Notes under the pieces: generated by a model
Database searches by the model: none
The model's input: only the letters and a program-made list of their open reading frames with translations
What the model was told of the DNA's origin: nothing
Shown here: positions 1 through 49,116 of the stretch, in pieces
How positions within the stretch are numbered: the first letter of the stretch is position 1
How the letters are laid out: each line of letters opens with the position of its first letter
Translations under genes and position numbers: made by a program
Assembly: GCA_021774735.1 (NCBI GenBank)
Contig: JAJFIS010000045.1
Location: 1-49,116 of the forward strand
DNA: 49,116 nucleotides
Source of the DNA: Alphaproteobacteria bacterium
GTDB taxonomy: Bacteria > Pseudomonadota > Alphaproteobacteria > Sphingomonadales > Kordiimonadaceae
Direction: 5' to 3'

Positions 1-141
1 CCCGCTTCGACGCGAAAACCCTGATCCTCACCTTCCAGTCGCCCCTAACGGGGCTCCTTCCAGGTGAGGATCAGGGCAAATAACAGAAGCGGACAATTGA
101 TATGGTACATAAACCGGTCAATTCAGAATGTTATCGACACT
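1..141. repeat. Terminal inverted repeat, left copy (141 bp)
   Basis: Bases 1-141 are the exact reverse complement of 48976-49116, and the match stops sharply at base 142. Near its inner edge lie two similar 12-mers, AATTGACCGGTT and AATTGTCCGCTT read outward from the unique DNA, 25 bp apart. Sub-terminal repeats of this kind are known from the ends of IS21-family elements, so I infer that the window runs into an insertion sequence here, with the element's tip near base 139-141. No transposase gene lies inside the window. The length of 141 equals a common largest assembly k-mer, so the outer boundary may be set by the assembler. Confidence 0.85.
19..76. repeat. Two-tier hairpin inside the left terminal repeat
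   Basis: Bases 19-33 and 62-76 form a perfect 15-bp stem. Inside it, 41-45 and 50-54 form a second perfect stem, GCCCC-TAAC-GGGGC. The same structure recurs in mirror image at 49041-49098. It could be a terminator or a transcription-shielding hairpin near the end of a mobile element; there is no U-run on either side that would make it a standard terminator. Confidence 0.7.
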
Positions 142-187
142 AGTATCAAGGTTACTGTTTCAAAACTACTTTTAAGTATGTATCCAA

Positions 188-452
188 GGGTGACGAAAGA
201 AATGAAACCGCCACTCCCGGCGAAGGCACTTGGGTGTCGAGGGACACGGAATGCATGCTGAGGTTCCGCATATTATGCCATAGGTCCAATGGACCCTCTT
301 CCCTTACGCCCTAAAGGCGCTCGCCGAGGGTGACGATAAGGGGAAGCGCTGTTGTCTCTAACGGGGATAAATGAAATGAAACCGTCATTCTCTGGCTCTT
401 TTTTAACTGTCTTTCCCGGCGAAGGCGGAGCCTGAGGGAAGAGAATCCATAC
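188..452. repeat. Hairpin repeat array, left part (units A and half of B)
   Basis: Unit A (about 209-335) begins CGCC and ends GACG, with imperfect inverted arms: the left arm carries CCCGGCGAAGGC and the right arm GGCGCTCGCCGAGGG. A further right-arm remnant ends near 196. After a spacer of about 70 bp a second left arm (408-452) starts with TGTCTTTCCCGGCGAAGGCG but has no right arm before the GIY-YIG gene. The stretch 250-425 recurs as a direct repeat at 837-1013. This explains all of the gene-free DNA from 142 to 504 apart from about 40 AT-rich bases. Open frames here are repeat sequence and not credible genes. Confidence 0.8.
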
Positions 453-504
453 ATTGGTTCCACACTCTATTGCAAAGCTCCACGACCTAGGCCAACCTAT
501 AGCC

Positions 505-798
505 ATGTCAAAACTCGGGTATGTCTATATTTTAACGTCCAAGCCTAACGGTACGCTTTATATTGGTGTGACGAGCGACTTACTGAGGCGCATTTACCAA
601 CATAGAAATAATTTAGTTGAAGGCTTCACGAAAAAACACGGCGTCAAAACGCTGGTATATTATGAGACTTATGACGAAATTTCTTTCGCCATCCAGCGCG
701 AGAAAGAAATGAAAGGCTGGAACAGAGCTTGGAAAATCAAATTGATTGAAAGCGACAATCCCACGTGGCGTGATCTATTTGATGATATCTGTGCTTAA
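505..798 (+). CDS. GIY-YIG superfamily endonuclease (YhbQ/UPF0213-like)
   Basis: This 97-residue protein is a stand-alone GIY-YIG nuclease domain, the usual size for the COG2827 group. The GIY part is GYVYIL at residues 5-10 and the YIG part is LYIGVT near 18-23, followed by the Arg pair of SDLLRRIYQH. The C-terminal half has the family pattern QREKEMKGWNRAWKIKLIE and NPTW. The metal-binding Glu is probably in the EKE segment. I chose the ATG at 505 because it starts the domain exactly; an in-frame upstream extension reads through repeat DNA. The stop codon abuts a hairpin unit at 799, and a half unit ends 53 bp before the start. The substrate is unknown; members of this group are often annotated as structure-specific or homing-like nucleases without proof. 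Confidence 0.85.
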   Translation: MSKLGYVYILTSKPNGTLYIGVTSDLLRRIYQHRNNLVEGFTKKHGVKTLVYYETYDEISFAIQREKEMKGWNRAWKIKLIESDNPTWRDLFDDICA

Positions 799-1121
799 CC
801 GTCTTTCCCGGCGAAGGCGGTAGCCTGAGGGAAGGGAATGCATGCTGAGGTTCCGCGTATTATGCCATAGTTCGCATGGACCCTCTTCCCTCCCGCCCTA
901 AAGGCGCTCGCCGGGGATGACGAAAAAGGGGAAGCGCTGTTGTCACTGACGGGGATGAATGAAATGAAACCGTCATTCTCTGGCTCTTTTTTAACTGTCT
1001 TTCCCGGCGAAGCCACATGTGGCTGAGGGACACGGAATGCATGCTGAGGTTCCGCGTATTATGCCATAGTTCGCATGGACCCTCTTCCCTTACGCCCTAA
1101 AGGCGCTCGCCGGGGATGACG
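799..1121. repeat. Hairpin repeat array, right part (units C and D)
   Basis: Unit C (799-922) and unit D (996-1121) each start with a GTCTTTCCCGGCGAAG arm and end with GGCGCTCGCCGGGGATGACG, which is the approximate reverse complement. They are about 199 bp apart, with a 73-bp spacer that matches the spacer after unit A. Unit C starts one base after the stop codon of the GIY-YIG gene. The remaining 65 bp to ychF show no clear terminator. The family recurs as a single copy at 46232-46355. Confidence 0.8.
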
Positions 1122-1186
1122 ATAAGGGCACGGCGCTATTCTCGTCGAGGGTGTTGGGATGAGAATGAAGGCCCAAATAAAAATCC

Positions 1187-2290
1187 CTAATTAGCGTGGC
1201 GGAACATCATTACGTCGCCGTCGCGGACGATATATTCTTTGCCCTCTAAGCGCATTTTGCCGGCATCCTTGGCCCCTTGTTCGCCGCCGAGGCCGACATA
1301 ATCGTCGTAAGCGGTGGTTTCGGCGCGGATGAAACCACGCTCAAAATCGGTGTGGATAACCCCGGCGGCTTGCGGGGCTTTGGTGCCATCGGTGATGGTC
1401 CAAGCGCGGGTTTCTTTCGGCCCGCAGGTAAAGTAAGTGACCAGGCCGAGCAGGTCATAGCCCGCACGGATAACCCGAGCGAGACCGGTTTGGCCAAGGC
1501 CTAAGGTCTCGAGGAATTCTGCTTTTTCTTCCTCGTCGTCGAGCTGGGCGATCTCGGATTCGACCGCCGCACTAATAACCACGGCGGCGGCACCTTGCTT
1601 GGCCGCCATTTTAAGGGCAATAGCGGAAAATTCATTGCCGTCCGCTGCGGCATCTTCATCGACATTACAGACATAAAGAACCGGTTTGCTGGTCAGCAGT
1701 TGCAACATCTCCATTGCTTCTTGCTCGTCTTCATCACCCACTTCCACAAGCCGTGCGGGCTTGCCGTCCTCGAGCAAGGGAATGCATTTATCGATCATTT
1801 TCATCGCGTTTATAGCATCTTTATCGCCGCCGCGCACCCGGCGACCGAGGCCATGGACGCGGGCTTGCAGGCTCTCAAGGTCCGCCAGCATCAGCTCGGT
1901 TTCAATGGTTTCAGCGTCGGCGATGGGGTCCACCTTGCCGTCCACATGGGTGATGTCGTCGTCTTCAAAACAGCGCAACACATGGATGATGGCGTCCACT
2001 TCGCGGATATTGCCGAGGAACTGATTGCCGAGCCCTTCGCCCTTGGAAGCCCCGCGCACCAAACCAGCGATATCAACAAAGCTGAGCTGGGTTGGAATAA
2101 CGGTGGCGCTGCCACCAGCTTTTTGGAGCTCATAGAGGCGCGTATCCGGCACTGGTACGTTACCGACATTGGGCTCAATGGTGCAAAAGGGATAATTGGC
2201 TGCCGCTGCGCTGGCGGTGTTGGTCAAGGCGTTGAACAGCGTTGATTTACCAACATTGGGCAGGCCGACAATACCACATTTGAAACCCAT
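1187..2290 (-). CDS. ychF: Redox-regulated ATPase YchF (Obg family)
   Basis: YchF is a universally conserved, ribosome-associated P-loop protein of the Obg group that prefers ATP over GTP. The 367 residues are full length. The P-loop GLPNVGKS is at 9-16 and the switch DIAGLVRGAS at 73-82. The G4 position reads NVDE (209-212) instead of the GTP-specific NKxD, which fits the ATP preference of the family. The C-terminal TGS domain spans about 282-365. It is the last gene of a minus-strand group rplY-pth-ychF; its ATG follows the pth stop by one base, so the two are surely cotranscribed. The pth-ychF pairing is common in bacteria. Confidence 0.97.
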   Translation of the reverse strand: MGFKCGIVGLPNVGKSTLFNALTNTASAAAANYPFCTIEPNVGNVPVPDTRLYELQKAGGSATVIPTQLSFVDIAGLVRGASKGEGLGNQFLGNIREVDAIIHVLRCFEDDDITHVDGKVDPIADAETIETELMLADLESLQARVHGLGRRVRGGDKDAINAMKMIDKCIPLLEDGKPARLVEVGDEDEQEAMEMLQLLTSKPVLYVCNVDEDAAADGNEFSAIALKMAAKQGAAAVVISAAVESEIAQLDDEEEKAEFLETLGLGQTGLARVIRAGYDLLGLVTYFTCGPKETRAWTITDGTKAPQAAGVIHTDFERGFIRAETTAYDDYVGLGGEQGAKDAGKMRLEGKEYIVRDGDVMMFRHAN

Positions 2291-2291
2291 T

Positions 2292-3014
2292 TTACTTCTC
2301 TCCGTCTTCGGCGGGGCCTATGCCCAGTGCCGCTTTTAATGTTTCAGCCAGGCCGCCTTCCTTGGGTGGTTTCACCAAAGTTGAAGGCTTGCCTTTGCGG
2401 GCTGCTTTGCCTGCATTTATATCTGTTTTAGTGCCAGTTGAAGGCCGGGGCGGCGTAAGGGTCGCTGCCAGGTTATTTAAAAATCGTGCATGGTCGCCTA
2501 TCAACCATGCTGCCTCATCCGCTACTGCGTCCAAAAGTGGATCAAGCCAAATATGGTCGCGTTTGCCAAAATCCCCCAGCACATGGCTGTGAACCAAGGC
2601 TTTGTCGCCCGGGTGACCAATGCCAAGCCGCGCGCGGTGAAAGTCTGGCCCAATATGCGCGGTGATGGAGCGAATACCATTATGGCCCGCAGCGCCGCCG
2701 CCTGTTTTCACTTTGACCTTGCCTGCTACCAGATCAATTTCGTCGTAAAGTACAGTGACATCGGACGGCTCTAACTTATAAAAGCGCATGGCTTCGCCCA
2801 CAGCTTGGCCGCTTTCATTCATGAAAGTTTGAGGCTTCATCACCAGAATTTTTTCACCCGCCAAAACACCCTCATGGATCAGAGCTTGAAAGCGTTTGCG
2901 CTCTTGGGTAAAATTATGGCGGCGGACAATAGCATCCACCGCCATAAAACCAATATTGTGGCGGTGGCTTGCATATTTGCTGCCGGGGTTACCTAGTCCC
3001 ACCAGAAGCTTCAT
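2292..3014 (-). CDS. pth: Peptidyl-tRNA hydrolase
   Basis: Pth cleaves the ester bond of peptidyl-tRNAs that drop off ribosomes, so that the tRNA can be reused. Key residues are in place: Asn9 in GLGNPG, the catalytic His19 in SHRHN, Asp94 in DEIDL, and Asn112 in HNG. The protein has 240 residues, some 45 more than the E. coli enzyme; the extra part is a basic, low-complexity C-terminal tail rich in Thr, Lys and Pro, of a kind often seen in alphaproteobacterial Pth. It lies between rplY (66 bp upstream) and ychF (one base downstream). Confidence 0.97.
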   Translation of the reverse strand: MKLLVGLGNPGSKYASHRHNIGFMAVDAIVRRHNFTQERKRFQALIHEGVLAGEKILVMKPQTFMNESGQAVGEAMRFYKLEPSDVTVLYDEIDLVAGKVKVKTGGGAAGHNGIRSITAHIGPDFHRARLGIGHPGDKALVHSHVLGDFGKRDHIWLDPLLDAVADEAAWLIGDHARFLNNLAATLTPPRPSTGTKTDINAGKAARKGKPSTLVKPPKEGGLAETLKAALGIGPAEDGEK

Positions 3015-3080
3015 ATGCGTCTCCCGCTACCAAAATGCTGTTGCGCCCATCCTATGGCAGATTATACCAAGGGCCAAGCA

Positions 3081-3740
3081 TTACTCTTCGCTGCTGCTTG
3101 CCTCTTCGCTAGCTTCGCCTTCTTCGCCTTCAACTTCTTCCTCGTCGTCATCAGCGCCTTCAGATGACTTCAAGCCACTTGGAGCCACGATGGTACAGAT
3201 GATGAAGTCACGGTCAGTAATGGTTGGTGCTGCGCCTTCTGGCAATTTAATGTCAGAGATACGAACTGCGTCGTTGATGTCGAGAGCGCTAATGTCAGCT
3301 TCGACATATTCTGGAATGTTTTCAGCGGCAACATTCAGCTCAACGTCGTGACGGGTGTGGTTGATAACACCGCCGCGTATCAGACCTTCGCAGGCTTCTT
3401 CGCCGATGATGCGCACAGGCACATTCATCACCACGGTAGTGCCCTTACCAAGGCGCAAGAAGTCAATATGCATCGGTACGTCGGTAACCGGATGCAATTG
3501 CAGATCACGTGGCAGAACCGAATGTTTGTCTTTACCCACTGCGATTTCATAGGTATGGGACATGAAGCCACCACGGTTAAGCAAGCGAACGATGACGTTC
3601 AAAGGGATCTGAACAGATACAGGTTCTTTGTTATCGCCGTAAATAACAGCAGGGACTTTGTTTGCACGACGTGCAGCGCGGGAGGCTCCCTTGCCCACCT
3701 TTTCACGCGCTTCAGCTTCAATTTTTACAGCTTTTGCCAT
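3081..3740 (-). CDS. rplY: 50S ribosomal protein L25/general stress protein Ctc
   Basis: This is the long CTC/TL5 form of L25, which binds 5S rRNA in the large subunit. Residues 1-95 are the L25 RNA-binding domain (start MAKAVKIEAEAREKVGKG) and about 100-190 the beta-rich C-terminal domain with the conserved HIDFLRL stretch. The last 25 residues are almost all Glu, Asp, Ser and Ala, a typical acidic tail. AAGGA lies 8 bases before the ATG. It heads the rplY-pth-ychF group. Confidence 0.95.
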   Translation of the reverse strand: MAKAVKIEAEAREKVGKGASRAARRANKVPAVIYGDNKEPVSVQIPLNVIVRLLNRGGFMSHTYEIAVGKDKHSVLPRDLQLHPVTDVPMHIDFLRLGKGTTVVMNVPVRIIGEEACEGLIRGGVINHTRHDVELNVAAENIPEYVEADISALDINDAVRISDIKLPEGAAPTITDRDFIICTIVAPSGLKSSEGADDDEEEVEGEEGEASEEASSSEE

Positions 3741-3951
3741 AATAAAATTCCTTAAATACTGACAGCCATTATTGACCGATCAGACCGTCGCTTCCTCCAG
3801 GGGTGTAAGGACGGGTTTTATTCCCATAAATTGGGAACGGCGCGGTGTAGCCTGTTTGGCCCACAATGGCAAGCGGAAACAGCCTGTGTGTGGGCTTGCA
3901 TGCGCTTTATTCTGCGATTAAGCTCAGGGTGAATATTCCTTGGGGGTCCGA

Positions 3952-4557
3952 ATGTCACTTGTCACACTTGCTATACCGTATGACCAAAGCGAAGCCTTGG
4001 TTCTGCGCTCAAAGCTCGAAGCCCATGGCATCTTGGTTTTTATGCCACAATTTAATACTGGGTTTGTAATGCCTCATCTTTCGATAGCCATTGGTGGGTA
4101 TCCTATTCAAGTACCAAGAGCGGTATATGATGAGGCTCTGAGCATTTTGAAAGAATTTACTCATCTGAAAACGGAGATTAGACCAGCATCAGAGGGGGCT
4201 ATACCTGGGTATAGGTGCCCAAAATGCCAATCCCCAAAAGTTGCTGCACAAGGCTCTTGGTGGGGTCTGTTCATGATATTGCAGATTGTTGTCATTGGCA
4301 TTGTACCAAAATCAAATCGGATAAAATGTGGACATTGCGGCAATGGTTTTAAAGCTGGTTCTATGCCACGCAAAATCAAATATGGTTTACTGTTCCCATG
4401 GTCGATAATAATTATGTACCAAATTATTATTGTTAACTCGAATGATCTAACAATTTTCAACAGTTTGTGGGATGAGTATATAACTTCATTGAAATATATG
4501 ATTGAAACTATGTTTGGTGTTGATTTTCAAGTCGTACCAAAATACCCCGCCGGTTAG
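3952..4557 (+). CDS. DUF2007-like protein with zinc ribbon and membrane segments
   Basis: I do not know a function for this 201-residue protein. The N-terminal 65 residues resemble DUF2007 (a putative signal-transducing domain): a short beta-alpha unit with LRSKLEAHGI and a later IQVPRAVYDEALSIL. Two CxxC pairs follow, CPKCQS and CGHCGN, about 40 residues apart, which should bind zinc. Between them is a hydrophobic stretch (WWGLFMILQIVVIGIV) and after them a second one (YGLLFPWSIIIMYQIIIV), so the zinc site may sit next to the membrane. I chose the ATG at 3952; a TTG four codons earlier is less likely. The gene is AT-richer than its neighbours and stands alone on the plus strand between rplY and prs. 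Confidence 0.6.
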   Translation: MSLVTLAIPYDQSEALVLRSKLEAHGILVFMPQFNTGFVMPHLSIAIGGYPIQVPRAVYDEALSILKEFTHLKTEIRPASEGAIPGYRCPKCQSPKVAAQGSWWGLFMILQIVVIGIVPKSNRIKCGHCGNGFKAGSMPRKIKYGLLFPWSIIIMYQIIIVNSNDLTIFNSLWDEYITSLKYMIETMFGVDFQVVPKYPAG

Positions 4558-4591
4558 GGCAAGGCATTCAGGTTAATCTTTATAAATAGTG

Positions 4592-5530
4592 TTACTCGAA
4601 CAGGCTAGAAACGCTGGTCTCATGGGCGATGCGGTTCATGGCTTCAGCCAGCAGCGGTGCCACCGAGGCCACCCGAATTTTGCTGTGTTTTTGAACACCG
4701 TCCGTGGGTCTAATACTGTCGGTAATAACCAGCTCGGTCATAACACCTTTTTCAATGCGCTCCAGCGCCGGACCAGACAAAACACCGTGCGCCACATAGG
4801 CTGAAACGCCGGTCGCACCCGCATCCATGAGGGCAAGGGCAGCATTGCAGAGTGTTCCAGCGCTATCAACAATGTCGTCAACCAGAACGCAGTGGGTGCC
4901 GGAGACATCACCAACGATATGCATCACTTCCGATACGCCAGCTTGCTCGCGGCGTTTATCAATGATGGCGATGGGGGCGTCCAAGCGCTTGGCGTAGGCC
5001 CGTGCGCGCACCACGCCGCCAACGTCCGGCGATACGATGGTCAAATTGCCATTTGGGTGCTGTTCTTTCAGGTCGCGCACCAAAACCGGCATAGCGAACA
5101 GATTGTCGGTTGGAATATCAAAAAAGCCTTGGATTTGCCCAGCGTGCAAGTCCATCGTTAACACACGGTCTGCGCCAGCTTGGGTAATAAGGTTGGCAAC
5201 AAGCTTGGCTGAAATTGGCGTGCGCGGGCCAACCTTGCGGTCTTGGCGGGCATACCCAAAATAGGGCAGGACGGCGGTAATACGGCGGGCGGATGCACGG
5301 CGCAGCGCGTCAATGCACACCAGCAATTCCATCATGTTATCGTTAGCCGGAAAACTGGTTGGCTGGATGATAAAAACATCCTCGCCGCGGACATTTTCTT
5401 TAATTTCCACCCATATTTCCTGATCTGAAAAGCGCTTCACATCAGCTTTGGTGATTGAAATATTTAAATAATTTGCAATTGCTTCGGCTAGCTCTGGATT
5501 GGCGTTGCCAGCAAGAATTTTCATGCCCAT
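4592..5530 (-). CDS. prs: Ribose-phosphate pyrophosphokinase
   Basis: Prs makes PRPP from ribose 5-phosphate and ATP, feeding purine, pyrimidine, NAD, His and Trp synthesis. The 312-residue protein is a class I enzyme: the flexible loop FGYARQDRK is at 91-99, the DLHA metal and ribose-phosphate site at 127-130, and the PRPP-binding loop [10 protein letters not shown] at 217-226. Two in-frame ATGs two codons apart are both possible starts (5530 and 5524). It is probably transcribed alone; the next gene upstream on the strand ends 128 bp away. Confidence 0.97.
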
Positions 5531-5658
5531 CTAGTTGGTCTCCTTAAGACATACCCCTTGCGCAGTTACCCCTGCGCCCTAAGCCCTTAAGTATCAACAG
5601 GACCGCCGCCAGTAAAGCCACTCATTTGAAAATATTTCTATGGGGCTGAAATGTGGGC

Positions 5659-6435
5659 TTATTTCAGCATAATGGCACTTATCTGACGGCCATAATCGGG
5701 TTGATTTTGGTGAGTAGAGCGCCTGTATGAAAAGAATCGGCTCTCACCGTGATAGGTATCCGTCATGCTGTGGTAAATATTTTCAAGGCCCTTTCGCTTC
5801 AGTCGGTGGATGATATAGCCACCTAAATCAAATTGAAAATGCATGCCATCAATGCCGGGGTGAATGAAATAAGCACTATCGCTGTCACCGGTGAGCAAAG
5901 ACTCTTGGAAATCGAGGCCAACCTCGTAAGAGCTTTGAGCGATGCAGGGTCCAACGGCGGCGCAGATGTCTTGTTTATCGCTGCCAAGAGCCAGCATGGC
6001 GTCGATAGTATTTTCCAATATCCCAAATGTAACCCCTTTCCACCCAGCGTGAGCAGCGCCGATAATTGCCTTGCTTTTGTCGGCGAATAAAACGGGGGCA
6101 CAGTCCGCCGTTAATATACCCAGTATAACGCCACGGGATTTTGTAACCATGGCGTCGCCGCGCGGGCGCTCTTTAGGGTCAAAACCACTGCCTTTGATAA
6201 CTTCAACAACATCGGAATGGATTTGATACAGGCTGGCAATGGGCGTGTCCCGGCGGGCAGATAAATGTTGGGCAACCAAGCGCCGGTTTTCATCCACCAA
6301 TGCCGGGTCATCGTCGCTGCCTATGCCGCAGTTAAGTCCTTCATATATACCCTTTGAGACTCCGCCAGAGCGGGTGAAAAAGCCATGCATTACGGCGTCA
6401 CTTAAAAGATTATCAGCTTCTATTGCTTCAGTCAT
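5659..6435 (-). CDS. pgeF: PgeF/YfiH family multicopper-like enzyme (purine nucleoside phosphorylase / peptidoglycan editing factor)
   Basis: This 258-residue protein belongs to the Cu-oxidase_4 (DUF152, YfiH/LACC1) family. Homologues act as purine nucleoside phosphorylase and adenosine deaminase, and in E. coli PgeF keeps L-Ser out of the peptidoglycan stem peptide. The metal and catalytic set is visible: His73 in QIHSD, Cys112 in ADCAPV and His129 in AHAGWKG. It is the last gene of lgt-midA-pgeF, 8 bases after the methyltransferase gene, a grouping widespread in alphaproteobacteria. Confidence 0.92.
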   Translation of the reverse strand: MTEAIEADNLLSDAVMHGFFTRSGGVSKGIYEGLNCGIGSDDDPALVDENRRLVAQHLSARRDTPIASLYQIHSDVVEVIKGSGFDPKERPRGDAMVTKSRGVILGILTADCAPVLFADKSKAIIGAAHAGWKGVTFGILENTIDAMLALGSDKQDICAAVGPCIAQSSYEVGLDFQESLLTGDSDSAYFIHPGIDGMHFQFDLGGYIIHRLKRKGLENIYHSMTDTYHGESRFFSYRRSTHQNQPDYGRQISAIMLK

Positions 6436-6443
6436 TAGGCATC

Positions 6444-7508
6444 CTAAAAGCCAGCAGCGGGTGGCAGTTCGGGTGATTGCAACGCTAACACTTTGAACAG
6501 TTTACCCATTTCAGTGGCGGATGTCAGCCTTTTCAGGGCTGCAAGGATTTCCGCTGCATTTGCTCCTTCGGCACTACCGGCCAACTTTTCGGCCCTTACG
6601 CCAATGCCGAGCGCCATTAAAAAGGCCCCTTGCTCAATAATCTTGGTTGAAGTTATGCCTTTATTTGAAGCGGCATTTGCCAAGCTTTCAAAGTTCACAT
6701 GGGCGGTCAAATCCGCTTTGCCAGGGTCCTCCAGTGGGTCAACATATTTATGGCCGCGCAAGGCTTGAAATGTGTCCCCAAGGGCGAATTTGACATAGCC
6801 ATAATCAATAATAAGGGCGGCAGATATATGGTGTTTCAAGCGGTCCGCCATATTGTCTATGACAGCAAGTGCAGCGGGACAGACTTCTATAATTGCCCCA
6901 TTTGGAGCCCCTTGAAAGCTATTCGTAATTAAGCTTACTGCTGCGCTGGTTGGACCAAGAGTAAGCACAAACCCGGTATCCGATGTTGTTACTCTGCGCT
7001 CTAACCAGATGCCCTTTTGCCTTTCAAATTGGTGGATCGGCAAGGCATCAAAAAACTCGTTAGCAATGATCAGACTGGGTCCCTCAGGCACATTGTCTAT
7101 CGTGTCATGCCAATTGGCGTTGGGTATTTTAGCCCTTTGGATGTCCTTCAGCTGCTTGCTTGTTTCCACCAGATGAACCTGCATAGCGCTGTTGAAACCA
7201 GCCACAGTTGCTGTGGTCCGCAGAATATCTGCCATTAAAGTGCCGCGTCCGGGGCCAAGCTCGACCAGCATGCAGGGGTCCGGTTTGCCCATATGGATCC
7301 AGCGGTCGGCCAGCCAAAGACCGATCACCTCACCGAACATCTGGCTAACCTCTGGCGCGGTAGTGAAATCACCCTCAGCCCCGAAAATTTTTTCCTGTTG
7401 GTAATAGCCATGCGATGTGTGCATCAAACTCTGGCTCATATATTCGGCCAGCGTCATCGGACCAGTGGCCTCAATCTGCTTGGATAATATATCAGCAAGT
7501 GGTGTCAT
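6444..7508 (-). CDS. MidA/NDUFAF7-like SAM-dependent methyltransferase
   Basis: The 354 residues match the COG1565 family, bacterial relatives of mitochondrial NDUFAF7, which methylates an arginine in the NDUFS2 subunit of complex I. SAM motif I is ELGPGRGT at 83-90. The N-terminal signature MTLAEYMSQSLMH and the later IANEFFDALPIHQF are family hallmarks. It starts one base after the lgt stop codon and is followed by pgeF, so the three genes form an operon. A role in respiratory complex I maturation is an inference from the eukaryotic member. Confidence 0.88.
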   Translation of the reverse strand: MTPLADILSKQIEATGPMTLAEYMSQSLMHTSHGYYQQEKIFGAEGDFTTAPEVSQMFGEVIGLWLADRWIHMGKPDPCMLVELGPGRGTLMADILRTTATVAGFNSAMQVHLVETSKQLKDIQRAKIPNANWHDTIDNVPEGPSLIIANEFFDALPIHQFERQKGIWLERRVTTSDTGFVLTLGPTSAAVSLITNSFQGAPNGAIIEVCPAALAVIDNMADRLKHHISAALIIDYGYVKFALGDTFQALRGHKYVDPLEDPGKADLTAHVNFESLANAASNKGITSTKIIEQGAFLMALGIGVRAEKLAGSAEGANAAEILAALKRLTSATEMGKLFKVLALQSPELPPAAGF

Positions 7509-7509
7509 G

Positions 7510-8334
7510 CTATCCGACTTTTTTACCAGCCTTAACGCCGACGGATATCAGCCAGAAGCCGAAAATAATCATCGGCAGGCTTAAGAGTTGCCCGCGAGAG
7601 ATAACATCCCCCATCAGGCCCAAATGGGCGTCGGGTTCGCGGACATATTCGACCAAAAATCTGAAAACGCCGTAACCCACCCAAAATACACCAGCAATGA
7701 AGCCCGGTTTTTCCCGCAAGTTGGTCTTATGCCACAGAAACATCATCAGGGCGAAAAGCACAATGCCTTCAAGGAAGGCTTCATAAAGTTGGCTGGGGTG
7801 ACGGGCCTGACGGTAAGGATCACTGGGGAAAATCATCGCCCAAGAAACATCCGTGGCACGGCCATAAAGTTCGCCGTTGACGAAATTAGCGAGACGGCCA
7901 AGAAGGAGACCAATAGGCGTAACGATGGCAATTAGGTCAGCAACGCGGAACATGTTTAATTTATGTTTTAAACTGAAGAAAATAACCCCAAGCACAACGC
8001 CCGCCGCCCCGCCGTGGAAGCTCATGCCCCCGTCCCAGACCTTGAAAATATCCATGGGGTTTTGGCTATAAAAGCTGAAGTTATAAAAAAGGACATAGCC
8101 AAAGCGACCGCCAAGAATCACGCCGAGGGTTCCCCAAAAGAGAAAATCATCCACATGGGTTTGGCTCATGGCGCTGCCGGGGGCACGCACTTGCCGCCGA
8201 ACATACCACCAAGCAAATATTAGCCCCACCAAATAGGCAAGCGAATACCAGCGCAGGTCCAATGGGCCGATAGAGACCATTATGGGGTCAAATTTGGGTA
8301 AAATAATCGCTGCAGCGCTAATGATAGGTGTCAT
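7510..8334 (-). CDS. lgt: Prolipoprotein diacylglyceryl transferase
   Basis: Lgt is the inner-membrane enzyme that moves diacylglycerol from phosphatidylglycerol to the lipobox cysteine of prolipoproteins. From the ATG at 8334 the protein has 274 residues and about seven membrane segments. Signature stretches are GGRFGYVLFYN (75-85), MSFHGG with the essential His near 108, and GRLANFVNGELYGR (146-159). I preferred the ATG at 8334, preceded by AAGGG, over a TTG 51 bases upstream. Its substrates in this window include the lipoproteins at 19804 and 39057. Confidence 0.96.
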   Translation of the reverse strand: MTPIISAAAIILPKFDPIMVSIGPLDLRWYSLAYLVGLIFAWWYVRRQVRAPGSAMSQTHVDDFLFWGTLGVILGGRFGYVLFYNFSFYSQNPMDIFKVWDGGMSFHGGAAGVVLGVIFFSLKHKLNMFRVADLIAIVTPIGLLLGRLANFVNGELYGRATDVSWAMIFPSDPYRQARHPSQLYEAFLEGIVLFALMMFLWHKTNLREKPGFIAGVFWVGYGVFRFLVEYVREPDAHLGLMGDVISRGQLLSLPMIIFGFWLISVGVKAGKKVG

Positions 8335-8490
8335 GAATGAATATCCCTTTTTGCGCCATGATGGCGTCTTGGCGGCTTCTGTCAAGTTTTAAGGGCGATG
8401 TACAGATTTAGAAAATTACTCATCACTGCTTATTGCAATTTACGCCCAATAGCGCCATATCTTTTATACAGCAAACAAAGGGCAGTGAAG

Positions 8491-8763
8491 ATGCAAAGCG
8501 AAAATAAAATTCTTGATGATATTTCAAAAATGGCAACCAACGCACTGGGTGCGGTGCACAGCATGAAAGGCGAGGCCGAACAAAACTTCCGGTCGTGGCT
8601 CGACCGCCAACTCGCCCAAATGGATCTGGTCAGCCGTGAAGAGTTTGAGGTAACCCGACTGATGGCAGAAAAAGCACGGCTGGAAAATGAAACTTTGAAG
8701 GCTGAACTGGCAGACATTAAAGCCATTCTTGTCGCGCTTGATAAAGGCGGTAGCAGCGACTAA
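8491..8763 (+). CDS. ubiK: UbiK-like accessory factor (BMFP/YqiC family)
   Basis: This 90-residue protein has the membrane-fusogenic BMFP architecture: an amphipathic N-terminal helix followed by a coiled coil, SREEFEVTRLMAEKARLENETLKAEL. In E. coli the homologue UbiK (YqiC) assists ubiquinone synthesis under aerobic growth. The ATG at 8491 follows a purine-rich Shine-Dalgarno stretch; the upstream in-frame part from 8398 looks untranslated. It is divergent from lgt and 19 bp upstream of uvrB. Confidence 0.82.
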   Translation: MQSENKILDDISKMATNALGAVHSMKGEAEQNFRSWLDRQLAQMDLVSREEFEVTRLMAEKARLENETLKAELADIKAILVALDKGGSSD

Positions 8764-8782
8764 GATTCCCCGCTCAAATTGA

Positions 8783-10963
8783 ATGCACCTTATGTCTGAG
8801 ATCCAAGAATATTCGATAAGTGATAAAGGGAGCTTCGCACCCCACCGACCTGTGCGCCCGGAAAAGTCTGAGGGCGGCATAGCCTTTAAAATGGAAACAG
8901 AATTTACCCCGAGCGGTGATCAACCAACGGCGATCGCTGAGCTTGTTAAGGGTGTGGCGGAAACCGGCGAGCAAGACCAAGTGTTGCTTGGGGTGACCGG
9001 GTCAGGCAAGACCTTCACTATGGCCAAGGTCATTGAGGCAACCCAGCGCCCCGCGATCATTCTAGCCCCAAATAAGACCCTCGCCGCCCAGCTTTACGGC
9101 GAATTTAAAAGCTTCTTCCCAGATAATGCGGTTGAATATTTCGTCAGCTACTATGACTATTACCAGCCAGAGGCCTATGTGCCGCGTACTGATACTTTTG
9201 TGGAGAAAGAAGCGTCGATCAACGAACAGATTGACCGCATGCGCCATTCGGCCACCCGGGCGCTGCTGGAGCGCGATGATGTTATTATTGTGGCTAGTGT
9301 TAGCTGCATATACGGCATAGGCAGTGTAGAGACCTATACGGCCATGACCAAATTGATTAAGGCTGGCGATGTGATTGACCTGCGCGAGCTCGCTCGTCAT
9401 TTGATCAGCCTGCAATATAAGCGCAATGATCAAGCCTTTGAGCGGGGCACTTTCCGTATTCGGGGTGATGTGATTGATATTTTCCCCTCCCATTATGAAG
9501 ATCGGGCATGGCGGCTGAATATGTTCGGCGATGAGATTGAGAATATCACCGAATTTGATCCCCTGACCGGCAAGAAAACCAAAGTGTTGGAATGGGTGAA
9601 AATTTACGCCAATAGCCACTATGTGACGCCTAAGCCAACGCTGGACCAAGCAGTGGTGAAGATCAAGGCCGAGCTTGAGCGCCAGTTAGCGATTTTTGAA
9701 AAAGAGGGCAAGTTGCTGGAAGCCCAGCGCATTGACCAGCGCACACGCTTTGATCTGGAAATGATAGAAGCGACCAGCAGCTGCCCCGGTATTGAAAATT
9801 ATAGCCGCTATTTGACCGGCCGTGCACCGGGCGATCCGCCCCCAACATTGTTTGAATATCTGCCAGAAAATTCGCTGTTATTTGTCGATGAAAGCCACGT
9901 TAGTATTGGCCAAATTGGCGGCATGAGCCGGGGGGATGCTAAGCGCAAAAACACCCTAGCTGAATTTGGTTTTCGCCTGCCTAGCTGCCGCGACAATCGC
10001 CCGCTTAGCTTTGACGAATGGAATGCGATGCGGCCGCAGACCACTTATGTTTCCGCCACACCGGGGGACTGGGAAATGGAGCAAACCGGCGGGGTGTTCA
10101 GCGAGCAAGTCATTCGCCCCACGGGTCTGATTGACCCACCCATTGATATCCGCCCCGTGGATACGCAGGTGGATGACTTAATGGCGGAATGCCGGATTGT
10201 GGCCGAGAAAGGCATGCGGGTTCTGGTGACCACCTTGACCAAGCGCATGGCGGAAGACCTGACCGAATATTTCTATGAGAATGGCATCAAGGTCCGTTAT
10301 ATGCACTCAGATATTGATACGTTAGAGCGCATTGAAATCATCCGGGATCTGCGGCTTGGGGCTTATGATGTGCTGGTAGGCATCAACCTGCTGCGCGAAG
10401 GCTTGGATATCCCTGAATGCGGTCTAGTGGCGATTTTGGACGCCGATAAAGAGGGTTTCCTGCGCTCTGAGCGTAGTTTAGTGCAGACCATTGGCCGCGC
10501 GGCGCGTAATGTTGATGGCCGGGTGATTTTATATGCGGACCGCATTACAGGCAGTATGGACCGGGCCATTACAGAAACCAATAGACGGCGCGAGAAGCAA
10601 CAAGCCTATAATGTTGATCATGACATTACGCCAGAAAGCATCCGCAAGAAAATTGGTGATATTATTGAAGGTTTAACCGATACAAGCGCCTCACAAGGGG
10701 ATCATGTCACGGTGGGTATCGGCGAGCAGGCCCATATGGTTGGTAGCAACCTCGAGGCTCACCTTGGTGAATTGAAGAAGAGGATGTTGGTGGCGGCAGA
10801 GAATTTAGAGTTCGAGGAAGCCGCAGCCATTCGTGATCAGATCAAAACTTTGGAAGCTGGTGAACTGGGCATTGGGGCGAATAAGTTTTTGCCTAAGGGC
10901 CGCAGCTTCGGCGGCAAACCCGGCACCCGCACCTATAAGGGCAAGGGCCGGGGAAAGCATTAA
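8783..10963 (+). CDS. uvrB: Excinuclease ABC subunit B
   Basis: UvrB is the damage-verifying helicase-like subunit of nucleotide excision repair, loading from UvrA and handing over to UvrC. The 726-residue protein has Walker A GVTGSGKT (70-77), the beta-hairpin region [13 protein letters not shown], the DEAD-type box VDESH, helicase motif VI near QTIGRAARN, and a C-terminal UVR motif ([14 protein letters not shown]) for UvrC contact. About 35 residues before the usual start are extra; a second ATG sits three codons in. The TAA overlaps by three bases the convergent stop codon of the small membrane gene at 10960. Confidence 0.97.
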
Positions 10964-11148
10964 GATCTAGCTCGTCGCAGTGCTTGATCGCTGACAAACC
11001 AGCCGGCAATTTGGGTCATCATAATCGACCCTGATAAGCTGCTATTTATATCGGTTTTTGATAGAATAATGGCGATAGCTATCATGGTTGATGCCCAGAC
11101 GATGGCATTGCGGATGGTCAGTGATTTGTTACATAGTGCTTTTCTCAT
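10960..11148 (-). CDS. Small membrane protein, third gene of the XRE operon
   Basis: I do not recognise this 62-residue protein. It is basic at both ends with hydrophobic stretches [15 protein letters not shown] and [12 protein letters not shown], so it should cross the membrane once or twice. A good ribosome site, AAAGGAA, lies before the ATG, which supports a real gene. It follows the XRE regulator gene by 46 bp in the same direction and probably shares its promoter. Confidence 0.6.
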
Positions 11149-11194
11149 TTTTATTTCCTTTGATTGATTTTTAATTAGCTGTCGTTTGATAATA

Positions 11195-11383
11195 TTAGTC
11201 GGTGAATATTTGCTCTATTGGCATGCCAAATAGCTTCGATAGCTTGAAGGCAAGGGGTAAGCTGGGATCATATTTACCTTTTTCAATAGCGTTGATGGTT
11301 TGGCGCGATACGCCCAATTGTTCACCCAATTCACCTTGGGTCCAACCATTATCGCCGCGTAGGTTTTTAATAATATTTTCCAT
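11195..11383 (-). CDS. XRE-family helix-turn-helix regulator
   Basis: This 62-residue protein is a bare Cro/CI-type DNA-binding domain: NLRGDNGWTQGELGEQLGVSRQTINAIEKGKYDPS covers the helix-turn-helix, with recognition helix VSRQTINAIE, and the tail PIEQIF is typical of the short YozG-like group. The ATG at 11383 follows AGGAG. It sits between two membrane-protein genes in one operon. The palindrome at 11838-11855 before the operon is the obvious operator, which suggests autoregulation; this is inference. Confidence 0.88.
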   Translation of the reverse strand: MENIIKNLRGDNGWTQGELGEQLGVSRQTINAIEKGKYDPSLPLAFKLSKLFGMPIEQIFTD

Positions 11384-11393
11384 GTTCCCGCTC

Positions 11394-11786
11394 CTATTCG
11401 TAGGCGCGTTTGCGCAGGGCTGTTCCAATGCCCCAAAAACCGATGAGCATTGGCAGAACTAGAGCGAGCTCAAATGGTTCAACGCCAGCGTTGCTGAGCA
11501 TGCCCCATGTGAAGGTAACGAAACCCGTTGCAAAGGCGCTAATGAAGACACCTTCTAAGTGAACACGGCGCATCATTTCATCCATCGCCATAACGCCCCA
11601 ATAGCTCTCTAGCAGTGCTAAAAAGCAGGGCACTACTGGCATGAATGCAATGGGCCAAATGTATATTGTGTCCGTATATTGCCCGCGAAGAGCAGACATT
11701 CCCATAATGGCAAATACATAGATCACCATATAGATGCCAAAACGCACCATATGCTTCTTGGAGGTAGGATTTAATTTTTCAGTCAT
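11394..11786 (-). CDS. Four-helix membrane protein, first gene of the XRE operon
   Basis: This 130-residue protein has about four membrane helices (near 16-32, 42-60, 79-97 and 105-121) and little else. I know no named family for it with confidence; membrane proteins of this size are often paired with short XRE regulators. AGGA stands 8 bases before the ATG. Ten bases separate its stop from the regulator's start. It may be what the regulator senses through or controls. Confidence 0.7.
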   Translation of the reverse strand: MTEKLNPTSKKHMVRFGIYMVIYVFAIMGMSALRGQYTDTIYIWPIAFMPVVPCFLALLESYWGVMAMDEMMRRVHLEGVFISAFATGFVTFTWGMLSNAGVEPFELALVLPMLIGFWGIGTALRKRAYE

Positions 11787-11837
11787 TTTTTTTCCTATTT
11801 ATATTCCCCGCTGTCGTGAGGGGAGTTCCATGCTTGC

Positions 11838-11910
11838 TGTAAAGTAAGCTTTACATGTCAAGCACCCTTTACATAAGAGCAGCTTTGCCCCATGTCAAGT
11901 ACCCTTTACA
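11838..11910 (-). promoter_or_regulatory. Operator/promoter of the membrane protein-XRE operon
   Basis: TGTAAAG-TAAG-CTTTACA (11838-11855) is a perfect 7-bp inverted repeat. On the minus strand a TTGACA box (11857-11862) lies directly upstream, so the palindrome fills the space between the -35 box and a poorly conserved -10, where a repressor would block. The 20-mer TGTAAAGGGTRCTTGACATG occurs twice on that strand, at 11854-11873 and 11891-11910 (19 of 20 identical), giving two further half-sites and a second TTGACA. The first gene starts about 50 bp downstream. Confidence 0.7.
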
Positions 11911-12041
11911 AAAAAATATACATGTGATCCGAATGAATTGGGATAGGCCGTTGCTTATGATGCTGGCTTTGTGTATCAAGAAAGTGAAGAAAATAATGGT
12001 TGGGCGTGGACTTAATTCCACAAGATTACAGGGATAATATT

Positions 12042-13106
12042 ATGAAACCGGGTGTGGTGTTTGGCGATGATTACGCAAAGCTTGTTCAAAACTGTAAAGA
12101 CAAAGGATATGCCCTGCCTGCGGTGAATGTGGTGGGGACCAACAGCATTAATGCGGTGATGGAAGCGGCCGCCAAAAATAACTCTGACATTATCATTCAA
12201 TTTTCCAATAGTGGCGCTCAGTTTTATGCGGGCAAAGGTTTGAAAGATGGCTTCGGCGCCAAGGTTTTAGGCGCGGTATCCGCCGCACGGCATGTGCAAT
12301 TGCTGGCGGAACATTATGGTATTTGTGTTGTGCTGCATACCGACCATGCCAACCGTGGCCTTGTGCCTTGGGTGGAAGCCTTGGTGGAAGAAAGCCGCAA
12401 AAATATCGCCCGCGAAGGCGTGCCGCTTTATAGCTCCCATATGCTTGACCTATCTGAAGAGCCTATCGATGATAATCTGGAAACCTGTGCCCGCGTTTTA
12501 AAAAACATGACCCCACTGGGCATGAGCTTGGAAATTGAACTTGGTGTCACCGGCGGGGAAGAAGACGGCGTCGGCGCTGATGTCGGCGATGATTTTGAAA
12601 ACCCCAGCCTTTATACCCAGCCAGATGATGTGCTGAAAGCTTACGATCTGCTTACGCCGCTCGGTCATTTTTCGGTTGCGGCTTCCTTTGGTAATGTTCA
12701 CGGGGTTTATAAGCCGGGCAATGTTAAGCTGCGGCCAGAAATTCTGGCAGCGTCGCAAGCGCTCGTGGTGGCAGACCGGGCGACAGATACAAACCCGCTG
12801 AATTTTGTTTTTCATGGCGGTTCGGGTTCTGAAAAAGCAAAAATTACCGAGGCCTTGGGTTACGGCGTTTTCAAAATGAATATCGATACGGACACTCAGT
12901 TTGCCTTTTCTGAAGCGGTTGGCGCTTATGTTAACGACCACCAAGATGCTTTCAAGTGGCAAGTTCACCCAGAGACAGGTCAGCCGTATAAGAAGCAATA
13001 TGACCCCCGAGTTTGGCTGCGCGCCTGTGAAGAGGCACTGATTACCCGCCTTGATGAAGCGTTTGTTGACCTAGGCTCGCGTGGTCACAGCATGGCTGAC
13101 AAGTAA
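12042..13106 (+). CDS. fbaA: Class II fructose-bisphosphate aldolase
   Basis: This is a zinc-dependent aldolase of the long FbaA (E. coli) type, interconverting fructose 1,6-bisphosphate with dihydroxyacetone phosphate and glyceraldehyde 3-phosphate. From the ATG at 12042 it has 354 residues. HTDHA at 99-103 holds the catalytic Asp101 and zinc His102; further zinc ligands are expected in SFGNVHGVY and FHGGSGS. The N-terminus KPGVVFGDD aligns with the family start, so a TTG 42 bases upstream is not needed. thiE follows after 10 bases. Confidence 0.95.
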   Translation: MKPGVVFGDDYAKLVQNCKDKGYALPAVNVVGTNSINAVMEAAAKNNSDIIIQFSNSGAQFYAGKGLKDGFGAKVLGAVSAARHVQLLAEHYGICVVLHTDHANRGLVPWVEALVEESRKNIAREGVPLYSSHMLDLSEEPIDDNLETCARVLKNMTPLGMSLEIELGVTGGEEDGVGADVGDDFENPSLYTQPDDVLKAYDLLTPLGHFSVAASFGNVHGVYKPGNVKLRPEILAASQALVVADRATDTNPLNFVFHGGSGSEKAKITEALGYGVFKMNIDTDTQFAFSEAVGAYVNDHQDAFKWQVHPETGQPYKKQYDPRVWLRACEEALITRLDEAFVDLGSRGHSMADK

Positions 13107-13116
13107 AAGGTAAAGC

Positions 13117-13755
13117 ATGGAAGACCGCTGTTATTTATATCTCATCACGCCGCCAGCGATTGATGATTTGGATGCCTTTTCGGATGCTTTGGGTGCCGCT
13201 TTGGATGCTGGCACCATAGGCTGTGTGCAGTTACGCTTAAAAGGCGCCGATGATGATACCATTTTAACCGCAGCGGCCAAGCTGATGCCGGTCTGCCATG
13301 ACCGTGATGTTGCCTTCCTGATTAATGATAGCGCGGACCTTGCCAAAGCTGCGGGCGCTGACGGGGTGCATTTAGGCCAAACTGATGGCAGCGTAGCTGA
13401 AGCGCGTAGCCTGCTGGGTCATGACCTCAGTATCGGCGTAACCTGTCATGACAGTATCCAATTGGGCTATGACGCCGGCGAAGCGGGCGCTGATTATGTG
13501 GCGTTTGGGGCTTTTTTTGATACCGACACCAAAGATACGCCTTACCGGCCAGAACCAGATATATTAACATCTTGGTCGGCCGCAACTGAGCTGCCATCCG
13601 TCGCCATTGGTGGCTTAACCCCAGAAAACTGTGGACCGCTTGTTAAGGCAGGGGCGGACTTCATCGCGGTATGCAGTGGGGTGTGGCTATATGAGGGCGG
13701 ACCAGCAGAGGCAGTTAAGGCTTTTGAGGCAGCGATCAAAGCCGCCTCAAAATAA
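13117..13755 (+). CDS. thiE: Thiamine phosphate synthase
   Basis: ThiE joins the thiazole phosphate and HMP pyrophosphate to make thiamine phosphate. The 212-residue TIM-barrel protein shows VQLRLK (37-42), LINDS with DGVHLGQTD (68-90), GVTCHD where many enzymes have GxSxH, and the glycine-rich phosphate loops AIGGL and AVCSGVW. AAAAGG lies 9 bases before the ATG. It is cotranscribed with fbaA. The shortened anionic loops make a related function possible, but thiE is the best call. Confidence 0.85.
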   Translation: MEDRCYLYLITPPAIDDLDAFSDALGAALDAGTIGCVQLRLKGADDDTILTAAAKLMPVCHDRDVAFLINDSADLAKAAGADGVHLGQTDGSVAEARSLLGHDLSIGVTCHDSIQLGYDAGEAGADYVAFGAFFDTDTKDTPYRPEPDILTSWSAATELPSVAIGGLTPENCGPLVKAGADFIAVCSGVWLYEGGPAEAVKAFEAAIKAASK

Positions 13756-13763
13756 TTTTCATT

Positions 13764-14342
13764 TTAAAGACTATCAATCGATTCTAATATCGCTTCAACA
13801 GAAGGCCGTGACTGATAGGAACTTTCATGAAGCTTTGCGGTTATGACCCCCGAAGCATCGGTAATGATGATGATTGGGTGTGGAATACCCGCCCCGTGGC
13901 CGCTGGTTACCATTTCATTGCGAATACCAAATGCATCAATGGTTTTGGACCCTTCGTCTGACAACAGTGGATATTTAATCGACCAACGATCAGTGAAGTC
14001 CGCTAATATATTCGTCGGGTCATAGCTAATAGCAGCCAATTTATAACCACGCTTTTCAATTTTACGCTGGCTATCGTCGTTCAAGCCAATCAGCTGTAAT
14101 TTACAGAAAGGACACCAATCAGCCGAACGGTAAAAAACAATCACGGCTCCTTTGGTGCCCGTTAGGCTGTCAAAATCGCGCATGACGCCTTCAGAGTCTG
14201 CAAGATTGATCGTCGCGGGCAGGTTACTGCCCAGTGGCGGGCCTAAATTTTCAGGAGCACCCATACTTTTCATATATGTGTAACCGCCAAAAATTATTGG
14301 CAACATTAAAACCGCAACCGCAATTAGATATTTATTTTTCAT
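13764..14342 (-). CDS. Membrane-anchored peroxiredoxin/thioredoxin-fold protein
   Basis: The 192-residue protein begins with a signal anchor (LIAVAVLMLPIIFGGY) and then an AhpC/TSA-type thioredoxin fold. The redox site is DWCPFCK (Cys77 and Cys80), unlike the single peroxidatic Cys of classical peroxiredoxins, so a thiol-disulfide or redoxin role in the periplasm is possible. The ATG at 14342 follows AGGGG; a second ATG ten codons upstream lacks such a site. It is convergent with thiE. Confidence 0.75.
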   Translation of the reverse strand: MKNKYLIAVAVLMLPIIFGGYTYMKSMGAPENLGPPLGSNLPATINLADSEGVMRDFDSLTGTKGAVIVFYRSADWCPFCKLQLIGLNDDSQRKIEKRGYKLAAISYDPTNILADFTDRWSIKYPLLSDEGSKTIDAFGIRNEMVTSGHGAGIPHPIIIITDASGVITAKLHESSYQSRPSVEAILESIDSL

Positions 14343-14574
14343 TTGATGAACCCCTAAAATTTTATCACTCATAATATAAATGAGTAGTTTTTGAAAAGAC
14401 TATAAACCAAAGTCACAAAATTTTGAATGTGCCTTGAAAGCGAGTTTCATGAGTTTCCGTCATTGACGACTGCTGGACACTCTGGTACCAAGCGCCCAAC
14501 CAAGCGCTATCAGCTATTTGGGTGATTTGGTATGTTCTTTAATAATCGTTTTGATAAATTGGTGAGGTCTGGAC

Positions 14575-15135
14575 ATGAAAGTCGATGGCAATTCAATTCG
14601 CCCCGGTAATGTGATTGAGCATAACGGCGGCCTGTGGCGGGCAATAAAAATCGCCCATACCCAACCCGGCAAAGGGGGGGCTTACTTGCAGGTCGAGCTT
14701 AAAAACCTACGCGATGGCACCAAGCTTAATGAACGGTTCCGCTCTAGCGAAAAAGTAACCCGCGCCCAGCTTGAGCAGAAAGATTACCAATATCTATATC
14801 AAGACGAGATGTTCAATTTCATGGACACGGTTTCTTATGAACAGATCGCTATATCCCCTGATGATATCGGCGATGATGCTGTGTTCCTGCAAGACGGCAT
14901 GATGGTGACCATCGAATTTCATGAAGAGAGCCCTTTGGGTGTCAGCTTGCCAGAAAAAGTGGTTTTGGAAGTGCTGGAAACCGAACCTGTTGTTAAAGGG
15001 CAAACCGCCGCTAACAGCTATAAACCTGCGGTTACGGATAATGGTTTGCGGGTTATGGTGCCGCCTTTCATCACAGTGGGTACCAAAATAGTGGTCACCA
15101 CCCTTGAGCGTGAATATGTGAGCCGGGCTGATTAA
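14575..15135 (+). CDS. efp: Elongation factor P
   Basis: EF-P relieves ribosome stalling at polyproline stretches. The 186-residue protein has the three-domain EF-P fold; the loop QPGKGGAY carries Lys33, the position that is beta-lysylated by EpmA in lineages with that enzyme. The C-terminal OB domain ends with [18 protein letters not shown], close to family consensus. The upstream 200 bp hold no gene; suhB follows after 53 bp. Confidence 0.97.
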
Positions 15136-15188
15136 GCCGTTTCACCATCTATTTTTTTGAGTTTAAATATCAGTAAAGGAGCCATCAA

Positions 15189-16007
15189 ATGGCCCGTCGT
15201 TCTGCCCTTATAAATGTTATGGTCAATGCCGCTTTTAAAGCCGCGCGCGGTTTGCGCCGGGATTTCGGTGAAGTTGAGCACTTGCAAGTGTCGCGCAAAG
15301 GCCCGGCCGACTTTGTTTCCACTGCCGACCGTAAAGCTGAGCAGATATTGTTCGAAGAATTGTCCCATGCCCGGCCAGACTTTGGCTTTTTGATGGAAGA
15401 GCGCGGCGCCATAACAGGCCGCAAAAGCACCCGCTGGATCGTTGACCCGCTCGACGGCACGACCAATTTTCTCCACGGGCTGCCCCACTGGGCGGTGTCC
15501 ATTGGTGTGCAGGAAAATGGCCAAGTGATTGCGGGGGTTATTTATGACCCGCTTAAGGATGAGCTATTTTGGGCTGAACGCGGTATTGGTGCTTATTTGA
15601 ACGATAGCCGCTTGCGGGTTTCTGGCCGCGCAAAATTGGAAGATTCGGTTCTTGCGACCGGTATTCCTTTCATGGGTCGGGGTGACCACACAAAATTCCT
15701 TGCTGAAATGGCTGAAATTATGCCGACCGTTGCTGGTATTCGCCGTTACGGCGCGGCGTCGCTTGATCTGGCCTATGTGGCCGCTGGTCGCTATGACGGT
15801 TTCTGGGAAAGTGACTTAGAGGCATGGGATATGGCAGCGGGTGTGCTTATTGTGCAGGAAGCTGGTGGCTATGTGAACGACTTAGATGGTGGTTCTGCCA
15901 TGTTGAAAAAAGGCAGTATCATTGCGGCTAATGACCATCTTCAAGCACCGCTTGCGCGGATGCTGAAGCGTGTCCACCGGGGCTTAAAAACAGATAGTGC
16001 TGAATAG
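15189..16007 (+). CDS. suhB: Inositol-1-monophosphatase family protein (SuhB-like)
   Basis: This 272-residue protein is a Mg-dependent, Li-sensitive phosphatase of the FIG superfamily. Metal ligands are the Glu pair in GFLMEERG (70-71), WIVDPLDGTTNF (83-94) and the later Asp in EAWDMAAG. In E. coli SuhB also acts in rRNA antitermination. AAAGGAG with good spacing precedes the ATG. The substrate in this organism is not shown by sequence. Confidence 0.92.
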   Translation: MARRSALINVMVNAAFKAARGLRRDFGEVEHLQVSRKGPADFVSTADRKAEQILFEELSHARPDFGFLMEERGAITGRKSTRWIVDPLDGTTNFLHGLPHWAVSIGVQENGQVIAGVIYDPLKDELFWAERGIGAYLNDSRLRVSGRAKLEDSVLATGIPFMGRGDHTKFLAEMAEIMPTVAGIRRYGAASLDLAYVAAGRYDGFWESDLEAWDMAAGVLIVQEAGGYVNDLDGGSAMLKKGSIIAANDHLQAPLARMLKRVHRGLKTDSAE

Positions 16008-16092
16008 TAAAGCTTTGCCAATTTACTTTTTGATTGTCTGATCCATCTTTCCTTGCCTAAAGTTATGGGGTTAAGGAAGGATGTATCTCTCA

Positions 16093-17265
16093 ATGGGCGA
16101 CCCAAGTCATCAAAGCCTGCCAAGCTGGACCTATTCCAGCGACGCCTTTTTCGAGTTAGAGAAGAAAGCGCTATTTCTCTCTAACTGGCAACTTGTCTGC
16201 CATATATCCAATATCCCTGCGTCCGGTGATTATTTTACTTTCGAGATATTCAGTGAGCGTATTTTGGTCGCAAAGGGTCGTGAAGGCCGTGTTCATGCCT
16301 TTCATAATGTTTGCGCCCACTGCGGCGCTAGGCTGATGGACGGGCCGACGGGCAACTGCGGTGAGAGGTTAACATGCCCCTATCATGCATGGAGCTATGA
16401 CCTTTGTGGCACTCTGGCTCATTTACCTTTTCGGGAAGAATTCGGCGATATCAACCTTTCTGCTCATGGCTTAAAGCCAGTGGAGATGGAGATTTTTCAA
16501 GGTTTTATATTTGTACGTATCACGCCAAGCGAAGGCCCATCGGTGGCCGATCAATTCGCGCCTTATATGGCCGATATTTTGCCCTACCGCTTTGAAGAAC
16601 TTAGGCCCCTTGGGCGGGTCACTATGCGACCCCGAGCGGTAAATTGGAAACAGATTGCCGATAATTATGTCGATGCCTTGCATATTCCTGTGGCCCATAA
16701 AGGTCTTTCAACTCTTGTGGGTAACAGTTACGGCCTTGAGGTCGGTGGCAAGGATGGATTAGTCCATAAATTATGGGCAGATGTGCGGGATGGCCGTAAA
16801 AATACCCTTTCAAACCAGCTATATAATGCTGTCTTGCCCACCTTTGATCATTTGCCAGATGAATTACAAAAACGCTGGGTCTACTACCGCTTATGGCCTA
16901 ATCTAGCCTTTGATATATACCCCGACCAAATGGACTTTATGCAGTTTATTCCACTGACAGCCACCAGCACAATGATCAGGGAGCTGCCCTTTGCCTTGCC
17001 AGATGACCGGCGAGAGGTGAAAATAGCACGTTATTTAAACTGGCGGATAAACCGGCAAGTGAACGCGGAAGATACGGATCTGATAAGTCGCGTTCAGGAA
17101 GGCATGGCCACCAGTGCATTTAACCAAGGGCCCTTTGCCAAAAGTGAGCTATGTTTGATCGATAGTGCGGAAAAAATTCGTGGTTTGATACCTGTTGCGC
17201 GCCAAAGCACCAAGCCGAGCGAGAATGATATGGCGACAATAAACGGTGAATTGCTAGCTATTTAG
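16093..17265 (+). CDS. Rieske-type ring-hydroxylating oxygenase alpha subunit
   Basis: This enzyme combines a Rieske [2Fe-2S] domain with a mononuclear iron SRPBCC domain. Counted from an ATG at 16081, the cluster ligands are Cys78 and His80 (CAH) and Cys99 and His102 (CPYH); the iron site is DNYVDALHIPVAH with His201 and His206, and the bridging Asp or Glu is VDAL. I prefer the second ATG (16093) because the strong AAGGAAGG abuts the first one directly. No ferredoxin or reductase gene is adjacent. Homologues act on aromatics, betaines or carnitine; the substrate cannot be told here. Confidence 0.85.
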   Translation: MGDPSHQSLPSWTYSSDAFFELEKKALFLSNWQLVCHISNIPASGDYFTFEIFSERILVAKGREGRVHAFHNVCAHCGARLMDGPTGNCGERLTCPYHAWSYDLCGTLAHLPFREEFGDINLSAHGLKPVEMEIFQGFIFVRITPSEGPSVADQFAPYMADILPYRFEELRPLGRVTMRPRAVNWKQIADNYVDALHIPVAHKGLSTLVGNSYGLEVGGKDGLVHKLWADVRDGRKNTLSNQLYNAVLPTFDHLPDELQKRWVYYRLWPNLAFDIYPDQMDFMQFIPLTATSTMIRELPFALPDDRREVKIARYLNWRINRQVNAEDTDLISRVQEGMATSAFNQGPFAKSELCLIDSAEKIRGLIPVARQSTKPSENDMATINGELLAI

Positions 17266-17391
17266 CCGATTATGTTGAAAAAACCCTCTTGAAGAACAGT
17301 CCTCTGATGCTCACCATTGCCACAGTTCCGCCATTTGATTATGGTGACTTTATGGGTAACGGTATCTTTTTTCGGGGACAAGAGAGTGACA

Positions 17392-18570
17392 ATGAATAAG
17401 CCAAAAAGATTTTTAACGCGCATGACGATGTTTGTGGTGGCAGTTACCGCCCTTATTATTGCGCTAAATCAACAGCTCTCATCCGCCTTTATGGCTAACC
17501 CAGCTTTGAACGGGGTTATTGCCGCGATGCTGTTGGTGGGTATTGTCATTGCCTTTCGCCGGGTGCTTGACCTTAATCCTGAAATTGATTGGATCGTCGC
17601 TTTTCGCCGGGTGGATAGCGTGGAGAATGCCAGCCTTGGCACCCCGCCGCGCTTGATGGCGCCCGCCGCTGCCATGCTCGGGGACCAAGAGGACGAAGCG
17701 TCCATGCGCCTGTCAGCCTTGTCCTCCCGCTCGGTGCTTGACGGTATTATGTCTCGGCTCGATGAAACTAGGGAACTGTCGCGTTATTTTACCGGGCTGC
17801 TTATTTTTCTGGGCCTGCTTGGCACCTTTTGGGGTTTGCTCGGCACCATTGGCTCCATCGGCGATACCATCAACAGCTTAACCGTCGATGGCGGCGATGC
17901 AGCCCTTATGTTTGATAGCCTGAAAGCAGGGCTTGAAGCACCGCTATCGGGCATGGGTACGGCCTTTTCATCGTCCCTATTTGGTCTTGCGGGCTCCTTG
18001 GTTTTAGGTTTTTTGGACCTGCAAGCCACCCAGGCGCAAACGCGGTTCTTCAATGATGTTGAAGACTGGCTGTCATCGGTAACGCAGCTATCTCGCGGCG
18101 GCGATGTGGACGGTGTTGCGGCAACACCCGGTGCCTATATGACCGCTTTGATGGAACAAACGGCCGACGGCATTGACAAATTACAGCGCACATTAAAGCG
18201 CGGTCAGGAAGATGGTCGCGGCTTAAATGATGCGGTTATACAAATGGGCGAAGCGCTTTCATCCCTTAGCGACCGAATGGCCGAGCAACAGGCAGGCACT
18301 TCAGTGCAGGCCGATAACCAAATGAAATTGGCAGCGGCGATTGACCGGTTGGCGAGCGAGGATAAAGCAGCAGCACCCGTGATGGATGATGCATCAAGGC
18401 AACATCTGCGCAATGTTGATCTGGGGCTAAAGCATCTGGCCGGTGAGCAGGCCCGCCAAAATGATATGCTGATTGATGAGTTGCGGGCGGAACTGAAATT
18501 ATTGGCGCGGACGATCTCTGCGGGATTGGACGCAGCGGTAACTTCTACTAAAAACAGCGAGCACGACTGA
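17392..18570 (+). CDS. MotA/TolQ/ExbB-like proton channel protein
   Basis: The 392-residue protein has membrane helices near 12-29 and 39-57, a third at 131-151 (GLLIFLGLLGTFWGLLGTI) and a fourth around 185-200, with the MotA/ExbB core in the last two. A long C-terminal part (210-392) is helical and probably cytoplasmic. The ATG at 17392 follows AGAGAG. Its TGA overlaps the ATG of the OmpA-domain gene as TGATG, so the two proteins are translationally coupled and should form one complex, as do MotA-MotB and ZorA-ZorB. No flagellar gene is near. Confidence 0.82.
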   Translation: MNKPKRFLTRMTMFVVAVTALIIALNQQLSSAFMANPALNGVIAAMLLVGIVIAFRRVLDLNPEIDWIVAFRRVDSVENASLGTPPRLMAPAAAMLGDQEDEASMRLSALSSRSVLDGIMSRLDETRELSRYFTGLLIFLGLLGTFWGLLGTIGSIGDTINSLTVDGGDAALMFDSLKAGLEAPLSGMGTAFSSSLFGLAGSLVLGFLDLQATQAQTRFFNDVEDWLSSVTQLSRGGDVDGVAATPGAYMTALMEQTADGIDKLQRTLKRGQEDGRGLNDAVIQMGEALSSLSDRMAEQQAGTSVQADNQMKLAAAIDRLASEDKAAAPVMDDASRQHLRNVDLGLKHLAGEQARQNDMLIDELRAELKLLARTISAGLDAAVTSTKNSEHD

Positions 18571-19664
18571 TGCGGGCGATGCGCAGACGGGTTGGGGGCG
18601 GCAACACGGATAATAGCTGGCCGGGTTTTGTCGATGCGCTGAGCAGTTTGTTGCTGGTTATTATTTTTCTACTGTCGATGTTCGTACTTGGTCAATTTTT
18701 CTTGGGCCAAGCCCTGTCTGGTCGGGATGAAGCCATCGCGGACCTGCGCGGGCAATTAAGCGAACTTGGCAGTATGCTCAAGATGGAGCGCACCACCAAC
18801 GCGGACCTGCGTAAAAATATGGGTGAGTTAACCGCGTCCCTTGCATCGGCCTCGGGGGAGCGAGATAGTTTGCAGACAGCGCTGACCACGGCTCGGGATG
18901 CATTGGATGCATCCGAGGGAAAATTACAAGAGTTGAAAGCTACGCAAGCCGATACAGCCGAAGATTTGGCAGATATTACAGATCGTTATGCGGGGGCCAG
19001 TACGGCCCTGAGTGAAGAGCGGGCACTGTCTGCAGCAGCTCAATTAGAGACGCAGCGCCTGCGTATTGACCTGAGTGCCCTGCAGCAACAACTGGCGCGC
19101 TTAGAGGCAGCACTGGATTCCAGTGAAGACCGGGACCGGCGAAACCAAGCGGTTATTGTTGATCTTGGTAGGCGCTTAAACACGGCGCTTGCCAGTAAAG
19201 TTGAAGAGCTTGCAGGCTATCGCAGTGAATTTTTTGGCCGGCTGAAGGATGTCTTGTCAAAACGGTCTGAAATTCGCATTGAAGGCGACCGTTTTGTTTT
19301 TGCGTCTGAACTGCTTTTCTCTAGTGCCAGTGCGGAACTTAATGCCGAGGGCAGAGCGGAACTACGCAAATTTGCCACATCCCTTATTTCTATTTCGGCA
19401 GAAATACCACCTGAGTTAAATTGGATATTGCGGGTTGATGGCCATACGGATAATCGCCCCATTCGCAATGCGCCGTACGAAAGCAATTGGGAACTATCAG
19501 CCGCAAGAGCGATCAGCGTCGTGAAATTTCTCATCAGCGTCGGCGTGCCATCAGAGCGCCTGGCCGCTGCGGGGTTTGGTGAGTTTCAACCCCTTGACCC
19601 GGCCAACAATAGCTTCGCATGGGCGCGCAATCGCCGGATCGAAATGCGCCTTACCCAGCGGTAA
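18570..19664 (+). CDS. MotB/ZorB-like OmpA-domain protein
   Basis: The 364 residues begin with a short basic stretch and one membrane helix (about 24-44) with Asp22 just before it, where MotB-type stators carry their proton-binding Asp. A coiled coil spans roughly 50-215, and an OmpA/MotB peptidoglycan-binding domain fills 235-364, with VDGHTDNRPI and the ending WARNRRIEMRL. The partner is the MotA-like protein whose gene overlaps by one base. It probably uses the proton gradient to act on the envelope, but its task is unknown. Confidence 0.82.
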   Translation: MRAMRRRVGGGNTDNSWPGFVDALSSLLLVIIFLLSMFVLGQFFLGQALSGRDEAIADLRGQLSELGSMLKMERTTNADLRKNMGELTASLASASGERDSLQTALTTARDALDASEGKLQELKATQADTAEDLADITDRYAGASTALSEERALSAAAQLETQRLRIDLSALQQQLARLEAALDSSEDRDRRNQAVIVDLGRRLNTALASKVEELAGYRSEFFGRLKDVLSKRSEIRIEGDRFVFASELLFSSASAELNAEGRAELRKFATSLISISAEIPPELNWILRVDGHTDNRPIRNAPYESNWELSAARAISVVKFLISVGVPSERLAAAGFGEFQPLDPANNSFAWARNRRIEMRLTQR

Positions 19665-19694
19665 AGCGCCAATATGAGAGCTGCCGGGCGTAAG

Positions 19695-19718
19695 AAATTA
19701 GGCAAAAGCCTAATTTTT
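19695..19718 (+). terminator. Rho-independent terminator after the OmpA-domain gene
   Basis: AAATTAGGC-AAAA-GCCTAATTT is a perfect 9-bp stem with a 4-base loop that runs into TTTTT. It separates the MotA/OmpA pair from the lipoprotein gene. Confidence 0.9.
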
Positions 19719-19803
19719 GACACTCTTTGGGCGCAAAGGTCACCGCGCAAATAATAGTAATCTAAGGATTACAATGTTTCAGACATTAATTAGGGAGAAG
19801 ATA

Positions 19804-20265
19804 ATGCAAAATTCATTTTTAAAGACAACCGCTTTGCTGGCGGTAATGAGCTTGGGCCTAGCGGCATGCGGGGATAGCTCTGAGGCTGACAAAGCACAAG
19901 ATGCGGCAAATGACGCGGCAAAAGATGCGGGCGGCGATGCCAGTGAAGCTGCGGGTACCATGATGGAACAAGCCAAAGAAGTGGTAGCAGATGTTGCCGA
20001 AGCGATTAAACTTGATACTTCAAGCGCAGCAGCTTTCAAAGATAGCTTGGCATCGATGAAAGCGTCTCTTTCTGACGCTGATCAAGGCAAGTTAACCAAT
20101 GCCCTTGCCAGTCTTGGCAAGAAAGCCGTGGCGGAAAGCGATGGCGGTATATTGGGAACCGTTAAATCTGTTGCCGGCGGCGGAGCAGAAGATGCAATTT
20201 TAAGCAAGTTTGGTGACCAGCTGAACGGTATGAGTTTTGAAGACTTGCTTGCCTTTGCCGGGTAA
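19804..20265 (+). CDS. DUF6694-like lipoprotein
   Basis: This 153-residue protein has a lipoprotein signal ending LGLAAC with the lipidated Cys at 22. A region rich in Ala, Asp and Lys follows (25-65), then a domain starting LDTSSAAAFKDSLASMKASLSDADQGKL that resembles the DUF6694 family. AGGGAGAAG precedes the ATG. The +2 residue after Cys is Gly, which does not signal inner-membrane retention in E. coli terms. Function is unknown; it has its own terminator. Confidence 0.7.
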   Translation: MQNSFLKTTALLAVMSLGLAACGDSSEADKAQDAANDAAKDAGGDASEAAGTMMEQAKEVVADVAEAIKLDTSSAAAFKDSLASMKASLSDADQGKLTNALASLGKKAVAESDGGILGTVKSVAGGGAEDAILSKFGDQLNGMSFEDLLAFAG

Positions 20266-20293
20266 CACCAAAATAATTTCGCTAAATAAAGTA

Positions 20294-20324
20294 AAAGCTC
20301 GGCCATTTTGGCCGGGCTTTTTTA
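20294..20324. terminator. Terminator between the lipoprotein and ABC exporter genes
   Basis: AAAGCTCGGCC-ATTT-TGGCCGGGCTTTTTTA forms a GC-rich hairpin with U-runs on both strands. It can therefore serve the lipoprotein gene and the convergent ABC exporter gene. Confidence 0.9.
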
Positions 20325-20363
20325 GTAGGGCTTTTTATGCTGTGGCATTTGGGAAATTTCTCT

Positions 20364-22142
20364 TTATATGCTATCGCCAAACTGTAAATCAGCGAGGCGT
20401 TTATAAAGGCCGCCGTTTTTCACCAAGTCACTATGGGTGCCTTCGGCTACAATTTTGCCGCCGTCCATAACAATGATGCGGTCAGCCTTTTTGACGGTGG
20501 CAAGACGGTGGGCGATAACAATGGTTGTCCGGCCCTCCATCAAATGATCAAGGGCAATTTGAACCTTCTGTTCGCTCTCTGCGTCTAGCGCACTTGTCGC
20601 TTCGTCCAGCAGTAAGATGGGTGCATCACGCAATACTGCACGGGCGATGGCAAGGCGTTGACGCTGCCCTCCAGATAGACGCAATCCGCGTTCCCCTAGA
20701 AATGTATCAAATCCATTTGTTTGATCTTCGATGAATTCAATGGCGGCAGCAGATCTTGCTGCTTCTTTAATGGCATCCAAATTAGCGTCTAAGCGACCAT
20801 AACGGATATTTTCGGCTACTGTATCGGCAAACAAAATAGTTTCTTGCGGCACAAAAGCCAAATGGCTTCTAAAATCAGTTGGGTCGGTCATTTTAATGTC
20901 AGTATCATCGATGCGTATAGACCCCAGTTGAGGGTCATAAAAGCGCAGTAACATTTGTAATACGGTGGTTTTGCCAGCGCCAGATGGGCCAACAAGTGCA
21001 ATGGTTTCTCCAGCCTTTACATCCAGTGTGAAGCCCCTTAAAGCAGCGCGTTCAGGCTTGGATGGGTAGTAGAAGGTTACATCATCAAAATGAATGTCAC
21101 CGTTGATCGTCTCTGGCATTGCTATGGGATTGACAGGGGTCTTAATCTTGCTCTCAGCGCGCAGAAGTTCTGCCAAGCGACCAGCGGCACCAGCGGCACG
21201 TTGCAGTTCGCCGTAAACCTCGCTCAAGGCACCAAAGGCACCGGCGACGATAACGGCAAGCATAATGAAGCTAAGCATGTCCCCGCCGCTCATGGCACCA
21301 GACATTACATCCTGCGCACCCTTATACAGGATCATGGCGATGCCACCAAAAATCAACGAGATAACCATGGCGGTTAGCAAAGCGCGGACTAAAATACGGA
21401 TGCGGGCGATGCTAAAGGCTTGCTCCACGCGTCCGCTAAAACGGCGGCTCTCTTCTGCTTCACGGGTGAAGGCTTGGACGATGTTAAGCGATGAAAGCGA
21501 TTCGTTCACCTGCGCGCCAACATCAGCAACCCGGTCTTGGCTCTTGCGAGAAAGTTTTTTAACCCTTCTACCCATCAACACAATGGTCACCAAAACAAGC
21601 GGTACTACAATAGCGATACCAAGCATTAGCTCGGGCGATTGGATGGACAGCATGATCGAGCCAACAATGGCGGTGAGAAAATTGCGCAGCCAAACAGATA
21701 CGCTAGACCCAACGATGCTTTGCACGAGGGTGGTGTCGGCGGTAAGGCGCGAAACAATCTCTCCGGGGCGGTTTTCTTCAAAAAATTCGGGCGACAGATG
21801 CACAAGGCGGTTAAAGATTGCTTTGCGGATATCAGCAACGACTCGCTCGCCTATCCAGCTAACAAAATAGAATCGGGCTGAAGTAGCAAAGGCTAACAGC
21901 ACAACGACGACACCGAGAACGTAAAAATACTGGTTAACTAGTGCAGCATTTTCTTGACTGAAGCCATCCACCGCATCGCCCATCGCACCGGGGATGGAGA
22001 GAACACTCCCCGAACCAATGATCAGAAAAAATAAGGCCGCTAGCATATGCCCTTTATAGGGGCGAACGAAGTGCCAGAGAGTTTTTAGATTGGTGAGCGG
22101 GCCTTTTGGCGGCTCGTCCTCGCGTCGTGGCTCATCGGTCAT
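20364..22142 (-). CDS. ABC exporter, fused membrane and ATPase domains (MsbA-like)
   Basis: A 592-residue half-transporter with six membrane helices in 30-310 and an ATPase domain after 345. Walker A GPSGAGKT is at 385-392, the signature LSGGQRQRLA near 489, and Walker B ILLLDEATSALD near 508. The layout is that of MsbA, which flips lipid A, but the family also exports lipids, peptides and drugs. Neighbours do not indicate a cargo. It is divergent from rpmE and ends at a bidirectional terminator. Confidence 0.92.
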   Translation of the reverse strand: MTDEPRREDEPPKGPLTNLKTLWHFVRPYKGHMLAALFFLIIGSGSVLSIPGAMGDAVDGFSQENAALVNQYFYVLGVVVVLLAFATSARFYFVSWIGERVVADIRKAIFNRLVHLSPEFFEENRPGEIVSRLTADTTLVQSIVGSSVSVWLRNFLTAIVGSIMLSIQSPELMLGIAIVVPLVLVTIVLMGRRVKKLSRKSQDRVADVGAQVNESLSSLNIVQAFTREAEESRRFSGRVEQAFSIARIRILVRALLTAMVISLIFGGIAMILYKGAQDVMSGAMSGGDMLSFIMLAVIVAGAFGALSEVYGELQRAAGAAGRLAELLRAESKIKTPVNPIAMPETINGDIHFDDVTFYYPSKPERAALRGFTLDVKAGETIALVGPSGAGKTTVLQMLLRFYDPQLGSIRIDDTDIKMTDPTDFRSHLAFVPQETILFADTVAENIRYGRLDANLDAIKEAARSAAAIEFIEDQTNGFDTFLGERGLRLSGGQRQRLAIARAVLRDAPILLLDEATSALDAESEQKVQIALDHLMEGRTTIVIAHRLATVKKADRIIVMDGGKIVAEGTHSDLVKNGGLYKRLADLQFGDSI

Positions 22143-22273
22143 TCTTTATTGGCTCCATTATTATCCAGCAGATATAATGCGCTTGACGCTTTATAACAAT
22201 GGTCAATATGCATCAAATTATAGTGTGGTAGGGGATAGTTTGAAAATAAGCGGCCTTCTGATCTAAATGGCCC

Positions 22274-22302
22274 TTGCATTCCCCTTCAGTCAGCGCTATA
22301 CG
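22274..22302 (+). promoter_or_regulatory. Predicted promoter of rpmE
   Basis: TTGCAT and TATACG are separated by 17 bases, and rpmE starts 27 bases after the -10 box. Match to the housekeeping consensus is moderate. Confidence 0.5.
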
Positions 22303-22328
22303 AACGCCTCGTTTTCGGAGAAAAGACT

Positions 22329-22556
22329 ATGAAACAAGAAATTCATCCTGATTACCATACCATCAAAGTGGTAATGACTGACGGTAGCACTTTTGAAACA
22401 CGTTCCACATGGGGCGCTGAAGGTGATACTATGACGCTTGAAGTTGACCCTAAAGTGCATCCAGCATGGACCGGCGGCAATCGCTCATTGCTTGATGCGG
22501 GTGGCCAAGTTGCACGCTTTAACAAGCGTTTTGGTTCCTTTTCGCTTAAGAAATAG
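22329..22556 (+). CDS. rpmE: 50S ribosomal protein L31 (zinc-less form)
   Basis: The 75-residue protein is L31 of the alphaproteobacterial kind: [19 protein letters not shown], then HPAWTGG and FNKRFGSF. The zinc-binding cysteines of the C+ form are absent. GGAGAAA precedes the ATG. A terminator follows at 22585, so it is a single-gene unit. Confidence 0.97.
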
Positions 22557-22584
22557 TCAGCTTAAAAACATCATTTCGGTGAAG

Positions 22585-22607
22585 GGTGCTCTTTTGAGCG
22601 CCTTTTT
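22585..22607 (+). terminator. Terminator of rpmE
   Basis: GGTGCTC-TTTT-GAGCGCC is a 7-bp stem with one G-U pair, followed by TTTTTT. Confidence 0.85.
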
Positions 22608-22647
22608 TCGTGTTTTGGAGAAGGTTTCTCCTTTTCACTCTTATGGC

Positions 22648-22675
22648 CTTGAAGGTTCAGAATTTACCCTTACAT
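22648..22675 (+). promoter_or_regulatory. RpoH-like heat-shock promoter of hsp20
   Basis: CTTG (22648-22651) and CTTACAT (22669-22675) are 17 bases apart. Alphaproteobacterial RpoH promoters are described as CTTG-N17/18-CYTATNT, matched here at six of seven -10 positions. Transcription would start near 22682, just before the first hairpin of the thermometer. Confidence 0.55.
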
Positions 22676-22684
22676 ATATTATAT

Positions 22685-22771
22685 CCGGTGCCCATAAGGG
22701 GCCGGAGATTTGAGAAATAGCTTGGCCGAATGCGGCAGGCAGCGGCATCAATCGCTTAATGAAAGGATTAT
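22685..22771 (+). ncRNA. ROSE-type RNA thermometer in the hsp20 leader
   Basis: Three hairpins precede the hsp20 start. The first is CCGG..CCC-ATAA-GGG..CCGG (22685-22705). The second is GCCG-AATG-CGGC (22725-22736), extended by a lower stem with one bulged G. The third masks the ribosome site: AAUC(G)CUU (22750-22757) pairs with AAGGAUU (22763-22769) around a five-base loop, with G54 of this numbering bulged opposite the AGGA. A UYGCU segment with a bulged G facing the Shine-Dalgarno sequence is the hallmark of ROSE elements, which melt on heat to allow translation of small heat-shock genes. Confidence 0.78.
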
Positions 22772-23209
22772 ATGATGCGTAGATTTGATTTATCCCCCCT
22801 AATGAGAAGCAGCGTTGGTTTTGACCATTTGAACCGGCTGCTCGACAGTTCCCTAACAACCGATGCGGACACAGCGTACCCACCTTATAACATCGAAAAA
22901 ATATCAGAGGATGACTATTTGATATCGATGGCGGTTGCGGGCTTTGATCCGGCAGAGCTTACTATTACCGTCCAAGAAGGCACCTTGACCATTGAGGCTA
23001 AAGGCGAAACAGACGATAGTGAGCGAACCTTCCTACACCGTGGTATAGCGCGGCGGGCCTTTGAGCGCCGCTTTCAACTGGCCGATACAATTCAGGTGGG
23101 CGAGGCCCGCTTTGAGCATGGTATGTTGCTAATTGACCTGAAACGGGTGATCCCTGAGCATAAAAAGCCTCGGCAGATATCGATCCAAACCATTGCTGAA
23201 GCGGCTTAA
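22772..23209 (+). CDS. Small heat-shock protein, Hsp20/IbpA family
   Basis: This 145-residue chaperone holds unfolding proteins in the cytoplasm. The alpha-crystallin domain spans about 36-128: YNIEKISEDDYLISMAVAGF at its start and RRAFERRFQL within. The short N-terminal arm DLSPLMRSSVGFDHLNRLLD is the IbpA-type start. Two adjacent ATGs (22772 and 22775) follow AAAGGAT, which is locked in the thermometer hairpin. The tail has no clear IXI motif, though ISIQTI may serve. Confidence 0.93.
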   Translation: MMRRFDLSPLMRSSVGFDHLNRLLDSSLTTDADTAYPPYNIEKISEDDYLISMAVAGFDPAELTITVQEGTLTIEAKGETDDSERTFLHRGIARRAFERRFQLADTIQVGEARFEHGMLLIDLKRVIPEHKKPRQISIQTIAEAA

Positions 23210-23232
23210 CCTCAATTGAATGTAAAATGACC

Positions 23233-23270
23233 CCCGCCCATGGTGTTGATCGCATGTGGGCGGGTTTTAT
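23233..23270. terminator. Terminator between hsp20 and the DUF1192 gene
   Basis: CCCGCCCA (23233-23240) and TGGGCGGG (23257-23264) form a perfect 8-bp GC stem followed by TTTTATTTT. The convergent DUF1192 gene ends at 23277. Confidence 0.85.
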
Positions 23271-23276
23271 TTTGGC

Positions 23277-23474
23277 TTAATTGCCAAATACGGCTTCTGC
23301 CGCTGACCGGCTATCACCCCGTGCTGCATGAGCGGCCTCCGCGCGGGTAATCTCAGTCTTTAAACGCTCAATACGTTCCATCAATTCGTGGGCACTGAGC
23401 GTTGATATATCTTCTTTTTCCACATCAAATAGCGGTCCCGTTTTCTTCTGTGGTAAATCTTCAAAATCCATCAC
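23277..23474 (-). CDS. DUF1192 family protein
   Basis: The 65-residue protein matches DUF1192, a short alphaproteobacterial family of unknown role. After a Pro/Lys-rich start comes the conserved helix LSAHELMERIERLKTEITRAEA. AGGAGA precedes the ATG. It is divergent from the quinone reductase gene. Confidence 0.85.
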   Translation of the reverse strand: MMDFEDLPQKKTGPLFDVEKEDISTLSAHELMERIERLKTEITRAEAAHAARGDSRSAAEAVFGN

Positions 23475-23605
23475 CCTATCTCCTTTGGCCTTGGGTATAT
23501 TAGTCTATTGAGCCTTTATAAATTGGACTTGTCAATAGAAGCCGCTAGAGCGCACAATAGAGTTTGAAATGATGCCAATTGCGGAAGTATGTGAGGGTTT
23601 TGCTA

Positions 23606-24589
23606 ATGATGGACTGTGTTGAATTAAATGGCTTTGGCGGGCCTGAAGTGCTGCAGGCGGGTAAACGAGAAAAGCCTAAGCCTCAAACTGGTGAAGTGCT
23701 GATCAAGGTCCATGCGGCTGGGGTCAACCGACCCGATGTGGTGCAGCGCATGGGCATGTATCCGCCGCCCCCGGGGGCAAGTGACATCCCGGGCCTTGAG
23801 GTCACAGGCACCATTGCGGCGCTGGGTGAGGGCGTTGAGGGATTGGTTATAGGCGATAGGGTTTGTGCTTTGGTCACCGGCGGTGGCTATGCGGCTTACT
23901 GTGTTGCACCTATTGAGACTGTTCTGCCAGTACCCGGTGGTATGGATTTTGCCTCTGCTGCTGCGATCCCAGAGACATATTTCACCGTTTGGTCCAATGT
24001 TTTTGACCGGGGTGGTCTGCAAGCTGGCGAATGGCTGCTGGTACATGGGGGTTCATCGGGTATAGGCTCTACCGCCATTCAGTTAGCCCGTGCTTTTGGG
24101 GCTAAGGTTATCACAACGGTGGGTAATGCAGACAAAGTTAAATTTTGTACAAGCTTAGGCGCCGACCATGTGGTGAATTACCGCGAGTGTGACTTTGAAG
24201 CTGAAGTCGCAAAAGTTACCGATAATAACGGCGTGAATGTCGTATTAGATATGGTCGGTGGTGATTATATAGCGAGGAACATTGGTGTGATGGCGGTCGG
24301 TGGGCGTCATGTCTCCATCGCTTTTCTTGGCGGTCCACAGGTGCAACTAAATATGTTGCCAGTTATGTTAAAGCGCTTAGTCCTAACAGGAAGTACCCTT
24401 CGTGCCCGGGACCTGGTCTTTAAGGGGGCTATCGCTGACGCGCTAAGGGCACATGTTTGGCCACTGTTGGTTTCGGGGAAGGTGAAGCCCTATATTCACC
24501 AAACATTTTCTTTTGGTGATGCCGCAGAAGCGCACAGAGTTATGGAATCGAGCAGCCATATGGGGAAGTTGGTTCTAACTTTTGAGTGA
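23606..24589 (+). CDS. Zinc-free NAD(P)H:quinone oxidoreductase (MDR family)
   Basis: About 327 residues of the quinone-reductase branch of medium-chain dehydrogenases. The GroES-like N-terminal half ends with a Rossmann domain whose nucleotide motif is VHGGSSGIGSTAIQLA. The PIG3/QOR pattern VNRPDVVQRMGMYPPPPGAS is plain, and the catalytic zinc cysteines are missing. The ATG at 23606 follows TGAGGG; a second ATG is adjacent. Such enzymes reduce quinones or enones; the substrate is not predictable. Confidence 0.9.
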   Translation: MMDCVELNGFGGPEVLQAGKREKPKPQTGEVLIKVHAAGVNRPDVVQRMGMYPPPPGASDIPGLEVTGTIAALGEGVEGLVIGDRVCALVTGGGYAAYCVAPIETVLPVPGGMDFASAAAIPETYFTVWSNVFDRGGLQAGEWLLVHGGSSGIGSTAIQLARAFGAKVITTVGNADKVKFCTSLGADHVVNYRECDFEAEVAKVTDNNGVNVVLDMVGGDYIARNIGVMAVGGRHVSIAFLGGPQVQLNMLPVMLKRLVLTGSTLRARDLVFKGAIADALRAHVWPLLVSGKVKPYIHQTFSFGDAAEAHRVMESSSHMGKLVLTFE

Positions 24590-24705
24590 AAGTGATATTC
24601 TGGCCCACTATCGCCAAGAAAACTCGGTGACAGGGCGCTTTTGACCTGCTAGAAGGTGGTCAGGAATTCTTCCTAATCCCAGACAACCCAAATTGGTGTG
24701 CCTGG

Positions 24706-24729
24706 GCAGCCGAGCAAAAGCTCGACTGC
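24706..24729. other. Hairpin between the quinone reductase and trcR genes
   Basis: GCAG-C-CGAGC-AAAA-GCTCG-A-CTGC gives a 9-bp stem with one mismatch. No U-run follows, so it is either a weak terminator or part of the trcR leader. Confidence 0.4.
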
Positions 24730-24782
24730 GGGGAGCATAATTGTATTTAACGAACATATATACAGGAAGAACGGATAGTATT

Positions 24783-25361
24783 ATGGCACAACCTTTAATG
24801 CCAATGGCGACAGCAGTTTGGTTGGTGGACAACACCGCACTTAGCTTCAAACAAATAGGTGACTTTTGTGATTTGCATGAACTGGAAGTTCAAGGCATTG
24901 CGGACGGTACCATTGCTGTTCATATGGTCGGACAAGACCCACTTGCTAATGGTCAACTTAGTCAAGAAGAAATTGACCGTTGCCAAGATGACAGCACTGC
25001 ATCGCTCGAGCTGATGGAAACCGATATTGCACTTAAGGCCCGGACAAAAGGCCCGCGTTATACACCGCTGTCTAAGCGGCAAGACAAGCCATCGGCTATT
25101 GCCTGGCTTGTGCGTAATCATGCTGAGTTAGTTGACGCGCAGATTTGCCGCCTAGTTGGCACCACTAAGCCAACGATTGAGGCCATCCGCAGTCGGACCC
25201 ATTGGAATTCATCCAACATTACCCCGCAAGACCCAGTTGCCTTGGGCTTGTGCAAGCAGTTGGATTTGGATGAGGCGGTACAAATTGCTCATGCAAGAGC
25301 CGAAAAGGCACGGATAAAAGCGGGCATTCAGGCACCTGCTGAGGAAGCGACTAGCGAATAA
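24783..25361 (+). CDS. trcR: DUF1013 cell-cycle transcriptional regulator TrcR
   Basis: The 192-residue protein belongs to DUF1013, nearly confined to alphaproteobacteria; the Caulobacter/Sinorhizobium-type members are described as cell-cycle transcriptional regulators that bind RNA polymerase. Conserved stretches include ATAVWLVDNTALSFKQIGDFC, KPSAIAWLVRNHAELVDAQI and LVGTTKPTIEAIRSRTHWN. The ATG at 24783 fits the family start. It is monocistronic with its own terminator. Together with ccrM in this window it points to an alphaproteobacterial cell-cycle programme. Confidence 0.92.
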   Translation: MAQPLMPMATAVWLVDNTALSFKQIGDFCDLHELEVQGIADGTIAVHMVGQDPLANGQLSQEEIDRCQDDSTASLELMETDIALKARTKGPRYTPLSKRQDKPSAIAWLVRNHAELVDAQICRLVGTTKPTIEAIRSRTHWNSSNITPQDPVALGLCKQLDLDEAVQIAHARAEKARIKAGIQAPAEEATSE

Positions 25362-25385
25362 TTTGCCATAGTGGTAAGATAGCGA

Positions 25386-25416
25386 AACGCGCGATCAATT
25401 GGCCGCGCGTTTTTTG
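25386..25416 (+). terminator. Terminator of trcR
   Basis: AACGCGCG (25386-25393) and CGCGCGTT (25404-25411) form a perfect stem that leads into TTTTTT. Confidence 0.9.
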
Positions 25417-25447
25417 TTGGGATATTAAGATAGTTTCAAAAATTGCG

Positions 25448-25615
25448 TTAATGGCAATTAAATTTCTTGATCTCTTCTTTTAGCCGCAACTTTCGTTTTT
25501 TGAGGGTGCCTAGTTTTAAAGAGTCTGGATTGGGTCGGTGTTCTTCGCGGGCAATGATCTTTTCAATTTCAGCATGTTTAGCATTCAGGGTTTCTACATG
25601 CGCATCAATATTCAT
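25448..25615 (-). CDS. DUF465 (YdcH-like) small protein
   Basis: Reading the minus strand gives 55 codons: it starts MNIDAHVETLNAKHAEIEKI, goes on with REEHRPNPDSLKLG, and ends LKKRKLRLKEEIKKFNCH. The charged helix with the KKRKLRLKEEI pattern is typical of the DUF465/YdcH family. AAGGAG lies 9 bases before the ATG. A second DUF465 gene is at 26957. Function is unknown. Confidence 0.85.
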   Translation of the reverse strand: MNIDAHVETLNAKHAEIEKIIAREEHRPNPDSLKLGTLKKRKLRLKEEIKKFNCH

Positions 25616-25766
25616 TCCCGTACTCCTTATGTTGAAAATTTAGATCTATATTTCACCACTAAAGAGAGGCTTTGTCACCTAAAAGATTGAACCTTTGGGG
25701 AAAGCCTGTATCTTTGGGCACTTAGATATGGTTAATAAAAAGCAACTAAATTTAGGGCGATTTGAA

Positions 25767-26369
25767 ATGGGAGAGACTCGCAATTCCCGGCTTATAATTG
25801 GAATATCTGGTGCCTCGGGCGTTATCATGGGTGCTCGTGCCTTATCGCAGGCCCATGCCTTGGGCTATGAGACCCACTTGATCCTATCTAAAGCAGCTGA
25901 GCGCACCCTAAAGCTTGAAACAGACCTTTCGGTCAAAGAAGTTGCAGCGTTAGCTGATCATCACTATTCTGTAAAAGATATTGGCGCAGCGATCGCCAGT
26001 GGCTCTTACCCAACTTGCGGCATGTTGATCGTGCCTTGCAGCATCAATACGATGTCACAAATAGCATCAGGTATAACAGGCACGCTGATGTCACGCGCGG
26101 CTGATGTGGTACTGAAAGAAAAGCGACGTTTGGTGCTGATGGTGCGGGAAACACCTTTACATTTGGGTCACCTACGCAGCATGACCAAACTTAGTGAAAT
26201 GGGGGCTGTTATCGCGCCGCCGGTTCCGGCTTTTTACACAAAACCAGAAACCATTATGGATATTGTTGACCAGTCTGTGGCGCGGGCTCTTGATTTATTT
26301 GAGGGGGGGGTGTCTGCTGCCAAACGTTGGGGAGAAGATATTCCCACACAGCCGGATAAAGATAAATAA
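25767..26369 (+). CDS. ubiX: Flavin prenyltransferase UbiX
   Basis: UbiX attaches a dimethylallyl group to FMN to make the prenyl-FMN cofactor of UbiD-type decarboxylases, needed for ubiquinone. From the ATG at 25767 it has 200 residues. GISGASG (12-18) binds the FMN phosphate, CSINTMSQIASGI and RETPLHLGHL are the other hallmarks. Two upstream in-frame starts only add an unconserved stretch. The gene is convergent with the DUF2390 gene, one base between stops. No ubiD is in the window. Confidence 0.95.
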   Translation: MGETRNSRLIIGISGASGVIMGARALSQAHALGYETHLILSKAAERTLKLETDLSVKEVAALADHHYSVKDIGAAIASGSYPTCGMLIVPCSINTMSQIASGITGTLMSRAADVVLKEKRRLVLMVRETPLHLGHLRSMTKLSEMGAVIAPPVPAFYTKPETIMDIVDQSVARALDLFEGGVSAAKRWGEDIPTQPDKDK

Positions 26370-26370
26370 A

Positions 26371-26862
26371 TCAGGCCGAGGCGGTTATTTCTTTGGCTGC
26401 ATGGCGCAAGACAGTTAGGTCTGGCACCTTAACGCCGTTGGAATTACTGCTGATATACTGCTCTATTTTTGACGGCATCTTTGCTGAGATAGGCACAAGG
26501 CTAATGCGCTCAACCAATTCTGCGTGGGCTTCTTGCTCCATAAGCAGTTCCAAACCTTTTAAGATATTATAAAGTTCGTCTTTTTCTTTGGAGCTTTTAT
26601 AAGCCAAGCGATTAGTGCGGACTAAACCTAATACTTCTTCACACCACTCGCTCGCATTGTTATGCAGTTCTGCTAGGCAATCGTCAGTTGGGGTTAGGCA
26701 GGATGATTCGAATATTGCTAACATAAGAACAATATTAATATCGCAGTTCAAACGGTTTTGTAAATCGAGGCATAAGCTCTCAACCCCTTCTATGGCGTAT
26801 AGTTTTGATGCTGCTTGCCAATAATGGCGCGTGGAAGGGTCATCGCTTTTCATCATATGCAT
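26371..26862 (-). CDS. DUF2390/TIGR02444 family protein
   Basis: The 163-residue, mostly helical protein fits TIGR02444 (DUF2390): HYWQAASKLYAIEGVESLCLDLQNRLNCDINIVLMLAIF is the family's N-terminal signature. There is no known function. Three ATGs lie close together at the start; the first follows AAAGG. It is divergent from the second DUF465 gene. Confidence 0.8.
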   Translation of the reverse strand: MHMMKSDDPSTRHYWQAASKLYAIEGVESLCLDLQNRLNCDINIVLMLAIFESSCLTPTDDCLAELHNNASEWCEEVLGLVRTNRLAYKSSKEKDELYNILKGLELLMEQEAHAELVERISLVPISAKMPSKIEQYISSNSNGVKVPDLTVLRHAAKEITASA

Positions 26863-26956
26863 TTCATGCTGCCTTTAAGTCTAATTTAAGACATGGTATA
26901 ATAGTGGCCTTCTGGTTAAGAAGAGCCTAACAAGTTAATAGGTGTGAAGCATTATT

Positions 26957-27154
26957 ATGGATGAAATGCAGTTAAAGGCCCGTTTAGTGGAATTGCTGGA
27001 AGAGCACCGCGATTTAGATGATGCCATCATGGCATTGGAGAGGGCGGGAACATTTGACTTCATGCAGGTTCAGCGAATGAAAAAGCGTAAATTATGGCTG
27101 AAAGATCAAGTGGGCTTAATCGAAGATATGTTGATCCCTAATATCATTGCATGA
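26957..27154 (+). CDS. DUF465 (YdcH-like) small protein, second copy
   Basis: The 65-residue helical protein is a clearer DUF465 member than the one at 25448: EEHRDLDDAIMALE, then VQRMKKRKLWLKDQVGLIE and the ending PNIIA. The two share the pattern of a basic KKRK motif but little else. It is convergent with the diguanylate cyclase gene. Confidence 0.88.
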   Translation: MDEMQLKARLVELLEEHRDLDDAIMALERAGTFDFMQVQRMKKRKLWLKDQVGLIEDMLIPNIIA

Positions 27155-27175
27155 TGTGAGCTGGGATACATTATC

Positions 27176-27916
27176 TTAACGCACGTTATCATCACCTTTA
27201 ATAGCACGTTTATGGGCATACATTTGCTTGTCTGCTTCTTTAAGGGCACTTTCAGCTTGGTCTCCAGCTTTGAAAGTGTAGGTGCCATATGCCACCCGCA
27301 GTGTAACTTTATCACCGTCTAGGGTCAGCGGATTATCACTGATGACTTTCGCGAGCGCTGCCGCTTTTGACGCGCCCTTTTCTTCGTCTGTTTGGGCTAA
27401 AAGTATGCCAAATTCATCACCGCCAATGCGCCCCACTTCATCGGTACTACGCGTATGGGAAACCAGTAAGGACGTTAGATGCTGCAGGGCTTTATCGCCA
27501 CTATCATGGCCATATTTATCGTTGATGGCTTTCATATCATTCATGTCGATATACATCAGCGTTGAAGGCGATGAGTACCGTTCAGCAAAGGAGATCATCC
27601 GCGTTAGTGCGGCGACGAAAGCCCGTCGATTGTGGATGGGAACGAGCACATCTGTATCGGCCAAGTCTTCCACTTCCCGCAAGCGCTTGTTGGTGCGCTC
27701 TAACTCACGGCGCAGAGTGTCAACTTCATCCATCAGCGAGATAATGGCGGCATGGACGCGCTCTGTCAGCTCCTCCTTTGGAATACCGTGAACCTGAACA
27801 GTATCATGGATCGTCCGCGCGGAAGGGGCTTTACCATATGCCTTGGCACCTTCGGTTTTCTTCACCCGTTTGGTGGATGTGGTCTGGCCGACCCCAGGTG
27901 TATTTGTGATACGCAT
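27176..27916 (-). CDS. GGDEF-domain diguanylate cyclase
   Basis: The 246-residue soluble protein makes the second messenger c-di-GMP from GTP, judging by an intact GGDEF motif (IGGDEFGI). An inhibitory I-site RxxD (RSTD) stands exactly five residues before it. The N-terminal 50 residues are low-complexity and basic, then a coiled coil (EVDTLRRELERTNKRLREVEDL) leads into the cyclase. There is no membrane helix and no known sensor. The usual LTGLPNRR reads VLVPIHNRR, a mild deviation that does not touch catalysis. The arrangement recalls PdeA-free, coiled-coil dimerised cyclases. Confidence 0.93.
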   Translation of the reverse strand: MRITNTPGVGQTTSTKRVKKTEGAKAYGKAPSARTIHDTVQVHGIPKEELTERVHAAIISLMDEVDTLRRELERTNKRLREVEDLADTDVLVPIHNRRAFVAALTRMISFAERYSSPSTLMYIDMNDMKAINDKYGHDSGDKALQHLTSLLVSHTRSTDEVGRIGGDEFGILLAQTDEEKGASKAAALAKVISDNPLTLDGDKVTLRVAYGTYTFKAGDQAESALKEADKQMYAHKRAIKGDDNVR

Positions 27917-28062
27917 ACTTACTCCTGCCTTTTAGGCTACCAAGCGGAGACCCAAAGACGGATCACCAACATTATAGGCTATTATGGGCGAATAATGATT
28001 TCGCTGGCAAGAGTATAGATTTTTTTGATGTGAGGGTGTGCAAGTATATCGTCGTAAAAGCC

Positions 28063-28090
28063 TTGCTAAGGGGGGTGAAAATCATATAAT
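28063..28090 (+). promoter_or_regulatory. Predicted promoter of purEK
   Basis: TTGCTA and a perfect TATAAT lie 16 bases apart, 82 bp before purE. The leader holds two palindromes, GCGGATATCCGC (28116-28127) and GAAAGCTTTC (28130-28139); whether they regulate is not known. Confidence 0.6.
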
Positions 28091-28171
28091 AGTAGCCATC
28101 ACTGGTGGACTGACGGCGGATATCCGCACGAAAGCTTTCCGGTGATTTGTTTTTTGAAACAGGATGTTTTC

Positions 28172-28669
28172 ATGACCGACCTAGCACCACTTGTGGGTAT
28201 AATAATGGGCAGCCAATCTGATTGGAAGACCATGAAATTGACTGCTGATATTTTAGACCAACTTGGGGTGCGGCATGAGACTAAAATTATCTCTGCCCAC
28301 CGTACACCTGAGCGGCTTTATAAATATGCAACAGAAGCAAAAGGGCGGGGCCTTAAATGTATTATCGCGGGTGCGGGCGGTGCAGCACATTTGCCGGGCA
28401 TGACAGCCGCGATGACCCCTTTGCCTGTTTTCGGTGTGCCTGTGCAAAGCAAAGCCTTGTCTGGGCAAGATAGTTTGCTCTCCATCGTGCAAATGCCAGC
28501 GGGTATACCGGTTGGAACATTGGCAATTGGTAATGCTGGGGCCACCAATGCGGGTCTGCTCGCGGCCAGTGTTATAGCCTTGATGGATGACGACATTGCT
28601 GCAAAATTGGACGCCTTTAGGGCCGCGCAAACAGCAGCAATTGCCGATATTCCTATAACCGATTTTTAG
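28172..28669 (+). CDS. purE: N5-carboxyaminoimidazole ribonucleotide mutase
   Basis: PurE converts N5-CAIR to CAIR in purine synthesis. The 165-residue class I enzyme has GSQSDW (13-18), SAHRTP (41-46) and [11 protein letters not shown]. The ATG at 28172 follows AGGA. purK lies 26 bp downstream, the usual pairing. Confidence 0.97.
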
Positions 28670-28695
28670 CCCCAAGATATATAAGGTTTGATAAT

Positions 28696-29775
28696 ATGGT
28701 CATGATCTTGCCGGGTAGCGTAATTGGTATTTTGGGGGGCGGTCAACTTGGCCGGATGTTGGCAGCAGCAGCAGGGCAATTGGGTTATAAATGCCATATC
28801 TATAGCCCTGATGAAAACAGTCCAGCCTTTGATTTAGCTGCCTATCATACGGTTGCAGACTATAATGACATTGAAGCGCTGACTGCTTTTGCCGCCAAGA
28901 TTGATGTGGCGACCTATGAATTTGAAAATATTCCTGCAGCGGCAGCCCAGTTATTAGCGGAACATAAAGTTTTACGGCCAAGCTGGCATGCGCTTGAAGT
29001 TTCGCAAGACCGTGTGGTCGAAAAAGATTTCTTAAATGAGCATGGCATAGCAACAGCAGCCTATCAGGCCTTTGAAACCAAGGATGAGTTAAAAGCAGCG
29101 CTGGCTATAACAGGCCGGCCCGCGATCGCGAAAACGCGGCGCTTTGGCTATGACGGTAAAGGACAAGCGACAGTTAAGTCGAAAGCTAACTTTGCTAATG
29201 CACTGAAAGTTATGGGAGGTGTCCCGTCTATTTTGGAAGCTTTTGTTGGTTTCGACCGTGAAATTTCTGCCATTGTTGCCCGCAGTGAGAACGGCGATGT
29301 GGCGGCTTTCCCGATCTCAGAAAATAGTCATGTAAACCATGTGCTGGACGAAACTAATGTGCCCGCAGCAATCTCACCGACTGTTATGGCTACAGCGCAA
29401 GTGATTGCCACCAAGATTGCTAATGCCCTAGATTATGTTGGTGTTTTGGCTGTGGAAATGTTTGTCACTGACATAACTGGCGAGGTGGTGGTGAATGAAA
29501 TTGCCCCTAGGGTTCATAATAGCGGTCACTGGACTATTGAGGGCGCTCATACGAGCCAATTTGAGCAACATATTCGGGCTATTTGTGGCTTGCCGTTGGG
29601 GGACCCAAGCGCGCGGGGTGCGGTGCGGATGAAAAATTTATTAGGCAAAGATATTTTAAATATTGAAGAATATCTAGCCGATCCGGGTGCTCACTTTCAC
29701 CATTACGGCAAGTGCCACCCTGTGGATGGGCGCAAGATGGGCCATGTGACATGGATCGATCCAAAAACAGATTAA
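28696..29775 (+). CDS. purK: N5-carboxyaminoimidazole ribonucleotide synthase
   Basis: PurK uses ATP and bicarbonate to carboxylate AIR, giving the substrate of PurE. The 359-residue ATP-grasp protein shows GGGQLGRML at its start, YEFENIP, the loop RRFGYDGKGQ and the metal site EMFVTD..VNEIAPRVHNSGHWT. It follows purE in one operon and is convergent with the acyl-CoA synthetase gene. Confidence 0.97.
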   Translation: MVMILPGSVIGILGGGQLGRMLAAAAGQLGYKCHIYSPDENSPAFDLAAYHTVADYNDIEALTAFAAKIDVATYEFENIPAAAAQLLAEHKVLRPSWHALEVSQDRVVEKDFLNEHGIATAAYQAFETKDELKAALAITGRPAIAKTRRFGYDGKGQATVKSKANFANALKVMGGVPSILEAFVGFDREISAIVARSENGDVAAFPISENSHVNHVLDETNVPAAISPTVMATAQVIATKIANALDYVGVLAVEMFVTDITGEVVVNEIAPRVHNSGHWTIEGAHTSQFEQHIRAICGLPLGDPSARGAVRMKNLLGKDILNIEEYLADPGAHFHHYGKCHPVDGRKMGHVTWIDPKTD

Positions 29776-29806
29776 ACGGGCTCTAAATGTCCGGCTTGTC
29801 GCTGCT

Positions 29807-31450
29807 TTAGCACCATTTGGTTATGAGCTTGCGTTCTTCAGCGGCTTGCAGAGATATCTCCCGCGCTAAATCACCAAAGCGCTCCTCGACCTTTTCACGA
29901 CGAATTTTCATGGTATGCGTTAAAATACTATTTTCGATCGTCCATGGGTCTTTGCTAATAATAATGGCTCCAATACGGGCATGGCTTTCACAGGTTTCAT
30001 TCACCATTCGGGCCATTTCTGCCAGCGAAGATTCAATGTCGCCCACTTCTAAGTCAGATGTTGATGCGGCCAGCACACAGACCATGACCGGTTTATGGTA
30101 TCCTCGGCCCAGCATGCATATTTGCTCGCACTCCTCAGCGGCGGCAAAGGCGGCCTCTGTGGGGGCGGGAGAGACAAATTTACCGTGGATGGTTTTGAAA
30201 GTGTCCTTCACCCGGCCTGTAATATAGTAAAAGCCATCTTCATCCATGCGCATTTTATCACCGGTGTAAATCCAACCATCACGGAAGGTTTCTTTGGTGG
30301 CTTCTTCGCGTTTATAATACCCAAGGGACGGCCCATCAGCCTTGATGATCATTTCATCTTCATCTGTTAGAGCAAGCTCAACATTCCCCACAGGCTTGCC
30401 GATGCTACCAATTCTAAAATCATCAGGTTTGTTCAAAATTACGCTCATGAGCTCAGATTGTCCGAAGCCTTCCAGCACCATTATATCAAGCTTGTGAAAC
30501 CACCGAATAAGCGATGGGGCGATGGGGGCTGCCGCAGATAACAAATAGGTCGCTTCGCTGAGGCCAAGATTTCTCTTGATTTGATCTTTTAGCGCACCAC
30601 CACGGGCGGAAAGCTCAGCGTCAAGGGCTGCTTGGCCGCCAAATTTAACCAGAAGACCTTGTTGCATTTGCTCCCATACACGGGGCGGACCAAACATAAA
30701 GTGTGGTTGGCAGTCGGCAAGGTCCCGCGTTAGGGTATCCATACTTTCATTGAAGGTAATGCTAATACCATTGGTCATGGACATGGTTTCCACAAGGCCG
30801 CGCTCGGCTATATGGGAAAGCGGTAGATAAGAAAATAGCTTACCCGCATCAACAACCCTGCGGGCCCTATGCGTCGGAATGATGAGACTAGCCTGTGAGT
30901 TCATAACCCCTTTGGGTTTTCCAGTGGTGCCGGAAGTGAAAACAATGGTGGCCAGCGCATGAGGATCAACCACATGGCTTGGTGCCTTGCCTTTGTTGGC
31001 AGCTAATATGTCATTCCATTTTAAATGATCGCAGCCAGGGTCTACGCCCGGGAAGGCAACAATGGTAACTTTTCCATCGAAGAGATGCTTAACGGATTGC
31101 CAATTAATAGATTCGCCCAAAAACACCAATTTTGTTTCTGTCAGATCGGTGATATAATTGATCATGTCGGGCTTCATGGTGGTAAACAGAGGGATTGTTA
31201 CATTGCCACTCCCCATGATAGCCATATCGGCCATAACCCAATGGGCGCGGTTCTTTGATAGAAGCGCCACCGAGGTCGCATCATTACCGTAATTTTCCTC
31301 AATCCAAGCGCTAATGGCTTTAATTTCGTCAAACCCTTCGCGGAAACTCCATGTGGTAAATTGGTCCCCACGGCGGTCTTTCAACCAAAGATCAACTTCT
31401 GGATTTTCAATATGCTGGTCTAACAGTGAGAAAAAATCAATAGCATCCAT
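29807..31450 (-). CDS. AMP-dependent acyl-CoA synthetase family protein
   Basis: The 547-residue enzyme activates a carboxylic acid as acyl-AMP. The P-loop is TSGTTGKPKG, the second motif YLPLSHIAERG is that of long-chain fatty-acyl-CoA synthetases, and YTGDKMRMDEDGFYYITGRVKD carries the hinge; the late catalytic Lys is not certain. I chose the ATG at 31450 because GGAGGGGAG lies just upstream and an earlier ATG would start within that site. The chain length of the substrate is unknown. Confidence 0.88.
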   Translation of the reverse strand: MDAIDFFSLLDQHIENPEVDLWLKDRRGDQFTTWSFREGFDEIKAISAWIEENYGNDATSVALLSKNRAHWVMADMAIMGSGNVTIPLFTTMKPDMINYITDLTETKLVFLGESINWQSVKHLFDGKVTIVAFPGVDPGCDHLKWNDILAANKGKAPSHVVDPHALATIVFTSGTTGKPKGVMNSQASLIIPTHRARRVVDAGKLFSYLPLSHIAERGLVETMSMTNGISITFNESMDTLTRDLADCQPHFMFGPPRVWEQMQQGLLVKFGGQAALDAELSARGGALKDQIKRNLGLSEATYLLSAAAPIAPSLIRWFHKLDIMVLEGFGQSELMSVILNKPDDFRIGSIGKPVGNVELALTDEDEMIIKADGPSLGYYKREEATKETFRDGWIYTGDKMRMDEDGFYYITGRVKDTFKTIHGKFVSPAPTEAAFAAAEECEQICMLGRGYHKPVMVCVLAASTSDLEVGDIESSLAEMARMVNETCESHARIGAIIISKDPWTIENSILTHTMKIRREKVEERFGDLAREISLQAAEERKLITKWC

Positions 31451-31573
31451 TTTATGGCTCCCCTCCATGTGATGGCACAACCTTAACCGGACTGAACACA
31501 GGGAACAAGTAGCAATGTTTCAGTGATGCTTTTGGTATGCTATGATGACCTTTAGAGTTAAGGGAGGTTAAAA

Positions 31574-32521
31574 ATGCAGATCATCGATGCCGCCGCTGGG
31601 CATAAGGCGCTTGAATTTCCCGCCTTGATTGCCGCCCTTCGGGATGCCTTTAGTGGGGCGTTTGAAATGCCCCAGCGGCAATTATTTCCGTTGGACCAAT
31701 CCCAAGAATTTGGTGATAGTTTTGCCTTGTTACCCGCGTGGAATGCTGAGGTGATAGGGGTAAAAATATTCACCCATTATCCCAGCAACCGTGCGCAAGG
31801 ACGGGAAACGGTAGCGGCGCAAGTTCTGTTGTTCGATCGAAAAAGCGGGCTGCCGATGGCCTTGGTTGAGGGCAGCGCATTAACCCTGTGGAGAACAGCA
31901 GCAGCATCGGCACTGGCCGCAACATATTTAGCGCGGCCTGACGCTGAAACACTTTTGGTATGCGGCACTGGAAAACTAGCCCCCTTCATGGCGCTGGCCC
32001 ATGCGTCAGTTCGTCCAATCAAGGAAATATATATTTGGGGCAGAAGTCACGATGCGGCGGACGCAACAGCAGACCATATTCAAAAAATCCGACCCGATAT
32101 TTCTTGTGAATTAGCCACCAATTTAAAAAAGGCCGCTGGAAGTGCTGATATTATTTCCTGCGCGACGGGCGCTCACCAGCCAATATTATATGGAGATTGG
32201 GTGCAGCCCGGCACGCATGTGGACCTTGTCGGAAACCATAATGCCAATTTCAGAGAATGTGACACAGAGCTGATTGTCAAAAGCCGGGTCTATGTGGATA
32301 GTTATAAAAATACCTTTTCTGAGGCTGGCGAGCTTATTTTACCCGTACAAGAAGGGGTCTTTAGCTTGGATAGCGTGGAGGCGGAGTTGAAAGAGCTTTG
32401 CCAAAACAATGTGCCGATGCGGTCCAGCGCCGGAGACATAACCCTTTATAAATCGGTCGGTACGGCATTGGCGGATCTGGCCGCCGCTCATTTGGTGTTT
32501 AAAACCATTGAACGGCGCTAA
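31574..32521 (+). CDS. Ornithine cyclodeaminase/mu-crystallin family protein
   Basis: The 315-residue protein has the NAD(P)-binding Rossmann motif LLVCGTGKLAPFMA and the family segment ALTLWRTAAASALAATYLARP. HVDLVGNHNANFRECD matches the active-site Asp region. Relatives include ornithine cyclodeaminase, alanine dehydrogenase (archaeal) and ketimine reductases, so the substrate is open. AGGGAGG precedes the ATG. It is divergent from the synthetase gene and convergent with an amino-acid symporter. Confidence 0.88.
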   Translation: MQIIDAAAGHKALEFPALIAALRDAFSGAFEMPQRQLFPLDQSQEFGDSFALLPAWNAEVIGVKIFTHYPSNRAQGRETVAAQVLLFDRKSGLPMALVEGSALTLWRTAAASALAATYLARPDAETLLVCGTGKLAPFMALAHASVRPIKEIYIWGRSHDAADATADHIQKIRPDISCELATNLKKAAGSADIISCATGAHQPILYGDWVQPGTHVDLVGNHNANFRECDTELIVKSRVYVDSYKNTFSEAGELILPVQEGVFSLDSVEAELKELCQNNVPMRSSAGDITLYKSVGTALADLAAAHLVFKTIERR

Positions 32522-32524
32522 GCC

Positions 32525-34039
32525 CTAACCATTTATTTCAGCCATATAGCTTTTCAATTCTTGCTTCACCGTTGGTGCCAATAGGTAGAGACCCAAGATG
32601 TTGGGAAAAGCCATGGCAAAAACAATCGCGTCGGAAAAGTCCAAAATGGCCTGTAATTTCAATGTGCAGCCCAAGACAACAAAGATGCAGAAGATAAGGT
32701 TGAAGCTGTTTTTAGCGATGGTGCTTTCCCCCATGAAATAGGTCCAGCCCTTGAGGCCATAGTAAGCCCATGCGATCATGGTCGAGAAAGCAAATAGCAT
32801 AACAGCGATGGATAGCGGCACATCAAACCAACTGATAACGCTGGTGAAGGCCGATGAGGTAAGTTCTATGCCTTCGATGCTGTTGCTACCATAGCCGTGG
32901 ATGGCAGGGTCATAAACGGTGACGAGAATAACCAAAGCCGTAATAGTGCAGATGAGGACCGTATCAATAAGTGGCTCAAGCAAACCCACAAAGCCCTCGG
33001 TGGCGGGCTTATCGGTTTTAACCGCCGAATGGGCGATGGAAGCAGACCCGAGCCCGGCTTCATTGGAAAAAACAGCCCGCTGAAAGCCTAAAACTATAAC
33101 GGCAAGGCCACCGCCGGCTAAGCCATGCGGGGAGAAAGCTTCGGTGAAAATTGCGATGAAAACCCCAGGAAGCTTCCCGGCATTTACAAAAATTACTACC
33201 AGCGCAAAAGCGAGATAAAGCACCGCCATGGTTGGCACAACTCTGGAGGTGACTTTGGCGATGGAGCGAATGCCGCCGATAATGACAAGGGCAACAAGAA
33301 AGGCGAGGACGATGCCAAATAGCCAACCTTTGTCGGCCATAAAGTTTGTTGTACCCGCCGTCACATTAGCGAATTGGGCGTAAGCTTGGTTAGACTGGAA
33401 CATATTGCCAATACCCAGGCAACCGATGACCATGCAAGCCGCATAAAGACCGCCGACAAAACGCCCCACAATAGGGCTATGGTGTTCGGCTATTCCCTTC
33501 GACAGATAATGCATCGGCCCGCCAGAGACAGAACCATCGGCATGTTCATTGCGGTATTTAACCCCGAGAATACATTCAGCGAATTTAACCGACATGCCAA
33601 GAAGGCCCGCCACCGCCATCCAAAATACGGCACCGGGTCCACCGATGGACACAAGAACCGCAACCGCCCCAATATTGCCGACGCCGACAGTACCAGAAAG
33701 GGCTGTGGACAGAGCTTTGAAATGGCTTATCTCGCCTTTGGCGCTGGGGTCGGCAAAGTCCCCGCGCACCAGTTTAAGCGAATGTTTGATGTTGGCGGGG
33801 GTAAGCATGCCAAAATAAAAAGTGCAAAAAACCGCACCAATAACCAGCCATGCCACGACAATGGGCACTTCTGTGCTGCCAATGGGAATACCAACAAATA
33901 TAATGTCAGAAAATTGCTTGGCGAGGGGTGCAACAATATTATTTACCGTTTCATCTAGGCCTTCAGCGAAGGCTGTCTGCGCCGATGCAAATGCGGTAAC
34001 GATGGCGATAAGGCCCCGCCCTGTCCAACTGTTAGCCAT
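32525..34039 (-). CDS. Sodium:alanine symporter, AGCS family
   Basis: The 504-residue protein has about eleven membrane helices and AGCS signatures: FKALSTALSGTVGVGNIGAVA and AVFSNEAGLGSASIAHSA. It should import alanine or glycine with Na+. A signal-like N-terminus (IAIVTAFASAQTAFA) precedes the first core helix, as in many members. The ATG at 34039 follows GGGGA; an alternative is seven codons upstream. The ornithine cyclodeaminase homologue convergent to it also handles amino acids, but the two genes are not co-oriented. Confidence 0.93.
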   Translation of the reverse strand: MANSWTGRGLIAIVTAFASAQTAFAEGLDETVNNIVAPLAKQFSDIIFVGIPIGSTEVPIVVAWLVIGAVFCTFYFGMLTPANIKHSLKLVRGDFADPSAKGEISHFKALSTALSGTVGVGNIGAVAVLVSIGGPGAVFWMAVAGLLGMSVKFAECILGVKYRNEHADGSVSGGPMHYLSKGIAEHHSPIVGRFVGGLYAACMVIGCLGIGNMFQSNQAYAQFANVTAGTTNFMADKGWLFGIVLAFLVALVIIGGIRSIAKVTSRVVPTMAVLYLAFALVVIFVNAGKLPGVFIAIFTEAFSPHGLAGGGLAVIVLGFQRAVFSNEAGLGSASIAHSAVKTDKPATEGFVGLLEPLIDTVLICTITALVILVTVYDPAIHGYGSNSIEGIELTSSAFTSVISWFDVPLSIAVMLFAFSTMIAWAYYGLKGWTYFMGESTIAKNSFNLIFCIFVVLGCTLKLQAILDFSDAIVFAMAFPNILGLYLLAPTVKQELKSYMAEING

Positions 34040-34163
34040 TCTATAGTCCCCATATGCCAAAATAAATTAAACCAATTCTGTTTGCACCCTATCGTGTCGA
34101 GGACTGAAATATAAGGATTTTATGAAACTGCGACGAAATGTGTAAAAAATACGGTGGGCGGCC
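34040..34163. other. Intergenic region, no gene seen
   Basis: This stretch lies upstream of the symporter gene and before the RpoH-like promoter. It is AT-rich and shows no clear coding or repeat content; promoter elements for the symporter on the minus strand should lie here but I cannot place them. Confidence 0.4.
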
Positions 34164-34191
34164 CTTGAACTTCAAAGGATCAATACTATCT
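34164..34191 (+). promoter_or_regulatory. RpoH-like promoter of the small-ORF/RNA locus
   Basis: CTTG (34164-34167) and ACTATCT (34185-34191) are 17 bases apart, six of seven -10 positions matching CYTATNT. The geometry equals that of the hsp20 promoter. Transcription would start near 34198. The leader then holds a GAACGA/TCGTTC inverted repeat (34210-34230) and a GCAGG-AAAA-CCTGC hairpin (34268-34281) just before the ORF. Confidence 0.5.
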
Positions 34192-34299
34192 GTAACGTAT
34201 AGAAGAAAAGAACGACAATAATGATCGTTCAAATGACAGCAACAGGGCATTAGCTCTGATTAACAAAGCAGGAAAACCTGCAACAAAAATGAGGATAAA

Positions 34300-34425
34300 A
34301 TGACAGATTTTGTAACATTAGTGCATGGCATAAATTCCAAAGCCGACTATAAATCGCAGCGCGCCCCAGAGATTTTGCGCCGTCGCCGCCGCCGTCAGCA
34401 GAAGCTATCTTCACTGACCGCGTAA
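34300..34425 (+). CDS. Arg-rich small protein (41 aa), possibly DUF1127-like
   Basis: The frame starts MTDFVTLVHGINSKADYKSQ, contains six arginines in a row and ends QQKLSSLTA. GAGGA stands 6 bases before the ATG. I do not recognise the protein firmly. The run of Arg recalls the start of DUF1127 proteins, but the conserved C-terminal DIG motif of that family is missing. It lies between an RpoH-like promoter and a structured RNA, the arrangement known for DUF1127 genes and CcsR RNAs in Rhodobacter. Alternatively the six Arg codons may serve as a leader peptide that senses arginyl-tRNA. Confidence 0.5.
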   Translation: MTDFVTLVHGINSKADYKSQRAPEILRRRRRRQQKLSSLTA

Positions 34426-34439
34426 AATTTTAACAGTTT

Positions 34440-34536
34440 GGTCTGCAGCGTAACTTAATTTACGGTTTCCGGATGGAAACTGCAGACCCGCCGGACCAAG
34501 GGCATCCCCCCTCCCATCCCCCCTCGCCCTTGGTTC
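34440..34536 (+). ncRNA. Structured RNA: three-way junction and C-rich loop hairpin
   Basis: P1 pairs 34440-34448 with 34480-34488 (9 bp, perfect). Inside it, P2 pairs 34449-34453 with 34460-34464 around a 6-base loop, and P3 pairs 34466-34470 with 34475-34479 around GGAU. Almost no base is left unpaired at the junction. Next, 34493-34503 pairs with 34526-34536 (11 bp, one G-U) around a 22-base loop of only C, U and A (34504-34525), holding CCCCCCUCCC and CCCCCCUC. C/U-rich loops of this kind can pair with Shine-Dalgarno sequences, as in cuckoo/CcsR RNAs. A U-rich stretch (CUAUCUUUUCUU) follows. Confidence 0.6.
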
Positions 34537-34621
34537 GGTTCTATCTTTTCTTAACTTTCCTAATCCAATTTAATGCAATATCCAGTGGCGAACTTTTGCC
34601 GCTTTAGCTATATTTGCTTTC

Positions 34622-35287
34622 ATGGATTTATTTGATGTAGCAAACATTAGCTTGGCAGCGGGCCCTAATTGGCAAGCTGAAACCCATATGGTAAGTGTTC
34701 ATGGGGGCTTGGTCGCGGGCGTTGATGAGGTCGGTCGAGGCCCGCTCGCTGGCCCTGTTATGGCAGCCGCCGTCATTTTAGACCCTGACAATATACCTGA
34801 GGGTTTAAACGATTCTAAAAAGTTAAGCGCCAAGCGTCGTGACATCTTATTTGAGGCCATTCACGCAAGCGCCATTTCCACCGGTATAGGCGAAGCTACT
34901 GTCGCGGAAATTGATCAGATAAACATTTTACAGGCTAGCCTTCTTGCCATGCGGCGGGCGGTGGATAAAATGCCTAAATCCGCGACCTCGCTTTTGATCG
35001 ATGGCAATCGGTCGCCTGAACATGATTTGCCAGATATTTGCCTCATTAAAGGGGACGGGCGGTCATTATCCATCGCGGCGGCGTCAATTATTGCCAAAGT
35101 TACGCGCGACCGATATATGGCGAAATTGGCCGAGAAATATCCTGACTATGGCTGGGAGCAAAACGCAGGATATGGTGTGCCAGCCCATATGAGGGGACTA
35201 AGCCTTGTGGGTATTTCCCCTTTTCACCGCAAGAGCTTTGCCCCCATTTCCAAGATTCTAAATGAAGACTCTCGAACAACTTATTGA
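34622..35287 (+). CDS. rnhB: Ribonuclease HII
   Basis: RnhB removes ribonucleotides embedded in DNA and RNA of hybrids. The 221-residue protein has the DEXXG active site VDEVGRGPLAGP (Asp35, Glu36), LNDSKKLS, LIDGNR and the type 2 YPDYGWEQNAGYG. The N-terminal 25 residues are extra; the ATG at 34622 lacks a clear ribosome site, and an internal Met (MVSVHGG) is a possible later start. The ccrM upstream region begins at its stop codon. Confidence 0.95.
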   Translation: MDLFDVANISLAAGPNWQAETHMVSVHGGLVAGVDEVGRGPLAGPVMAAAVILDPDNIPEGLNDSKKLSAKRRDILFEAIHASAISTGIGEATVAEIDQINILQASLLAMRRAVDKMPKSATSLLIDGNRSPEHDLPDICLIKGDGRSLSIAAASIIAKVTRDRYMAKLAEKYPDYGWEQNAGYGVPAHMRGLSLVGISPFHRKSFAPISKILNEDSRTTY

Positions 35288-35366
35288 TTCATATAGACGA
35301 ATCACGATTAAAAATCTTGACGCAAGATGCCATTTGACTCACAATAATCCCGAATCAGGCCGAATC
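35286..35366 (+). promoter_or_regulatory. Cluster of five GANTC sites before ccrM
   Basis: GANTC, the CcrM target, occurs at 35286, 35299, 35336, 35352 and 35362; about one per 256 bases is expected by chance. A TTGACG box (35317-35322) with CACAAT 17 bases on may be the ccrM promoter. In Caulobacter, GANTC sites in the ccrM leader influence its transcription. No canonical TTAA-N7-TTAA CtrA site was seen. Confidence 0.65.
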
Positions 35367-35413
35367 ACACTTAAAAACCGCTCGAAAACCGGGCGTTCGG
35401 CTGAGGGAAATAA

Positions 35414-36544
<1,131 letters not shown>

Positions 36545-36558
36545 TCAGCCTTTTAGCT

Positions 36559-37611
36559 TTAAAGAACATCCAACATTTTACGAAAAACAGTCGGCAAGCT
36601 TTCAGCTAGTTGGCTGTTATTTCTGTGCCATTCATGCTTGGGGATTTCGGTCATTTCTGGAAGTGAGGCTCTCACAACATTGGTCTCAAGGTGAAAATGG
36701 GTGAAGCTGTGGCGCGGGGCCTGTCCCGCACTTTGCCAAGGTGCCTCAATAGGAGCGTGGTTTTTTAGTTCATTATCCCCCGGAAAATCATCCCGCACCT
36801 CCCACGGCGTTGAAGGCAGGCCGAGTGTGCCCCCTAGCAAGCCTTTATCTGGCCGTCGCTCTAGTAATATTTGACCATCACATATAATGGCAAAACTGAC
36901 GATATGGCGTGTGGGTTTGGGCTTTTTTAGGGCTTTTACCGGATATTTTTCTGTGTCACCTGATTTAAAGGCTTGGCAAAATGTTTTAACGGGACAGATG
37001 GTACATTTCGGTGTGCGCGGCGTGCAAATTGTGGCGCCTACATCCATCATGGCTTGGGCAAAATCACCGGCGCGCTTGGCAGGTAACAATTCATCGATTA
37101 TCGCTTTAACCTGCGGCTTGGCGGTGGGGAAGGGGGTTTCTATGCGGGCTATGCGGCTGATAACGCGCTCAACATTGGCGTCAACCACCGCAATATTTTC
37201 ACCGTAAGCAATGGCGGCGATAGCAGCGGATGTATAATCCCCAATGCCGGGGAGTTTTTTCAGTTTATCTGCACTACAGGGGAAAGTCCCGTCCATATCA
37301 CACGCAATAATGCGGGCGCATTTGTGCATATTTCTGGCGCGGGCGTAATAACCAAGGCCCGCCCAAGCACTTAGCACCTCGGATTGTTCAGCGGCGGCAA
37401 GGGTTTGGACAGTGGGCCAGCGGGTAATAAATTTTTCAAAATAGCCTTTAACGGTGGCGGTGGTGGTTTGTTGCAGCATAATTTCGCTCAACCAAACGCG
37501 GTAAGGGTCTATGGGTTGCTCGGCCACAGCCCGCCAAGGAAAGTCCCGCTGATAGCGGTCATACCAGTTTAGCAATTGGGTGGAGAAATTTTTGCTCACA
37601 ATTTGGGTCAC
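36559..37611 (-). CDS. mutY: A/G-specific adenine glycosylase
   Basis: MutY removes adenine paired with 8-oxoguanine. The 350-residue protein has the catalytic Glu43 in LSEIMLQQT, the helix-hairpin-helix LPGIGDYTSAAIAA with Asp144 in VDANVERV, and the four cysteines of the [4Fe-4S] cluster (196, 203, 206, 212). A NUDIX-like domain after 230 recognises 8-oxoG. The best start is a GTG at 37611. It is divergent from the DciA-like gene. Confidence 0.96.
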   Translation of the reverse strand: MTQIVSKNFSTQLLNWYDRYQRDFPWRAVAEQPIDPYRVWLSEIMLQQTTTATVKGYFEKFITRWPTVQTLAAAEQSEVLSAWAGLGYYARARNMHKCARIIACDMDGTFPCSADKLKKLPGIGDYTSAAIAAIAYGENIAVVDANVERVISRIARIETPFPTAKPQVKAIIDELLPAKRAGDFAQAMMDVGATICTPRTPKCTICPVKTFCQAFKSGDTEKYPVKALKKPKPTRHIVSFAIICDGQILLERRPDKGLLGGTLGLPSTPWEVRDDFPGDNELKNHAPIEAPWQSAGQAPRHSFTHFHLETNVVRASLPEMTEIPKHEWHRNNSQLAESLPTVFRKMLDVL

Positions 37612-37677
37612 ATTCCATGTAAATATAGGCTAAGCTCACCGCGCTGGTTTGACGCTTGTGTTTGCTGACCCTAATGA

Positions 37678-38205
37678 ATGACAGAAATGATGGACAGAAA
37701 AAAATCGCCTAAAAGCAAAGGGCAGGTGAAAAAACCTTACCGCCGCCGAACCGCGGTTCTGCCCCAGCAGTTGATGGGGAAATTGCTGGACCGTTCCATG
37801 CGACAGCGCGGCTTCGCGCAGACCGAAATCATTACCCGTTGGCCCGAAATTGTTGGGCTGGATATCGCCCGTACCGTCATGCCGGTTCGCCTGAAAATGC
37901 CCCCGGGCTCAAAAATGGGCGGTACGCTGGAAGTGCGAACAGAATCAGCCTATGCCCTTATTTTGCAACACCGTGAACATTATCTGCTGGAGCGGATAAA
38001 TAGCTTTTATGGCTTTGCGGCGGTGGCGCGCCTTTCCATTATCCATGGCCCGGTTCTGCAAAAGCAAGGAACCATTGTCGTGCAAGCTGAGGAGCTTGAT
38101 AAAGAGACGGAAAAGCGGCTTAAAGCCATGCTGAAGCCTGTGGAACAGTCGGACCTAGCGGCGGCACTTGATCGCTTGGGACGCGAGGTCATTGGCCGCA
38201 AATGA
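37678..38205 (+). CDS. DciA-like DUF721 protein
   Basis: The 175-residue protein carries DUF721, the domain of DciA, which helps load the replicative helicase DnaB in bacteria without DnaC. The basic N-terminus (RKKSPKSKGQVKKPYRRR) is followed by WPEIVGLDIARTVMPVRL and LEVRTESAYALILQHREHYLLERIN, both typical. The neighbourhood of mutY, DsbA-like genes and smc is a recurring alphaproteobacterial order. Confidence 0.85.
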   Translation: MTEMMDRKKSPKSKGQVKKPYRRRTAVLPQQLMGKLLDRSMRQRGFAQTEIITRWPEIVGLDIARTVMPVRLKMPPGSKMGGTLEVRTESAYALILQHREHYLLERINSFYGFAAVARLSIIHGPVLQKQGTIVVQAEELDKETEKRLKAMLKPVEQSDLAAALDRLGREVIGRK

Positions 38206-38312
38206 GGAAGTTTGGTTTTAAAACAAGTATTTTTGATGTGGATAACACTTGACCAAACCCCACCGATATACATTGATATAAAAAATAACAGTAATGCCAG
38301 AGGGTGCCCGTG

Positions 38313-38942
38313 ATGTTTAAGTTTATATTGTCTATTTTTCTAATTTTCAGTGGTTTTACAGTCACTTTAGCGCAAGAAGAAAAGCCATCAAAGTCCGTTG
38401 AAGCACCAAAATCTGCCGAAAAACTAGGCTATTACGGCGATATTGTTTATGGCGACGCGGATGCCGCCTTTGAGATTATCGAATTTGCTTCCCTAACCTG
38501 CCCCCACTGCGCGGCCTTTCACGCAAATGAATTACCGTCCCTAATGGCACAATATGTAGAAGCGGGTAAGGTACGCTTTGTATTTCGAAATTTTGTTTTG
38601 AACCAAGTAGATATGGCCGTTTCTGTGATTTCCCGTTGCCGAGATATGGAATTTGCCAAGAAGGCACAAGCCAAGCTTTTTGAAACCCAAGCAAGCTGGT
38701 CTCGGGCGAAAGATATTAAGACTGCGGTCATGGCAACGTTCAATATTTTGGGGATGGAAAGCAAAGAATTTGAAATATGTTTGTCAAACCAAGACATGGC
38801 GGCATATTTGAATGAACAAACACAAAAAGGCGCTGAGCTATATAAAGTTACGGGAACGCCCACCATTATATTGAATGGAAAAAGGATAAACCCAACTTTT
38901 GATGCTATCGATTCGGCCCTGAAAGCACTTGAAGCCAAGTAA
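38313..38942 (+). CDS. DsbA-like thiol-disulfide protein, secreted
   Basis: The 209-residue protein has a Sec signal peptide (1-20, cleavage after TLA) and a DsbA-type thioredoxin fold with the active site LTCPHC (Cys63 and Cys66). The cis-Pro loop is VTGTPTIIL. Proteins of this type (Thioredoxin_4/BdbD-like) oxidise exported proteins. The ATG at 38313 follows AGAGGG; GTG codons just before it are possible. The following gene is a close paralogue. Confidence 0.88.
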   Translation: MFKFILSIFLIFSGFTVTLAQEEKPSKSVEAPKSAEKLGYYGDIVYGDADAAFEIIEFASLTCPHCAAFHANELPSLMAQYVEAGKVRFVFRNFVLNQVDMAVSVISRCRDMEFAKKAQAKLFETQASWSRAKDIKTAVMATFNILGMESKEFEICLSNQDMAAYLNEQTQKGAELYKVTGTPTIILNGKRINPTFDAIDSALKALEAK

Positions 38943-39056
38943 GCGATCCGAAAGCGATGACGGCCAATCCCTTGATGTCATTGGGCCATAGCTACTTTGG
39001 TGCTAACTTCTTGACGCCTATTTTATATTAATACTAGATTTAGTGGGTAGGGACAC

Positions 39057-39767
39057 ATGAAACACAATAATGGGTATAAAATGATGACTTTTTCGAATTT
39101 TGTAAAAAATGGGATTATGCTATTGCTGGCCTCGATGTTGCTGGCTTCCTGCGGGGAAGCTGACAGCGATGCGAGCAGCAAAACGGCTGATGCTGCGACG
39201 ACAAAGGATAACACTGAAGTTTCTGGTGCAACAGATGACGCAGACAAAGTTGGCGCTTATGGCGACCTGATTTACGGCGATCCGGATGCACCGATTGAAA
39301 TCATCGAATATGCATCGCTGACCTGCCCGCACTGTGCCAATTTTGCTTTAACCCAGTTGCCGCAGCTTAAAGAAAAATATATCGACACCGGCAAAGTGAA
39401 GCTGGTTTACAGAAACTTCTTGATGAATAATGTTGATCTGGCGGCTTCCACTGTTGCGCGGTGCCGCACCCCTGAATTTGCCAAGAAAATGCATAATATT
39501 CTCTTTCGCACTCAGCGCCAATGGGCCGCAGGCGGTGATCCTGCGGGTGCTATCGCGGCTATTGCCCGCAAGGCTGGCATGAGCCGAGTGGAATTTGACC
39601 GCTGTTTGCAGAACCGCGACATGCAGCTGCATCTAACCAAAATGACCAAGACGGGCAGTACAAAATATAAAGTGAATGCCACTCCAACCATTTTTGTTGA
39701 TGGCGACAAGTTAGATATTCCAAGCTTTGAGAAGATCGAAGAAGCTCTGGCTGATATTTTAGATTAG
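39057..39767 (+). CDS. DsbA-like thiol-disulfide lipoprotein
   Basis: This 236-residue paralogue of the preceding protein shares GDxIYGDxDA, the active site LTCPHC (Cys90 and Cys93), the YRNF segment and a cis-Pro loop NATPTIFV. It differs in export: a signal with lipobox LLASC makes it a lipoprotein with Cys32 lipidated, followed by a Ser/Thr/Asp-rich linker. Several Met starts lie within the first ten codons. smc follows after 49 bp. Confidence 0.88.
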   Translation: MKHNNGYKMMTFSNFVKNGIMLLLASMLLASCGEADSDASSKTADAATTKDNTEVSGATDDADKVGAYGDLIYGDPDAPIEIIEYASLTCPHCANFALTQLPQLKEKYIDTGKVKLVYRNFLMNNVDLAASTVARCRTPEFAKKMHNILFRTQRQWAAGGDPAGAIAAIARKAGMSRVEFDRCLQNRDMQLHLTKMTKTGSTKYKVNATPTIFVDGDKLDIPSFEKIEEALADILD

Positions 39768-39816
39768 AATCCACTAGTTTGGCGAGACTTAAGCCAAATA
39801 GGGAGAGACCCGTAGC

Positions 39817-42800
39817 ATGCAATTTTCGCGGCTAAGACTTTCGGGCTTTAAGTCCTTTGTCGATCCAACCGAGCTTATTATTGAGCCTGGTTTGACCGGC
39901 GTTGTCGGCCCCAATGGTTGCGGAAAATCTAATCTGCTGGAAGCTTTGCGCTGGGTGATGGGTGAAAACCGCGCCAAATCCCTGCGGGGTTCGGGGATGG
40001 ACGATGTTATTTTCTCCGGCACTGACCGCAGGCCCGCCCGCAATCTGGCTGAAGTTACCTTAGTTTTAGATCCTGAAAATGAAATTTTAACGCCCGAATT
40101 TCAAAATAGCGATGTGCTGGAAGTGACCCGCCGTATTGAGCGTGAAGCTGGCTCAGCCTACCGGATGAATGGCCGTGATGTTCGCCAAAAGGACGTGCAG
40201 CTTCTTTTTGCTGATGCTGCAACTGGCGCGCATTCGCCGTCACTGGTGTCGCAAGGGCGCATTGGTAGTTTGATCAATGCAAAACCAAAAGACCGGCGAG
40301 CAATTTTAGAAGAAGCCGCAGGTATTTCTGGCCTGCATACAAGACGTAAAGAAGCGGAATCGCGTCTAAGGGGTGCAGAGGGCAATTTGGTTAGGTTGCA
40401 AGATGTTGTCGTGCAGATGGAAGCGCAAATAGGCAGTTTGAAGCGTCAAGCCCGCCAAGCTGGTCGTTACCGCACCATTTCGGGTGATGTTAGGCAGGCC
40501 GAAGCCAGTGTATTATATTTAAGGTGGTTTAAAGCTTCTAATGATGTGATTGAGCTTGAGCGTCAATTGCGCAGTGCCGAAGCCTCCGCTGCTGAAGTGG
40601 CAAAACAAGTGGCAGGGCTGAGCACGGAGCAAGCCACCATCGCTGCCACTTTGCCCGATCTGCGCAATCGGGCGGTTGAGGCTGCCGCTGCCGTGCAGCG
40701 CTTGACCATAGCCCGTGAAAGCTTAGAAGCGGAAGAGCGTCGCAGGGCTGAAAAGATAGTAGAGCTGAAAGCGCGGCTTGAGCAGATAGGCGTGGATAGC
40801 GCCCGCGAAGATGAAATTAGCACTGACGCCACGGCCGGTTTGCAACGTTTGGCGGGCGAGCGGGAACGACTGGCTGGAGCGCAGGAATCTGAAAAAGCGG
40901 CTGAAGTTGAAGCAAGAGAAAAATTAGAAATTTCGTCTCAGGCAGCCAATAGCGCCGAGGAGGACTTTGACGCCTTGAGCCAACAAGCGGCAAGCGCCCG
41001 CGCCCGAAAAGAAAGCTTAGAGAGCGATATTTTGGCCCTTGACCGCCGGCTGGATATGGTGTGCGGCGAGCAAAAACGCTTGAAGGATAAAATTGATGGC
41101 ATGGGCGCCGAGGACAGCGTCATCAAAGCCTTCACTGGTGCAGAAGCCAGCGTTAAAAGCGGTGAAGAGGCCCTTGGTAATGCTGAGGCTGCTGTTCAGG
41201 GCGCTGAAGAAAGTACATTGCTGGCCCGCACTAGCTTGAACGACGCTGTTAGCCGCTTTCAAGAAAAAGAAGGTGCCCTTAAGGCGCTGGAAGCAGAAGC
41301 AAAAACATTGGCATTAATGCTGGCAGACCGGCCAGATGGGGGCACACCGCTGGCGGATGATGTGCGGGCAAATTTGGGCTTTGAGACCGCTGTTGGCGCG
41401 GCTTTCGGCGATGATATTGAAGCGTCTGAGGATGTGGGTGATGACCGTTTTTGGCATGTTGTGGATGATAGAGCGCCTGCCCCCAGCTGGCCCGACGGTG
41501 TTTCTGCCCTATCAGCACAAACCAAAGTGCCAGCAGCGCTGACCCTGCGTCTGGCCTATATGGGCTTGCTGGATAAGGGCGTAGACGGTGCTGCGATCCA
41601 GAGGAAATTAAAGCCCGGTCAAAAGCTGGTATCAATCGATGGTTCTATCTGGCGCTGGGATGGGTATGTTCAAAAAGCGGGGGCCAAAAGTGCTGTGGCT
41701 GTGCGCATGGAACAGCGCAACCGCTTAGAGGGCATAAATCAGAAATTAGACCAGCTGAAAGCCGATATGGCCGCTGCCGAGAAAGCCTGCGACACCGCCC
41801 GCGCTGCCCATACGGCCATGCGAGAAGCTGAAGTTGCTGCCCGGACAGCAAGGGGTGATGCAGACGGCCAGTTGGCTAGCGCCCGCCGCGCTTTGTTGGA
41901 GGCTGAACAGGAAATGAACCGCCGCGCCTCAAAGGTAAATGCCATCCGCGAGACCATATCTAGGCTTGTAAGTGAAGAAAGTGAAATGGCTGAAAGGCGT
42001 GCGGGTATCGGGGCGCAGATAGCTGAACTCCCTGCTATAGACGGCTTGGAAGAAGCTTTAGCGAAAGCCCGAACAGAAGTTGAAAGCCTGCGCACAACGC
42101 TTGCTGGTGCGCGCTCAAGCTATGACGGTTTGCGGCGGGAAGCGCAGGCCCGCACCGACCGCCTTCGGGCAATTGATAGTGAAATTGGCGCGTGGCAAGC
42201 GCGGGTAAAAAGCACAAAGGAGCAGTTGGGAGAGCTTTCACGCCGTAAAATTAGCAGCGAGCAGCAGCTGGTTGCACTGGAAAGTGGCCCCTATAAAATT
42301 GAGGAAAAACGCACCGCCTTGATAGCTGAGCTTGAAAGTGCAGAAGCCGCGCGCAGCTCAACGGGTGACGCACTGGCCGTTGCTGAAAATAATTTAGCCG
42401 ATAAAGACCGGGCACTTCGCGAGGCTCAAGAGCGGGCGGCGCTCAGCAGAGAAGGCCAAATCCGCGCTGATGCGGCGGTGGAAACGGCAGAAGTTCGGCG
42501 CAAAGATATTGCGGCCCTAGTGGGGGAGCGCTTTGAATGCCCACCGAATAAAGTGCTGGAAATAGTTGGCATTGAAGACGCAGATACTTTGCCCGCCCTC
42601 ACGGTTTTAGAGAGCAAGCTCGACAAGCTGAAGCGCGAACGCGAACGGCTGGGCGCGGTGAATTTGCGGGCGGAAGAGGAGCTGAGCGAGATTGAGGAAC
42701 AGATGGAGCATCTGACCTTCGAGCGGCAGGACCTAGAGGCGGCCATTGCCCGTTTGCGCCAAGCTATTTCAGGGCTAAACAAAGAAGGACGGGAGCGTCT

Positions 42801-43275
42801 GCTTTCGGCCTTCGATGCGGTAAATATCCATTTTGGTGAGCTGTTTTCCACCCTATTTGGCGGCGGCGCGGCGCATCTGGCGCTTACAGAATCCGATGAT
42901 CCGCTTGATGCTGGCTTGGAAATTTTTGCCAGCCCACCGGGCAAAAAACTGCAAACACTATCCTTGCTCTCGGGCGGGGAGCAGGCACTGACGGCGCTTT
43001 CTTTAATTTTTGCGGTCTTTATGACCAACCCGGCACCCATTTGTGTGCTGGACGAGGTTGATGCGCCGCTGGATGATGCCAATGTTGAGCGCTTCTGTGA
43101 CCTGCTTGATGGCATGATTAAGCGCACGAATACGCGCTTTTTGATCGTGACCCATAACGCGGTTTCCATGGCCCGCATGCACCGTTTATTTGGGGTGACC
43201 ATGGCGGAACAAGGTGTCAGCACCTTGGTATCGGTTGATTTAGAGCGCGCCGAGGAAATAGGTGCGGTGGCCTAA
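39817..43275 (+). CDS. smc: Chromosome segregation protein SMC
   Basis: SMC is the condensin ATPase that folds and separates chromosomes. The 1152-residue protein has Walker A GPNGCGKSN at 31-39, QGRIGSLINAKPKDRR, two coiled-coil arms (about 170-490 and 640-890) around a hinge near 500-630, the signature LSGGEQAL from 1051 and Walker B CVLDEVDAPLDD at 1076-1087. GGGAGAG precedes the ATG. The arms are rich in Ala and Glu, a normal coiled-coil bias. scpA and scpB are not in the window. Confidence 0.97.
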   Translation: MQFSRLRLSGFKSFVDPTELIIEPGLTGVVGPNGCGKSNLLEALRWVMGENRAKSLRGSGMDDVIFSGTDRRPARNLAEVTLVLDPENEILTPEFQNSDVLEVTRRIEREAGSAYRMNGRDVRQKDVQLLFADAATGAHSPSLVSQGRIGSLINAKPKDRRAILEEAAGISGLHTRRKEAESRLRGAEGNLVRLQDVVVQMEAQIGSLKRQARQAGRYRTISGDVRQAEASVLYLRWFKASNDVIELERQLRSAEASAAEVAKQVAGLSTEQATIAATLPDLRNRAVEAAAAVQRLTIARESLEAEERRRAEKIVELKARLEQIGVDSAREDEISTDATAGLQRLAGERERLAGAQESEKAAEVEAREKLEISSQAANSAEEDFDALSQQAASARARKESLESDILALDRRLDMVCGEQKRLKDKIDGMGAEDSVIKAFTGAEASVKSGEEALGNAEAAVQGAEESTLLARTSLNDAVSRFQEKEGALKALEAEAKTLALMLADRPDGGTPLADDVRANLGFETAVGAAFGDDIEASEDVGDDRFWHVVDDRAPAPSWPDGVSALSAQTKVPAALTLRLAYMGLLDKGVDGAAIQRKLKPGQKLVSIDGSIWRWDGYVQKAGAKSAVAVRMEQRNRLEGINQKLDQLKADMAAAEKACDTARAAHTAMREAEVAARTARGDADGQLASARRALLEAEQEMNRRASKVNAIRETISRLVSEESEMAERRAGIGAQIAELPAIDGLEEALAKARTEVESLRTTLAGARSSYDGLRREAQARTDRLRAIDSEIGAWQARVKSTKEQLGELSRRKISSEQQLVALESGPYKIEEKRTALIAELESAEAARSSTGDALAVAENNLADKDRALREAQERAALSREGQIRADAAVETAEVRRKDIAALVGERFECPPNKVLEIVGIEDADTLPALTVLESKLDKLKRERERLGAVNLRAEEELSEIEEQMEHLTFERQDLEAAIARLRQAISGLNKEGRERLLSAFDAVNIHFGELFSTLFGGGAAHLALTESDDPLDAGLEIFASPPGKKLQTLSLLSGGEQALTALSLIFAVFMTNPAPICVLDEVDAPLDDANVERFCDLLDGMIKRTNTRFLIVTHNAVSMARMHRLFGVTMAEQGVSTLVSVDLERAEEIGAVA

Positions 43276-43383
43276 AGTTGAGACGATTGAGATTCTCCAT
43301 CTCATCAGCCGCAGTGTATTATTGATTTTCAAAATCATAAATTTATCTTTAAAATCAATATCTTATCAATTTATCAATGCCTC

Positions 43384-43412
43384 TTGACAGGGCCGAACAG
43401 CTTCACTATGTT
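43384..43412 (+). promoter_or_regulatory. Predicted promoter of the F0 operon
   Basis: A perfect TTGACA and TATGTT (four of six) are 17 bases apart, 74 bp before the first gene. The 100 bp between smc and the promoter are very AT-rich with short palindromes but no gene. Confidence 0.65.
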
Positions 43413-43486
43413 GCGCGTGCCTTAGGCAGCCATTATGATTCATCATATGCGCAGTTTTTGGGGCTTTACTAAGGTGGTGAAAAGCG

Positions 43487-43810
43487 ATGGTCAGTCAAGA
43501 TAACGACCCAAACTTGAAATCACTGGAGGATCGTTTAAAGGCCGCTCGTACCCGGAGCAAGCCCGATGACAGCGAAGAGGCAGAAGCTTCACCGCTGGGG
43601 GTTGCTTGGAAAATGGGAATGGAGCTGGTTATAGGCGTCGCCATTGGCCTGTTTATTGGTAGTTATATCGATGACTGGTTAGATACAAAACCTATCGCCA
43701 TGATAATCATGGTTTTCTTTGGGTTTGGCGCTGGTCTTTTGAATGTTTTCCGCGATGCCCAAAGAATGCAAAGGATGATGGATGACGATGACACTGATCC
43801 AAAGGCATAA
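43487..43810 (+). CDS. atpI: AtpI/AtpZ-family ATP synthase assembly protein
   Basis: The 107-residue protein has a charged N-terminus and two membrane helices (about 47-65 and 70-88) with a charged turn, the AtpZ/AtpI layout. It helps c-ring assembly or Mg uptake for the F-type ATPase. GVAWKMGMELVIGVAIG is typical for alphaproteobacteria. AAGGTGG precedes the ATG. It heads the F0 operon. Confidence 0.9.
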   Translation: MVSQDNDPNLKSLEDRLKAARTRSKPDDSEEAEASPLGVAWKMGMELVIGVAIGLFIGSYIDDWLDTKPIAMIIMVFFGFGAGLLNVFRDAQRMQRMMDDDDTDPKA

Positions 43811-43897
43811 ATGTTAACGGTTGACCGGGCCTTTACCTAATCCGAACCATGTGGGGTGGTGAGATCTGGAACTCCGAGCAAGAAAGAGACGAAAATC

Positions 43898-44653
43898 GTG
43901 TCAAGTTCACATAGTCCTCTTGAACAGTTTGTTATCAAGCCGATCCGCGAAATTAATATCGCCGGCTATGATGTATCTTTAACCAATAGCTCTTTAACGA
44001 TGTTGATCGTTATTGGCTTGGTCAGCATATTCCTCATCGGCGGTGTTCGCCGCAATGCGGTTGTGCCGGGCCGCTGGCAATCAATGGTCGAAGTGGCCTA
44101 TGAGTTTATTGCTGGTTTGGTTAAGGAAAATGTAGGTAGTGAAGGTAAGAAATATTTCCCCTTCATATTTACCTTATTCATGTTCATCCTTGGCAGTAAC
44201 CTGTGGGGCTTGTTGCCTTATCAATTCACCGTCACTTCTCATATCATCGTCACCTTCGCGGTAGCCATTGTGGTTTTCTCGGGGATAACGCTGATCGGCT
44301 TTATCAAGCATGGCTTCGGGTTTCTAAGACTTTTCCTTCCACCGGGGGTTCCTTGGTGGCTGTGGTGGTTCATTATTCCCATTGAAATGATCAGTTATTT
44401 GACCCGTCCGGTTAGCTTAAGTGTGCGTCTGTTTGCCAATATGTTTGCAGGCCACATGATGATGAAGATTTTTGCAGGGTTTGTCATAACCCTCGGCGGT
44501 CTTGGTACAATTGGCTATATAGGTGCTGTTTTGCCTTTGGGCGTAACGGTAGCTCTGACGGGTCTGGAAATGCTTGTCGCATTTCTTCAGGCTTATGTTT
44601 TCACCGTATTGACCTGTATTTACTTGAACGATGCGATGCATCCTTCACACTAG
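43898..44653 (+). CDS. atpB: ATP synthase F0 subunit a
   Basis: Subunit a forms the proton half-channels next to the c-ring. The 251-residue protein has about six helices; SVRLFANMFAGHM carries the essential Arg. The start is not certain: GTG at 43898 gives the common beginning SPLEQFVIKPI, whereas GTGs about 42 bases upstream would add a basic stretch without family support. Confidence 0.96.
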   Translation: MSSSHSPLEQFVIKPIREINIAGYDVSLTNSSLTMLIVIGLVSIFLIGGVRRNAVVPGRWQSMVEVAYEFIAGLVKENVGSEGKKYFPFIFTLFMFILGSNLWGLLPYQFTVTSHIIVTFAVAIVVFSGITLIGFIKHGFGFLRLFLPPGVPWWLWWFIIPIEMISYLTRPVSLSVRLFANMFAGHMMMKIFAGFVITLGGLGTIGYIGAVLPLGVTVALTGLEMLVAFLQAYVFTVLTCIYLNDAMHPSH

Positions 44654-44717
44654 ATTCAGGCTAATTATTTTTGAACGATAACGATTAAACCTTGTTAAAA
44701 TAGAAAAGGAATTATTT

Positions 44718-44942
44718 ATGGAACTAGATGCAGCAAAAGCAATTGGCGCTGGTCTTGCAACAATCGCACTCGCGGGTGTGGGCGTTGGTCTTGGCAACAT
44801 TTTTGGCAGCTTTTTGAACGGCGCTCTGCGCAACCCATCAGCGGCACCAAAAGTATTTGGTAACATGATGCTGGGCTTTGCTCTTACCGAATCTGTGGCA
44901 CTGTTTGCCCTTCTTATCGCTTTCCTTCTGTTGCCACTATAA
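44718..44942 (+). CDS. atpE: ATP synthase F0 subunit c
   Basis: Subunit c is the proton-carrying ring subunit. The 74-residue hairpin of two helices has a polar loop RNPSAAPKV and the proton-binding Glu58 in [17 protein letters not shown] precedes the ATG. Confidence 0.97.
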
Positions 44943-45075
44943 GTCTGGTTCAACAGTGATTTGGAAAACCCAAAAGTTTGACTATTCAGTCTATTTGGGT
45001 GCGAAACTAAAAGTTAGACAGGCTTGGTGAAATGCATCAAGCCTATGTCTGGCAACATAATCTGAGAGACAGATC

Positions 45076-45633
45076 ATGATAGTAGCTAATTCTGTAGCTA
45101 ATACTGAAGTAGAAGGCACACATGAAGCGGGCGGTTTGCCGCAGCTTGATGCGACAACCTTTGAGCCGCAGCTCGCGTGGTTGTTGCTGACCTTTGTTTT
45201 GCTCTATTTTGTTATCTCACGCATTGCTTTGCCGAAAGTGACCAAGGTTCTGGAAAACCGTGAAGAACGTATCGCGGATGATCTGGATGCGGCGGAGCGG
45301 ATGCGCGGCGAATCTGAAGAGGTTAAAGCGGTTTATGAAGCTATGCTGGCGGAAGCCCGCAAAAGCGCTCATGATACAGCGATAGCGGCTAAAGAAGCTT
45401 TGCAGCTATCCTTTAAGGAAGCACAAGATGCCCTTGAAGCCAAATTGAGCGCAGAGGCAAATGCAGCTGAGGCAACTATCAAAGCGGCGAAAGATGAAGC
45501 CCTGAAAGGTCTTGAAGATTTAGCTGGGGATGTGACCCGCGAGCTGGTCGCCAAGCTATCGGGTGAAGCGGCGGACAGTGCAGTGGTGGATGGTGCGGTC
45601 ACTAAAGCTGCTACAAATGTGAAGGAAGCGTAA
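45076..45633 (+). CDS. atpG: ATP synthase F0 subunit b'
   Basis: The first of two stalk subunits, 185 residues, with an N-terminal tail of about 32 residues, one membrane helix (33-53, WLLLTFVLLYFVISRIALP) and a long charged helix that forms the peripheral stalk. The b' form with a separate b gene is typical of alphaproteobacteria and cyanobacteria. One base separates it from the b gene. Confidence 0.93.
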   Translation: MIVANSVANTEVEGTHEAGGLPQLDATTFEPQLAWLLLTFVLLYFVISRIALPKVTKVLENREERIADDLDAAERMRGESEEVKAVYEAMLAEARKSAHDTAIAAKEALQLSFKEAQDALEAKLSAEANAAEATIKAAKDEALKGLEDLAGDVTRELVAKLSGEAADSAVVDGAVTKAATNVKEA

Positions 45634-45634
45634 G

Positions 45635-46126
45635 ATGGAAGCTATGATGTCAGATCCAACTTTTTGGGTTGCCGTTTCTTTTGTTATTTTCATGGTCTTC
45701 ATTGGCCGGAAAATTGGTGCGGCGGTTGCGGGCATGCTCGATGAGCATAGTGCAAAAATCGCCAAGCAAATTACGGAAGCCAAAGCGCTGTGCGATGAAT
45801 CAGAGAGCATATTGCATGACTATCAACGCAAGCAGCGGGAAGCCGAAGGCGAAGCTAAGGCGATGATCGCGCAAGCAAATGAAGATGCGCAAATTCTGAA
45901 AACGGCGGCGGAAGCAGATATCGAAGCGATGATCGCTCGCCGCACAAAAGTTGCTACGGATAAAATTCACCAAGCTGAAGCAACAGCGGTGAAGGAAGTG
46001 CGCGCAGCTGCGGTTGATGTTGCAATACAAGCCGCAACAGAAGTGCTGGGCACTAGCATGCAAGGCAAAGCGGGCAAAGCGATGACTGAAAAAGCCATTG
46101 CCGATGTTGGCGCTAAACTGCACTAA
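45635..46126 (+). CDS. atpF: ATP synthase F0 subunit b
   Basis: The second stalk subunit, 163 residues: membrane helix at about 8-26 (FWVAVSFVIFMVFIGRKI) and a long helix rich in Ala, Glu and Lys. It pairs with b' to hold the F1 head, whose genes are not in this window, as is usual in this group. It ends the operon; the next 105 bases hold no gene. Confidence 0.94.
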   Translation: MEAMMSDPTFWVAVSFVIFMVFIGRKIGAAVAGMLDEHSAKIAKQITEAKALCDESESILHDYQRKQREAEGEAKAMIAQANEDAQILKTAAEADIEAMIARRTKVATDKIHQAEATAVKEVRAAAVDVAIQAATEVLGTSMQGKAGKAMTEKAIADVGAKLH

Positions 46127-46231
46127 GCTATCTAGTACATCTCAGATTTAAATCATTCTAGACCCCGTTGGCTCCGGCCTGCAGGGTTTATTTTGTTTAG
46201 GCTCTCTTCAAGGGCGAAGCCGTTCCTTATT

Positions 46232-46355
46232 CGTCACCCTCTTTGAGCGCCTTTAGGTGTGAGGGAAGAGGGTCCATACGACATATGGCGTTGAGTGCTG
46301 AACCTTAAAATAGATTCCCTTCCCTCAATCCTGACGGATTTCGCCTAGAATGACG
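46232..46355. repeat. Solitary hairpin element of the 181-1121 family
   Basis: The 124-bp element runs from CGTCA to TGACG with inverted arms of about 45 bp: left TTTAGGTGTGAGGGAAGAGG, right the approximate reverse complement around CCCTTCCCTCAATCCTGACG. The right arm read backwards (GTCATTCTAGGCGAAATCCG) resembles the left arm of units C and D near 800. It looks like a MITE-like palindromic element between atpF and the efflux gene, and it explains most of the 264-bp gap. Confidence 0.75.
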
Positions 46356-46390
46356 GTGTTTACCCCTCGGCGATAACTTACCGCTTCCAT

Positions 46391-47332
46391 ATGTCAGACG
46401 GTCTGTTAAAACTACTGCTTATGGATATAGCAAAGCAAAGCCAAGAAAATTTAATGCGCTGGGCGGCACGGGCGTCGGTCACGGTGGCGCTTGTGCTGGT
46501 GGGGGCAAAGGCCATTGCTTGGTGGCTATCATCTTCTGCCGCCATGCTTGGTTCACTGGCGGATTCGTCTCTCGACCTCATGGCCTCGCTTGTTACCCTA
46601 TTTGCAGTGCGCCATGCGCTGATGCCCGCTGACGATGACCATCGATTTGGCCACGGTAAAGTCGAGGCACTCGCAGGCTTGTTCCAAAGCGCCATCATGA
46701 CCGGTTCGGCAGTGTTTATCTTGCTCGAATCGTCAAAGCTCATCATGAACCCTGTTATGGTCAGCCACAGCGATTTGGTTATGGGGGTTTCTGTTTTGGC
46801 GATCATCTTAAGTTTGGCGCTGGTCATGTTTCAATCCCATGTGGTGCGTCGCACCGGCTCCATCGCCATTTCTGGGGATCATCTGCACTATAAAGGTGAC
46901 CTGCTGCTCAATCTCGCCGTGGTTGTTGCGGCTTATCTCAGCCTTCAGGGTATGCTCTGGGCTGATGGCACTTTCGGGGTTATCATCGCGCTATATATTA
47001 TATGGAGCGCGCGCGCAGTGGCACTGCCGGCGATTGACATGCTGATGGATAAAGAGTTTAGCCCTGATGACCGCGAGCGCATATTCAACCTTGTGATGGG
47101 CAGCCCTGATGTGCTTGGCTTGCATGAGCTGCGTACTCGGTCAGCGGGCCGGGATCAATTCATTCAAATGCATATTGAGGTCGGCGCTGAGCTTCCCGTT
47201 CGTAAGGCCCATTTTATTGCCGACGAAGTTGAAGCCACCTTGGGGGAGGAGTTCCCCGGTGCAGATATCCTCATTCATATTGACCCGCCGAGTGTGCGCT
47301 CTGATGAACTTACGCGCAAGGAGCTGGGGTAA
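46391..47332 (+). CDS. Cation diffusion facilitator (FieF-like)
   Basis: The 313-residue protein exports divalent metal ions against protons. It has six membrane helices; the transport site is Asp58 and Asp62 (SLADSSLDL) with His166 and Asp170 (HYKGD), the FieF/YiiP pattern. HRFGHGK (84-90) and a C-terminal cytoplasmic domain with HIEVG and HIDPP complete it. Either the ATG at 46391 or one 30 bases on may be the start; neither has a clear ribosome site. The metal (Zn, Fe or Cd) is open. Confidence 0.92.
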   Translation: MSDGLLKLLLMDIAKQSQENLMRWAARASVTVALVLVGAKAIAWWLSSSAAMLGSLADSSLDLMASLVTLFAVRHALMPADDDHRFGHGKVEALAGLFQSAIMTGSAVFILLESSKLIMNPVMVSHSDLVMGVSVLAIILSLALVMFQSHVVRRTGSIAISGDHLHYKGDLLLNLAVVVAAYLSLQGMLWADGTFGVIIALYIIWSARAVALPAIDMLMDKEFSPDDRERIFNLVMGSPDVLGLHELRTRSAGRDQFIQMHIEVGAELPVRKAHFIADEVEATLGEEFPGADILIHIDPPSVRSDELTRKELG

Positions 47333-47398
47333 ATGCTTGCAAGCATCCGAGAGCGGACGTAGCTGAAGCTTTTTGGTTAAGGACAGATGTAAAGCTTT

Positions 47399-47728
47399 AT
47401 GGATTTCTTATTCGACCCCCAAATATTGACCCATTACGGCTTGCATTTCCTCGCCCCCGGGGTGCTTGCTTGGCTGTTTTTTAAGGATGGCTGGAGAGGC
47501 GCTTGGATGCTGATGGTGGCTACGATGCTGGTGGACCTTGATCATTCACTCGCAAACCCGATGTTTGACCCCAGTAGATGCAGCATCGGCTTTCATCCGC
47601 TGCATTCGTATCCCGCTATTGGTATTTACGCGCTGCTGCTTTTGGTGCCCAACCGATATGTTAAAATTATCGCCCTAGGGCTGCTGTTCCACATGCTCAC
47701 CGACTGGCAAGATTGCCTTTGGATGTGA
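47399..47728 (+). CDS. DUF6122 family membrane protein
   Basis: The 109-residue protein has three or four membrane helices and conserved polar residues within them: LTHYGLHFLAPG, MLVDLDHSLAN, FHPLHSYPAI and LFHMLTDWQDC. The His/Asp pattern resembles the metal-dependent membrane hydrolase fold of the YdjM (LexA-regulated) type, but this is only a likeness. It lies 66 bp after the efflux gene in the same direction. Confidence 0.75.
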   Translation: MDFLFDPQILTHYGLHFLAPGVLAWLFFKDGWRGAWMLMVATMLVDLDHSLANPMFDPSRCSIGFHPLHSYPAIGIYALLLLVPNRYVKIIALGLLFHMLTDWQDCLWM

Positions 47729-47767
47729 TTTCCCCTTACTGTTGGCGGGCAAAAATATGGCGGAGAT

Positions 47768-48658
47768 GTGGACGTGATCAGTAAAATCTGGAGCAAGTAT
47801 AGAAGAGACGGCTTGCAAGCCACCGCCCATGCAATGTGGCAAGCGCTGTTTCCGGCCCGCATATCCTCCATTGCTGAACTATCATTATCGCTATCAGGCA
47901 AGGTGGGCCTGGAAGTTGGTGGGCCAAGCAGTATGTTTGGGGACCGTGGTCTTATCCCCATTTACCGGGTCGCCGCACGGCTTGATAACTGCTTTTTCTC
48001 GGGCGAGAATGTCTGGCGCACCACATCTGATCAAAGCGTTTTTTTTCACTTTCACAAAAACAAAACCCCCGGCAAGCAATATATAGGCGAGGCCAGTGAT
48101 CTATCTATGTTCGCGGATGACACTTATGACTTTATCCTGTCCTCCCACTGTCTTGAGCATGTGGCGAACCCCATTAAAGCGCTGTTAGACTGGAAACGGG
48201 TTTTGAAGTCGGGAGGAGTGCTGGTTTTCGTTCTGCCCCACAAAGATGGCACCTTTGACCGCAGACGGCCTGTTACAACGCTCCAGCATATGGTGGATGA
48301 TTATGATGGCGGCGTTGATGAGAGCGACCTTACCCACGTGGAAGAGGTGACCGCCTTGCATTATTATGGCCCCGGTGAGAAGGCGGGCGCACGTGCAGAG
48401 CTTGAAGCGCAGGCCAGAGACAATTTTACCCACCGCACCCTGCATCACCATGTGTTTGACACCAATGTCGCCATTGAATTGGTCGAGCATGCGGGTTTTA
48501 GCATTACCTCAGCCCATGCAGAGCGCCCCCATGAGGTTGTCATCATCGCCAAAAAACCAAAGGATGAATCTAGTCCTATAACGCCTATGGACGATGGTGC
48601 CCGCTCACAGCTCCTCGGTGCCAGCCCCTTCCCATCCGACCGCGCGCACAGTGGGTGA
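47768..48658 (+). CDS. Class I SAM-dependent methyltransferase
   Basis: The 296-residue protein has a type 11 methyltransferase core: motif I reads LEVGGPSSMFG, and YDFILSSHCLEHVANPIKALLDWKRVLKSGG is the strongly conserved motif of this group. HKDGTFDRRRPVTTL and HHHVFD follow. Such proteins are often found with surface-polysaccharide genes, but none are near. The start is a GTG (47768 or 47774). About 25 residues at the end are not conserved. Confidence 0.82.
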   Translation: MDVISKIWSKYRRDGLQATAHAMWQALFPARISSIAELSLSLSGKVGLEVGGPSSMFGDRGLIPIYRVAARLDNCFFSGENVWRTTSDQSVFFHFHKNKTPGKQYIGEASDLSMFADDTYDFILSSHCLEHVANPIKALLDWKRVLKSGGVLVFVLPHKDGTFDRRRPVTTLQHMVDDYDGGVDESDLTHVEEVTALHYYGPGEKAGARAELEAQARDNFTHRTLHHHVFDTNVAIELVEHAGFSITSAHAERPHEVVIIAKKPKDESSPITPMDDGARSQLLGASPFPSDRAHSG

Positions 48659-48975
48659 TATCTGCGGGCATGCAACACTGGCACGCACCCTGATGAAAAA
48701 GCTATTTCAAGTAAGGACTTGCTTTTTATTGGGGGTAGCGAGCATCCATGCTCCTCTTTGCTTATGATAGCCTTGTATAAAAATTTGAGTTTACTGGAGA
48801 ATTTGAAGTGTTTAATTTATCAATGATAATGGTTTGTAGAGGCTATCTTTTGCTAACGACTTTTGAAGGGTATACCCTGTCTGTTGCAACGAACTAATCT
48901 TATCGTATATAGAAGTAATTTCATCCAAGATGTGCTTTCCAAAATCATTAATATATTAGTTGCAATATAGAATTA
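48659..48975. other. AT-rich gene-free region before the right terminal repeat
   Basis: No credible gene is seen in these 317 bases. A short hairpin, GAGCAT-CC-ATGCTC, at 48740-48753 is followed by CTCTTTG and may act as a weak terminator for the methyltransferase gene. The remainder is very AT-rich and has no match to the left flank of the window. Confidence 0.5.
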
Positions 48976-49116
48976 AGTGTCGATAACATTCTGAATTGAC
49001 CGGTTTATGTACCATATCAATTGTCCGCTTCTGTTATTTGCCCTGATCCTCACCTGGAAGGAGCCCCGTTAGGGGCGACTGGAAGGTGAGGATCAGGGTT
49101 TTCGCGTCGAAGCGGG
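48976..49116. repeat. Terminal inverted repeat, right copy (141 bp)
   Basis: Exact reverse complement of bases 1-141. Read inward to outward it begins GTGTCGATAACATTCTG, then the two sub-terminal 12-mers (48994-49005 and 49019-49030), then the two-tier hairpin (49041-49098). Both ends of the window thus run into the same end of one repeat, in opposite orientation. Confidence 0.85.

Follow-up and report, generated by a model that had tools for sequence, protein, structure and literature searches.

Small RNAs of the CcsR/cuckoo group have C-rich loops, and the traits of CIN1/CcsR-cuckoo loci include RNase E-dependent release of the sRNA from a precursor and binding by Hfq. As far as the available text of two reports describes it, CcaF1 of Rhodobacter sphaeroides is co-transcribed with CcsR1-4 and acts together with RNase E, and the CcaF1-CcsR1-4 locus has an RpoHI/RpoHII promoter and a terminal terminator (PMC10253847, PMC8307010). 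In rhizobia, the accessible sections on the alpha-r14/NfeR1 sRNAs depict several hairpins, each with an unpaired, C-rich anti-Shine-Dalgarno (anti-SD) stretch; NfeR1 has a conserved promoter stretch upstream, an RpoD signature, and three hairpins with an identical CCUCCUCCC (PMC10746234). A DUF1127 gene of Sinorhizobium is presented, in the portion of that report at hand, as being under uORF and C-rich, rut-based control; the same text describes what DUF1127 proteins generally do as unclear (PMC12218461).

Here we describe a locus in a 49,116-nucleotide stretch of DNA (the window), whose source is a member of the Kordiimonadaceae, and its relatives throughout that family. With CcaF1-CcsR1-4, as outlined in the text available, the Kordiimonadaceae unit shares the order of its parts, a small protein gene followed by sRNAs or hairpins, with a terminator at the end in most loci, and the CIN1 trait of exposed C-rich loop hairpins after the ORF is found in the family as well (30/31 loci have one or more CCC hairpin loops). 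In contrast to the CcsR/cuckoo loci, the Kordiimonadaceae protein is not a DUF1127 protein, the loop motif is not CCUCCUCCC, and a given locus has hairpins that are unlike one another; in comparisons among the Kordiimonadaceae loci, the unit also has a fixed upstream box and a GACAG motif in its 5′-UTR. NfeR1, in the sections accessible, is similar in having C-rich loop hairpins and a conserved stretch upstream, but its hairpins carry the identical CCUCCUCCC that is absent from all 27 loci compared here, and only the Kordiimonadaceae unit includes a protein-coding segment. The Sinorhizobium uORF/rut attenuator, as far as the text at hand goes, resembles the unit in its small ORF, its C-rich RNA and its link to stress (PMC12218461); however, that attenuator controls its neighboring gene in cis, whereas the Kordiimonadaceae unit is portable and in most loci ends with a terminator.

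The window locus spans positions 34164-34539 of the plus strand and consists of a promoter box, an ORF with six consecutive arginines, a three-way junction, and a hairpin with a loop of C, U and A; the initial annotation had its start right, but its end, given as 34536, should be 34539. Upstream lies a candidate activator site, TGCGACGAAATGTG (34129-34142), with what may be its second half, TACGGTGGG (34150-34158), about two helix turns away. The RpoH-like promoter box (CTTGAA-N15/16-ACTATCT) is present exactly where CTTG-N17-ACTATCT had been annotated, at 34164-34191, with CTTG at 34164-34167 and ACTATCT at 34185-34191. The 5′-UTR contains AACGACA (34211-34217) and GACAG (34235-34239), of which GACAG is common in family loci, and a Shine-Dalgarno sequence, GAGGA (34291-34295), that is conserved before family ORFs. 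The 41-codon ORF itself, with its six arginines in a row, was confirmed at 34300-34425; it encodes an Arg-rich micro-protein of 41 aa that matches the profile of a family of the form MFTxLx..RRxRRxxR..AA. Two RNA elements follow: HP1 (34440-34488), a three-way junction whose outer stem is like the relatives' first hairpin, and HP2 (34490-34539), which ViennaRNA folds into a hairpin of 14 bp, not the 11 bp first reported. The description of the 22-nt HP2 loop, AUCCCCCCUCCCAUCCCCCCUC at 34504-34525, was accurate: it contains only A, U and C and includes CCCUCCC.

Junction and hairpin together have a minimum free energy of -47.8, whereas shuffles average -29.3 (z -5.43), and 0/200 dinucleotide shuffles of the plus strand are equally stable. 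Because the minus strand of the same stretch reaches only z -2.62, with 3/200 shuffles as stable, the plus strand is the better RNA. The initial annotation had also considered that the structures might be one copy of a dispersed genomic repeat; this is ruled out, as the 141-base stretch has no second copy in its own genome, where the only match besides the stretch itself is 17 bases long and attributable to chance (E 2.2). No Rfam family reaches the gathering score within the window, and cmscan at permissive thresholds (E up to 10 around the site) returned nothing relevant; in 18 related loci, the gathering score gave only a tRNA, in one locus, and permissive thresholds again gave no relevant match. 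Weak Rfam matches to GRIK4, ST7-AS2, RRE and RsmY were taken as chance. Within its family the window copy is divergent: it has the weakest promoter, its loop falls outside the family model of HP2 (R1), it has one CCC hairpin loop only, plus the junction, and a terminator scan finds no canonical terminator in the locus before rnhB.

Profile searches combined with direct reading place the small-ORF family in 29/29 Kordiimonadaceae genomes, at 31 loci. The profile (A1) was made from 13 relatives' small ORFs of the form MFTxLL...RTWRRxRRxxRLARVxxAA, taken from the DNA before rnhB, and the count of 29 comprises its matches, two genomes that were read directly (G003, G010), and G002 and a second copy in G007, which were fetched. 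Members with weak profile E-values (G009 0.026, G013 0.037, G002 0.017, G003 0.18) were accepted on layout, that is, on their start, Arg tract, SD and surroundings. A profile is needed to see this family, as a single-sequence search with the 41-aa ORF gives a best non-self E of 0.19. With a leave-one-out profile, the window ORF ranks first of 631 window ORFs (E 1.4e-5, next 0.29); with the second copy of its own genome left out too, its E is 3.1e-5 and that of the next window ORF 0.46.

The ORF is coding, with purifying selection in the seven equal-length members tested; dN/dS is ~0.1-0.3 in these seven genes, among which the window ORF is not included. When six close pairs are pooled, the in-frame pS is 0.442 and pN is 0.126, versus 0.128/0.240 and 0.141/0.232 in the shifted frames; in two distant pairs, synonymous sites have reached saturation. 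Conservation of the peptide covers its start as well as the Arg tract, and GAGGA is found within the last 20 nt 5′ of the ORF in 25/27 loci. Searches of Pfam (with 25 aligned members) and PDB gave no match at E up to 1, and PHROGs and NCBIfam (the latter without DUF1127) gave stray weak matches only, the best at 0.012 and 0.042. The alignment of these members (A6) holds 25/27 loci, with the near-identical L132 and L144 left out and L209-L212 retrieved later; two other alignments hold 22/27 loci then known (A2) and 26/27 (A3). Thirteen of the 25 micro-proteins in A6 end in Ala-Ala, which resembles a ClpXP-type degron and could mean rapid turnover.

Most loci have the promoter box CTATTGAA-N16-CCTAMATTA (TTGAA-N16-CCTAMATTA). 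A TTG[AT]A-N15/16 candidate is present in 29/31 loci, all except L135 and L211 (26/27 in an earlier locus set), and in 25 of the 29 promoters at least 7/9 positions match CCTAAATTA/CCTACATTA; the window is lowest, with 4/9 -10 positions, and its site has p 0.014 versus random 200-nt stretches. The groES loci of the same genomes have TTGAA in all 25 scanned, a count that is partly by design because the scan targets TTGAA-like boxes, with N16 in 24 and -10 forms such as CTTACATAG, CATACATAG and CCTAAATAC. This groES set is 25/29 loci, with clipped or partial loci excluded. All groES sites have p ≤0.021 and 9/25 exceed the 99th percentile of the background; the background pool includes some family promoters, so these p values are conservative. 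The reading of the window promoter as RpoH-like holds insofar as the box and spacing resemble those of groES promoters in the same genomes, but this is a likeness of sequence only, which does not prove RpoH and is compatible with an RpoD reading. In the groES locus of the window's own genome (L202), the promoter CTTGAA-N16-CTTACATAG is followed by a TTAGCACTC/GAGTGCTAA inverted repeat, which we take to be CIRCE-like.

Further upstream, a TTTGCGRYGAARCGTGC box lies 35-36 bp 5′ of TTGAA in 27/29 promoters (scored as TGCG[AG], with the match nearest -36 chosen), and TGCG[AG] is present in 29/29 upstream stretches versus a mean of 4.5 in mononucleotide shuffles. The fixed distance suggests that this box is a candidate site for a dedicated activator. 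In several loci it is visible as two TGCGRYGAA/TGCGGTGGG-like halves ~21-22 bp apart. The pattern was also tried as a regulon finder and rejected as not specific, with 10 matches versus 4 in the control in the window's own genome. Downstream of the promoter, GACAG occurs in the last 140 nt 5′ of the ORF in 26/27 loci, versus 4.5 expected from dinucleotide shuffles. The longer ACGACAG is seen in 18/27 loci as part of a 5′-UTR motif, (A)ACGACAG; it is possible that this motif is a protein-binding or processing site.

The 220 nt 3′ of 27 ORFs contain 136 C-runs versus 9 G-runs. Plain C-runs are not above dinucleotide shuffles (CCCC 101 vs 125.6, CCCCC 27 vs 51.4, CCTCC 15 vs 16.7), and because the shuffles hold as many C-runs or more, the C-richness is a matter of composition on one strand. 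The features that do rise above this composition are particular strings and the exposure of the C-runs. The CCTAGCCCC string, found in 17 loci, is expected in 0.2 by shuffling. The mean unpaired probability is 0.84 for C inside C-runs and 0.39 for other C, and the 31 loci have 144 accessible C-runs versus 56 in dinucleotide shuffles; the number is above the locus's own shuffle mean in 27/31 loci, the others being L135, L209, L210 and L211. At least two CCC hairpin loops are present in 27/31 loci. Folding of 12 loci left two without clear structure, L139 (z -1.12) and L148 (z -1.48). An intrinsic terminator is found in 23/31 loci, versus 1.0 expected from mononucleotide shuffles, and 17 of these 23 terminators carry CCC in the loop.

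In the HP2 hairpins of relatives, the loop stretch CCCTGA(C)CCTAGCCCC is nearly invariant while the stems vary, an invariance that is partly selection, because the 15 HP2s in this alignment (A5) were picked for clear similarity from 23 extracted. In these 15 chosen loci, double changes are seen in 7/15 pairs, compared with a shuffle mean of 3.5, and the covariation score reaches 0.272, versus 0.02-0.12 with slid partners; a slide of +1 still has 6 pairs with double changes, and the number of further pair types, 14, does not stand out from the 12.7 of shuffles (115/500). A model of this hairpin, R1, matches 16 of 246 order genomes, all of them Kordiimonadaceae from two genera; it has 0 matches in 385 class genomes, a set whose sole family genome is the window's own, and an empty result of this kind, without a known positive, carries little weight. 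At E up to 10, R1 misses the hairpins of the window, L155, L139 and L146, and its matches to some others are weak. The window loop, CCCCCCUCCCAUCCCCCC, keeps the C-tract pattern, not the sequence, of the relatives' loop, CCCCUGACCCUAGCCCC. Because the loop sequence is not kept, the equivalence rests on position and layout; by these and by its C-tract pattern, we take the window HP2 as a putative divergent counterpart of the relatives' CCCCUGACCCUAGCCCC hairpin.

The first hairpin presents a different picture. Its outer stem, GGTCTGC/GCAGAYY, is common to the window and eight aligned relatives, but their alignment (A7), for which the relatives were picked by similarity, does not support the stem by covariation (term +0.16). 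The two neat inner arms of the junction occur in the window only, which is the sole representative of its genus among the genomes searched. Of the three-way junction that had been annotated as an addition to the known architecture, the outer stem is thus shared with relatives, and the clean three-way form is particular to the window.

We compared the predicted binding of loops to start regions with that to stretches inside genes, using the first ATG as the start, which keeps the test free of SD bias. For 41 window genes, the window loop is predicted to bind start regions more strongly than it binds stretches inside genes (p 0.032), and the same test gives a start-region preference for a CCUCCC-type loop (p 0.041), both p values being uncorrected for five queries. 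The canonical loop CCCCUGACCCUAGCCCC, which is without CCUCC, has no gene-start preference (p 0.38). Start-region targeting is plausible for the window loop and for loops of the CCUCCC type; for the canonical loop it is unproven.

With moderate confidence, we favor the idea that this is a dual-output stress locus of the Kordiimonadaceae, which yields a micro-protein and 3′-derived C-loop sRNAs acting on G-rich ribosome-binding sites. The conservation of the unit, the coding selection on its ORF, the covariation in the relatives' HP2, the exposed C-runs and the groES-like promoter are what we observed in its favor. We envision that stress would induce transcription from the heat-shock-type promoter, perhaps in an RpoH-dependent manner and probably with an activator at the upstream box, to make one short transcript. 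The 5′ part of this transcript would encode a 36-51-aa arginine-rich micro-protein, probably RNA-binding, and the 3′ part would form one to four hairpins with single-stranded C-rich loops, probably cleaved off and released as sRNA(s). The C-loops would then pair with G-rich ribosome-binding sites, with the predicted effect of lowering the translation or stability of many target mRNAs. The function of the basic protein would probably be to aid RNA processing, stability or annealing, by analogy with what CcaF1 does for CcsR in Rhodobacter.

Several other explanations must be weighed against this one. The initial annotation offered two, a divergent member or an analogue of the CcsR/cuckoo system, and they fare differently. 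By test, the unit works like CcsR loci but is not a member, because two defining features fail, DUF1127 and CCUCCUCCC. A Pfam scan matches 0/25 A6 members to DUF1127, and hhalign of the family profile versus 19 DUF1127 domains gives a probability of 0.5% over 7 columns, on which basis we rejected a DUF1127 origin of the micro-protein; the exact CCUCCUCCC is found in 0/27 loci (as is CCTCCTCCC), the nearest strings having 1-3 mismatches. It is therefore very unlikely that this is a true but highly divergent cuckoo locus with a shortened DUF1127 protein and a drifted motif, even though the order of parts is the same, the protein is basic, and the window C-loop is one mismatch from CCUCCUCCC. The term analogue fits, as a small basic ORF and C-loop hairpins occur in 29/29 genomes and one hairpin covaries. 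In another explanation the unit is a cis attenuator, in which the ORF would serve as a translated leader, with read-through into rnhB being controlled by the hairpins or by a C-rich rut stretch. The rnhB gene next to the window locus is most similar to that of Kordiimonas laminariae (68% identity), and in 26/28 family genomes in which rnhB was found, the unit precedes that gene by 0.3-3.2 kb, in the same orientation. This proximity, the run of Arg codons, the structured RNA adjoining the ORF, the excess of C over G 3′ of it, and the absence of a canonical terminator before rnhB in the window are all consistent with attenuation, for which the Sinorhizobium DUF1127 gene, with its C-rich rut-based control as described in the text at hand, provides a parallel (PMC12218461). 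However, the unit is unlinked to rnhB in 2/28 genomes (G002, G009), has extra copies elsewhere in G000 and G007, is separated from rnhB by >1 kb in 11/26 linked genomes, and is followed by intrinsic terminators in 23/31 loci; in addition, the peptide is conserved at its start and not just in the Arg tract. Fixed linkage without an intervening terminator thus fails family-wide, although the window itself is linked and has no canonical terminator. Across the family the unit is not a fixed regulator of rnhB, and we regard attenuation as improbable.

A simpler explanation is that the locus is a stress-induced gene for a small basic protein, and that the hairpins of its 3′-UTR merely protect or terminate the mRNA. 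Purifying selection on the protein and the terminators that follow it agree with this. In contrast, the HP2 loop is nearly invariant in the 15 chosen loci while its stems vary, and several distinct loops retain exposed C-runs, although a protecting hairpin needs no fixed loop; we consider the protein-only explanation unlikely, if slightly less so than attenuation. That plain C-runs do not exceed shuffles and that DUF1127 is also absent from a few other genomes of the order weigh somewhat against the dual-output locus and its independent origin (below), and in favor of the protein alone.

The distribution of the unit bears on its origin. A1 matched 41 of 246 order genomes at E 0.01, 17 of them outside the family (best 1.6e-5), and seven of those 17 that were read (L156-L162) lack the unit; A6 gave 6 matches outside the family in 385 class genomes, and all six, when read, showed no such unit. 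DUF1127 is over the cut-off in 145/385 class genomes and in 0/29 family genomes, with one sub-threshold match (G027). The class set contains four more genomes from this order, and these, too, have no DUF1127 match, so the absence may be older than the family. We tentatively propose that the dual-output locus may be an independently evolved module that replaces DUF1127/cuckoo, combining RNA-binding Arg micro-proteins, a multi-hairpin C-loop sRNA, a heat-shock-type promoter and a dedicated activator site in all 29 family genomes. If so, it would represent a second, convergent origin of a 'micro-protein plus anti-SD sRNA' operon. An unrelated protein in a CcsR-like position, in a family without detected DUF1127, would offer a natural experiment on whether the basic peptide, the exposed C-loops or the stress promoter is the essential feature. 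The locus also brings to light one family of micro-proteins and one of RNAs without a match in our Rfam, Pfam, PDB, PHROGs and NCBIfam searches, and no published description of the Kordiimonadaceae unit was among the matches listed in a literature search mostly without subscription papers.

Two genomes have two copies of the unit, G007 and the window's own. The second copy in the latter (L155/L213) is on contig C14 at 173597-173719, with matching promoter and 5′-UTR features, and is followed by a C-rich hairpin with the loop CTCTCCCCTTCCCCTAAACTAT and then an intrinsic terminator. This copy adjoins, on the upstream side, an ORF whose sequence resembles that of a putative hydroxymethylglutaryl-CoA lyase.
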